Source: Candidatus Andersenbacteria bacterium RIFCSPHIGHO2_12_FULL_45_11b (GTDB lineage: Bacteria > Patescibacteriota > Andersenbacteria > UBA10190). Taken from it: 34,604 nucleotides of DNA. How positions within the stretch are numbered: the stretch's first letter is position 1; the number at the start of each line of letters is the position of its first letter. Shown here piece by piece: positions 1 to 34,604 of the stretch. Both the position numbers and the translations under genes were made by a program. The DNA lies in the NCBI GenBank assembly GCA_001817115.1, contig MHHS01000006.1, positions 1 to 34,604 of the forward strand. The letters run 5' to 3'. The notes under the pieces were generated by a model. That model saw only the letters and a program-made list of their open reading frames with translations, did not search any database and had not been told where the DNA came from.

Positions 1-374
1 AGCGCAGCTTTCATTGCTTCGGCTTCTTCCTTTGCAACATTTTCTTTTATTACTACCGGAGCTTTGTCGACAAGATCTTTAGCATCCTTCAAGCCCATTT
101 GCGTAAGCTCTCGAACTGCTTTAATCACAGCGATCTTCTGCGCTCCAGAATCTGTAATTTCAACATTAAACGAAGATTTTGCTTCTGCCGGAGCTTCGCC
201 AGCCACTGCCGGGCCTGCTGCCATCATCATTGCAGGAGCTGCTGCTGATACGCCGAATTTATCTTCAAGAACATGCACGAGCTCTGATAAATCAAGCACG
301 GACATTTCTTCGATTTGCTTCACAATTGCCTGAAATTTCTCAGGAACTGCCACTGCTTCTTTTTCATCTGCCAT
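1..374 (-). CDS. rplL: 50S ribosomal protein L7/L12, 3' part cut by window edge
   Basis: This is the ribosomal stalk protein that recruits translation factors. Reading from the ATG at 374 gives about 124 residues before the window ends. The N-terminal dimerisation helices cover about residues 1-45, an Ala/Met/Pro hinge about 46-66, and the C-terminal factor-binding domain follows, with [13 protein letters not shown] at about 95-107. It lies downstream of rplJ in the usual rplJ-rplL order, separated by a palindromic repeat. The start is preceded by AATCCTATG with no Shine-Dalgarno sequence, a context that recurs at rpsB, rpmE and manC here. Only the last few residues are missing. Confidence 0.95.
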
Positions 375-417
375 AGGATTTGGTTATTTAGTGTATAAAT
401 ATTAATTCGTTTACTAC

Positions 418-495
418 TAACCCCCTCCAACTCCCCCTTCGTAAGGGGGAGAGAACGGCGTATCCCCCTCCTTACGAAGGAGGGGTTAGGGGAGG
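418..495. repeat. Composite palindromic repeat between rplJ and rplL
   Basis: Two perfect palindromes, 431-451 (CTCCCCCTTCGTAAGGGGGAG) written here only by its core CCCTTCGTAAGGG, and 464-485 around CTCCTTACGAAGGAG, are enclosed by outer inverted arms (AACCCCCTCC and GGGGAGGTT). The same two units recur in the opposite order at 6591-6684. It begins right after the rplJ stop codon and fills the gap to rplL. It may fold in the mRNA and tune the L10:L12 ratio, which is inference. Confidence 0.85.
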
Positions 496-1020
496 TTATG
501 CGTTCTCTTTTTGTTCTTTAATAGCCGTTAGCACGTATACGGTTGCGCGAGGCACACCAGATAGCACTTGAACCATGCCTCGCATAGGACCTGCAAGCAC
601 GCCGACCAATTGGCCGAGTAATTGCTCCTTGCTTGGCAGCTTCGCAAGCGACTCAACTTCTTGAGTGGTAATTTCTTTCCCCTCAAGAATACCGGCTACA
701 AGGCGAAGATTTTCTTTTCCCTTTGCAAATGCAAAGAGCACCTTTGCAGGCGATACGGGATCAGAGCCAGTGATGATTGCCATTTGGCCTTCGTGAGCCA
801 TTGGATCAAAACCAAACTTTTTGTCTGCAAGAGCAATCTTTAAGAGCCTCTTTGGAACAACTCTCATAGAACAGCCCGCTGCAAACAGCGCATCCCGCAG
901 CTCATTTACATCCGCAACATTGAGCGCATCGTACGCGAGAAATACCGTGCCGACCGAAGCCTGCACTGCATCGCCCACTTCGCTAACGCGCGTTTCTTTT
1001 TGCTGTTTTGTAAGTGGCAT
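496..1020 (-). CDS. rplJ: 50S ribosomal protein L10
   Basis: L10 anchors the L7/L12 dimers to 23S rRNA at the stalk base. The 174-residue product has the family's start (MPLTKQQKE followed by a helix and FLAYDALNVADVNELRDAL), the RVVPKRLLKIAL segment and a C-terminal helix that binds L12. Length is normal for the family. The ATG at 1020 is the only sensible start. It is the first gene of the rplJ-rplL operon, with about 140 bp of untranslated leader upstream in which an L10-leader-like hairpin is visible. Confidence 0.95.
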   Translation of the reverse strand: MPLTKQQKETRVSEVGDAVQASVGTVFLAYDALNVADVNELRDALFAAGCSMRVVPKRLLKIALADKKFGFDPMAHEGQMAIITGSDPVSPAKVLFAFAKGKENLRLVAGILEGKEITTQEVESLAKLPSKEQLLGQLVGVLAGPMRGMVQVLSGVPRATVYVLTAIKEQKENA

Positions 1021-1039
1021 AAACAGTTAATTAATCGTC

Positions 1040-1125
1040 ACCAATTTGTAGATATATTTCACCAATAGAAGCCTGGGAAATTATCCTGCAGAGGTCTTAT
1101 AAACGCCCCTGGTCTTTGGATGACT
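1040..1125 (-). promoter_or_regulatory. Possible L10 leader (autoregulatory RNA) upstream of rplJ
   Basis: Read on the minus strand, the leader carries AAAGACCAGGGG, then a short loop, then CCTCTGCAGGA. CAGGGG (1106-1111) pairs with CCTCTG (1089-1094). This resembles the AGAC...CAGG...CCTG layout of the L10-binding leader found before rplJ in many bacteria. The match is by eye only, and the kink-turn details are not clear. Confidence 0.4.
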
Positions 1126-1161
1126 ATATACTGTATGACAGAATTGCCCGAAAAATGCAAC

Positions 1162-2169
1162 CTACTGCAAATATTTCACCTTATTGGCATTATGCTCATC
1201 GTTTGTTTTTGCGAATATAGTCGTTCCGTCATGCGCAGTCAGATAGTAGTAATAATCCGATTGCTCTGGGCGCAGCGCCGCCATTATTGCAGTTAATCCC
1301 GGGTTGTTAATCGGCGCAGGGGGCAAGCCTCGATACTTCCTCGTATTATATGGGGAATCAATAGCCAAATCCTTCGCAGTTAAATTTCCTTTTTTCTCAA
1401 CAATATATTCAATCGTCGCATCTACATACAGCCCCTCCTGGTTATCGAACCGCTTCCAGAGCACTCCTGAAACAAGCGCCATATCTTGCTTGCTTTGCAC
1501 TTCTTTTTCCAAAATGCTCGCCATATTTATTACTTCACCCAGCGTTCTTTCGTTTTTCTTGCCTTCCTCTCGAATATCCTGGGTAATTTTCTTATCAAAA
1601 TTGCCGAGCATGCGCATAATCACATCGTGGACTGTATCATCTTTCGCAATGCGATACGTATCTGGAAACAAATACCCTTCCAGCGATCGGTTCGGGGGCA
1701 GGTCTTTTAGAAAAGAAAACTCATCAGAATATTTGCTTGCTACGGCTTCTTGTGCAAAATCTTTTGCCGTACCAATTCCTCGCTGCTCCAGCCGCTCTGC
1801 TACTTGCTTGAGCGTAAATCCTTCCGGGAACGTAATGCTTAACTCATTCTGGTTTGCATCGCCTGAAATAAACCGCTGCAGCACTGCCTTAATACGCTCT
1901 CCCTTTTCAACATGATAAGTTCCTGCCTGAATTTTCTCTGCACTCCCCGAACGGCCATACCACTTCCAAGGAATCGTACGGTCTGAGTATCCTTCTTCTA
2001 CCAATGCGCGCCACACTTGAGAGCCGGCTTCCCCTTGCGCAATGCGCACATCGCCCGTTTTTAACATAACTCCAGAACCCCACACGAACCGGAATATAAG
2101 CGCGCCTACAATGATTGCTGTAATCAATACGATCGTAGTGAATTTCCTCGGATTTGTAACGCTGATCAT
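1162..2169 (-). CDS. mltG: Endolytic murein transglycosylase MltG (YceG-like)
   Basis: MltG cuts nascent peptidoglycan strands at the membrane and is thought to set glycan length. The 335-residue protein has a short cytoplasmic N-terminus, one membrane helix (about 11-30), a LysM-like region, LEGYLFPDTY (163-172), ASILEKE containing the family's catalytic Glu (Glu221), and YNTRKYRGLPPAPI (274-287). The length is typical. Its ATG overlaps the manC stop codon by four bases (ATGA), which implies translational coupling and a shared transcript. Together with rodA in this window it supports a peptidoglycan cell wall. Confidence 0.93.
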   Translation of the reverse strand: MISVTNPRKFTTIVLITAIIVGALIFRFVWGSGVMLKTGDVRIAQGEAGSQVWRALVEEGYSDRTIPWKWYGRSGSAEKIQAGTYHVEKGERIKAVLQRFISGDANQNELSITFPEGFTLKQVAERLEQRGIGTAKDFAQEAVASKYSDEFSFLKDLPPNRSLEGYLFPDTYRIAKDDTVHDVIMRMLGNFDKKITQDIREEGKKNERTLGEVINMASILEKEVQSKQDMALVSGVLWKRFDNQEGLYVDATIEYIVEKKGNLTAKDLAIDSPYNTRKYRGLPPAPINNPGLTAIMAALRPEQSDYYYYLTAHDGTTIFAKTNDEHNANKVKYLQ

Positions 2170-3233
2170 AGGTACTCTTCCCTGTTGTCTTCCTCGATTC
2201 TTTTTACCACGTCTTTTACTTTCTGAGATGCATCTGTATCGGTAATAAGCACTGCATTGTCCGTAACCACTACGACAGTATTATGTATTCCAATTAATGA
2301 CACTACCTTGCTCGTTGCATTGTAAATATAATTATCATCGCTATCCACATGAATATGGTGCCCCTTGGGCATGTGGTCGCCATTTACTCCGAATAATTCC
2401 TTCACCACTGCCCAGCTCCCTATATCGCTCCAGCCGTAATCCCCCGTTACTGCGATAATCTTTTTTGTTTTTTCATTAAGAGCATAATCAATAGCGATTT
2501 TCGGCAGGCCGTGATATGCGTCTACGGCCCCCTGCTCGCTACCTTCCTCAAGAACCTGCGCAAATTTCTTAATACCCGTAACCAGTTCCGGCGTATGAAC
2601 TTCGAGCTCTTCGAGAAAGAAATTCGGCGTTGCACACATGTATCCCATATTCCAAAAATAAGATCCTTCAGTCACATATTCCTGCGCCGTTTCAAAATCA
2701 GGCTTTTCCTTGAACGCATCAATCGCATACGTATGGTCATGCCCCGCAACTTTCTTTCCCATTTTCATATAGCCATATCCTGTTTCCGGAGTCACGGGCA
2801 CGTGCCCGATAATAACAATGCGCCGCGCATCTTCTATGACTAGCTGCGCCATAGCGGCAAGGTCTTTCAGCAATACTTCTTCGTTCGTAAATACATGATC
2901 GGCCCAAAGGAATAATGTTGGCTCGTCTCCTTTTCCACGCATAATTAGCTGCATCGCTGCTGCAGCTAATGCAGGTCCAGTTTCTCGGCGTTCTGGTTCT
3001 GTGAAAATGTGCCCTTCAGGAAGATTCTTGAGCACCTCTTTCGTCTTTGCTTCATGTTCTTTTGTTGTAGCAACAAAAATGTGCTCATTATCAGCAAGCT
3101 TGAGCGCCCTATCGTATGTATGCTCAATAAGCGTTTTTCCTGAACCCAAATCTAAAAACTGCTTTGGCAGCGATCTTATAGATAGCGGCCATAGGCGCGT
3201 CCCGCCTCCTCCTGCAACAATAACAATATTCAT
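2166..3233 (-). CDS. manC: Mannose-1-phosphate guanylyltransferase
   Basis: It makes GDP-mannose from mannose-1-phosphate and GTP for surface glycans. The start at 3233 gives 355 residues that begin directly with the nucleotide-binding strand MNIVIVAGGGGTRLWP and PKQF (about 22-25). The longer frame to 3302 adds only 23 unlike residues. The sugar-binding FKEKPDFETAQEY segment and the final left-handed beta-helix-like region are present, but no phosphomannose isomerase domain follows, so it is the single-function short form. It overlaps mltG by four bases. The GT-C glycosyltransferase at 12.7-14.9 kb may use mannose donors made from its product, which is inference. Confidence 0.92.
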   Translation of the reverse strand: MNIVIVAGGGGTRLWPLSIRSLPKQFLDLGSGKTLIEHTYDRALKLADNEHIFVATTKEHEAKTKEVLKNLPEGHIFTEPERRETGPALAAAAMQLIMRGKGDEPTLFLWADHVFTNEEVLLKDLAAMAQLVIEDARRIVIIGHVPVTPETGYGYMKMGKKVAGHDHTYAIDAFKEKPDFETAQEYVTEGSYFWNMGYMCATPNFFLEELEVHTPELVTGIKKFAQVLEEGSEQGAVDAYHGLPKIAIDYALNEKTKKIIAVTGDYGWSDIGSWAVVKELFGVNGDHMPKGHHIHVDSDDNYIYNATSKVVSLIGIHNTVVVVTDNAVLITDTDASQKVKDVVKRIEEDNREEYL

Positions 3234-3262
3234 AGGATTAGTTATACGATACACTACGACAT

Positions 3263-4348
3263 ATGAGCAAGACCACTCTTGTACGGAGCCTTCACCACGC
3301 AAAAGTATGCTTCATTCCCTTTCCTGCTAATAATCACCATCCGTTGGCGCTTCGGCACAAGCCACTTACAGCCATTTCCTTGCTTCTCGTCATCACAAAA
3401 ATCGTTGCTATCAGCATTGTCGGCCTCACGCCAAGCGAAGCAACCCTTTCAACCATCACTACAAATCGCATCATACAGCTCACGAATGAAGAACGTGGAA
3501 ACACTGGCTTACCAGCGCTCGCCGTCAACAGCAAGCTCGCTCAAGCCGCACAGCTCAAAGCAAACGACATGCTGAAAAACCAATACTTTGCCCATATATC
3601 CCCGACGAACGTAACCCCGTGGCACTGGATGGAACAAACGGGCTATTCCTACGAAGTTGCAGGAGAAAATCTTGCCATCGACTTTACGCAGGCAGAGGAT
3701 GTAGTATCTGCATGGCTTGCAAGCCCGAAACATAAGGAAAACATGCTTCGAAAAGATTATACTGAAACTGGCGTTGCCATTGCATCGGGAAAATTCAAAG
3801 ATTCGACATCAATTATAGTAGTTCATATGTTCGGCAAGCCTTCTCAAGCATCTACCCCAGCATCCTCCCCTACCTCTCCCCTACCCGCCGAAGCTTTAGC
3901 GCAAGTGGAACCAAGCGCGCTCTTGCAGGCAAGGGCATTGCCGCCAAAGCTCACTCCCACAATAACACCAACACCGTCACCTTCCCCCGCGCCAGTTATT
4001 GCAAGTATCATTCTGTCTCCCTCTTTTGACCAAGAAGAGTTTGCTATTGCACCAGCACATGCGAGCACATCTTCCTGGCAACTATTCTCTGTGCATTCTG
4101 CCATTGCATCAGATACAGATGTAGTATCCGCGATTCCTCTATTTACTATTCATCCAGTATCAAAAACATCAACAACATTTTTCGCGTTTACCTCGCGCAT
4201 CAGTCGAGATATGAGCGCCAGCATCGCGCTCGCGATGTGCGCATTGCTTTTGATTGCTGTTTTTGTTCGTGTTAAGGTACAGCACCCGCTCATGATTGCG
4301 CACGCATCTGTTGTCATTGTTCTCGCATTTGCGCTGTTTATCGCGTAA
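3263..4348 (+). CDS. Membrane-anchored CAP/SCP-domain protein
   Basis: This 361-residue surface protein has an N-terminal membrane helix (about 33-54), then a CAP (SCP/PR1-like) domain from about 65 to 193 with NEERGNTGLPAL, HISP, GYSYEVAGENLA and WLASPKHKENML. A Pro/Ser/Thr-rich linker follows, and two C-terminal hydrophobic segments lie at about 318-361. Extracellular bacterial CAP proteins of this kind are common, but their roles are mostly unknown. The gene is divergent from manC with only 29 bp between starts. In the linker, PLPAEALAQ is encoded by a copy of a palindromic repeat (3883-3909). Confidence 0.85.
   Translation: MSKTTLVRSLHHAKVCFIPFPANNHHPLALRHKPLTAISLLLVITKIVAISIVGLTPSEATLSTITTNRIIQLTNEERGNTGLPALAVNSKLAQAAQLKANDMLKNQYFAHISPTNVTPWHWMEQTGYSYEVAGENLAIDFTQAEDVVSAWLASPKHKENMLRKDYTETGVAIASGKFKDSTSIIVVHMFGKPSQASTPASSPTSPLPAEALAQVEPSALLQARALPPKLTPTITPTPSPSPAPVIASIILSPSFDQEEFAIAPAHASTSSWQLFSVHSAIASDTDVVSAIPLFTIHPVSKTSTTFFAFTSRISRDMSASIALAMCALLLIAVFVRVKVQHPLMIAHASVVIVLAFALFIA
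3883..3909. repeat. CCCGCCGAAGC-type palindromic repeat inside the CAP gene
   Basis: The segment ACCCGCCGAAGCTTTAGCGC is a degenerate copy of the element also found at 9111-9141 inside tyrS, where it reads CCCGCCGAAGCCTTGGCGAA. Here it is translated in frame as PAEALAQ in the low-complexity linker, where an insert would be harmless. Confidence 0.65.
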
Positions 4349-4445
4349 TGTGCGGTAATTGCGCTCTTTTACCGTATGGTGTTAAACTTTCAGGGATGTG
4401 GAAAAACAGTACATCCAATGAACACGGCAAAGGAGGTGGGTATCT

Positions 4446-4622
4446 ATGAGCGAACTACTCGTTGTTGCAAGCAAGGTGCGAGCGTATCTTAAAGAAAAGG
4501 ACGCAAAGATGTCCGGAGACCTTCCTGAAGCCATAAACAAGAAAGTTATGGCTGTATTAGATGAAGCTGTTATGCGATCTAAGGGAAATAAGCGAACAAC
4601 CGTAAAACCACAAGACGTATAG
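4446..4622 (+). CDS. Putative bacterial histone-fold protein, 58 residues
   Basis: The product starts MSELLVVASKVRAYLKEKDA and ends GNKRTTVKPQDV. The pattern of a short helix, a loop, a long central helix (about 26-47), then R-T-T-V and K-P-x-D-V at the C-terminus matches a single histone fold; archaeal histones and the Bdellovibrio Bd0055 type end in the same R-[KT]-T-[IV]-x-P-x-D-V way. I recognise it by this pattern, not by a search. A strong Shine-Dalgarno (AAAGGAGG) lies 8 bases before the ATG, and a good terminator follows, so it is a monocistronic and probably well-expressed gene. The likely role is nucleoid binding. It could instead be an unrelated small helical DNA-binding protein. 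Confidence 0.65.
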   Translation: MSELLVVASKVRAYLKEKDAKMSGDLPEAINKKVMAVLDEAVMRSKGNKRTTVKPQDV

Positions 4623-4648
4623 TCTTTTCGGGAATTTACAACGCGATT

Positions 4649-4672
4649 AACCGCTTTAATAAGCGGTTTTTT
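4649..4672 (+). terminator. Rho-independent terminator after the histone-like gene
   Basis: AACCGCTT and AAGCGGTT form an 8-bp stem with a TAAT loop, followed by a run of T. It sits 26 bp after the stop codon. Confidence 0.85.
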
Positions 4673-4693
4673 GCTATTGTACTTCCGCGATTA

Positions 4694-4722
4694 TTGACAT
4701 TTGCATTAAACTTTGCTATAAT
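4694..4722 (+). promoter_or_regulatory. Consensus promoter of the sortase gene, leaderless layout
   Basis: TTGACA (4694-4699), 17 bp, TATAAT (4717-4722) is a perfect sigma70-type promoter. Only 8 bp separate the -10 box from the ATG at 4731, so the transcript should start at or within about 2 bases of the start codon. Confidence 0.88.
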
Positions 4723-4730
4723 GCGATGTT

Positions 4731-5435
4731 ATGAAAAATGTCGTCATCACGTTTATAGCTACTCTGTTTTTTACATTCCTATTCCTCTATGGGGCTATTT
4801 CTAGTGTTCTTACCTTTGCCCCGTTCCTCGCAACTAGCATCTCGCAGATACAGCAACCAAAGCCTTCTCTTCAACTTCCGTTGAGCGCAAATCGCACAAT
4901 TCCATTTGCAACGCCAGCTCCTATTGTTGTGGTGCAACCATATCCTAAACTCACCCCGCTTGATCCTCCGTTCAACCCCGCAGATGCTGGAAAAAACTTT
5001 ATCCGCATTCCTGCAATCAACGTTACTGTTCCATTAGTGGAGAGCAAATCTCTTACCGATACTGATGTTATCTCTGCGTTGCAATCTGGCGTAGCCATGT
5101 ATCCCAATGGCGTAAGGCCAGGGGCGCTTGGGAACGTATTTATTGCGGGCCACAGCACGGGCAACCCATGGCAGGGAAAGTATAGATTTGCATTTACTAA
5201 GATTAATGAACTCCAGAATGGCGATGTCATCATGCTTGATTGGAAGGGTACTCGCTACACGTACCGAATTTATAAATCTGAAAAAATCGTACCAGCACCC
5301 GGATATACTGTTCCATCCGACCACCTATACCCCACCATGTCACTTATGGCATGCTGGCCGCTGTGGTCTACCAGCCAACGCATTCTTGTGCATGCGGACT
5401 TAACGAATATCACGCAGCTGAATCCGCGGAAGTAA
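4731..5435 (+). CDS. Sortase (class D/E-like transpeptidase)
   Basis: Sortases cleave a sorting signal on surface proteins and attach them to the envelope. This 234-residue protein has an N-terminal membrane helix (about 4-30), a Pro-rich spacer and a sortase beta-barrel from about 88. The catalytic triad is visible: His141 in IAGHS, Cys208 in LMACWP and Arg217 in STSQRILV. The family commonly has TL(T/S)TC around the cysteine; here it is SLMAC. No LPxTG substrate gene is next to it, so its substrate is unknown. It has its own consensus promoter and ends just before tRNA-Trp. Confidence 0.9.
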   Translation: MKNVVITFIATLFFTFLFLYGAISSVLTFAPFLATSISQIQQPKPSLQLPLSANRTIPFATPAPIVVVQPYPKLTPLDPPFNPADAGKNFIRIPAINVTVPLVESKSLTDTDVISALQSGVAMYPNGVRPGALGNVFIAGHSTGNPWQGKYRFAFTKINELQNGDVIMLDWKGTRYTYRIYKSEKIVPAPGYTVPSDHLYPTMSLMACWPLWSTSQRILVHADLTNITQLNPRK

Positions 5436-5482
5436 GCGTTCGACTATACACGAAGCAAGATATCAGTACAATAAACATCCAT

Positions 5483-5556
5483 AGGGGTGTGGTCTAGTGG
5501 CATGACAGAAGCCTCCAAAGCTTTTGACGGGGGTTCGATTCCCTCCACCCCTGCCA
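5483..5556 (+). tRNA. tRNA-Trp (anticodon CCA)
   Basis: The acceptor stem AGGGGTG/CACCCCT closes perfectly. The anticodon stem GAAGC/GCTTT holds the loop CTCCAAA with anticodon CCA. The T arm is GGGGG-TTCGATT-CCCTC. The 3' CCA is encoded (5554-5556), unlike in the other three tRNA genes of this window. It follows the sortase gene by 47 bp. Confidence 0.95.
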
Positions 5557-5562
5557 TTTTAC

Positions 5563-5605
5563 GAAAAATAAAAGGTACGCAACGAACGAATCGTTACATA
5601 CCTTT
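5563..5605 (-). terminator. Strong terminator of the 5611-6288 gene
   Basis: On the minus strand, a 15-bp hairpin (AAAGGTATGTAACGA paired with TCGTTGCGTACCTTT, including G-U pairs) is followed by TATTTTTCG. It begins 5 bp after the stop codon at 5611. Confidence 0.88.
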
Positions 5606-5610
5606 GCGCA

Positions 5611-6288
5611 TTACTGCAGCGAGGTTACAACTGCCCTGTGCCCGCGAAACGAAGGATAGATGCAGTTACTGCTTGTATCCTTCCACGTTCGCATTGCAAT
5701 TTGCAATTGCCCCTCTGCCACCTGAATGACAGGGGACATTTTTCCAATCAGACCATTTTCTTCCCACACGCTCCCCAATGCCATCAGCTGGTGCGTGCCG
5801 GCAATCGGCGGATATACAACTAAGTGCATCAAAAGTTGCCATAAAGTGTATGGAGTCGTTTGATGTGTTGCGAAGTACTGCATTCGCCGCTGCGGAAACT
5901 GCTGCACTGCCGAATGATCGTCATCGCAAAAATACAGCATATGCGGCCCTGCGTATTGAGCATCGCTACGCAGCACTTCTAATATACTGGAATTCAAATT
6001 GCCAGCGCCATCTATCCCTGGAATCTTCTTTGCGATTTGCCCGAGAATCCAGTCAAAACTTTTCACAGTCATTTGCCTTGGTATAACCAAAAATAACCGT
6101 AATGGACCTGTGGGCACCATTTTTCGAAATTCTGAAACCTCCTGAATGGTCAGCTGTATTTCCATTCGTTTCAATGCTTCCACCTGAAAATCAAACAGTT
6201 CCTCCATAGACGGAATTTGGAAACCGGTTTCCTGTAACGCAAAATACTGCTCAGGCGACAACGCCTGCCCCCTAATTGCATTCGACAT
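5611..6288 (-). CDS. Hypothetical protein, 225 residues
   Basis: I do not recognise this family. The protein is soluble, with no signal peptide or membrane helix. It has an N-terminal helical part containing SPEQYFALQETGFQIPSMEE, a middle region with FLVIPRQMTVKSFDWI, and a C-terminal part with YFCDDDHSAVQQFP and QLMALGSVWEENG. The start at 6288 is supported by AAAGGGG 7 bases upstream. A possible promoter (TTGACA, 17 bp, TACGGT; 6344-6372) gives a leader of roughly 50 bases containing a GTGCA/TGCAC hairpin. It follows rpmG on the same strand and ends in its own strong terminator. Confidence 0.75.
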   Translation of the reverse strand: MSNAIRGQALSPEQYFALQETGFQIPSMEELFDFQVEALKRMEIQLTIQEVSEFRKMVPTGPLRLFLVIPRQMTVKSFDWILGQIAKKIPGIDGAGNLNSSILEVLRSDAQYAGPHMLYFCDDDHSAVQQFPQRRMQYFATHQTTPYTLWQLLMHLVVYPPIAGTHQLMALGSVWEENGLIGKMSPVIQVAEGQLQIAMRTWKDTSSNCIYPSFRGHRAVVTSLQ

Positions 6289-6343
6289 GGCTTAACCCCT
6301 TTACGTATGCGGTTTTGAAACGTGCAAAAGTGCACTGGTAAAA

Positions 6344-6372
6344 ACCGTAAGCCCGCGCGCGGATAATGTCAA
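6344..6372 (-). promoter_or_regulatory. Possible promoter of the 5611-6288 gene
   Basis: TTGACA (6367-6372), 17 bp, TACGGT (6344-6349) on the minus strand. The -35 box is perfect but the -10 box is weak. It overlaps the end of rpmG. Confidence 0.45.
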
Positions 6373-6377
6373 AACTA

Positions 6378-6542
6378 CTATTTCTTCCCTTTTTCTTTAT
6401 GAACCGTGTGTTTTCGGCACTTTTTGCAGTGCTTGGAATATTCCAGCTTATGACCATCGCCCCGCTTTAAATTTCTGCGAGTATGATAATTGAACGACTT
6501 GCAGTCGACGCATTGGAGGCGGATAAGAAAATCTTGTGACAT
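6378..6542 (-). CDS. rpmG: 50S ribosomal protein L33, zinc-binding form
   Basis: This 54-residue protein reads MSQDFLIRLQCVDCKSFNYH, then a basic stretch, then KHCKKCRKHTVHKE. The two CxxC pairs (Cys11, Cys14, Cys39, Cys42) and the final KHTVHKE are typical of zinc-ribbon L33. Its stop codon at 6378-6380 and the ATG at 6542 are clear. Its promoter leaves only 7 bases before the ATG. Confidence 0.93.
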   Translation of the reverse strand: MSQDFLIRLQCVDCKSFNYHTRRNLKRGDGHKLEYSKHCKKCRKHTVHKEKGKK

Positions 6543-6549
6543 AGTCGAT

Positions 6550-6577
6550 ATGATACCAGAATGCGTATTTTTTGCAA
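6550..6577 (-). promoter_or_regulatory. rpmG promoter, leaderless layout
   Basis: TTGCAA (6572-6577), 16 bp, TATCAT (6550-6555) on the minus strand. Seven bases lie between the -10 box and the rpmG ATG. Confidence 0.7.
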
Positions 6578-6590
6578 GATATTTGTAGTT

Positions 6591-6684
6591 TCCCCTCCTT
6601 ACGAAGGAGGGGCTAGGGGAGGTTAAGCGAATACGACTAACCCCCTCCCCGCCAGCTGGCGGGCTCCCCCTTCGTAAGGGGGAG
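6591..6684. repeat. Composite palindromic repeat with a nested palindrome
   Basis: CCCTCCTTACGAAGGAGGG (about 6592-6612) and CCCTTCGTAAGGG (within 6664-6684) are the same two units as at 418-495, in the opposite order. Between them sits an extra palindrome, CCGCCAGCTGGCGGG (6649-6663), apparently inserted into one arm. The element fills the gap between rpmG's upstream region and the 3' end of the next minus-strand gene. Confidence 0.85.
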
Positions 6685-6689
6685 AGACA

Positions 6690-8174
6690 CTAATACGTCT
6701 CCTTTAAAATCCACTGGGATACAGCATCCTCCCATTCATACAGCCTCTTTACCTTCGGGTCTGCATTATCCGCTGCCTGATCGCGCTTCCACTGGCCGGC
6801 AACAGGCACATAATGCGCCAAAATCTTCCATTGCGGATGGATAGCGTCTTGAATAACGACCAATATACGCTTCTCCGCCAAACCCCCGCTGGTATAATCG
6901 AGGTATACCGTATTCGGACTATCCGTCACCAGCATTCGCTCCGGATCTGCTTGCGCATCGGATGTAATATCCTTCATATAGTCATTCACAAATGCGAGCA
7001 ATTCCGTATCCTGCAATTGCCCCGCAATGCCCGCAATCGCCTTGTCTTGCTCTGCCTGTATTTCATTTGCTTGTACCACAAAAGTATCTCCTGAAAAGCT
7101 TGGGATAACCGTTTCGTCTTTTACCAGCCCTGTTGAAATTTGCAGTACATATAAATGCGTTTCTCCCGGACGCGGGTCCGCTACAAAGGCCGCCAAGTCT
7201 GCTGACCCGGAACTATGTACGCTTCGCAGACGAACATTCATGCGCGCAACAGGACGCTCTCCTGTACTATTAACCATCCAGAAGGTGAGGTTCGTTCCGT
7301 CCTGCACGGCATAAAAAAGCGCATCATTTTCCGTCCATCGCACAAATACAACATCCCCTTTTATCGACTGGCGCGTTACAGACCCGCTATCTTCCGCAAT
7401 CACTAATTGAGAAAAACCGAAAAAAGTCTGCTTTGCAAATGCAACTAAGGAGGAATCATCGCTCACATCCATCACTCCTGTATCTGCAATATTAGAATAT
7501 GCATCCCAATCTACCTGCTTAAACCTTGGCGTTGGGATTGCTTTGTCTTGCACAGGAACCGCAAGAAACTGCCGAGAGGGTGCATCTTGTAAAAACCAGG
7601 CAACTCGAGAAGATGCGTTCCATCGCACGCGGGTTGCAATATTTTTCTGCACTAAGTTTTCTGCAACCACTTTCGCGCCTCCCTGGCTATTGTCATACAC
7701 CCACAGCTCTGTGAGCCCTTGATTATCATGAATATTATCCAAAAAATATGCCACCTTTGTGCCGTCTGAACTCATCGTAAGTCCGCGCGGCTTTACGAGT
7801 TGATTTTGTTCCGATATTTTTTCAACGCTTCCGTCAGCCTTCGTTTTTTCCAACGCTACAATTTCATTTCCTTTTTTATCTTGATGTACAGAGTATCCAT
7901 ACCACGCGCTTCCATCGGAAAAAGAATCCTGATTGCCAGACGACGGCGCTGGAATCACAGAACACCCCTTTTCAGAACAAGACAGCAGTTTCTTTGTTGT
8001 GCTGTTGCTTTGCACAAGCAGTGCCTGCAACGAGGGTACTGTCTTGCTTGCGCTGAGCACCTGCGGACTTTTCTCACCACCCTTTATAACGCGCTGGCTC
8101 ATCACAAGCAATCCGCCAATAATAAGCGCCGCCACTGCGATGGCAATAACTGCATTTCTCAAGAATCTCAACAT
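6690..8174 (-). CDS. Membrane-anchored beta-propeller-like protein
   Basis: From the ATG at 8174 (MLRFLRNAVIAIAVAALII) the protein has one N-terminal membrane helix and about 460 extracytoplasmic residues. A frame start at 8195 adds seven residues and cannot be excluded. Repeated short patterns such as DGTKVAYFLDN, LTELWVYD, SSLVAFAKQ and DALFYAVQDG spaced about 45-60 residues apart look like blades of a TolB/WD40-type propeller. The C-terminal 110 residues (from about LLAFVNDYMKDI) appear helical/mixed and end in LYEWEDAVSQWILKE. I cannot assign a function; a surface or envelope role is inferred from topology. Its 3' end abuts the 6591-6684 repeat. Confidence 0.75.
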   Translation of the reverse strand: MLRFLRNAVIAIAVAALIIGGLLVMSQRVIKGGEKSPQVLSASKTVPSLQALLVQSNSTTKKLLSCSEKGCSVIPAPSSGNQDSFSDGSAWYGYSVHQDKKGNEIVALEKTKADGSVEKISEQNQLVKPRGLTMSSDGTKVAYFLDNIHDNQGLTELWVYDNSQGGAKVVAENLVQKNIATRVRWNASSRVAWFLQDAPSRQFLAVPVQDKAIPTPRFKQVDWDAYSNIADTGVMDVSDDSSLVAFAKQTFFGFSQLVIAEDSGSVTRQSIKGDVVFVRWTENDALFYAVQDGTNLTFWMVNSTGERPVARMNVRLRSVHSSGSADLAAFVADPRPGETHLYVLQISTGLVKDETVIPSFSGDTFVVQANEIQAEQDKAIAGIAGQLQDTELLAFVNDYMKDITSDAQADPERMLVTDSPNTVYLDYTSGGLAEKRILVVIQDAIHPQWKILAHYVPVAGQWKRDQAADNADPKVKRLYEWEDAVSQWILKETY

Positions 8175-8189
8175 GCCACTAGCGTACCA

Positions 8190-8222
8190 TTGCATTGATT
8201 TTTTCTCATTTCAATTTATACT
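8190..8222 (+). promoter_or_regulatory. Promoter of tRNA-Thr(GGT)
   Basis: TTGATT (8195-8200), 16 bp, TATACT (8217-8222), ending 9 bp before the first tRNA base. Confidence 0.6.
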
Positions 8223-8231
8223 CCCTACATC

Positions 8232-8303
8232 GCCAGCATAGCTTAGTGGCAAAGCACGTTATTGGTAATGACGAGACCGTGGGTCCGATTCCCACTGCTG
8301 GCT
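8232..8303 (+). tRNA. tRNA-Thr (anticodon GGT)
   Basis: The acceptor is GCCAGCA/TGCTGGC, the D stem GCTT/AAGC, the anticodon stem CGTTA/TGACG with loop TTGGTAA (anticodon GGT), and the T arm GTGGG-TCCGATT-CCCAC. No CCA is encoded. Confidence 0.95.
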
Positions 8304-8316
8304 CACTTATGTATTT

Positions 8317-8417
8317 CCCCTCTCCCAAATATGGGAGAGGGAGGGGGTGAGGGCTGGTCAAGCAGCATCTCTTTTCACTTGCCCTCATCCGCGCCTTCTC
8401 CCCAATTGGGGAGAAGG
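8317..8417. repeat. Pair of CCTCTCCC/CCTTCTCCC palindromic repeats
   Basis: Unit one (8317-8354) contains CCCTCTCCC-AAATAT-GGGAGAGGG followed by AGGGGGTGAGGGC. Unit two (8381-8417) contains GCCCTCATCC and CCTTCTCCCCAATTGGGG. Related copies occur at 21484-21523, 22210-22304 and 23048-23086. The outer arms GTGAGGGC and GCCCTCAT are complementary, so the pair could fold as one large hairpin. Confidence 0.8.
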
Positions 8418-8421
8418 AATA

Positions 8422-8694
8422 TTACTTTTGCACAAACCGCTTCACCGTTTTTCCTTCGTACTCCACCTCTTCACTCCAATTAGCATACGTGCGCGCCCAT
8501 ACAGTGTTTCCGTGATCTATTGCTTGATATATCACCAGCGGTTCCAGCGTATCTTCTTTTACAGCAAGGGAAATAATTTCATACGTACCGCCTGCTTTAT
8601 AGTGCGTATATATTTGGCCAATTTTTACCGGAAGCTCTTCAAGCTTCGCTTGCGCCTTATCTTTTGCACTATCCTCGCTTTGCGATAACATCAT
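8422..8694 (-). CDS. DUF1653 family protein
   Basis: The 90-residue product has the family's pattern: IGQIYTHYKAGGTYEIISLA, then LEPLVIYQAIDHGNTVWAR, then EEVEYEGKTVKRF. DUF1653 proteins are small and of unknown function. The ATG (8694, with a second ATG at 8691) lies inside the end of tyrS, so the two genes overlap by 23-26 bases and are probably cotranscribed. Confidence 0.85.
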   Translation of the reverse strand: MMLSQSEDSAKDKAQAKLEELPVKIGQIYTHYKAGGTYEIISLAVKEDTLEPLVIYQAIDHGNTVWARTYANWSEEVEYEGKTVKRFVQK

Positions 8695-9769
8695 CTAGTT
8701 CCTGTTTCATCGCTGCTATTTCAGGTTTTGCAAAATGTGCTCGAGCAGGTGCAAGCAGAGCAATAATTTCTTGCGCTACTGCAGATTTTAAGTCCATTGG
8801 ATGCACGTCGCCGTTTGCAAACGCCGTTTCTAATTCCTCGTACGATGCAAACGAAATATTTCCGCCGAATTTTTCCTCGCGCTCAATAGCAAAAGGCGTT
8901 GCCCTGTTCCAGAATAAAATGTTCTTCGTCCAATTTAAAATAGGATTCTTCTCTATGTTCTTTTCTTCGCAGAATGCTTTTTTAATTTTTGCGTTAATAC
9001 TTTCAGCGTCATCATGAACAAATACGGCAGAGTCTGGTTTTGATTTGCTCATTTTGTTATCGCCCGTAAGGCTGTCGATCAATGCGTGATGAATTGCTAT
9101 AGGCTTTCCTTGCCCGCCGAAGCCTTGGCGAAGGCTGGGGCTTATTTTATTTGCAACATCGCGCATCACCACGTGCGCCTTCCGCTGGTCCATACTTGCG
9201 TGTGCGATTACAATATCCTGGTAAAAAATATCCGCAACCTGCATCGCTGGATACAGCAGCGTTGCAAGCTCAACATCTTCTCCAGATTCCTTTCCCATAA
9301 TACTGATGCTTCGCTGCATGCGGGCAAGCGTGGTGTTTTTCGCAACCTTCACGACCGTATCCCAGTATTCCATCGCATCTTTTGCATACCACTCACTGGC
9401 CAATCGAAATTCCACAGCGTTACCATCTGCCCCTACTGCCAATAAACACGCTTTCATCGCTTCTGTAAAATACCCCTTCCCGATTTTTGCAGCGGTTTCT
9501 TTTGTGCCGTCCAACTTATTATTAATTGCCGTATGCCAATCTGCCAGCCAAATTGTGCAATGCACCCCCAGCGCCTGCAGATCTTTTATAACAAGCGCCG
9601 ACATAATCCCCTGCCCAATATGCACGTATCCGGAAATTTCAAAGCCGATATAATGGGTTATTTTTTCGCCGGCATCCACCCTAGCAATAAGCGCCTCAAA
9701 TTCTTCCGGCGTAATAATTTCCGCAAGATTAGCCTTGAGTCTATTGATAATTTCTTGTTTTTCTGTCAT
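8669..9769 (-). CDS. tyrS: Tyrosyl-tRNA synthetase, archaeal/eukaryotic type
   Basis: TyrRS charges tRNA-Tyr. The 366-residue protein aligns by eye with the archaeal form rather than the usual bacterial one: YIGFEISGYVHIGQ (40-53), YPAMQVADI (173-181), SMDQRKAH (192-199), KMSKSK (239-244), PILNWTKNILF, and EKFGGNISFASYEELE near the end. There is no C-terminal S4-like domain. Residues about 211-221 (PSLRQGFGGQG) come from an in-frame palindromic repeat at 9111-9141. A -10 box TATACT (9778-9783) lies 8 bases from the ATG, suggesting a leaderless message. The partner tRNA-Tyr, also of archaeal type, is 0.8 kb away. Confidence 0.9.
   Translation of the reverse strand: MTEKQEIINRLKANLAEIITPEEFEALIARVDAGEKITHYIGFEISGYVHIGQGIMSALVIKDLQALGVHCTIWLADWHTAINNKLDGTKETAAKIGKGYFTEAMKACLLAVGADGNAVEFRLASEWYAKDAMEYWDTVVKVAKNTTLARMQRSISIMGKESGEDVELATLLYPAMQVADIFYQDIVIAHASMDQRKAHVVMRDVANKISPSLRQGFGGQGKPIAIHHALIDSLTGDNKMSKSKPDSAVFVHDDAESINAKIKKAFCEEKNIEKNPILNWTKNILFWNRATPFAIEREEKFGGNISFASYEELETAFANGDVHPMDLKSAVAQEIIALLAPARAHFAKPEIAAMKQELDDVIAKRG
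9111..9141. repeat. In-frame palindromic repeat inside tyrS
   Basis: TGCCCGCCGAAGCCTTGGCG followed by AAGGCTGGGGC forms an imperfect palindrome. On the coding strand it is read as SLRQGFGGQG, a peptide that interrupts the stretch between the Rossmann core and IAIHHALIDSLTG without a frameshift. A related copy lies at 3883-3909. Confidence 0.85.
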
Positions 9770-9812
9770 ACATTCATAGTATACGAAACGCTGGCAGATG
9801 CCAGTTTTGTAT

Positions 9813-9884
9813 GCCAGCTTAGCTCAGTGGTAGAGCAACTGTTTTGTAAACAGAAGATCGTCGGTTCGATTCCGACAGCTGGCT
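9813..9884 (+). tRNA. tRNA-Thr (anticodon TGT)
   Basis: The acceptor is GCCAGCT/AGCTGGC, the D stem GCTC/GAGC, and the anticodon loop TTTGTAA gives anticodon TGT. The T arm is GTCGG-TTCGATT-CCGAC. The outer anticodon-stem pair is A-A. No CCA is encoded. A hairpin AAAATTGC-ATAA-GCAATTTT (9886-9905) follows and may end or process the transcript. Confidence 0.94.
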
Positions 9885-9978
9885 CAAAATTGCATAAGCA
9901 ATTTTGCCCCGCATAGCTTTAGCGACGTGGGGCCGGAAATTGGACTGTTCGTTAGGCAATTTACAGAAGGATGTGCCC

Positions 9979-10479
9979 ATGACAGGATTAGTTGAAGCAG
10001 CACCTGCAATGAGGAATGCGGAGTATTGGACCCCTGACTTAATCAAGAAAATGGAGGGTGCAACGACCTTTAGCGAGCTCGCAGATGTTGCCCTCACGGT
10101 GCAATGGCGTATGCGAAACCGTTTGGTAGAACGCAATATTCCACCCCATATCGCTCAAGTATGCGGCCCCATTTCGACGGGCGGAACCGGGAATAGAGCT
10201 TTGAATCTTCAGCGTTTTGATTCGGCGATCGATATGCTCGTGGGCGATGGGGTTGCCGTTTTTGACCAGATGCCATTTGAAGATCATTTTGACCGCATCA
10301 CACAGATTCATGGTCTCGGATTTCGAGAATTGCTCCTCCCTGCGTTTTACGGGACTTTATTCGCAAAGGGATACATTATGATTTTGTATTTCTTGCCGGA
10401 TTGGGAAACGTCGCAAGGCGCAACGTGGGAACGCAACATTGCAAAGTACCTGAGCAATATTGCTATCATTGACCTGTAA
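9979..10479 (+). CDS. Nucleoside 2-deoxyribosyltransferase-like (DUF4406-like) protein
   Basis: The 166-residue protein starts at the ATG at 9979, which has AAGGA 9 bases upstream; the open frame extends 25 codons further up without support. CGPISTGG (62-69), LNLQRFDSAIDMLVGDGVAVF and LPDWETSQGATWERNIA (Glu151) follow the plan of the nucleoside deoxyribosyltransferase superfamily: a GP loop, a long helix and a late S-x-G-A-x-x-E motif. Substrate is unknown, and the N-terminal 55 residues are not explained by that fold. It follows tRNA-Thr(TGT) and ends in a good terminator. I hold the superfamily call loosely. Confidence 0.6.
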   Translation: MTGLVEAAPAMRNAEYWTPDLIKKMEGATTFSELADVALTVQWRMRNRLVERNIPPHIAQVCGPISTGGTGNRALNLQRFDSAIDMLVGDGVAVFDQMPFEDHFDRITQIHGLGFRELLLPAFYGTLFAKGYIMILYFLPDWETSQGATWERNIAKYLSNIAIIDL

Positions 10480-10490
10480 GCAAAACCACC

Positions 10491-10529
10491 AAAGCCGTAT
10501 CGGACACTTCCGGTACGGCTTTATTCTTT
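10491..10529 (+). terminator. Terminator after the 9979-10479 gene
   Basis: AAAGCCGTATCGGA pairs with TCCGGTACGGCTTT (one mismatch or G-U pair) around a CACT loop, followed by TATTCTTTG. Confidence 0.85.
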
Positions 10530-10577
10530 GCGTGTTCTTGTCATTCAGGGCATTTTCAACCATACTATCCAACATAT

Positions 10578-10648
10578 CCGGGGATGGCAGATCGGCTATG
10601 CAAGGGACTGTAAATCCCTCTAGATAGGTTCAACTCCTATTCCCCGGA
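10578..10648 (+). tRNA. tRNA-Tyr (anticodon GTA), class I with C1:G72
   Basis: The acceptor is CCGGGGA/TCCCCGG, giving a C1:G72 pair with discriminator A. The anticodon stem AGGGA/TCCCT holds the loop CTGTAAA (anticodon GTA). The T arm is ATAGG-TTCAACT-CCTAT. The variable loop is only about 4 bases (CTAG), whereas ordinary bacterial tRNA-Tyr is class II with a long variable arm and a G1:C72 pair. This fits the archaeal-type TyrRS nearby. No CCA is encoded. Confidence 0.92.
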
Positions 10649-10649
10649 C

Positions 10650-10738
10650 CGCGTAAAATCTTGCCTTGGGCAAGATCACGCGGCAGGCCATGCAATTGGA
10701 CTGTCGCATGAAAATACCTCGTCTCAACGAGGTATTTT
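10650..10738 (+). terminator. Hairpin and terminator downstream of tRNA-Tyr
   Basis: The first hairpin, CCGCGT/ACGCGG plus ATCTTGCC/GGCAAGAT (10650-10683), directly abuts the tRNA 3' end. A second, AAAATACCTCGT-CTCA-ACGAGGTATTTT followed by TT (10711-10740), is a clear rho-independent terminator. The rest of 10649-10799 holds no gene. Confidence 0.75.
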
Positions 10739-10746
10739 TTACGCGA

Positions 10747-10792
10747 GCCACGTGATGCGGCTTTGCCGCATTTTACGTGGCAGCGATATACT
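10747..10792 (+). promoter_or_regulatory. Promoter of the GIY-YIG gene inside a long palindrome
   Basis: TTGCCG (10763-10768), 18 bp, TATACT (10787-10792), 7 bases from the ATG at 10800. The -35 box lies in the loop-side arm of an inverted repeat: GCCACGT (10747-10753) with ACGTGGC (10775-10781), and GCGGC with GCCGC inside. The palindrome could serve as an operator or as the end of the upstream transcript. Confidence 0.5.
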
Positions 10793-10799
10793 TCCTTGT

Positions 10800-11060
10800 A
10801 TGTATTGGGTTTATATTCTTAAGAGCGCTGATGGAACTTGGTATATCGGGCAAACTATAAATCTCAAAAAACGAATCAGGGAGCATAAGAATGGATACGG
10901 ATCTGAAACAACTCGTAAAAAATCGGAATGGAAATGCATATATTGCGAAGGTTATTTAAACCATAAAGATGCTATTGGTCGTGAACGATATTTAAAAAGT
11001 GGCGCGGGAAGACGGTTTCTCAACAAGCAGCTTGCTCATTATTTAGTCGAGAATTTATGA
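10800..11060 (+). CDS. GIY-YIG domain protein (UPF0213/URI type)
   Basis: The start at 10800 gives 86 residues that begin MYWVYILKSADGTWYIGQT, the WVYIL...YIG core of GIY-YIG domains, followed by LKKRIREHKNG and GRERYLKSGAGRRFLNK. This is the size of stand-alone single-domain GIY-YIG proteins, whose substrates are mostly unknown. The frame runs 16 codons further upstream without similarity. The -10 box TATACT is 7 bases before the ATG, again a leaderless layout. Confidence 0.85.
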   Translation: MYWVYILKSADGTWYIGQTINLKKRIREHKNGYGSETTRKKSEWKCIYCEGYLNHKDAIGRERYLKSGAGRRFLNKQLAHYLVENL

Positions 11061-11099
11061 AGCTATATCAAAGTATCTGGCATCTTCACTCCCGTATAG

Positions 11100-11360
11100 C
11101 TATTCCTTACGAAGTCCTCGTGCCAAACCTGCACCAAGGAAAGACGCAACAAAAATAATCGGCAGCGATATTAGCCCCGCCATCCATCCAGCAGTTATGA
11201 ATACCAGGATCAGGCTGACAAATCCTGTAATTTTTGCTGCGAAATCAAGCTTGCCCGTCCCTTTAATAACCAATATATGGGATGTAGCCCAAGATGTAGC
11301 AGAGATTACAAGAAAAATAACTCCAGCCGTTGAATATAAGTCTTGAAGAAATTGAATCAT
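11100..11360 (-). CDS. Small integral membrane protein, 86 residues
   Basis: I do not recognise this family. It is mostly hydrophobic, with likely membrane helices at about 10-30, 44-62 and 63-80 and a short basic C-terminal tail (ARGLRKE). CAAGG lies upstream of the ATG at 11360, and a TATAAT is 12 bases before it. A role in the cell envelope can be inferred only from topology. Confidence 0.65.
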   Translation of the reverse strand: MIQFLQDLYSTAGVIFLVISATSWATSHILVIKGTGKLDFAAKITGFVSLILVFITAGWMAGLISLPIIFVASFLGAGLARGLRKE

Positions 11361-11420
11361 TGTTGCCTTGGGATTATAAAAAGGTCAGGTACCTTCGCTT
11401 TTTCATAACTTTTAAGTCTT

Positions 11421-11630
11421 TTACTCAATCGTAATAAGGTGTATATCCGAGCTAGGAACACCGTGAATAATCGGATCGTCGTATCCTTTCTTTTTCGCAT
11501 CTGTCATTACATCCCGAAGAACAGTCCCGTGAGATATCACTCTGTGGGTTTCTTCTTCTAGCGCAAGCCACTCACCCCTATATTTCCCTTCATCAATAGG
11601 AGGCATTTGGATTATTTTTTCTTGTTGCAT
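11421..11630 (-). CDS. DUF5678-like small protein, 69 residues
   Basis: The pattern KYRGEWLALEEETHRVISHG, then LRDVMTDAKKKGYDDPIIHGVPSSD, resembles the small DUF5678 family found in many archaea and bacteria; its function is unknown. It has a TATAAT box (11637-11642) only 6 bases before the ATG at 11630, so the message should begin at the start codon. No strong -35 box is visible. Confidence 0.7.
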   Translation of the reverse strand: MQQEKIIQMPPIDEGKYRGEWLALEEETHRVISHGTVLRDVMTDAKKKGYDDPIIHGVPSSDIHLITIE

Positions 11631-11636
11631 GCTTTC

Positions 11637-11642
11637 ATTATA
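11637..11642 (-). promoter_or_regulatory. -10 box of the DUF5678-like gene
   Basis: TATAAT on the minus strand, 6 bases before the ATG at 11630. The best -35 candidate (TAGCTG) is poor. Confidence 0.5.
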
Positions 11643-11722
11643 CCCTCAAACTATTCGATCAGCTATAATAGTTTTGCGCTCCTTATTGATTCCAACATGT
11701 TCCGACTCACTGGACCACGTAT

Positions 11723-12133
11723 TTAAGATTGCTCTTCGAGCCACGCTAAGGCTTCTGCCTCATCTTGAAACCACTGCGTGGGAGATTTTCGATTCACGAC
11801 GTGGGAAAAAATTCCTGTCATAAGTTTCAACCAAGCGCCCAAGCCTACATATGCAATCCGGCCGGTCTGCGGCATGCCATAGACCCGTTTGTAGAATTTC
11901 CGAGCTTGAGGAGAAATAGATTTTGAACTACTCACACGCGACCCATCAATAATATAATCAAAGATCGCTCCCGGATTAGACATGTAGAGTTCTATTATCA
12001 TCTTTTCAAACTGCTGGGCCTGCTGTGCGCTCAACACAGGATCTTTCTCCAGTTTATAAAACCGCAATGCCATAATTGTCGGTTGAATTTCCTCTAGGAT
12101 GATAGAGTCCCCTACGCTCGCCTTTTTGTGCAT
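11723..12133 (-). CDS. SpoIIAA/STAS-like protein, 136 residues
   Basis: The C-terminal half, ARKFYKRVYGMPQTGRIAYVG, then WLKLMTGIF and FQDEAEALAWLEE, matches the plan of SpoIIAA-like (STAS) proteins, which end in a helix of the form D-E-x-x-A-x-x-W-L. The N-terminal half with PTIMALRFYKLEKD and a KMIIELYMSNPGAIFDYIIDGS stretch would form the first strands and helix. Partner and role are unknown. The ATG at 12133 has AAGGAG 13 bases upstream, a long spacing. The family call is by pattern only. Confidence 0.6.
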   Translation of the reverse strand: MHKKASVGDSIILEEIQPTIMALRFYKLEKDPVLSAQQAQQFEKMIIELYMSNPGAIFDYIIDGSRVSSSKSISPQARKFYKRVYGMPQTGRIAYVGLGAWLKLMTGIFSHVVNRKSPTQWFQDEAEALAWLEEQS

Positions 12134-12162
12134 GCCTATACTATGCTCCTTTTTCTGATAAG

Positions 12163-12196
12163 AAAAAACAGGCGGGTACTTTGCAGTAACCGCCTG
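12163..12196 (-). terminator. Terminator of the 12202-12570 gene
   Basis: On the minus strand CAGGCGGTTACT and AGTACCCGCCTG form a 12-bp stem with one G-U pair, loop GCAA, then TTTTTT. It begins 6 bases after the stop codon. Confidence 0.9.
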
Positions 12197-12201
12197 CCGT
12201 A

Positions 12202-12570
12202 TTATTTCCCGAAATGCGCATCGAAGATCATGTGCAGGCCCTCGACCGGATTCCCTTTATCCGCAAAAACAATCGTCCATTCTCGCGCATCAGGTCCGCA
12301 CGTCATTTTTTCAATCACTCCAAGCAACTCTTTCTGCAATGCAAGAAATTCTAGAAGCGCGGAAATGAGCGCAAACCTGCGGCTGTGTAAACGTTCAAAT
12401 TCTTCTCTGTTGTAAAGAATCACTGCCCCATCATCGCCATTATGGTCTAATCTAATGGCAAGCTCCGCTGGGGGCAATCTGTCAGCAGCATTCATCAAGA
12501 TGACATACACTTGCCCGACAATCGGGTCGGACATGTCAGGATCATACCGTCTGCCATTATTTGGGGACAC
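12202..12570 (-). CDS. Hypothetical protein, 122 residues
   Basis: I do not recognise it. It is a soluble protein with an N-terminal SDPIVGQVYVILMNAADRLP segment, an acidic HNGDDGAVILYNREEFERLH stretch, a long helix (RRFALISALLEFLALQKELL) and a C-terminal WTIVFADKGNPVEGLH. The GTG at 12570 has AGGAG 6 bases upstream and is the preferred start; an in-frame ATG at 12534 is the alternative. It has its own terminator, so it is monocistronic at the 3' end. Confidence 0.65.
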   Translation of the reverse strand: MSPNNGRRYDPDMSDPIVGQVYVILMNAADRLPPAELAIRLDHNGDDGAVILYNREEFERLHSRRFALISALLEFLALQKELLGVIEKMTCGPDAREWTIVFADKGNPVEGLHMIFDAHFGK

Positions 12571-12650
12571 TCCATTCTCCTCAATATGCGGTTGCCAAGG
12601 AACAAGATGCTCTTAAACGCTTTAGCATCATATCGGATTACTACAAAAAA

Positions 12651-14906
12651 TCAATCCCCACGCACCTGATACACAAACACTTTCGAGTCGCCATTTTTAG
12701 TGGTATACGTTTTTGTATTTGCGAATAATTCCGGATGCTCGCGGACAATTTGCCACTGCGGCTTTCGATCTCGTTCAAACAAATATTGCATATTGTTTTG
12801 TTTGATAAATTGCAGCTCTTGATCTGCCAAGTTATTTGAACCGCTTGGTTTAAAAACAAATAAATCGGACCTCGGAATATACATTGCTACGTCAAGCTCT
12901 TCGAGGTCCGGAGCGCCAATGCGCATATGCGATGCGCGCAGATCTCGAAGAGCTCCAAGCATCACATGATTGTCCTGTGCTTGATTGTTATATTTTTCTG
13001 CGCGCTTATCTAGCACATTCCTACTATCGACAAGGAAAAAGATTGCTGCCGCTGCCATGATTGCCATTACTGCAAATTGCACTATTTTTTTCTTTGATGG
13101 AATCAGCGTATGAATGCCATATGCTAAAAAGAGATATAGAAATGGAATCGTTGGAAGAAAGTATCTTGTTTTGGGCAACACCCATATAATGACGGCTATT
13201 TGCGTTGCAATCGCAAGGAGCATTGCGAACGCATCGACTGGCCTCTTTTTTACAAATAATACGATACCGATGCCTGTTAAAATATACAGCATTGCAACTA
13301 TCAAGAATTTGTTTAACTCATTATTCATTGCGAGGAAAAAGAGAAATGCGCCCGCGCTCAACGCGCCTATAGCACTAAATAGATATGAATGCCTGCGCGG
13401 GAGTGCGTACTGCAATATAATAACCGCAAATCCGCTTGCCAAACCGATGCCAAGCCACTGCGCAATGTTCATGTTCTCTCCTTTCCACACCCATACATTA
13501 GTAAAGAATTCGTACGAACGTTCAATATTGAGCTCAAGCTGCTCATCCCAAATCGAATGCACTAAAAATAAGCCGTCATCATTTGCAATATCTTGCGGAG
13601 TTCGAATACCGGATTTGCCCGACCACAGCAATGATGATAGCGGAAGCGCCATGAGTAGCCCGGCCAGCACAACAGGCCAGATCATTTTTTTCCATGGAAT
13701 CCGGTAGCGTACCCATGCTGCCGGCAAGAGCACTGCGCCAACTAACGCACCTTCAAAGCGCGTAAGCATGGTAAGGCCAGCACTTGCTGCAAGCACCCAC
13801 AGCCACCGCTGTGATCGCGCAATCTGCAAATATGCATATACGGAAAAAAGAATTAAAAGCGTAAACAGCGTCATTGCAAGGCCGCTTGGCGCTTCCCATA
13901 TAAGCTCTTCGCTGCAGGCCGTAAGAACGCCGGCCATCAGCGCAATGCCCAAGGGCATTCCCATTCTTCGCCCAACAAGCGGAACCAACCCTGCTGTAAG
14001 CGCAGCTGCAACAATACCAACCCAGCGCGACCACACCAGAGGATCGGACGTAAGAAAACCTGGAATCAAAAGGAGTGAATACAATATTCCTTTTCTTGGA
14101 TCTGCTGCAAACGGGTCTCCGCCATGCAAAAGCGCGTACCCTTTCGACATATAATTAAATGCGTCTCCGCCAAACACACCCTGAATTTTTTCAACATATG
14201 GAGCGCGCACTATAAGGGCAATAATAAAAATAGCGAGTACAGAAATTACAAGATGCGCACTGGCGAACCTTTTGATTCTCATGCTCATCAAGGCGAATAG
14301 CACGCCCGCCCCCGCAACTCCTTGCACAACAAGAAACATCGTTGCGCGCATGCTCGTTGCATTCACCTGCCCCCACACAAGAATTGCGCGCCACACCGGT
14401 AAACGCTCTATAGCACGAAAAGCGATGTCGCCATATGAAGTAGTGCCGTCTACTACCATATTGCCCATGTCATATAACGTAGAATCCGGCTGAACGCGAA
14501 GCAATATTGCATTATCTATAGATGTTCCCGCTTCGGTTGTAAACGTAACGGTGTCTGTACCTTTCGGCAGCGACTTTTTAAACGGAATAGAAATCCACTG
14601 ATCGTTCGAAGTGAGCGACAGGGAAACTTCTCCAAGCCTGGTGCCGCGCGCATCGCTGGCAATAAGCAGCGCCATGCGCGCGCTATTTGCGCGCACAACA
14701 ACATCTATTCCCTTTATCCGATAATAGTCATGAACAAATACTTGCCCCACCGAATGATTGTCGTAGATACGCCGAATGTATTTCTCATCTTCTTTCGGCG
14801 GATTTTGCACGCGCACTACAAGCACTGGAAACAACATGATACCAAGCAGCAGCACAAGTCCGCCTACGAAGATGTACTCGGCAGCAAAATGATTAATGCG
14901 AATCAT
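12651..14906 (-). CDS. GT-C fold membrane glycosyltransferase (PMT/GT39-like)
   Basis: The 751-residue protein has an N-terminal membrane helix (about 12-32), a beta-rich extracytoplasmic domain (about 40-170), then a polytopic region with about ten membrane helices. The loop after helix three contains FGGDAFNYMSKGYALLHGGD, with the early acidic residue typical of GT-C enzymes, followed by GILYSLLLIPGF. The C-terminal about 120 residues are soluble and include ERDRKPQWQIVREHPELF. GT-C enzymes move sugars from polyprenyl-phosphate donors on the outer membrane face. The acceptor is unknown; manC in this window could feed the donor pool. Confidence 0.75.
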   Translation of the reverse strand: MIRINHFAAEYIFVGGLVLLLGIMLFPVLVVRVQNPPKEDEKYIRRIYDNHSVGQVFVHDYYRIKGIDVVVRANSARMALLIASDARGTRLGEVSLSLTSNDQWISIPFKKSLPKGTDTVTFTTEAGTSIDNAILLRVQPDSTLYDMGNMVVDGTTSYGDIAFRAIERLPVWRAILVWGQVNATSMRATMFLVVQGVAGAGVLFALMSMRIKRFASAHLVISVLAIFIIALIVRAPYVEKIQGVFGGDAFNYMSKGYALLHGGDPFAADPRKGILYSLLLIPGFLTSDPLVWSRWVGIVAAALTAGLVPLVGRRMGMPLGIALMAGVLTACSEELIWEAPSGLAMTLFTLLILFSVYAYLQIARSQRWLWVLAASAGLTMLTRFEGALVGAVLLPAAWVRYRIPWKKMIWPVVLAGLLMALPLSSLLWSGKSGIRTPQDIANDDGLFLVHSIWDEQLELNIERSYEFFTNVWVWKGENMNIAQWLGIGLASGFAVIILQYALPRRHSYLFSAIGALSAGAFLFFLAMNNELNKFLIVAMLYILTGIGIVLFVKKRPVDAFAMLLAIATQIAVIIWVLPKTRYFLPTIPFLYLFLAYGIHTLIPSKKKIVQFAVMAIMAAAAIFFLVDSRNVLDKRAEKYNNQAQDNHVMLGALRDLRASHMRIGAPDLEELDVAMYIPRSDLFVFKPSGSNNLADQELQFIKQNNMQYLFERDRKPQWQIVREHPELFANTKTYTTKNGDSKVFVYQVRGD

Positions 14907-14950
14907 ATGACTGAAATGCTATACCCTGCAGGCTGGTGCGAAATGCAAAT

Positions 14951-15988
14951 TTACACTTTCTGCTTCAGCGCTTCCAACTCTTCCATCACGCCCTTAACGA
15001 CAACTTTGTTATCCATTCTTCGCGCAATAAAAAGCAAATCTTCTCGAATGCCAATATGTTCCGGATCATTATCGCGCGCGCGCTGAAGCGCTTGCATCGC
15101 CATCGTAAACTTCCCCGCATGCAGTGCGGCATGGCCGAGCTGCGCATGGGCATCCACTTCTTCGTTATTCATCTTTAATACCTGCTGAAAGATTTCTACG
15201 GCTTCATCCCATGCACCCTTCCCTATCGCCGCTTTGCCAAGCAGCATATATGCCTTCGTATCAGATGCATGCTTCATAATGTACGGCACTAAAATGTCTT
15301 CCGCAGAATCAAAATCATTTTCGCCAATAACGCGCTCTGCTTTTTCTAGCTCCGTTTCCTCTTTCTGCCGCTGCATAATCTGCGATACGATTCCTCGCTT
15401 TTGCTCGCGAACGGGCTCCTGATGCACAAGCCGAATCACTGGAGTTGGCGTTGCTTGCTTGCCTTCTTTTTTGAGCATTGCTTGAATCCCATCTTTCATA
15501 TTGGGTGTTCTCGTGGAAATCTCTTTTCGCAATGCAGAAAATCCTTGCTTGCCTTTTTCCGTGAATGCCTCAAATTTTTCTCGAATACTTACTTCCGGCA
15601 GCTGAATTCCTTTCATCACTGATTTTAACCCAGCTTTTACTGTTGGCTTGGCATGTTGAGAATCTGGAGCCTGCATATTTTCTTCTTTCTTTGCTGCAAT
15701 ATTCGCTTTGCGCGCAGCAAGACTTGCCTGTATCGCAGGAATAATTCCCATAACGCCTGTTTTAAGCGCCGCAATTGCATGAAATAAACGATTCTTCACA
15801 ATGCGAACACTTCCCTTGGTCGGTCCGATCAGCGATTCTGCATGCACAGGAGCATCCGATAAGGCATGCGCCGCAATCTCTTGCGAAACTTCGTGAGCAC
15901 GCATTTTAACCATGGCACGAGCGATAAGCACGATAATCCCGCCGAGAGAAAAGAGTAACAGTAATGGCGGTAAAATATCGTATAGCAT
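14951..15988 (-). CDS. Membrane-anchored TPR protein
   Basis: From MLYDILPPLLLLFSLGGIIV at 15988 the protein has one N-terminal membrane helix, a basic low-complexity region (about 40-200) and C-terminal tetratricopeptide repeats: VIGENDFDSAEDILVPYI, AYMLLGKAAIGKGAWDEAVE, AHAQLGHAALHAGKFTMAMQ and a final partial helix. The open frame starts at 16030, but the additional 14 residues are unlike the rest. TPRs point to a protein-protein scaffold role at the membrane. It lies 44 bp upstream of the glycosyltransferase gene on the same strand. Confidence 0.75.
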   Translation of the reverse strand: MLYDILPPLLLLFSLGGIIVLIARAMVKMRAHEVSQEIAAHALSDAPVHAESLIGPTKGSVRIVKNRLFHAIAALKTGVMGIIPAIQASLAARKANIAAKKEENMQAPDSQHAKPTVKAGLKSVMKGIQLPEVSIREKFEAFTEKGKQGFSALRKEISTRTPNMKDGIQAMLKKEGKQATPTPVIRLVHQEPVREQKRGIVSQIMQRQKEETELEKAERVIGENDFDSAEDILVPYIMKHASDTKAYMLLGKAAIGKGAWDEAVEIFQQVLKMNNEEVDAHAQLGHAALHAGKFTMAMQALQRARDNDPEHIGIREDLLFIARRMDNKVVVKGVMEELEALKQKV

Positions 15989-16061
15989 GGAGGTTACAGT
16001 TATCGTACCAAGTCTGCAGCCCCTCGCCAAGGGGGCTTCATGCTATTTTTGTTCAATTTTA

Positions 16062-16649
16062 CTAGATGGAGATCTTTTTGAACTCCTGAACAGAGATATT
16101 TTCCCCCAGCTCCGCGACCGCTCCGGCAATAAGCTGCTCAATTGTCATTTTGGGGTCTTTTACGTATACCTGCGTCAACAGCGCCCGCTCTTCTCGAAAT
16201 TTCTTCATTTTGCCATCAATAATCTTACCGATCATGTCTGCCGGCTTACCCTCTTTTGCTAATTGAGTTTTTGCAAATTCCTTTTCTGCTTCCACGTCAG
16301 TATCCGATACTTCCTCCGGCTTTACGACTAGAGGGTCTGAAGCGGCGATATGCATTGCAATATTGCGAGCAAGCTCCTGAAACTTCTCGTTGCGCGCAAC
16401 AAAATCTGTTTCGCACAGCAGCGCAACTAACACTGCCATCTTCTTGTTCCCATGCACATAGGTAGCAACCGCGCCTTCTTTTGTTTCTCGGACAGATTTC
16501 TTAGCAACAGTAGCTTTGCCTTTTTCTCGCAGCCATAAAATAGCCTTTTCCACATCTCCGTTCGATGCTTCTAATGCCTGCTTTGCATCAACAACGCCTG
16601 CGCCCGTTCGGCCGCGTAAATCCTTTATTTGCTCCATTGTAATTGCCAT
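16062..16649 (-). CDS. tsf: Elongation factor Ts
   Basis: EF-Ts recycles EF-Tu by nucleotide exchange. The 195-residue protein has the N-terminal UBA-like part (MEQIKDLRGRTGAGVVDAKQ, ALEASNGDVEKAILWLREKG) and the core with CETDFVARNE. It is shorter than the E. coli form, as in many compact genomes. The start at 16649 is one base after the rpsB stop codon, so the pair is translationally coupled in the classic rpsB-tsf order. The longer frame to 16691 overlaps rpsB and is rejected. Confidence 0.95.
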   Translation of the reverse strand: MAITMEQIKDLRGRTGAGVVDAKQALEASNGDVEKAILWLREKGKATVAKKSVRETKEGAVATYVHGNKKMAVLVALLCETDFVARNEKFQELARNIAMHIAASDPLVVKPEEVSDTDVEAEKEFAKTQLAKEGKPADMIGKIIDGKMKKFREERALLTQVYVKDPKMTIEQLIAGAVAELGENISVQEFKKISI

Positions 16650-16650
16650 A

Positions 16651-17376
16651 TTATTTTGTTGCGCCTCGCGCTGCCATAACTGCCTTTGCAATAACGCTCG
16701 TTACCAGTTCGAGCGAGCGAATTGCATCATCATTTGCCGGAATCGGCATCGTAACGCTCGAAGGGTCTGCGTTCGTATCAGTAATTCCAATAACTGGGAT
16801 CCCCATGCGGATAGCTTCCCGTACTGCGATGCGTTCATCGTGAGCTCCGGCTACAAACAGTGCTGCGGGAAGAGATCGCAAATTCTTCATGCCTTCCAAC
16901 ACGCTTTCCAGCCGCTCAATTTCTTTTTGGCGTACTGCGCGCTCTTTCTTCGTAAGCCGGATGAGCGACTTATCATCTTCCGTTCGCTTTAATTCCTGAA
17001 GCTTTTCGATGCTTTTCAGGATCGTAGTGAAGTTCGTAAGCGTTCCCCCAAGCCATCGACGAGTGATATATGGCATCTTTGCCTCTTCTGCATACTTCTG
17101 GATAATTGGCCGTGCCTGGCGCTTCGTTCCCACAAAGAGAATTTCAGCATGCGGCTTTTGCGCTATTTCATACGCAAACTGCGCAGCCTTCAGCAATCCT
17201 TCGTGCGTATAATTCAAATCGATAATTGCAACCTTATTGCGATGCATGTAAATAAATTGTTCCATTTTCGGGTTTCTTTTGCTCTTTTCGTGCCCAAAAT
17301 GCACGCCGGCTTCCAGCATCGCCACCACATCAGGAACGAGCTTTGTAACTGGTGAATCTTGTAATTGAGTAGACAT
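16651..17376 (-). CDS. rpsB: 30S ribosomal protein S2
   Basis: The 241-residue S2 shows AGVHFGHEKSKRNPKMEQFI, VGTKRQARPIIQKYAEEA, RWLGGTLTNFTTI and VIGITDTNADPSSV. The start is MSTQLQD at 17376; the longer frame to 17412 would run into the promoter. The promoter leaves only 7 bases before the ATG, within the context ATCCTATG. It heads the rpsB-tsf operon and is divergent from rpmE. Confidence 0.96.
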   Translation of the reverse strand: MSTQLQDSPVTKLVPDVVAMLEAGVHFGHEKSKRNPKMEQFIYMHRNKVAIIDLNYTHEGLLKAAQFAYEIAQKPHAEILFVGTKRQARPIIQKYAEEAKMPYITRRWLGGTLTNFTTILKSIEKLQELKRTEDDKSLIRLTKKERAVRQKEIERLESVLEGMKNLRSLPAALFVAGAHDERIAVREAIRMGIPVIGITDTNADPSSVTMPIPANDDAIRSLELVTSVIAKAVMAARGATK

Positions 17377-17383
17377 AGGATAG

Positions 17384-17428
17384 ATGATAGAAGAAATGCT
17401 TGCAAAAATCAAGTAAAAAACCTATACT
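17384..17428. promoter_or_regulatory. Interlocked divergent promoters of rpsB (-) and rpmE (+)
   Basis: rpsB: TTGATT (17407-17412), 17 bp, TATCAT (17384-17389). rpmE: TTGCAA (17400-17405), 17 bp, TATACT (17423-17428). Each -35 box lies in the other's spacer, so polymerase binding to one should exclude the other, which could balance the small- and large-subunit genes. Both messages would start within about 5 bases of their ATG. Confidence 0.75.
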
Positions 17429-17439
17429 CATGAAATCCT

Positions 17440-17733
17440 ATGAAAACCGATATCCATCCAGCTTACAATACCGAAGTAACCGTCACATGCGCGTGTGGCA
17501 ATACATTTGTGACCGGTTCGACACAAACTGCAATTTCCGTTGAAGTGTGCTCTGCATGCCACCCGTTCTACACCGGCAAACAAAAGCTCGTTGACGTAGC
17601 AGGCCGAGTGGATAAGTTCAAGAAACGCTTAGAAGAAGCTGGCGCTATTGCCGAACGGAAAAAGCAAGTAAAAGCTAAAACTTCTGCCAAAAAAACTGCA
17701 AAAAAAGACGACACTATTCGTATTTCTAAGTAA
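17440..17733 (+). CDS. rpmE: 50S ribosomal protein bL31, zinc-binding form
   Basis: The 97-residue protein starts [20 protein letters not shown] and has [18 protein letters not shown]. Cys17, Cys19, Cys37 and Cys40 form the C+ zinc site. A basic Lys/Ala-rich tail of about 30 residues extends it beyond the usual 70. The ATG at 17440 follows TATACT by 11 bases; an earlier ATG at 17430 is out of frame. It converges with the DGR1 reverse transcriptase 27 bp away. Confidence 0.95.
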
Positions 17734-17760
17734 GGGTAAGGCGATCAGATCGCTAACGAA

Positions 17761-18771
17761 TCATACATATTCATTAGTTCGCATCTCATACTCACTCAAT
17801 ACTATTTCCTCAAGATTATGAGCACTCCCATGTTGCAATAGACCAAGATAGGAATTCAGCGTCGGCAGTTTAGGGTTTTCTTGTATTCGCCGCATCATAC
17901 GTGTAGTTGTAGCTGACCTAAGGCGACGATAGTTGGAAAAATGAACCCACCCCAGAAAATCTACACCCGAAGCAAGCGAACGAATATATACTTTGCCAGG
18001 ATGCAAAGAGAGCTGAAGAAGCTGCACTAAAATATCTTCTATCTTCGGTATCTGGTCTTCAAGCAACTTTCTATCTTCAGATAAAAACACAAAATCATCT
18101 GCATACCGGATATAGTATTTGGCTTTTAAGAAATGCTTTGCGTATTGATCAAACTCATGCATATAAATATTCACGAGCAATTGAGATGTGAGATTCCCAA
18201 GCGGAAGCCCCTTGCCTGGTTTTGTTGATTGGAAGCTGGTGATAATTTCTTTGAGGAGCCAAAGAATATCTTGATCCGGAATGTAGGTTTGCAAAATACC
18301 CTGCAATATCGACTGATCAATACTGGCAAAGAATTTTCGGATGTCGCACTTGAGAACCCAACATGTCTTTGTGTAGTTGTGGCTAGCTTTTTGAGCTACC
18401 GATTTGAAACGGGCTAGCGCTTTGTGACTTCCTTTATTCAGACGGCAGGAATACGAATCATATATAAACACAGAATCGAAGAATGGATACAGAATACGAT
18501 ATATAGCATGGTGAAGAACCCTATCCCTCACGCTCGCTTTATGAATATTGCGCGGTTTCGAATCGGAAATCGAAAATGCTTTATACGGACCATGGCGATA
18601 CCGCTTGCTAGCTAAATCTTCGTGAAGGGAAAGTAGGCTATCAATCAAATTTCTTTCAAACGCTTGCACATCAGGCTTGTTTCGTTTACCGTTTATAAAC
18701 TCCGCCCAGGCTTGAAGTAAGTTATCTAAAGAAATAATATTGGCAAACGTATGGCTCAATTGAATGCGCAT
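17761..18771 (-). CDS. DGR1 reverse transcriptase
   Basis: This 336-residue enzyme copies the template RNA into adenine-mutagenised cDNA. It has CDIRKFFASID (142-152, first catalytic Asp), GLPLGNLTSQ (188-197) with the SQ that marks DGR reverse transcriptases, YIRYADDFVFL with YADD (223-226), and LGW. No maturase domain is present, so it is not a group II intron RT. It is clearly paralogous to the RT at 31349 (same length, same motif numbering). It lies on the same strand as the TR and target gene but opposite to avd, with a 10-base G run (minus strand) 20 bp before its ATG. Confidence 0.95.
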   Translation of the reverse strand: MRIQLSHTFANIISLDNLLQAWAEFINGKRNKPDVQAFERNLIDSLLSLHEDLASKRYRHGPYKAFSISDSKPRNIHKASVRDRVLHHAIYRILYPFFDSVFIYDSYSCRLNKGSHKALARFKSVAQKASHNYTKTCWVLKCDIRKFFASIDQSILQGILQTYIPDQDILWLLKEIITSFQSTKPGKGLPLGNLTSQLLVNIYMHEFDQYAKHFLKAKYYIRYADDFVFLSEDRKLLEDQIPKIEDILVQLLQLSLHPGKVYIRSLASGVDFLGWVHFSNYRRLRSATTTRMMRRIQENPKLPTLNSYLGLLQHGSAHNLEEIVLSEYEMRTNEYV

Positions 18772-19191
18772 AAAAAATCATTTAACAATACCCCCCCCCC
18801 AGCAATAAGTTATCCACAGGGAGAATTACCACTGCTTAAAAAGGTAAAAAATGCTTATTTCCTATGGTATGGGCAGTACCAAATTTTGCCAAAAACTCAC
18901 CGACATACCCTAGGCAGCCGAATCGACACTCTCTTTATTACTCTCATTGAAGTTATAGCAGCCGCGAGCTTCATGCCTCGTCAGGAAAAATTACCGTATG
19001 TGCAAACTGCAATCCGCAAGCTTGATGCGATCAAGATTTTAATTATGATCCTTTGGGAAACAAAATCTCTTGATGACAAAAAGTATGTAATCATTTCGGA
19101 GCCATTACACGAAATCGGGCGCATGCTTGGCGGATGGAGTGGGCAACTTACCAAAGCTAAACAAGAAAAACAAAACTCCCTGCTTAGATAG
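18751..19191 (+). CDS. avd: DGR1 accessory protein Avd (four-helix bundle)
   Basis: Avd binds the RT and template RNA and is required for mutagenic retrohoming in known DGRs. The conserved core runs LPLLKKVKNAYFLWYGQY, HRHTLGSRIDTLFITLIEVI, AIRKLDAIKILIMILWE and EIGRMLGGWSGQL. The given ATG (18751) overlaps the RT start on the other strand and would place the C-tract in the coding sequence; TTG at 18760 is an alternative, and no start codon occurs after the tract. The equivalent gene at 32400 starts after the tract with TTG. The true N-terminus is therefore uncertain. The stop codon sits in the TR-RNA terminator hairpin. Confidence 0.85.
   Translation: MAQLNAHKKSFNNTPPPAISYPQGELPLLKKVKNAYFLWYGQYQILPKTHRHTLGSRIDTLFITLIEVIAAASFMPRQEKLPYVQTAIRKLDAIKILIMILWETKSLDDKKYVIISEPLHEIGRMLGGWSGQLTKAKQEKQNSLLR
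18791..18800. repeat. 10-base C/G homopolymer between divergent RT1 and avd1
   Basis: Ten C residues on the plus strand. On the minus strand the run falls between TTGCTG and TTAAAT, a possible RT promoter with a short spacer of about 14 bases. DGR2 has nine C residues at the same place (32382-32390). Confidence 0.9.
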
Positions 19192-19198
19192 CAGGGAG
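19161..19198 (-). terminator. Terminator at the 3' end of TR1 RNA
   Basis: On the minus strand CTCCCTGCT and AGCAGGGAG form a 9-bp stem (loop ATCTA), followed by TTTTGTTTTTCTTGT. It separates TR1 transcription from the RT gene and overlaps the last codons of avd1 on the other strand. Confidence 0.88.
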
Positions 19199-19536
19199 AA
19201 ATGAAGAGAGTTGCGGACACCGGCGAACCACCAGTTGTCATTCCAGTCATTGTCATTGCGGTTAACGTTCACATTCCGCTCGTCATTCCACCGGTTGAAG
19301 ATCGCCCCTTATATGAAGTGCCATCTCTATCATATCGCCGCGCGAATACTCGCATTCGGCTTTTTTTGTTTTCGGCATCTCAACATGCCCTAGCACTTCA
19401 TACCAAGTATCTTCATTTTTTAGAAGTTTCTGCGTAAACCGCACTATTGCAAACCGTGATCGGCAATATTCTGGATATACGGATACTGGATTCGGCAGCG
19501 GGAAACCTTGGTCGGCCACGTATTCGCCTACTACCA
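19165..19536 (-). ncRNA. DGR1 template RNA (TR1 RNA)
   Basis: A TATAAT box (19543-19548) with TTGTAT 18 bp upstream lies directly after the target-gene terminator, and a terminator closes the region at 19161-19198. This defines an RNA of about 370 bases that contains TR1 at 19211-19305. It includes a reading frame (19283-19537, minus) that stops at the TR edge and does not continue through the TR, so I treat it as RNA rather than a gene. The element ATCGCCGCGCGAATACTC (19334-19351) recurs upstream of TR2. Confidence 0.6.
19211..19305 (-). repeat. DGR1 template repeat TR1
   Basis: The 95 bp align without gaps to VR1 (19646-19740). All 16 differences are at T on the plus strand of TR1, that is, at A in coding orientation. 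In coding frame the TR reads asparagine-rich, for example RNVNVNRNDNDWNDNWWF. The first 25 bp on the plus strand (TTGCGGACACCGGCGAACCA and on) are identical in both and correspond to the initiation-of-homology end. Confidence 0.97.
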
Positions 19537-19542
19537 CGCATG

Positions 19543-19572
19543 ATTATAGCAATAAAAAAGCGCCGCATACAA
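19543..19572 (-). promoter_or_regulatory. Probable promoter of TR1 RNA
   Basis: TTGTAT (19567-19572), 18 bp, TATAAT (19543-19548) on the minus strand, immediately after the target-gene terminator, whose stem overlaps the -35 box. Confidence 0.5.
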
Positions 19573-19585
19573 ATGTACGCGACGC
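19552..19585 (-). terminator. Terminator of DGR1 target gene
   Basis: GCGTCGCGTACA pairs with TGTATGCGGCGC (two G-U pairs), followed by TTTTTTATT, 30 bp after the target stop codon. Confidence 0.85.
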
Positions 19586-19614
19586 GAAGGACTAAGGCCA
19601 AAGCAACAAAGTGC

Positions 19615-20253
19615 TTAGGACAAAGTTTCTGACCGCAAAGAACTCTTGCGGACACCGGCGAACCACCAGTCGTCACCCCAGTCACCGCCATAGCGGTAAA
19701 CGTCCACACCCCGCCCGCCATCCCACCGGTGGAAGACCGCGTAGCACCAGTTGCTTTCAGCATCCTTCCAATGAGTGGCATTGGGATGATCGTCGGCGAA
19801 CGCGGGATCTTGCTCGTTAACGGCGGCCAGTGAGTACGGATCGACGGGCTTTAATCCCCGCAAATCGAACTCCTTTCCGAGGTCGACGTCGTTAACGTAA
19901 CGACCAAGCTTGAAGAAGTAGACATCCACTTCTTCACCCTCACCGTGCGGCATGGAAGCAGCTACTTCTTCATCTACGTACTGATTGCGACCCGTCGCCT
20001 TCATTGCTTCCTTTGGAGGGCAGGTGCGATCGACCTTGACGCGACGAACGATCATACCACTGATCGCTTCCACGCGCATACGGAACACCGCGAACAGGTC
20101 TGTGGCGAATTCCGGCTGACCAAGAACAGTTTGCACCGCCTCGGCGTCGAATTGGCCTGCATGCTTCTCGAGCATTGCTCGATACAGGCCGACCGCTTTA
20201 TCGACTTGACCAGCTGTCGTCGTCTTTGCGGATGGGGTCATGATCTGTGTCAT
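19615..20253 (-). CDS. DGR1 diversified target protein (C-type-lectin-like VR domain)
   Basis: The 212-residue protein carries the variable repeat at its C-terminus (residues about 172-203). The constant part includes RRVKVDRTCPPKEAMKATGR, the GLKPVDPYSLAAVNEQDPAF and ADDHPNATHW run, and WCYAVFHRW, which resembles the C-type-lectin fold region of DGR targets. The VR reads YRYGGDWGDDWWFAGVRK where the TR encodes Asn at the variable places. There is no signal peptide or membrane helix, so the product is probably cytoplasmic or exported by an unknown route. The start at 20253 has AAGGAG 8 bases upstream, and the promoter is consensus. Confidence 0.92.
   Translation of the reverse strand: MTQIMTPSAKTTTAGQVDKAVGLYRAMLEKHAGQFDAEAVQTVLGQPEFATDLFAVFRMRVEAISGMIVRRVKVDRTCPPKEAMKATGRNQYVDEEVAASMPHGEGEEVDVYFFKLGRYVNDVDLGKEFDLRGLKPVDPYSLAAVNEQDPAFADDHPNATHWKDAESNWCYAVFHRWDGGRGVDVYRYGGDWGDDWWFAGVRKSSLRSETLS
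19646..19740 (-). repeat. DGR1 variable repeat VR1
   Basis: This is the 95-bp partner of TR1 in the 3' end of the target gene. Differences from TR1 are on adenine positions only and often change AAC/AAT codons (to GAC, GGC, TAC, TAT, GGT). The VR ends 9 codons before the stop. Confidence 0.97.
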
Positions 20254-20304
20254 GGCGTCATCTCCTTCTTGAGGTAAAGAACATACCGAAATTGGTATTC
20301 TCCC

Positions 20305-20333
20305 ATTATATACCTTATTGTATTATTTGTCAA
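20305..20333 (-). promoter_or_regulatory. Consensus promoter of DGR1 target gene
   Basis: TTGACA (20328-20333), 17 bp, TATAAT (20305-20310). An 8-bp inverted repeat, TTGGTATT (20292-20299) and AATACCAA (20332-20339), flanks it and could be an operator. Confidence 0.9.
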
Positions 20334-20380
20334 TACCAAGGTACTGTGCTATGTTAAAAGTGCTCTTACAAGAGCTTTTT
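20327..20380 (+). promoter_or_regulatory. prfA promoter and leader hairpin
   Basis: TTGTCA (20327-20332), 17 bp, TATGTT (20350-20355) is the best prfA promoter. Its -35 box overlaps that of the divergent DGR target gene. The leader has a terminator-like hairpin, GCTCT-TACA-AGAGC followed by TTTTT (20362-20380), 22 bp before the ATG, which could attenuate prfA. Confidence 0.5.
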
Positions 20381-20402
20381 AGGCCAAAAAGAGCTATATA
20401 CT

Positions 20403-21473
20403 ATGAATACTCCATCGGAAGAGGCATTGCAGCAAGAAATCGATTCGCTTACCCAAAAGATGAGCGATCCTGCTGCTATGAAACAGGCAAGTATTATAAA
20501 AGAACTGTCCCATTCCCTGCGGCACGCACGGGAAGTTCTTGAGGCGACTTACGCATTACGAATCATTACAGAGCAGCTTAATGCAAGCATCGAACTTGCT
20601 AACTCTTCCGAAGACGAAGACATGAAGGCGCTTGCACAAGAAGATATCAATACTCTCGCACAAAAAAAATCTGAAACTGAAAATAAATTAGAAGAGTTGC
20701 TGATTCCAGAAGATCCGCGAAATAGCCGCGACGTCATCCTGGAAATTCGCGCGGGAGCAGGCGGAGATGAAGCGGGGCTATTCGCAGGCGAGCTGCTGCG
20801 CGCATATATGCGCTACGCGGAAGTGAAGGGCTGGAAAATATCTTCCGTAAGCCAATCAGAAGGAGAGCACGGCGGAATCAAAGAGGCAATTGTTGAAATC
20901 TCTGGGGAAGATGTATACGGCCACTTAAAATTCGAGAGCGGAGTGCATCGGGTTCAGCGCATCCCAACCACAGAAAAAATGGGACGCGTGCACACATCAA
21001 CGATCACCGTTGCAATTCTTCCCCGTGCTGAAGAAGTAGATATTGAAATCAAGCCGGAAGATTTGCGTATCGACACCTACCGAGCATCAGGCGCCGGCGG
21101 ACAGCACGTGAATAAAACAAGCTCTGCCATCCGCATTACCCACATCCCTACTAACATCATGGTTGCTTGCCAGCAAGAACGAAGCCAGCACAAGAATCGC
21201 GACATGGCAATGAGCCTGCTGCGCGCAAAATTGCTTGCAAAAAAAGAAGAGGAAGTCCATGCCAAAGAAGCCTCTGCCCGCAAAGCGCAAATCGGAACTG
21301 CGGACCGATCAGAAAAAATTCGAACATACAACTTCCCCCAAGACCGCGTGACGGATCATCGCATCAAGCAATCATGGAGCGGAATCGAGCTGATTATGGA
21401 AGGCGCATTGGATCCGATATTTACAGATATTCGCAATGCTGACCGCGAGCTTCGTTTAGCGGCGGCGGGATGA
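20403..21473 (+). CDS. prfA: Peptide chain release factor 1
   Basis: RF1 ends translation at UAA and UAG. The 356-residue protein has GAGGDEAGLFAGEL, the stop-codon-reading PxT tripeptide (RIPTTEKMGRVHTS, where RF2 would have SPF), and GGQ (232-234), the catalytic motif, followed by HVNKTSSAIRITHIPT. Length is normal. It overlaps prmC by ATGA, so the factor and the enzyme that methylates its GGQ glutamine are coupled. The first 40 bases upstream contain a terminator-like hairpin. Confidence 0.96.
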   Translation: MNTPSEEALQQEIDSLTQKMSDPAAMKQASIIKELSHSLRHAREVLEATYALRIITEQLNASIELANSSEDEDMKALAQEDINTLAQKKSETENKLEELLIPEDPRNSRDVILEIRAGAGGDEAGLFAGELLRAYMRYAEVKGWKISSVSQSEGEHGGIKEAIVEISGEDVYGHLKFESGVHRVQRIPTTEKMGRVHTSTITVAILPRAEEVDIEIKPEDLRIDTYRASGAGGQHVNKTSSAIRITHIPTNIMVACQQERSQHKNRDMAMSLLRAKLLAKKEEEVHAKEASARKAQIGTADRSEKIRTYNFPQDRVTDHRIKQSWSGIELIMEGALDPIFTDIRNADRELRLAAAG

Positions 21474-22471
21474 AGAAGAGTCGCTCCCCTCTCCCCAATT
21501 GGGGAGAGGGAGGGGGTGAGGGCAGTATCGAAGCAATAAAAAAACACATTACAACAATGCTCGTTCGACATTCCGACGCCCCAGGACTGGATGCGAATCG
21601 AATTATTCTGCACGTTCTTGCACAAAGAGACGCCAGCTACCTGCTCGCCCATGGCGAAGAAATTATTTCCGAACAAGATGCACAGAAAATTCTAGAAATG
21701 GCAGAGGCGCGAAAAACAGGCATGCCTCTTGCATATGTGCTGGGCGAAGCAGATTTTTTTGGCAGGACATTTGCCGTTACACAGGATGTTTTAATCCCCC
21801 GCCCGGATACCGAAGCACTCATAGAAAAAGCACTAGAATATATCAAAGTCCGTCATGCCGGGCTCCGACCCGGCATCCACGTGGATTCCGGCTCACGGGC
21901 CGGAATGACAGAAAAAAAAGAAATTGTTATTGCAGATTTGTGTACCGGAAGCGGAATAATCGCAATAACTTTGGCTTTAGAATTACAAGATTCTGCATAC
22001 AACTTACAACATACAACTTACGACATAGTTGCTACAGATATTTCAGACAAAGCTCTGGCTGTTGCAAAACAAAATGCAAAGCAGCACGGCGTGGCTGACC
22101 GCATAGAATTTTTGCAGGGCGATATGCTTGAGCCTATTAAAAATAAAAAAATTGACTTGCTTGTGAGCAATCCGCCATACGTTCCAAGCGAGGAACTTGC
22201 GTCGATTTATCTCTCCCTGCATAGGGAGAGAACGGAAGAGAGGGTTAGTGATCGCGCGAACGACGAAACCCTCATCCCCTCCTTCTCCCTATCCAGGGAG
22301 AAGGTACCAACGACCCAAGAAACCCGTGGTCTCCTCTTTGAACCCCAAATAGCTTTAGATGGCGGCGAGGATGGCTTGAAATTCGTAAATCAAATTAAAG
22401 AATATGCTCAAAAAAATAATACTCTCGCAATTATTGAGACAGTGGGAGGAAAGATAGCTACATTTCCATAA
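21470..22471 (+). CDS. prmC: Release-factor glutamine methyltransferase, repeat-filled and C-terminally shortened
   Basis: PrmC methylates the GGQ glutamine of release factors. The catalytic parts are present: DVLIPRPDTEALIE, SAM motif I DLCTGSG (156-162), VATDIS and NPPY (234-237). Three palindromic repeats are translated within it: residues about 5-18 (SPLPNWGEGGGEG), 128-147 (HAGLRPGIHVDSGSRAGMT) and about 244-276 (SLHRERTEERVSD and SFSLSREKV). The usual C-terminal stretch after LAIIE, which ends the Rossmann fold, is replaced by TVGGKIATFP and stops inside the tail of vapC. Activity is therefore doubtful. The ATGA overlap with prfA fixes the start. Confidence 0.88.
   Translation: MKKSRSPLPNWGEGGGEGSIEAIKKHITTMLVRHSDAPGLDANRIILHVLAQRDASYLLAHGEEIISEQDAQKILEMAEARKTGMPLAYVLGEADFFGRTFAVTQDVLIPRPDTEALIEKALEYIKVRHAGLRPGIHVDSGSRAGMTEKKEIVIADLCTGSGIIAITLALELQDSAYNLQHTTYDIVATDISDKALAVAKQNAKQHGVADRIEFLQGDMLEPIKNKKIDLLVSNPPYVPSEELASIYLSLHRERTEERVSDRANDETLIPSFSLSREKVPTTQETRGLLFEPQIALDGGEDGLKFVNQIKEYAQKNNTLAIIETVGGKIATFP
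21484..21523. repeat. Palindromic repeat forming the prmC N-terminus
   Basis: CTCTCCCCAATTGGGGAGAG is a perfect palindrome followed by GGAGGGGGTGAGGGC, the same family as 8317-8417. It starts 15 bases into prmC and is read in frame. Confidence 0.85.
21851..21911. repeat. Second repeat in prmC (CGTCATGCCGGG type)
   Basis: CGTCATGCCGGGCTCCGACC continues with CGGCATCC, then GGATTCCGG...CCGGAATGACA. The outer arms CGTCATGCC and GGAATGACA and the inner CCGGG/CCCGG pair make a long hairpin. It resembles interspersed palindromes of the Rickettsia RPE kind that sit in coding sequences. Confidence 0.8.
22210..22304. repeat. Third repeat in prmC (paired CTCTCCC/CCTTCTCCC units)
   Basis: TCTCCCTGCATAGGGAGA and CCTTCTCCCTATCCAGGGAG with outer arms GAGGGTTAGTG and CCCTCATCCCC. 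It is read in frame directly after NPPYVPSEELA and adds about 32 residues. Confidence 0.82.
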
Positions 22472-22814
22472 CTTCTAAATTCTTTACTTTTTTAAACGCT
22501 TTATCTCGCGTTGCCAGAGGAATGCCCAAAATTAGACCAGTTGCAGCAATAATACTATCTGGTGCCTTTAGCTTATATCGTCTGCACAAAAATGCAGCAT
22601 CTAAAGCTAATTTTGTATCAAGATCAACTATTTCAAAGCTTTGCAAAAATGCTTGAATAATATCTATTTCTTGTTTTGATAATTTCGGAAACGCGAGCAC
22701 CTCTATCACGGTAATTGCAGAAATATATAATTGCTTTTTCGAATCATGCAGCATATGCGCGATGCCCTGTTCTCCGTTTAAGTATGCTATGAGAATATTG
22801 GTATCACAAAGCAT
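22458..22814 (-). CDS. vapC: PIN-domain toxin (VapC family)
   Basis: VapC toxins are ribonucleases. The 118-residue protein has all four acidic PIN positions: Asp4 in MLCDTN, Glu38 in TVIEVLAF, Asp86 in APDSIIAAT and Asp104 in ATRDKAF. It lies 20 bp after a small basic ORF that would be the antitoxin. Its 3' end overlaps the end of prmC on the opposite strand by 14 bp, which fits arrival of the module cutting off the prmC 3' end. Confidence 0.9.
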   Translation of the reverse strand: MLCDTNILIAYLNGEQGIAHMLHDSKKQLYISAITVIEVLAFPKLSKQEIDIIQAFLQSFEIVDLDTKLALDAAFLCRRYKLKAPDSIIAATGLILGIPLATRDKAFKKVKNLEVMEM

Positions 22815-22834
22815 ATTTCAGATATCTGCCTGCC

Positions 22835-22981
22835 CTATCTGCTCCATTCAGCACGTTTCTTCTTTTGATATCCCAATGCATTAATATGCTTTTTTTTAAG
22901 CAATCCAAATGCACGCAAGAAACTGTGCGAAGTCTTTTTTTGTCGCGTCTTTGTCGGATTAGAATGTAATTTGGTAGCCAT
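22835..22981 (-). CDS. Probable VapB-like antitoxin, 48 residues
   Basis: The frame reads MATKLHSNPTKTRQKKTSHS and ends HINALGYQKKKRAEWSR. It lies directly upstream of vapC on the same strand, is strongly basic, and has a promoter (TTGCGA, 17 bp, TATGCT) 6 bases from its ATG. Short antitoxins with a C-terminal ...RAEW tail that binds the toxin fit this, but I recognise it mainly by position. A different overlapping frame (22804-23055) is less convincing. Confidence 0.65.
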   Translation of the reverse strand: MATKLHSNPTKTRQKKTSHSFLRAFGLLKKKHINALGYQKKKRAEWSR

Positions 22982-22987
22982 ATTAGA

Positions 22988-23016
22988 AGCATATCGAAAT
23001 ATACATAATCTCGCAA
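22988..23016 (-). promoter_or_regulatory. Promoter of the vapBC-like pair
   Basis: TTGCGA (23011-23016), 17 bp, TATGCT (22988-22993) on the minus strand, 6 bases from the antitoxin ATG. Confidence 0.65.
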
Positions 23017-23017
23017 C

Positions 23018-23040
23018 GAAAAAGCAGCCTTTCGGCTGCT
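23018..23040 (-). terminator. Terminator of rplY
   Basis: AGCAGCC-GAAA-GGCTGCT followed by TTTTCG on the minus strand. It lies downstream of rplY, beyond the repeat at 23048-23086, and directly before the vapBC promoter. Confidence 0.85.
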
Positions 23041-23047
23041 TGATTTC

Positions 23048-23086
23048 ACCCTCATCCCCTCCTTCTCCCTACTAGAGGGAGAAGGG
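23048..23086. repeat. CCTTCTCCC palindromic repeat downstream of rplY
   Basis: ACCCTCATCCCCTCC is followed by TTCTCCCTACTAGAGGGAGA. Same family as 8381-8417 and 22210-22304. It lies between the rplY stop codon and its terminator. Confidence 0.82.
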
Positions 23087-23092
23087 ATATAT

Positions 23093-23779
23093 TTACTCTC
23101 CTTTTTTCCCTTCTGGTTTTGCTTCCCCTTCCGCAGCTTCGCCTTCGACCGGCTCTTCCTTCTTCACTCCTTCTACTGCTTCCACGTCTTCCTTCACTTC
23201 TTCAGAGAGCGACTCAAGCTCTTCCTCTGATCGCGGAGGCTGCACAAGCGCAATAACTTCATCTGCCTCTGCGAGCGCAGTCACGCCCTTCGGCAAAGAG
23301 ACATTTGCAACATGCAATACAGTATCGAAATCTTTAATAGCGGAAATATCAACTTCTAATTCATGCGGCAAATCAATCGGCAGTGCTTCTACTTCTAGTT
23401 CGTCCATGCTTCGCACAAGCATACCGGCCAAATCTTTAACCGCCGGAGATTCCCCAATAAACTTCAATGGTACTTTTGCCGTAACTTTCTCATCCATGCG
23501 CACCTGATAAAAATCAATGTGGCGGATAGTGCTTTTTACCGGATGAAACTGCACATCGCGGATAAACACCGGATGTTCTTTTTTATCGTCGAGTACAAGG
23601 TTGATAATCGTTGTATATCCGGCCTTCGGAAGAAGCTTTAAAAATGCACGCAATTCAACGGCGATGCTTTGCGCCTCGATTCCGTGCCCGTACAACACTG
23701 CAGGAACATTGCCAGCACGACGAAGCTCCCCAATGTGGGAGTCCCGTGTTTGCGCGGTAATAGTAAGCGCTTCAGCCAT
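23093..23779 (-). CDS. rplY: 50S ribosomal protein bL25, CTC long form
   Basis: bL25 binds 5S rRNA. The 228-residue protein has the RNA-binding domain (LRRAGNVPAVLYGHG, FIRDVQFHPVKSTIRHIDFY) and the second beta domain of the CTC type (VPLKFIGESPAVKDLAGM, LPHELEVDISAI). A highly acidic Glu-rich tail of about 40 residues follows. The ATG at 23779 is clear. It is followed by a palindromic repeat and a terminator. Confidence 0.95.
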   Translation of the reverse strand: MAEALTITAQTRDSHIGELRRAGNVPAVLYGHGIEAQSIAVELRAFLKLLPKAGYTTIINLVLDDKKEHPVFIRDVQFHPVKSTIRHIDFYQVRMDEKVTAKVPLKFIGESPAVKDLAGMLVRSMDELEVEALPIDLPHELEVDISAIKDFDTVLHVANVSLPKGVTALAEADEVIALVQPPRSEEELESLSEEVKEDVEAVEGVKKEEPVEGEAAEGEAKPEGKKGE

Positions 23780-23803
23780 ATGAGATGTTAGCGTAGCTTA
23801 CTG

Positions 23804-24127
23804 CTATTTTTTCGTCAATGCCCGCAAGGCGTTATTGTCTTCCTTTAAAATTTCGTACATGGAAAGCAGTTCGTCTCCGGATACTTCTTTTGCTCCGAAA
23901 AACTTCTTCGTATCCTCGGCAGTCATGTCGGTTACCAGCCCCAGGCTTACGATTCCAAGACCCGTCATGGCAACCATGGCCACAATGGAGCTTTCGCATT
24001 TTGAACAGGTAACATATACGACTGTTGCATCCTCCTCTTCCCCAATCACGCGTGCCCCATCAAGATCGTATTCCGCGCTGCAAAATGGGCATCTGGAGAT
24101 AAAATGTACGTTTTCATCGAGTTCCAT
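23804..24127 (-). CDS. Zinc-ribbon protein of unknown function, 107 residues
   Basis: From the ATG at 24127 the protein reads MELDENVHFISRCPFCSAEY and carries two CxxC pairs (Cys13/Cys16, Cys41/Cys44) that would bind one zinc. A hydrophobic IVAMVAMTGLGIVSLGLVTD stretch follows, then MTAEDTKKFFGAKEVSGDEL and a helical C-terminus. I cannot name a family. The frame extends 21 codons further upstream without support, and the start lies in the CCCTATG context seen elsewhere. It is between rodA and rplY on the same strand. Confidence 0.75.
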   Translation of the reverse strand: MELDENVHFISRCPFCSAEYDLDGARVIGEEEDATVVYVTCSKCESSIVAMVAMTGLGIVSLGLVTDMTAEDTKKFFGAKEVSGDELLSMYEILKEDNNALRALTKK

Positions 24128-24214
24128 AGGGTGCTTGTATGTTCTTATGATAGTCCAAAAAATGCTTCGTGTCAATCTGATTTCGTACATTTTCAGAACA
24201 CATATTGTGTTCGT

Positions 24215-25336
24215 TTACAGAAACGAGCTTAATTCCTCTGGGGCGCGCTGGTGAAACTTGCTATGAATTTTTACCGATTCAACTAATCCAAGAAGAAAGC
24301 ACGAGGTTATCAAGCTCGATCCTCCATAACTGATAAACGGCAGCGGAATTCCGGTAACGGGCAATATCCCCATATTCATCCCCGCGTTTACGGTAAAACC
24401 AGTAATGAGGAGAAAAAATGCACCCGCCCCGATTAATTGCGCAAACGGATCATCTACTATGCGAATAATTAATGTTACGCGCCAAAGCAGTACGCCATAC
24501 AACGCACAGATAAGCGCAATCCCCACAAATCCTAGCTCCTCCCCAACGCTGGCAAGAATAAAGTCCGTATGCTGTTCAGGAAGAAACTTGAGCTGCGATT
24601 GCGGCCCGTGCCCTAGTCCTCTGCCGAATATTTGCCCGCTTCCAAGCGCAATAATTGACTGGTTCACGTTATATCCTGTGCTGAGCGGATCTGCGGTCGG
24701 ATGCAGAAACGTCAAAATGCGCTTTTTTTGGTAATCGAATAATAACCCCTGCCATGCTCCCGCGAATACCAGCCCCCCAATCAAGCAAATAGCCATGAAT
24801 GTTCGAAACGGCAGTCCGAACACAATCAGCATTCCGAGCCATGCGCTGATCATTAAAATAGCCATTCCAAAATCAGGCTCCTTAAGAACGAGTACTATGG
24901 GCACCGCAATAACCCCAAGCGTCATCGCAAGCTGTCTCCATCCAATTCGCTTGTAATTTGCCAGCACCAGCGCAAGTACTAGCACAAGCGAAACTTTCAC
25001 AAATTCGGATGGCTGAATCTGAAACCCAAACACCTCCAACCTGCTTACCGTTCCGCGAATTGCGCGTCCGCCAACGGATAATCCTATTTGACTTGCCACG
25101 CCAAGCACAAAAATAATCGGCGCAACACGACGCCAGGTATGATACGGAATCTTCATTGTCAGCACCAGTACTGCAAACCCGAGCGCTAACGCAATGGCCT
25201 GGCGATACAATAGCGGAGAAAGCGCCTGGCCAGTGTCTGTAGCAGATGCAAGCATCGCAAGGCCGATGCTGGATAACAGCAGCATAGCTCCTATAATCGT
25301 CCAGTCCGCAGATCGAAATACTTCGGCAAATCTCAT
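24215..25336 (-). CDS. rodA: Peptidoglycan glycosyltransferase RodA (SEDS family)
   Basis: RodA polymerises glycan strands for cell elongation. The 373-residue protein has about ten membrane helices, FQIQPSEFVK (QPSE at 108-111), KEPDFGMA, the large extracytoplasmic loop with LPEQHTDFILASVGEELGF containing the conserved catalytic-region Asp, and GIPLPFISYGGSSLI near the end. This is RodA rather than FtsW by its short termini. It follows a membrane-anchored protein gene with 9 bp between them. No PBP2 gene is in the window. Confidence 0.93.
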   Translation of the reverse strand: MRFAEVFRSADWTIIGAMLLLSSIGLAMLASATDTGQALSPLLYRQAIALALGFAVLVLTMKIPYHTWRRVAPIIFVLGVASQIGLSVGGRAIRGTVSRLEVFGFQIQPSEFVKVSLVLVLALVLANYKRIGWRQLAMTLGVIAVPIVLVLKEPDFGMAILMISAWLGMLIVFGLPFRTFMAICLIGGLVFAGAWQGLLFDYQKKRILTFLHPTADPLSTGYNVNQSIIALGSGQIFGRGLGHGPQSQLKFLPEQHTDFILASVGEELGFVGIALICALYGVLLWRVTLIIRIVDDPFAQLIGAGAFFLLITGFTVNAGMNMGILPVTGIPLPFISYGGSSLITSCFLLGLVESVKIHSKFHQRAPEELSSFL

Positions 25337-25345
25337 GCGTTCGTT

Positions 25346-26140
25346 TTACCGCAAATTATTCGGGTCTCCAACAATTTGCACAAAATTGGAATCTGAATAC
25401 ATATCCGTTGTTGCAATAGCAATCACCCTATTTGTCTTACCGCTCGGACGAGGCCACTGCAAGGTAAATTCTCGCTGTTCGCCGATGAGCAGCTTTCCAA
25501 CAAACGTTTTCCCTACCCCTACCACCTTTCCATTATCATCAACAGCAACCGCAACCACTTGCACTTTCTGCCAATCAAATGAGGATGTATTCGTCACAAT
25601 CCCTGTTTGCTGTTCTAACGGAAACGCTCCTGAAGATACGTACGTACGGTCGCGCAAGAAAATACTGAACTGCGGAGTTGGCGCAGACCCAGGAATAACA
25701 ATAAATGCAGGCTGTGCGGGCGTAGTTATATCTGCATGGTCGAACACAGCCCCTGGAGGCACTGGAATATCAAGTGCGGCAACATATTGAATGCTTCCCG
25801 GCAGCACATATTCATCTTGTGTTTTTGATTGAATCGCTGTTCCCGAAGCGTCATACAATGTGAACGATATGGGATATTTCACAACGCCTGCCCTCGGATT
25901 ATTATTCCTTAGCCGCGCCACCACATCTACCGTTTTTCCCGTTGGCCCCTGCTCGGCAATATGCGGAATAGCAACGATGTTTTCAACAATTATCGGTGCA
26001 AGCGGTTCTGGAGTTATAACAGGCCCCGTTGCCTGCTTTTTCGGTATAAACGGCGCAATAATAATAAATAACAACAACCCCGCTACCGCAATGTACCCTA
26101 CGGCATATGCCGTTTTCTTCAGAACCCGATGCATGCTCAT
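25346..26140 (-). CDS. Membrane-anchored protein with FxLYD/DUF3426-like beta domain
   Basis: The preferred start is the ATG at 26140 (264 residues); the frame begins at a GTG at 26146. One N-terminal membrane helix (about 10-30) is followed by an extracytoplasmic part with two beta-sandwich-like domains. The second contains VTNTSSFDWQKVQVVAVAVD, DNGKVVGVGKTFVG and GEQREFTLQWP, as in FxLYD/DUF3426-type domains. The function is unknown; position next to rodA suggests an envelope role. A TATGAT (26149-26154) lies 8 bases before the ATG. Confidence 0.7.
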   Translation of the reverse strand: MSMHRVLKKTAYAVGYIAVAGLLLFIIIAPFIPKKQATGPVITPEPLAPIIVENIVAIPHIAEQGPTGKTVDVVARLRNNNPRAGVVKYPISFTLYDASGTAIQSKTQDEYVLPGSIQYVAALDIPVPPGAVFDHADITTPAQPAFIVIPGSAPTPQFSIFLRDRTYVSSGAFPLEQQTGIVTNTSSFDWQKVQVVAVAVDDNGKVVGVGKTFVGKLLIGEQREFTLQWPRPSGKTNRVIAIATTDMYSDSNFVQIVGDPNNLR

Positions 26141-26148
26141 ATGCACAC

Positions 26149-26170
26149 ATCATACCATATGCGGTATACT
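26149..26170. promoter_or_regulatory. Divergent -10 boxes of dnaE and the 25346-26140 gene
   Basis: Minus strand TATGAT (26149-26154), 8 bases from its ATG. Plus strand TATACT (26165-26170), 9 bases from the dnaE ATG at 26180. The -35 regions overlap and are poor. Both messages would have almost no leader. Confidence 0.5.
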
Positions 26171-26179
26171 TTCTAAGCC

Positions 26180-29100
26180 ATGAACGACTTTACTCACCTC
26201 CACGTACACTCCCATTACTCCCTGCTTGACGGATTAGGTAAAATCGATGCGTTAGTTGCCCGTACAAAAGAGCTAGGCATGAATAGCCTTGCTATAACGG
26301 ATCACGGTGCTATGTATGCGGCAATTGAGTTTGTGCAAGCTGCACAAGAAGCGGGCATTAAGCCGATTATCGGCATGGAGGGGTACCTTGCCCCCAACGG
26401 GCACGAGAACAAGCGCGGAAAAATAGACGCAAACCCGCGGCACATTTCGCTCATCGCATCAAACAACGCCGGATACAAAAACCTGATGCAGCTTTCTACG
26501 AAAGCATTTTTACAAGGATACTATTATAAACCTCGCATCGATTACGCATTATTAGAAGAATATTCAGACGGCTTAATTGTTCTGTCCGGTTGCCTCAATG
26601 GCGATATTCCGAAAGCAGTGATGGAAAATCGCGAGGAGGATGCCAAACGGCTCATGGAATGGCATATCGAACACTTCGGGAAAGATCGGTTTTATTTGGA
26701 AGTGCAGGACCACCCGAATATTCCTGATCAAATAAAATTAAATGCAAAACTAATTGCATTGGCGAAAAAATATAACGTCGGATTAGTTGCAACTGCCGAC
26801 AGCCACTACATTCATCCGGAAGACGCAGCAGCACAAGACGTTTTGATTTGCGTACAGACTGGAAGAACGGTAGACGAAAAAGACCGCATGTGCATGCTGG
26901 ATGAAGATTTTTCATTGAAGAGCCCCCAAGAAGTAAAAGAAGCGTGGAAAGAATATCCCGAGGCAGTCGATAACACGCAAAAAATTGCAGACATGTGCGA
27001 TGTAACGTTTGAATTCTATAAAAACAAACTGCCCCGCTATCCGCTTCCAAACAATAAAACGCCCGATGATGCATTAAAAGAATTATGTGAATCCGGATTA
27101 CAAACACGATACGGAAAAGATTTGCCGGAGGGCGCGCGCGAGCGCCTGGAATACGAATTGGGCGTTATTACGCAAACAGGATTTTCTTCCTATTTCTTAA
27201 TCGTTTCCGATTTTGTGATGGAAGCGAAGAAACGAGGTATCTTCGTAGGGCCCGGAAGAGGAAGCGCTGCGGGGAGCTTCGTGGCATACCTTACCAATAT
27301 TACAAACGTAGATCCGCTGGCGTACGACTTGCTCTTTGAAAGATTTCTGAATCCGGAACGCGTCAACATGCCCGATATCGATTTGGATTTTGCCGACGAT
27401 CGCAGAGCGGAAGTTATCGATTACGTTCGGGAAAAATACGGGCAAGAACACGTATCGCAAATTATCACATTCGGAACTATGGCGGCGCGTGCTGCAGTAC
27501 GAGATGCCGGCAGAGCAATGGCTATGCCCTACTCATTTTGCGATCTGGTTGCAAAAGCAATTCCGCAGTTTACGAATTTCGAAGAAGCGCTGTCGCAAGA
27601 CGGCGATTTGAAAACGTTATACTCAAGCGACCCGCAGGCGAAAAAGCTGATCGACATGGCAAAAAAGCTGGAAGGAGTGTGCAGACATGCCAGCACACAT
27701 GCGGCTGCCGTGGTAATTACTGACAAGCCTCTCACGGAATACGTGCCCCTCCAGCTCTCCAGTACGTCAGACGGCACAAAAGATACGGTGACTCAATATG
27801 CGATGGCCGCGGTGGAATCGCTCGGTCTTCTGAAAATGGATTTCTTGGGGCTAAAAAACTTAACAGTGTTGCAAAAAGCGCTAGAGATCATCAAGAAGCT
27901 TCATGGCGTAGAAATTGACCTGGAAACGTTATCAACAAAAGATTCTAAAACGTATGAACTGCTCCAGCAAGCAAAGGCAATCGGCGTATTCCAGCTGGAA
28001 TCCTCCGGCATGCGCCGATACTTGAAGGAGTTAAAACCGACAGAATTCGAAGATATCATTTCCATGGTGGCGCTGTACCGCCCGGGCCCGATGGATTCTA
28101 TTCCCGACTTCATTGCAGCAAAACACGGCAGAAAAAAAATCACGTATCTGCACCCCACCCTCAAACCGATTCTCGAAAAAACATATGGCGTCATCGTAAC
28201 GCAAGATCAAGTGCTTATGATTGCCCGGCAATTTTCCGGATTCTCCTACGCAGAAGCAGATATTCTTCGAAAGGCAGTAGGGAAAAAAATTAAAGAACTG
28301 TTAGACGAGCAGCGCCAGAAATTCATTACGGGCGCAATTGAAACGCAAAAGGTCGACCAGAAAACAGCGCAGGCGGTTTGGGACTTCATCGAACCATTTG
28401 CCCGATATGGCTTCAATCGCGCTCATGCGGCATGCTATGCCATGATTGCGTACCACACTGCATATTTAAAAGCGCATTACCCGGCAGAATTTATGGCGGC
28501 ACTCCTTACCTGCGATGAAGGAAATACGGATCGCCAATCAATTGAAGTTGCCGATGCAATCGCGCTCAATATCCCCGTCCTTCCGCCAGATATCAACGAG
28601 AGCGAAGTTGATTTCTCTGTGGTAAATATAAAAGACGACGCAGCAGGCCTGCCTGCCGGCAGGCAGGCAATCCGTTTCGGATTATCTGCCGTTAAAAACG
28701 TGGGTCACCATGCCATGACGGCCCTTATTGCAGAACGAACATCACATGGGCCATTTATTGATTTGTTTGATATTTTCCGCAGAATCAACGTAAAAGATTT
28801 CAACAAAAAAACAGTGGAAAGCTTGGCAAAAGCCGGCGGATTCGATTGTGTTGCAGAGCGCAACCAAGTACTTACAAACGCGGATGCACTTCTTGAATTC
28901 AACCGCTCATTGCATCGCAAAGCAGACTTGGGGCAAAAGAATCTTTTCGGTACCGCCGAAGCTCCGCTTCCCGAACCGAAAATTACACTCGCGCAAGCAG
29001 TGCCAAGCACGCAAGATGAGCGCCTAGGATGGGAAAAAGAGTTATTGGGATTGTACGTATCGGAACATCCCCTTCGGGAATATGTCGCCATCATAGATCG

Positions 29101-29671
29101 CATCGCTTCTCCCTTGGCTTCCGTTACCACAGGGCGGGATGGCGCAACTATCCGCATTGCAGGAATTATTTCGCGCATTAAAAAAATTATTACAAAAAGC
29201 GGAAAGCCGATGCTGTTTGTAACCGTAGAAGATTTATCGCACAGCGCGGAAGTGCTCGTGTTTCCAAAGCTGTTAGAAGAAACTGCAGCGCTCTGGATCG
29301 ACGGTGCCAAAATAATTATTGACGGGACGCTTTCCGATAAAGATGGCGAAGCAAAAGTGCTGGCTAATAAAATCCGCCCGCTCACCCACGAAACTGCATC
29401 CGCGGAACCCTCCATCCCGCAGCATGAAAAACGCAGGCCGACTGTCACTCTTTCTTTGTCGCCCTCCGTATCTCGAGATCACTTGGAAAAGCTGCAAGCT
29501 ACGCTGGCGCAAAAACACGTAGATACGAATGGAATCCCCGTTACGCTCCATATCCCGCGAGGCGGCAGCGTAGCAACGATTGCAACTCCCTATCGCATCA
29601 CGCTTGAAGATGAAACAATATCAGCAATTTCTGCTATTATTGGCAGGCAATCAATCCGCATCCCCACATAG
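26180..29671 (+). CDS. dnaE: DNA polymerase III alpha subunit
   Basis: This is the replicative polymerase. The 1163-residue protein is DnaE1 type: PHP domain (HLHVHSHYSLLDGLGKIDAL at 6 and on; about 1-270), palm with VGPGRGSAAGSFVAYL and the catalytic PDIDLDFAD (about 397-405), fingers with QDQVLMIARQFSGFSYAEAD, a helix-hairpin-helix region, and an OB domain (IRIAGIISRIKKIITKSGKPM). No proofreading exonuclease domain of PolC is inserted. An in-frame palindrome at 28647-28668 adds about seven residues (GLPAGRQA). It is 3 bp from the next gene. Confidence 0.97.
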   Translation: MNDFTHLHVHSHYSLLDGLGKIDALVARTKELGMNSLAITDHGAMYAAIEFVQAAQEAGIKPIIGMEGYLAPNGHENKRGKIDANPRHISLIASNNAGYKNLMQLSTKAFLQGYYYKPRIDYALLEEYSDGLIVLSGCLNGDIPKAVMENREEDAKRLMEWHIEHFGKDRFYLEVQDHPNIPDQIKLNAKLIALAKKYNVGLVATADSHYIHPEDAAAQDVLICVQTGRTVDEKDRMCMLDEDFSLKSPQEVKEAWKEYPEAVDNTQKIADMCDVTFEFYKNKLPRYPLPNNKTPDDALKELCESGLQTRYGKDLPEGARERLEYELGVITQTGFSSYFLIVSDFVMEAKKRGIFVGPGRGSAAGSFVAYLTNITNVDPLAYDLLFERFLNPERVNMPDIDLDFADDRRAEVIDYVREKYGQEHVSQIITFGTMAARAAVRDAGRAMAMPYSFCDLVAKAIPQFTNFEEALSQDGDLKTLYSSDPQAKKLIDMAKKLEGVCRHASTHAAAVVITDKPLTEYVPLQLSSTSDGTKDTVTQYAMAAVESLGLLKMDFLGLKNLTVLQKALEIIKKLHGVEIDLETLSTKDSKTYELLQQAKAIGVFQLESSGMRRYLKELKPTEFEDIISMVALYRPGPMDSIPDFIAAKHGRKKITYLHPTLKPILEKTYGVIVTQDQVLMIARQFSGFSYAEADILRKAVGKKIKELLDEQRQKFITGAIETQKVDQKTAQAVWDFIEPFARYGFNRAHAACYAMIAYHTAYLKAHYPAEFMAALLTCDEGNTDRQSIEVADAIALNIPVLPPDINESEVDFSVVNIKDDAAGLPAGRQAIRFGLSAVKNVGHHAMTALIAERTSHGPFIDLFDIFRRINVKDFNKKTVESLAKAGGFDCVAERNQVLTNADALLEFNRSLHRKADLGQKNLFGTAEAPLPEPKITLAQAVPSTQDERLGWEKELLGLYVSEHPLREYVAIIDRIASPLASVTTGRDGATIRIAGIISRIKKIITKSGKPMLFVTVEDLSHSAEVLVFPKLLEETAALWIDGAKIIIDGTLSDKDGEAKVLANKIRPLTHETASAEPSIPQHEKRRPTVTLSLSPSVSRDHLEKLQATLAQKHVDTNGIPVTLHIPRGGSVATIATPYRITLEDETISAISAIIGRQSIRIPT
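28647..28668. repeat. Perfect 22-bp palindrome inside dnaE
   Basis: Two GCCT units, the centre GCCGGC, and two AGGC units form a perfect palindrome (central part CCTGCCGGCAGG). It is read in frame as LPAGRQA between DDAA and IRFGLSAVKNVG. Confidence 0.9.
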
Positions 29672-29674
29672 CTT

Positions 29675-30808
29675 ATGGCAACTTTTTTTCAACTCCCTAA
29701 GAAAAGCATATCGCTTGTTGTTATTATTCTCGTTATTGCCGTTATTGGCATAGTGTTGACCACTGCGCTTCCGCACACAACTATCACCGTCCGCCCAAAA
29801 GTCGATCAACGCAAAATATCTAAAGACATCATACTCTCCTCCAAAACAACGACGCCTGATTACGTCCACTATGCCCTGCCAGCAAAAATCATTTCCCAAG
29901 AAGGCCATGCAGAGCAATCATTCACTCAATCCGACGGCGATGTAACACAGGGAAATTCCAAGGGCACGGTAACGTTTACGAATACGCAAGACACGGAACA
30001 GCGGCTGCTTCCAAAAACGCATCTTCGATACGAGCCCACGGGCGTGATGTTTTTAACTGATAATCCTGTCATCATTCCGCCGAACGGTACGGTTGACGCG
30101 CCGGTGGCTGCAAAAGAAACAGGAAAAGCTGGCGATGTTCCTCCTGGGAAATTTTTAGTAGATAAGTTTTCGCCTGGGCTGCAAAAAGCAGTATATGCAG
30201 AAAGTAAGTCGCAATTCTCCGGAGGAGAGCTTGGCGCGCATGCAATTTCCCAAGAAGATATCGATAAAGCAAAACAAACAGTACTTGAAGCAGCAAAACA
30301 GAAAGCGCTGGATGCAATTAAAAAAGAAGCCGGCAACGCAGAAGTGCGCTCCGACCTTTTATCCGTTACCCCAGAACATAACGACGCTTCCGTGCAAGCC
30401 GGGAGCAAGGCAGTCAGCTATACGGCAAGCGCAACGGTACAGGCGAAAGAATTTATCGTAGATTCGCATGACATCATCAGCCTGATGACGCTTGCGCTCC
30501 GTGCTGAAGTTGCGCCTGACGAAGAATTTATATCATACGACCCCGCATCTTTTTCTCTTGCGATCACACAAACAGATTGGAATACCGGGCAGGCGCGCAT
30601 TTCCGCATCGCTCACCGGAACATACGGCAAAAAAATCGGATCTAGCGAACTTTCGGAAGATAATCTCGCCGGCTTGGGCAAACAGGAACTGGCAAACCAC
30701 TTCAAAAATTTTCCCAGTATCGGAGATGTGGATATCAAGTTCTGGCCATTTTGGGTAACAAGCGCCCCTTCCCGCCCAAATCAAATCAACATCGAAGTAG
30801 CGCATTAA
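29675..30808 (+). CDS. Membrane-anchored baseplate-J-fold-like protein
   Basis: The 377-residue protein has an N-terminal membrane helix (about 13-33), then KGTVTFTNTQDTEQRLLPKT, LTDNPVIIPPNGTVDAPVAA and KAGDVPPGKF, the pattern annotated as baseplate J/gp47-like in many CPR genomes. A coiled-coil-prone helix (about 190-220) and a beta-rich C-terminus ending NQINIEVAH follow. Phage genes are absent, so a cell-surface role is more likely than a tail baseplate. It is 3 bp from dnaE and probably cotranscribed. Its last 72 bp are exactly repeated at 31267-31338. Confidence 0.75.
   Translation: MATFFQLPKKSISLVVIILVIAVIGIVLTTALPHTTITVRPKVDQRKISKDIILSSKTTTPDYVHYALPAKIISQEGHAEQSFTQSDGDVTQGNSKGTVTFTNTQDTEQRLLPKTHLRYEPTGVMFLTDNPVIIPPNGTVDAPVAAKETGKAGDVPPGKFLVDKFSPGLQKAVYAESKSQFSGGELGAHAISQEDIDKAKQTVLEAAKQKALDAIKKEAGNAEVRSDLLSVTPEHNDASVQAGSKAVSYTASATVQAKEFIVDSHDIISLMTLALRAEVAPDEEFISYDPASFSLAITQTDWNTGQARISASLTGTYGKKIGSSELSEDNLAGLGKQELANHFKNFPSIGDVDIKFWPFWVTSAPSRPNQINIEVAH
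30737..30808 (+). repeat. 72-bp direct repeat, copy 1 (3' end of baseplate-J-like gene)
   Basis: It starts AAGTTCTGGCCATTTTGGGT and ends ATCGAAGTAGCGCATTAA, including the gene's stop codon. It is identical to 31267-31338, 530 bp downstream in the same orientation. Confidence 0.97.
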
Positions 30809-30811
30809 TTT

Positions 30812-30840
30812 TTGCAATCCACCATAATTTGTGATATAAT
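30812..30840 (+). promoter_or_regulatory. Promoter of the mntA remnant
   Basis: TTGCAA (30812-30817), 17 bp, TATAAT (30835-30840). The ATG at 30847 follows after 6 bases. Confidence 0.75.
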
Positions 30841-30846
30841 GCAAAC

Positions 30847-31155
30847 ATGAGCAAAGATGATATTAAGCGCGCAGTCTGTAAAGCAATGGAAACAATGCCC
30901 CATAAGGAGGCTATTGATCGCGTACGATTATTTGGATCACAGCTTCACGGAGATGCAAAACCGACTAGTGACGTCGACTTATTAATCGATTTAAATGGTA
31001 AACTGCCGATTGGCTTTTTTGCGCTCTTCGACATACAAGAAGCATTCAAAAAAACAACTTGGTAAAGATGTGGATGTGGTGCCTTCAAAATCTTTGAGTA
31101 AGTATTTTCGAGATGATGTACTAAAAGAAGCACAACTATTATATGAACAAAAATC
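30847..31155 (+). pseudogene. Frameshifted MntA-like nucleotidyltransferase antitoxin
   Basis: MntA proteins AMPylate and silence HepT toxins. The first frame reads RLFGSQLHGDAKPTSDVDLL, with the GS...D-x-D catalytic motif intact, then goes QEAFKKTTW and stops. Removing one A from the run of seven at about 31049-31055 restores FKKQLGKDVDVVPSKSLSKY and FRDDVLKEAQLLYEQ, the family's C-terminus. The gene is thus broken by one base, unless the base is a sequencing error or the ribosome or polymerase slips on the A run. Confidence 0.85.
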
Positions 31156-31266
31156 CAGCGCAACGCCATGGTTCATGCATACTGGCAAATCAACGACGAA
31201 GTCGTTTGGGATGCATATAAAAACGATCTACCAGAACTGAAAAAGAAATTGGAGAAAATTGCTTGA
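31156..31266 (+). pseudogene. C-terminal fragment of a HepT-like HEPN toxin
   Basis: The frame ending at 31266 reads QRNAMVHAYWQINDEVVWDA and YKNDLPELKKKLEKIA. RNAMVH is the R-x4-H ribonuclease motif of HEPN domains, and the W-x-x-x-x-N-D-L-P-x-L-K ending is typical of HepT (DUF86). The N-terminal about 70 residues are missing, and the fragment joins the mntA end without a start codon. It is a deletion remnant of a MntA-HepT pair. Confidence 0.85.
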
Positions 31267-31338
31267 AAGTTCTGGCCATTTTGGGTAACAAGCGCCCCTT
31301 CCCGCCCAAATCAAATCAACATCGAAGTAGCGCATTAA
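31267..31338 (+). repeat. 72-bp direct repeat, copy 2
   Basis: It is an exact copy of 30737-30808, placed right after the HepT remnant and 10 bp before the RT2 stop codon. Confidence 0.97.
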
Positions 31339-31348
31339 AGCAACTAAA

Positions 31349-32362
31349 CTATTCACTATTTTTTTCACGAAATAATCCGTACAAATTCAATACATCCTTC
31401 GTAAGCCGTTCCGTATTCCCATGCCGTAGTAACCCCAAATACGACTGAACCGTTTCTTCTTTAGGATTTTCTGCAATCTGCTTTTGCATACGTCTGCTCG
31501 TAGCTGATCTCAACACTCGATGGTCTGGAAAATTTACCCATCCCAGAAAATCTACTCCCGAAACTAAAGAACGAATATATACTTTGTCAGGATGCAGATT
31601 CAAACACAGCACCCCGTTTAAAAAATACTCTATCTTTGGAATCTGTTTTTCAAGCCATGCCCTATCGTGAGATAAAAGCACAAAATCATCAGCATAGCGA
31701 ACATACTGCTTTGCATGCAATCCATGTTTTGCATAGTGGTCAAATTCGTTCATATATATATTCACGAACAATTGTGACGTAAGATTGCCAAGTGGCAAGC
31801 CTTTCCCCGCTTCGTTTGCATGGAAGCTATTAATAATTTCCTTGAGCAACCGCATAATATCCACATCTGGAATAGAAAGGGAGAGAATTCCCAGTAAAAT
31901 ATTTTGATCAATGCTTGCAAAGAATTTTCTAATGTCGCACTTGAGAACATAACAAATTTTTGTATTATTATTGCTCAACTTCGTAGAATACTTTTTAAAT
32001 TGTTCAATTGCCTTGTGAGTTCCTTTATCTTTTCTACATGAATACGAATAATGGACAAACGTACGATCAAAAAATGGATAAAGTATCAGATATATTGCGT
32101 GATGTAACACGCGATCCCGAACAGTTGCTTTGTGAATATTTCTCGGCTTTGGGTCAGCTATCGCAAAAGCCTTATAGGCACCATGCTGATACGTATGGCT
32201 TGCAAGATCAGCATGGAGATCATAAAGATTATCAAACAGATTTCGATCGAACACTTGCACGTCTTTTTTATTTCGCTTACCCTTGAGAAATCCATTCCAT
32301 CCGCGTAGCAAATTATCCAAAGAAATAATATCTTTAAATGTATGACTCAATTGGATTCTCAT
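31349..32362 (-). CDS. DGR2 reverse transcriptase
   Basis: The start at 32362 (MRIQLSHTFKDIISLDNLL) gives 337 residues, matching RT1; the longer frame to 32518 crosses the homopolymer and avd2 and is rejected. CDIRKFFASID, GLPLGNLTSQ and YVRYADDFVLL (YADD 223-226) are at the same positions as in RT1, and GVDFLGWV is shared. I estimate about 60% identity by eye, so the cassettes are old paralogs or separate acquisitions of one lineage. It converges with the baseplate-J-like gene and the toxin remnant. Confidence 0.95.
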   Translation of the reverse strand: MRIQLSHTFKDIISLDNLLRGWNGFLKGKRNKKDVQVFDRNLFDNLYDLHADLASHTYQHGAYKAFAIADPKPRNIHKATVRDRVLHHAIYLILYPFFDRTFVHYSYSCRKDKGTHKAIEQFKKYSTKLSNNNTKICYVLKCDIRKFFASIDQNILLGILSLSIPDVDIMRLLKEIINSFHANEAGKGLPLGNLTSQLFVNIYMNEFDHYAKHGLHAKQYVRYADDFVLLSHDRAWLEKQIPKIEYFLNGVLCLNLHPDKVYIRSLVSGVDFLGWVNFPDHRVLRSATSRRMQKQIAENPKEETVQSYLGLLRHGNTERLTKDVLNLYGLFREKNSE

Positions 32363-32381
32363 AAACAACCAATAAAGCAGA

Positions 32382-32390
32382 CCCCCCCCC
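32382..32390. repeat. 9-base C/G homopolymer between divergent RT2 and avd2
   Basis: Nine C residues on the plus strand. On the minus strand they lie between TTGCGA and TTTATT, a possible RT2 promoter with a 15-base spacer. This matches the tract at 18791-18800. Confidence 0.9.
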
Positions 32391-32399
32391 ATCGCAAAG

Positions 32400-32762
32400 T
32401 TGTCCACAGATAATTTGCCAATCCTAAGCTGCTTAGGAGATGCATATAAGGCGTGGCATCGAAGTCTGCAAAATATGCAGAAGTTTTCTCGGTTTACCAT
32501 TGGCATAAAAATAGACATGCTGTTTCTTGAAACAATTGAATTTATTTTACTTGCGGAGTACGCACCGAAGGATCAAAAAAGCTCTATCATCAAACGGGCA
32601 AGCGGGAAATTAGACGCACTTAAATATTTCTTGCAATTAACTTCCGAGATGAGCATGCTGGAACACAACCAGTATATCCCTATCGCAGTACCGCTCACTG
32701 AAGCAGGCAAAATGCTTGGAGGATGGCAAAAACATATCAGACAAACAGCTCCTGCGCCGTAG
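32400..32762 (+). CDS. avd: DGR2 accessory protein Avd (four-helix bundle)
   Basis: The 120-residue protein shows the same core as Avd1: LPILSCLGDAYKAWHRS, FTIGIKIDMLFLETIEFILL, ASGKLDALKYFLQLTSE and EAGKMLGGWQKHI. The frame is closed by a stop at 32373, so initiation must be at TTG 32400 or TTG 32415; no ATG is available. It runs opposite to the RT and target gene, and its stop codon lies in a hairpin at the end of TR2 RNA, as in DGR1. Confidence 0.85.
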   Translation: MSTDNLPILSCLGDAYKAWHRSLQNMQKFSRFTIGIKIDMLFLETIEFILLAEYAPKDQKSSIIKRASGKLDALKYFLQLTSEMSMLEHNQYIPIAVPLTEAGKMLGGWQKHIRQTAPAP

Positions 32763-32772
32763 CTACGGGAGC
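32748..32772 (-). terminator. Hairpin at the 3' end of TR2 RNA
   Basis: GCTCC and GGAGC enclose the perfect palindrome CGTAGCTACG. The following T-tract (TGTTTGTCTG) is weak, so termination here is less certain than in DGR1, but the position is equivalent. Confidence 0.5.
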
Positions 32773-32794
32773 GTTGCCGTTAATCAGAAGAAAG

Positions 32795-32916
32795 TTGCGG
32801 GTAGAGGGGAAACGACAATTCTCATTCCAATCATTGTCACGGTAATTCAGATACAGCTTCCGCTTGCCATCGTTCTCGTTCGCATACAGAACACGAACCT
32901 TACCGTTCCGGTCAAC
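32795..32916 (-). repeat. DGR2 template repeat TR2
   Basis: The 122 bp align without gaps to VR2 (33304-33425). All 19 differences are at A in coding orientation. The first 25 bp on the plus strand (TTGCGGGTAGAGGGGAAACG and on) are identical. Read in frame it gives NENDGKRKLYLNYRDNDWNE. Confidence 0.97.
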
Positions 32917-33060
32917 CATAGCGTGCAAGATAACTTCTATGTCACCGCCCCGCGAATATTCTTGGGACTGTTTCGCATTCGAGAGAATGATAACTCTCCT
33001 ATTATCTGCACCAAGTTTCTTCTTCAAAAGAATCATCCGCCGCACGCTAGGGTAAGCCCT

Positions 33061-33079
33061 GCCTACCCGACGGGTAGGC
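33061..33079. repeat. Small perfect palindromic hairpin
   Basis: GCCTACCC-GAC-GGGTAGGC. It sits in the leader of TR2 RNA, about 145 bp before TR2. It resembles the short palindromes scattered in this genome. Confidence 0.7.
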
Positions 33080-33191
33080 TTCACCGATCCTATTCCGGCT
33101 GAAACGGAATGCTCTAGGGTTCAACCGCCCGAAGATATTATCCGCAGACTGTATCGTTTACTATCCATACGTATTATATATTCATTAATGC

Positions 33192-33235
33192 AAAATAAAA
33201 AAGCTCTTGTCGCAAACCGAAGTTTGAACAAGAGC
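33192..33235 (-). terminator. Terminator of DGR2 target gene
   Basis: GCTCTTGT and ACAAGAGC form the outer stem, CAAAC-TTCG-GTTTG an inner stem, followed by TTTTTTATTTT on the minus strand, 59 bp after the stop codon. Confidence 0.88.
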
Positions 33236-33293
33236 GACGAACGCCAAGATCCCGAGTGTCCTTTCCAAGCACTAAGGGTCCAATTGCCAAGGG

Positions 33294-33914
33294 CTAAGAA
33301 ACCTTGCGGGTAGAGGGGAAACGACAATACCCAGACCAAACACCGTCACGGCAACCCAGATACAGCCCCCGCTCGCCATCGTACTCGAGCGCAAACAGAA
33401 CACGAACCTCACCGTGCCGGTCAACGCAGATTTTCTGGGTACAGATGATGGGGTCTTCCCGCTGAAGGTTCGGATACGTTTCGCACAAGCTGAGAAAACG
33501 CGCGGGTGAAATCATATTTTTGCCGTTCTTGGCTTGAAAAGATTCCGCTCCGGAGCTGCTCATGCTCTTTCCGAAACGATCCAGCTCGATATGGATTGGA
33601 GAGGCATGCTCCTCTTCGGCCTCCACAAACGAATCGATGTACTGCCAGATCTCCGGATCGACGTAGTCGAACCTGCACCGCTCAATCCGATCTTTCCAAG
33701 TAAGTCCTGGAACGAATGGGGTCGGGTACGTTTTGGTCGGAGATGCAGAAGCAATCGGTGAAGATGCTTGCAGGGCGTGTTCCCACGGATTTTCTTTCCG
33801 TAGAAACTTCTTGAGTCCGACAAGCCATGCTTCGGACTCTTCACCGCAAAGTTTCTCGGTCAGGTCGTTGAGCGGTCCACGAACATCGCAGAGCGCAAGC
33901 CGAGTGTCAGTCAT
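33294..33914 (-). CDS. DGR2 diversified target protein
   Basis: The start at 33914 (MTDTRLALCDVRG) has AAAGGA 9 bases upstream and gives 206 residues; the frame to 33998 would begin at the transcription start and is rejected. The constant part has FVPGLTWKDRIERCRFDYVD and SPARFLSLCETYPNLQREDP. The VR covers residues about 164-204, reading RVLFALEYDGERGLYLGCRD and VWSGYCRFPSTRK, almost to the C-terminus. The VR domain is of a different subtype from that of DGR1 (CRFPSTR ending rather than WWFAGVR). No signal peptide is visible. The ligand is unknown. Confidence 0.9.
   Translation of the reverse strand: MTDTRLALCDVRGPLNDLTEKLCGEESEAWLVGLKKFLRKENPWEHALQASSPIASASPTKTYPTPFVPGLTWKDRIERCRFDYVDPEIWQYIDSFVEAEEEHASPIHIELDRFGKSMSSSGAESFQAKNGKNMISPARFLSLCETYPNLQREDPIICTQKICVDRHGEVRVLFALEYDGERGLYLGCRDGVWSGYCRFPSTRKVS
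33304..33425 (-). repeat. DGR2 variable repeat VR2
   Basis: It is the 122-bp partner of TR2 in the last codons of the target gene. Its 19 differences are adenine-specific relative to TR2, and its 3' end lies 10 bp before the end of the gene. Confidence 0.97.
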
Positions 33915-34000
33915 GACAGTCAGTCCTTTCAAAAAACTCTCGAAAACGCTGAATTCTGCCACAATGGCATCTATATGCAGGTTTTCAAAGAACTGCAATA

Positions 34001-34029
34001 ATTATACTCCTATTCATTTAAAATGTCAA
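34001..34029 (-). promoter_or_regulatory. Consensus promoter of DGR2 target gene
   Basis: TTGACA (34024-34029), 17 bp, TATAAT (34001-34006), the same perfect form as at DGR1. The plus strand has TGTCAA, 16 bp, TATATG (34046-34051), a weaker candidate thrS promoter that overlaps it. Confidence 0.9.
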
Positions 34030-34067
34030 TGGAGAGATTTATGGGTATATGTAGTACAAATAGAGCT

Positions 34068-34604
34068 ATGAACGAACCAGAACAACAAATTCCTGATCAT
34101 AGAAAAATCGGGCAGGAAATGGATTTATTTACATTTTCCGAGCACGTGGGCCCGGGGCTACCGCTTTTTACGCCAAAAGGAACTGTTATCCGGAAGCAAT
34201 TAGAAAACTTTCTGTGGTCTATTTTGACTCCTCTTGGTTACGAACAAGTTTGGATTCCGCATATTACGAAACCGGAATTATATAAAACATCGGGGCACTG
34301 GGATAAATTCAAAGACGACCTATTCCACGTAAAAGGGCATAAAAATGACGACTTTGTGATCAAGCCGATGAACTGTCCGCACCATACGCAAATTTATGCA
34401 AGCAGACCAAGAAGTTATCGCGACTTGCCAATGCGCTATGCGGAAATGACAACGGTGTATCGAGACGAACAGGCTGGCGAACTATTGGGCTTGGCTCGCG
34501 TGCGCTCTATTACGCAAGACGATGCGCATATTTTCTGCAGACCAGACCAAATTCAAGAAGAAATTTCCCGCGTACTTAAAAGTATTTCGCAGTTCTATGC
34601 AGCG
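34068..34604 (+). CDS. thrS: Threonyl-tRNA synthetase lacking TGS and editing domains, 3' part beyond window
   Basis: ThrRS charges tRNA-Thr. The visible 179 residues begin MNEPEQQIPDHRKIGQEMDL and go directly into the class II catalytic core: GPGLPLFTPKGTVIRKQLE, IKPMNCPHHTQIYASRPRSY, MRYAEMTTVYRDEQAGEL and ARVRSITQDDAHIFC. In full-length ThrRS the DHRKxGxxxDLF segment follows about 240 residues of TGS and editing domains, which are absent here. An in-frame ATG at 34041 with GGAG 6 bases upstream is an alternative start adding nine residues. Two tRNA-Thr genes lie earlier in the window. Confidence 0.92.
   Translation, partial: MNEPEQQIPDHRKIGQEMDLFTFSEHVGPGLPLFTPKGTVIRKQLENFLWSILTPLGYEQVWIPHITKPELYKTSGHWDKFKDDLFHVKGHKNDDFVIKPMNCPHHTQIYASRPRSYRDLPMRYAEMTTVYRDEQAGELLGLARVRSITQDDAHIFCRPDQIQEEISRVLKSISQFYAA

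Follow-up and report, generated by a model that had tools for sequence, protein, structure and literature searches.

A short alpha3 histone of the FtF kind encoded in Candidatus Andersenbacteria

Among proteins of solved structure, the one nearest to the protein reported here is HLp from Leptospira perolatii (PDB 9QT0, 9QT1, 9QT2), a face-to-face (FtF) alpha3 histone; it assembles into tetramers, around which about 60 bp of DNA are wrapped (Hu et al., 2025, PMC12701072). The HLp tetramer is held together by R49, N53 and R55, three residues that the predicted tetrameric FtF histones of bacteria share, and R55 forms with D62 the so-called RD clamp (PMC12701072). For the FtF tetramer, a salt bridge from an arginine to the C-terminal carboxylate has been published, and the bacterial dimer histones are described as having no equivalents of R48 and N52, in the numbering of that study (Schwab et al., 2024, PMC11390915). 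Two other histones are relevant for comparison: HTkC of Thermococcus kodakarensis, an archaeal FtF histone (PDB 9F2C), and HBb, or Bd0055 (PDB 8FVX, 8CMP, 9EZZ), which forms dimers only. A search of the openly available literature on histones combined with Patescibacteria, Candidate Phyla Radiation (CPR) or Peribacter found nothing, and the survey and characterisation papers cited here make no mention of CPR histones in their main text; CPR members may be listed in subscription papers or in supplementary tables.

The histone gene and its expression signals

The window analysed here is the whole of a 34,604-nt stretch of DNA from an uncultured, ultra-small bacterium of Candidatus Andersenbacteria; the histone gene is single-copy in its genome (G000; 0.88 Mb, 51 contigs). 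The ORF at 4446..4622 (+) has an ATG start and 58 codons, and its product, MSELLVVASKVRAYLKEKDAKMSGDLPEAINKKVMAVLDEAVMRSKGNKRTTVKPQDV, has a computed pI of 9.6 and a charge of +3.5. The initial annotation had described a 58-residue product with the C-terminal RTTVKPQDV, lying between a good Shine-Dalgarno sequence and a terminator; re-reading of the sequence gave an exact match to that ORF, and both signals were found again, a strong AAAGGAGGTG 7 nt 5' of the ATG and a hairpin with a T run 3' of the stop codon. From the stop codon onward, 71 nt fold with an energy of -26.2 kcal/mol (z = -5.6). The elements of the locus are as follows.

3263..4348, + strand: upstream neighbour, a CAP/YkwD-domain membrane protein, which several genera of the family also have 5' of the histone gene
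4377..4388, + strand: putative promoter -10 region TGGTGTTAAACT, from the alignment only; the extended -10 of the relatives is TGGTANAAT
4395..4405, + strand: conserved leader block GATGTGGAAAA, from the alignment; it also supplies the left arm in a hairpin predicted for the leader
4429..4438, + strand: Shine-Dalgarno sequence AAAGGAGGTG; orthologues keep GGAGGTG, and G014 has GGGGGTG
4446..4622, + strand: histone coding sequence, FtF-type alpha3 as predicted from ORF, orthologues, model and PDB profile search, 58 aa
4628..4690, + strand: terminator hairpin, intrinsic-terminator-like, with a core stem at 4649-4668 followed by a T run
4731..5435, + strand: downstream neighbour, a sortase, whose best subfamily match is class E, below the cut-off

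Since the sortase has its own promoter, with the full consensus TTGACA-17-TATAAT at 4694-4722, the histone gene would seem to be transcribed as a unit of its own, as judged from these putative signals. A consensus promoter scan called no promoter at the putative -10 region of the histone gene (4377..4388). A single CAP-histone-sortase operon was also considered and dropped, given the terminator 3' of the histone gene and the promoter before the sortase.

The leader block GATGTGGAAAA sits between the extended -10 and the Shine-Dalgarno sequence in the window and in G002, G005 and G008; it has one change in G004, is degraded in G006 and is absent in G001. On the opposite strand (4397-4405, -) it contains TTTTCCACA, in agreement with the DnaA-box consensus TTWTNCACA, and the same sequence lies close to the presumed dnaA start, an approximate position, in four genomes of the family. 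DnaA might bind TTTTCCACA between the -10 region and the histone ORF, such that the supply of histone would follow replication initiation; we hold this to be rather unlikely, and if it were true, a DnaA-tied histone supply would be a bacterial parallel to S-phase histone expression. Across 98 kb of family loci the density of DnaA-box-like sites is 0.11 per kb, as against 2-5 per 3.5 kb around dnaA, and GATGTGGAAAA is present only once in the G002 genome, where the reversed control is also found once, and four times in G000. The rival reading is that the block acts as a 5' hairpin of the mRNA rather than as a DnaA box, and such a hairpin is predicted to form from it in the window, G002 and G008.

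The histone fold and the type of assembly

Searches of the window protein against Pfam and NCBIfam gave no match, even with cut-offs of E 1 and 10, and the orthologues gave only sub-threshold matches in these databases, to Histone, DUF1931 and CBFD_NFYB_HMF. A search of the PDB with the single sequence returned HLp (9QT0) at E 1.6e-13, then HTkC (0.014) and HBb (0.019); with a profile of ten orthologues the values were 2.2e-23 for HLp, 2.6e-8 for HTkC and 3.1e-8 for HBb/Bd0055. The AlphaFold2 monomer model, of modest confidence (mean pLDDT 72, pTM 0.46), places alpha1 at about residues 5-17, alpha2 at 26-47 and a one-turn alpha3 at 55-57. Its best Foldseek match is HLp (E 4.8e-4, TM 0.83/0.86, 48% identity), and VIA-align gives Z-scores of 7.1 for HLp (56 residues, 1.7 A), 6.9 for HTkC and 6.2 for HBb; with both programs the top matches are all prokaryotic alpha3 histones, followed by eukaryotic histones. 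The histone fold proposed in the initial annotation is supported both by the PDB profile search and by the predicted model, and the modelled monomer has the expected layout.

Within the histones, the protein has the shortened alpha2 and the alpha3 of 3-4 residues of the alpha3 group, to which its closest structures belong, and the motif RxTxxxxD with its RD clamp is present as R50, T52 and D57, invariant in ten orthologues. Nucleosomal histones of the archaeal HMf kind have a long alpha2 and an alpha3 of about 10 residues; here alpha3 amounts to a single helical turn before the chain stops at residue 58. The DUF1931 pseudodimers (PF09123) carry two folds per chain; here there is a single 58-aa fold with no Pfam match at E 1, and the best match of PF09123, at E 0.038, is found in 2 of the 10 orthologues.

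The fold alone cannot separate the FtF from the dimer type, because HLp, HTkC and HBb differ by less than 1 in Z-score, and the two types are told apart by sequence. R49, N53, R55 and D62 of HLp align with R44, N48, R50 and D57 of the Andersenbacteria protein, all invariant in ten orthologues, and R44 and N48 are the counterparts of R48 and N52 in the published numbering (PMC11390915). All orthologues terminate at the residue aligned with the last residue of HLp, and a chain end at this point agrees with the published salt bridge, in which an arginine contacts the C-terminal carboxylate. These residues point to an FtF tetramer. The initial annotation had likened the protein to the Bdellovibrio type, which places it on the wrong branch within the alpha3 family: HBb is without both tetramer residues, and the Andersenbacteria protein stands closest by sequence to HLp, a tetrameric FtF histone. 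That the gene encodes a dimer histone of the HBb/Bd0055 kind, bending DNA as a dimer and forming no tetramers, we consider unlikely; the profile also finds HBb, the model matches its fold and RxTxxxxD is common to both, but HLp is far closer by sequence (2.2e-23 vs 3.1e-8), R44 and N48 are invariant here where HBb has S and D and are absent from bacterial dimer histones generally (PMC11390915), and the HBb chain extends past the end of the Andersenbacteria protein. The two also have in common an SK motif in alpha1, whereas loop L1 is one residue longer in HBb.

The likeness to HLp extends over 27 of the 55 aligned residues (49% identity) and includes the fold, the C-terminal end, the tetramer residues R/N/R, the RD clamp and the main DNA-contact residues: of the HLp contacts, A13, S14, K15, K21, G29, K54 and T56 are retained and R59 is replaced by K. 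Three secondary contacts of HLp are changed (S52 to G47, T61 to Q56, F63 to V58), as is T27 (to M22). Unlike HLp, which has about five extra residues, the protein has no N-terminal tail, and its gene does not adjoin smc. HTkC resembles it in fold, in having no tail and in the lengths of alpha2 and alpha3, but differs in its lower identity (30%) and in having E at the position of N48 in the alignment.

The protein is a histone of the known FtF alpha3 kind in the CPR, a group whose histones have received hardly any attention. It is quite probable that the gene encodes a nucleoid histone that forms tetramers, wraps DNA and serves as a general organiser alongside HU, the formation of dimers and tetramers and the wrapping of DNA being proposed by analogy with HLp. 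Two chains would pair head to tail via their alpha2 helices as a histone dimer. Two such dimers would then close into a tetramer by contacts at either end, made by the C-terminal part of alpha2, by loop L2 and by the short alpha3, with R44, N48, R50 and the C-terminal carboxylate as the joining parts. DNA would wrap around the rim of the tetramer, contacting A8-S9-K10, K16, G24, K49, T51 and K54, and each tetramer would probably take up about 60 bp, the length reported for HLp. The role would be one of general, non-specific DNA organisation shared with HU, useful and dispensable in the genus. This adds an FtF histone to the CPR, in most of one class, with members that escape the Pfam and NCBIfam models.

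Orthologues, selection and coexistence with HU

Histone orthologues were found in 9 of the 13 genomes of the class Ca. Andersenbacteria that were examined. Those of two congeneric species, both Candidatus Andersenbacteria MAGs, are 93% and 88% identical to the window protein, and those of six other genera are 57-71% identical; the named relatives and the spread of orthologues across the class agree with the CPR origin that had been put forward from the sequence. Each orthologue has a strong Shine-Dalgarno sequence and its own downstream terminator-like hairpin, despite diverged flanks. Between the histone genes of the window and G002 the changes by codon position are 4/1/15 (dN 0.040, dS 0.535), and between those of the window and G001 dN is 0.091 and dS 1.41. 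The gene is under strong purifying selection, with a dN/dS of about 0.07 for the two congeners, and 4446..4622 is a real, selected gene and no chance ORF. Bacterial histones are patchy in distribution and some reports of them are perhaps due to assembly contaminants (PMC10627809), but the probability that a contaminating contig or a chance ORF has been taken here for a CPR gene is negligible: nine genomes of one class carry the gene with the same neighbours, the contigs of the orthologues also hold ribosomal and other core genes (a 436 kb contig in G002), and dN/dS is low.

All 13 genomes of the class encode an HU-family protein, so that the histone does not stand alone as a nucleoid protein, unlike in Leptospira, where HU has been reported absent in L. 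interrogans and L. perolatii (PMC12701072); with HU in the same genome, a major chromatin role for the histone is not required. Histone and HU occur together in genomes under 1.5 Mb. In G003, a 99% complete genome of the same genus, the histone gene is absent at an otherwise intact locus. The locus (L062, about 1455-1500) shows the CAP gene, a few dozen bases, and the promoter and start of the sortase gene, with no histone remnant. As the arrangement CAP-histone-sortase recurs in other genera of the family, loss of the gene in G003 is the simplest reading. The histone would be useful yet dispensable within the genus, and because this one genus has species with and without it, the contribution of the histone beyond that of HU is open to comparison.

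The conserved gene order, together with the general packing already covered by HU and the fact that the gene can be missing, might suggest that the histone fold no longer organises DNA and has taken another role, for instance as a local regulator or with the cell-surface neighbours, the CAP protein and the sortase. We regard this as improbable, since the DNA-contact residues are retained, the histone gene ends in a terminator of its own and the sortase has a separate promoter, and the neighbours differ elsewhere: G014 and another family of the order have other genes around the histone gene, with a thioredoxin reductase nearby. General DNA organisation alongside HU is the reading that we prefer.

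Histones elsewhere in the phylum and other elements in the window

A profile search of 379 genomes drawn from the phylum gave a histone match in 26, of which nine belong to the class, one (G014) to another family and 16 to two further families, f63 and f151. A weak match in G055 (E 5e-4, inside a 670-aa frame) was absent from the profile search results. The histones of f63 (MSYVVASK...RAKANGRKTVRPEDL) mostly retain the tetramer R and N, and one of them, searched against the PDB, found HLp first (4.8e-9) and HBb second (1e-7). HU is present in 15 of the 16 histone-bearing genomes of f63 and f151. No relative of the histone was found in phage records and viral contigs, so there is no support for a phage origin; in plasmid records only two haloarchaeal proteins appeared, annotated as DUF1931 and with 41-44% identity.

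Three genomes have two histone folds in one chain. Tandem alpha3 histones of 119-121 aa were located in f63 and f151 at L025 1306-1662 (+), L023 1309-1665 (+) and L027 1492-1854 (-), and the tetramer arginine is missing from the first half of two of them. The model of the G233 tandem histone (pLDDT 93.7, pTM 0.87) is a predicted one-chain histone dimer that matches the Methanopyrus tandem histone (1F1E) and linked H2A-H2B dimers; the prediction on such tandem relatives shows related alpha3 folds pairing as histone dimers. The tandem alpha3 histones of the second CPR family, as one-chain dimers, are handy for structure work.

In other parts of the window, a reverse transcriptase (PF00078; 17761-18771, - strand) lies beside direct repeats at 19211-19305 and 19646-19740, and a second one (PF00078; 31349-32518, - strand) beside direct repeats at 32795-32916 and 33304-33425. 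Both loci have the layout of diversity-generating retroelements, with putative template and variable repeats. The repeats of both pairs are 83-84% alike, and most of the differences within the first pair sit at T on the + strand, which is A on the strand of the reverse transcriptase.

Follow-up and report, generated by a model that had tools for sequence, protein, structure and literature searches.

In the Bordetella BPP-1 diversity-generating retroelement (DGR), the accessory gene avd lies upstream of the template repeat (TR), and an essential 3' spacer after the TR recruits RT-Avd (PMC12875486). In E. coli carrying a reconstituted BPP-1 DGR, disabling Avd lowers activity to ~1e-9 (PMC12875486). 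Roux et al. 2021 place the DGRs of CPR bacteria in their clade 2; the targets are without recognisable transmembrane (TM) or other conserved domains, and DGRs of this clade are significantly less active than the average (PMC8144416). Described here is a DGR of the Patescibacteria type whose activity is, with good probability, gated by phase variation of avd.

The window (the whole stretch of DNA analysed, 34,604 nt) comes from a tiny uncultured bacterium. The genome, assembled to 883,870 bases on 51 contigs, has three DGRs in all. DGR1 consists of the following parts:

17761-18771, minus strand: DGR1 reverse transcriptase (RT), 336 aa, with YADD and LPLGNLTSQ; Pfam RVT_1, 4e-21
18751-19191, plus strand: DGR1 avd, ATG at 18751; bAvd 6e-11, DivGenRetAVD; in frame (ON)
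18791-18800, plus strand: poly-C10 tract in DGR1 avd (poly-G upstream of RT), the proposed phase-variation tract
19211-19305, minus strand: DGR1 template repeat TR1, by alignment to VR1 (19305 to 19211)
19615-20253, minus strand: DGR1 target gene, 212 aa, with VR1 near the C-terminus; no family match
19646-19740, minus strand: DGR1 variable repeat VR1, by alignment to TR1 (19740 to 19646)

DGR1 is complete and belongs to the Patescibacteria type; that this is the "clade 2" of Roux et al. is inferred from the host and the RT relatives, without a rerun of their tree. The original prediction of an RT, an Avd, a TR and a target with a C-terminal variable repeat (VR) is met in every part. It also had TR1 and VR1 aligned without gaps over 95 nt, which is borne out on the minus strand, and the adenine-only signature read from that alignment is exact: 16 of 16 TR1/VR1 mismatches are at TR adenines (from TR to VR, 13 A>G, 2 A>T and 1 A>C). 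The hypergeometric probability of the pattern is ~1e-11, given that 26 of the 95 TR bases are A, and the same repeat was recovered by a second, independent search. The best solved relative of the RT is 8ub7, the Bordetella DGR RT (E 4e-46; next family, group II, 2e-20). Avd is above the cut-off of Pfam bAvd and also matches NCBIfam DivGenRetAVD, below that model's curated cut-off. Its AlphaFold model has a four-helix fold and matches Bordetella Avd 4dwl at TMt 0.89-0.90 (Foldseek; also 8ub7); the likeness to BPP-1 Avd is thus in the fold (TMt ~0.9), at 13-14% identity. With the BPP-1 DGR it further shares a DGR RT, adenine-specific TR-to-VR change and a C-terminal VR. As a DGR, DGR1 is of an ordinary, known kind; the putative avd switch and the leader RNA are the new features.

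The absence of an export signal from the target had been pointed out beforehand. The protein is indeed unexported and undescribed, with no match in Pfam, NCBIfam, PHROGs or PDB sequence, but it is not special in this, being typical of the CPR clade; host group and a target without TM or known domains are what DGR1 has in common with clade 2 of Roux et al. 2021. The AlphaFold model of the target has a pLDDT of 76.9, and the C-terminal two thirds are confident. A C-type-lectin-like (CLec) variable domain is common, not universal, in DGR targets. The comparison with C-type lectins that had been proposed was run, and several were matched in the fold search, none significantly (best probability 0.41, E 0.47). 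As these matches are only weak, a lectin fold is plausible but not shown. An inverted repeat just after the VR is present in BPP-1 and is not invariant in DGRs. DGR1 carries one, CCGCAA-GAGTTCT-TTGCGG, but a VR-end hairpin (cruciform) had to be rejected as a feature of the clade, since its frequency is that of the control (10/132 loci versus 12/132), and the DGR1 hairpin may be due to chance.

Relatives were gathered from GTDB genomes by RT (80 loci) and from 380 Patescibacteria genomes (80 further loci), giving a set of 159 unique DGR loci, DGR1-3 included. TR/VR pairs were detected in 133 of 151 loci, and the adenine rule holds clade-wide, with 2264 of the 2332 TR/VR differences in these 133 loci at TR adenines and A>G the commonest change. 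The gene order is near-constant: target, TR, antisense avd, RT, with the TR end usually ~370-440 nt ahead of RT. BPP-1 differs in having the order avd-TR-brt; here avd is antisense and lies between TR and RT. It is antisense to RT in 154 of the 155 loci with enough sequence and on the same strand in none. In DGR1 the first 21 nt of this antisense avd lie within the RT gene. Avd-type loci served as controls, 8 of them from phages and 9 from other bacteria, a modest control in view of its size; where both genes were found (n=13), avd shares the RT strand in 10 loci and lies on the other strand in 3 (L219-L221).

A further difference from BPP-1, and one that the original prediction lacked, is that avd bears a frameshifting repeat. 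Of 153 loci, 130 have such a simple repeat between the avd ATG and the Avd domain; it takes the form of poly-C7-14, of CT, CA or GA, or of 4-, 5- or 7-nt units. Unit lengths are 1 (107 loci), 2 (19), 4 (1), 5 (2) and 7 (1), and units of 3 and 6 are absent from all 130 repeat loci. Besides (CT)n, (CA)n and (GA)n, the arrays that occupy this same site include (CAAT)7, (AGGAC)7, (ACAGG)8 and (GCCAGCC)6, and repeats of 18-46 nt also occur there. In the AlphaFold model, the residues coded by the repeat are a lower-confidence, unstructured tail ahead of the four-helix bundle. Runs of this kind are rare elsewhere. Among the first 83 loci, 69 G8-or-longer runs lie at the tract site, and only 6 G/C runs of at least 8 are found elsewhere in the 639 kb of these loci; the whole 884-kb genome has only four, two of them being the DGR1 and DGR2 tracts. 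In the 17 control loci no non-triplet repeat is seen at the start of avd or RT, save an unrelated C7 in L217.

What does the repeat do to the reading frame? Avd is in frame in 28 of the 130 repeat loci versus 23 of 23 repeat-free loci. With 0-2 repeat units added, the Avd domain comes into frame with an upstream ATG in 129/130 repeat loci. This is true of exactly one phase in 113 and of more than one in 16 of the 130, including DGR1, where a second ATG would serve at C11. The avd ATG is usually the antisense of the seventh RT codon, a histidine; in DGR1 the ATG at 18751 is the antisense of the His7 codon CAT. In repeat loci CAT outnumbers CAC 85 to 1 at this codon, as compared with 1103 CAT and 728 CAC (60% CAT) for the other RT histidines. 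As the avd ATG is within RT-coding sequence, part of its conservation is owed to RT. When placed on the RT tree, the ON/OFF state changes 26 times (25.5 when shuffled) and poly-C length 62 times (62.2 when shuffled), both without phylogenetic signal; repeat unit length is strongly inherited, with 24 changes versus 43.3. Judged from comparison between species, which is the only level at which tract variation is seen (there are no near-identical, non-identical locus pairs in the set), the tract is hypermutable and its length is not inherited between relatives. Since the repeat-bearing loci are mostly out of frame, the repeat-free loci are all in frame and neither tract length nor ON/OFF state has phylogenetic signal, avd is probably phase-variable; that it switches is inferred from sequence, without read-level proof.

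The genome offers its own comparison, as DGR1-3 each own a separate RT, TR and target. DGR2 lies in the same window (31.3-34.0 kb):

31349-32362, minus strand: DGR2 reverse transcriptase, 68% identical to RT1
32342-32762, plus strand: DGR2 avd (OFF); the ATG at 32342 is not in frame with the core, which runs from ~32400
32382-32390, plus strand: poly-C9 tract in DGR2 avd, from the G/C-run scan of the genome
32795-32916, minus strand: DGR2 template repeat TR2; 19/19 VR2 differences are at TR adenines
32916-33022, minus strand: DGR2 leader RNA domain, model R1, 73.9 bits
33294-33998, minus strand: DGR2 target gene, an ORF that holds VR2
33304-33425, minus strand: DGR2 variable repeat VR2, by TR2/VR2 alignment

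DGR1 at C10 reads MAQLNAHKKSFNNTPPPAISYPQGELPLLKK in frame. At C9 the Avd domain of DGR2 does not share the frame of its ATG, though weak initiation at a TTG downstream of the tract is possible. In the assembled genome DGR1 is therefore read as probably ON (C10) and DGR2 as probably OFF (C9). Homopolymer lengths in a MAG consensus can be wrong. DGR3, on contig C29, has 19 of 21 TR/VR differences at TR adenines (scored stretch only). At its expected tract site there is an assembly gap of 17 N, which is no more than suggestive of switching.

Could the tract instead serve the other strand? On the RT strand it is a G run (10 in DGR1, 9 in DGR2) that stops ~20 nt before the RT ATG, as it does in most loci, often followed by a TAnnnT hexamer; it might be a promoter spacer or a 5' UTR element, with avd starting downstream and not phase-variable. 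An ATG, GTG or TTG (mostly TTG) is indeed present between the repeat and the Avd domain in 41 of the 130 repeat loci, including DGR2, and OFF may therefore mean a short or weak Avd in these loci. The remaining 89/130 have no start codon after the repeat. The repeats of 2-, 4-, 5- and 7-nt units and those of 18-46 nt are too long for promoter spacing, and the absent 3- and 6-nt units point to the reading frame. The avd ATG frame is, moreover, selectively open: with the ATG picked by position alone, 70 of 72 loci have this frame open as far as the repeat, as against 10 and 16 for the other two frames, and the repeat-free loci are all in frame. A function for the RT strand alone is thus considered unlikely. 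Equally unlikely is programmed slippage of RNA polymerase or the ribosome at the tract, which would provide a constant low dosage of Avd with no switching. Long poly-C/G runs can cause transcriptional slippage, and the Avd domain is intact even though 102 of the 130 loci are out of frame, as this explanation would have it. Tetra-, penta- and heptanucleotide arrays also occur at the tract site, however, and these lend themselves well to slippage in replication but poorly to slippage by polymerase or ribosome; tract length and frame are also saturated over the tree, as expected of hypermutability at the DNA level.

A decaying or inactive DGR, with the frameshifted avd a pseudogene on its way out, would accord with avd being out of frame in most loci and with the lower activity of clade 2 (PMC8144416). 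It is hardly tenable, as not one of the 102 OFF Avd domains has an internal stop (102/102), the disruption is confined to the repeat, the RTs are mostly open and the TR/VR adenine rule is strict. Phase variation of avd remains the preferred reading.

The second new feature concerns the template RNA, of which these parts are predicted in DGR1:

19160-19198, minus strand: hairpin resembling a terminator, with a T run, at the end of the template RNA, CTCCCTGCTA/TCT/AAGCAGGGAG TTTTGTTT
19199-19207, minus strand: post-TR strip TCTTCATTT, which pairs with leader AAATGAAGA (19410-19418) in a 9-bp perfect match
19304-19414, minus strand: covarying leader RNA domain, model R1, 62 bits
19306-19536, minus strand: template RNA 5' leader, conserved over 133 loci, 5' end inferred from the -10 box
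19543-19548, minus strand: TATAAT -10 box of the inferred template RNA promoter, from the sequence; TG.TA.aaTaa is conserved in the 133-locus alignment

A separate template RNA had been predicted, and a leader and a terminator support it; the RNA is inferred to start ~230 nt upstream of the TR, outside the coordinates first assigned to the TR. Its predicted length is roughly 370 nt, with the 5' end near 19536 and the 3' end near 19165. DGR1-3 have these ~230 nt before the TR in common, beginning after the TATAAT box. The leader folds at -46.8 kcal/mol by alifold, as against -0.25 +/- 0.44 for column shuffles. In its domain (45 sequences, 105 positions), 19 of 20 pairs have changes on both sides; double-changed cells number 270 versus 75.6 when shuffled, and sliding the partners abolishes the signal. 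Within the window the covariance model matches only at DGR1 and DGR2. It has matches in 28 of 145 Patescibacteria genomes and none in the phage or other-phylum DGRs tested, and the six leader matches of the control search are all at loci with the same antisense-avd layout. Rfam 15 has no credible RNA family at the DGR1 locus, and the leader family is absent from it. A terminator-like hairpin within 85 nt of the TR end is present in 113/133 loci versus 23/133 control windows and mostly begins 9-16 nt past the TR. Pairing of leader and post-TR strip has a mean of 7.9 within a locus versus 6.6 for mismatched pairs; because mismatched loci share conserved sequence, this evidence is only moderate. 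As far as comparative sequence evidence goes, the TR is carried on an RNA of its own, which has a covarying 5' leader and is closed by a terminator-like hairpin just past the TR. BPP-1 differs on this point also: here a terminator-like hairpin follows the TR at once and a conserved RNA domain lies 5' of it, whereas the RT-recruiting RNA of BPP-1 is the 3' spacer, from which a rearranged template RNA is inferred. The 5' leader would take over the RT-recruiting job of the Bordetella 3' spacer, and its pairing with the post-TR strip might set the TR 3' end for priming; both roles are inferred.

How would the switch operate? Replication slippage would lengthen or shorten the repeat and so flip avd between in-frame (ON) and out-of-frame (OFF) states. 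Since retrohoming of the Bordetella DGR requires Avd, only the minority of cells that are ON would mutagenise the target. The need for Avd in the present clade is inferred by analogy, being carried over from Bordetella; if it holds, avd OFF means DGR OFF. Contingency genes of Neisseria, Campylobacter and Helicobacter are alike in having poly-C/G or non-triplet repeats near the 5' end of the ORF and an ON/OFF mosaic between relatives with the downstream ORF intact. They differ in that mostly surface or restriction genes are switched, whereas avd is part of a targeted mutator in a Patescibacteria host, and in that switching within populations has been shown for those genes and not for avd here. 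Neither phase variation of avd nor the 5' leader RNA was found described in the literature searched, which did not cover Paul et al. 2017 and Wu et al. 2018. Sources on DGRs and phase variation, mostly titles and abstracts, describe no phase-variable DGR as far as these go, and the match found for Patescibacteria and phase variation concerns archaeal methylation. A DGR of another type, with same-strand avd (L214), has (GA)27 inside the RT gene, with the two RT halves now in different frames, and may have evolved such a slippage switch independently.

It appears reasonably likely, if somewhat less so than the gating by avd itself, that these loci constitute a two-tier evolvability device, in which a random, reversible avd switch is combined with a targeted hypermutator that works via a template RNA with the RT-binding domain 5' of the TR. 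How DGRs are switched is a largely open question, and a binding protein that was mutated in each generation would lose its good variants. If true, the frameshifting avd repeat is a simple answer: most cells keep the variant and a few diversify. Metagenomes should then show mixed tract lengths, with VR diversity tracking the ON fraction. A mostly OFF avd would also fit the lower activity of CPR DGRs reported by Roux et al. 2021, a link that is inferred. The leader RNA covariance family should be useful for finding DGRs and for understanding template priming in this clade.

Across the TR/VR pairs of 133 related loci, A-to-G substitutions make up 61% of the changes at template adenines (1377/2264). 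The Patescibacteria DGR layout, together with the leader RNA, is also present on IMG/VR contigs labelled as viral (L205-L209), of which only L206 carries a G8 tract; these contigs may represent CPR phages or host DNA that was wrongly labelled. DGR contigs of the Patescibacteria type occur, moreover, in MAGs assigned to other phyla, a Spirochaetia MAG (L025) and a Zetaproteobacteria MAG (L083), where binning contamination is the probable source.

Close to the poly-C tract of DGR1 lies a DnaA-box-like sequence, TTATCCACAG (window 18808-18817); the matching place in DGR2 reads TTGTCCACAG. Besides the DGR1 and DGR2 tracts, the source genome has two further G8 runs, one of them just 5' of a csrA-like gene (L233, G000:C25:17500-19600, about 1039-1046). 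Is this an SD-like run or a further switch? It could be either.

Immediately 5' of another avd (L215, G381:C5) is a heptanucleotide repeat, TAAGACA x3.7, at 1444-1469. In a different DGR (L214, G381:C17), avd and RT share one strand, and a dinucleotide repeat is found inside the RT gene:

L214, 2591-2644: (GA)27 repeat within the RT gene

The N-terminal and C-terminal halves of this RT are not in the same frame, and therefore the RT of this DGR may be phase-variable.
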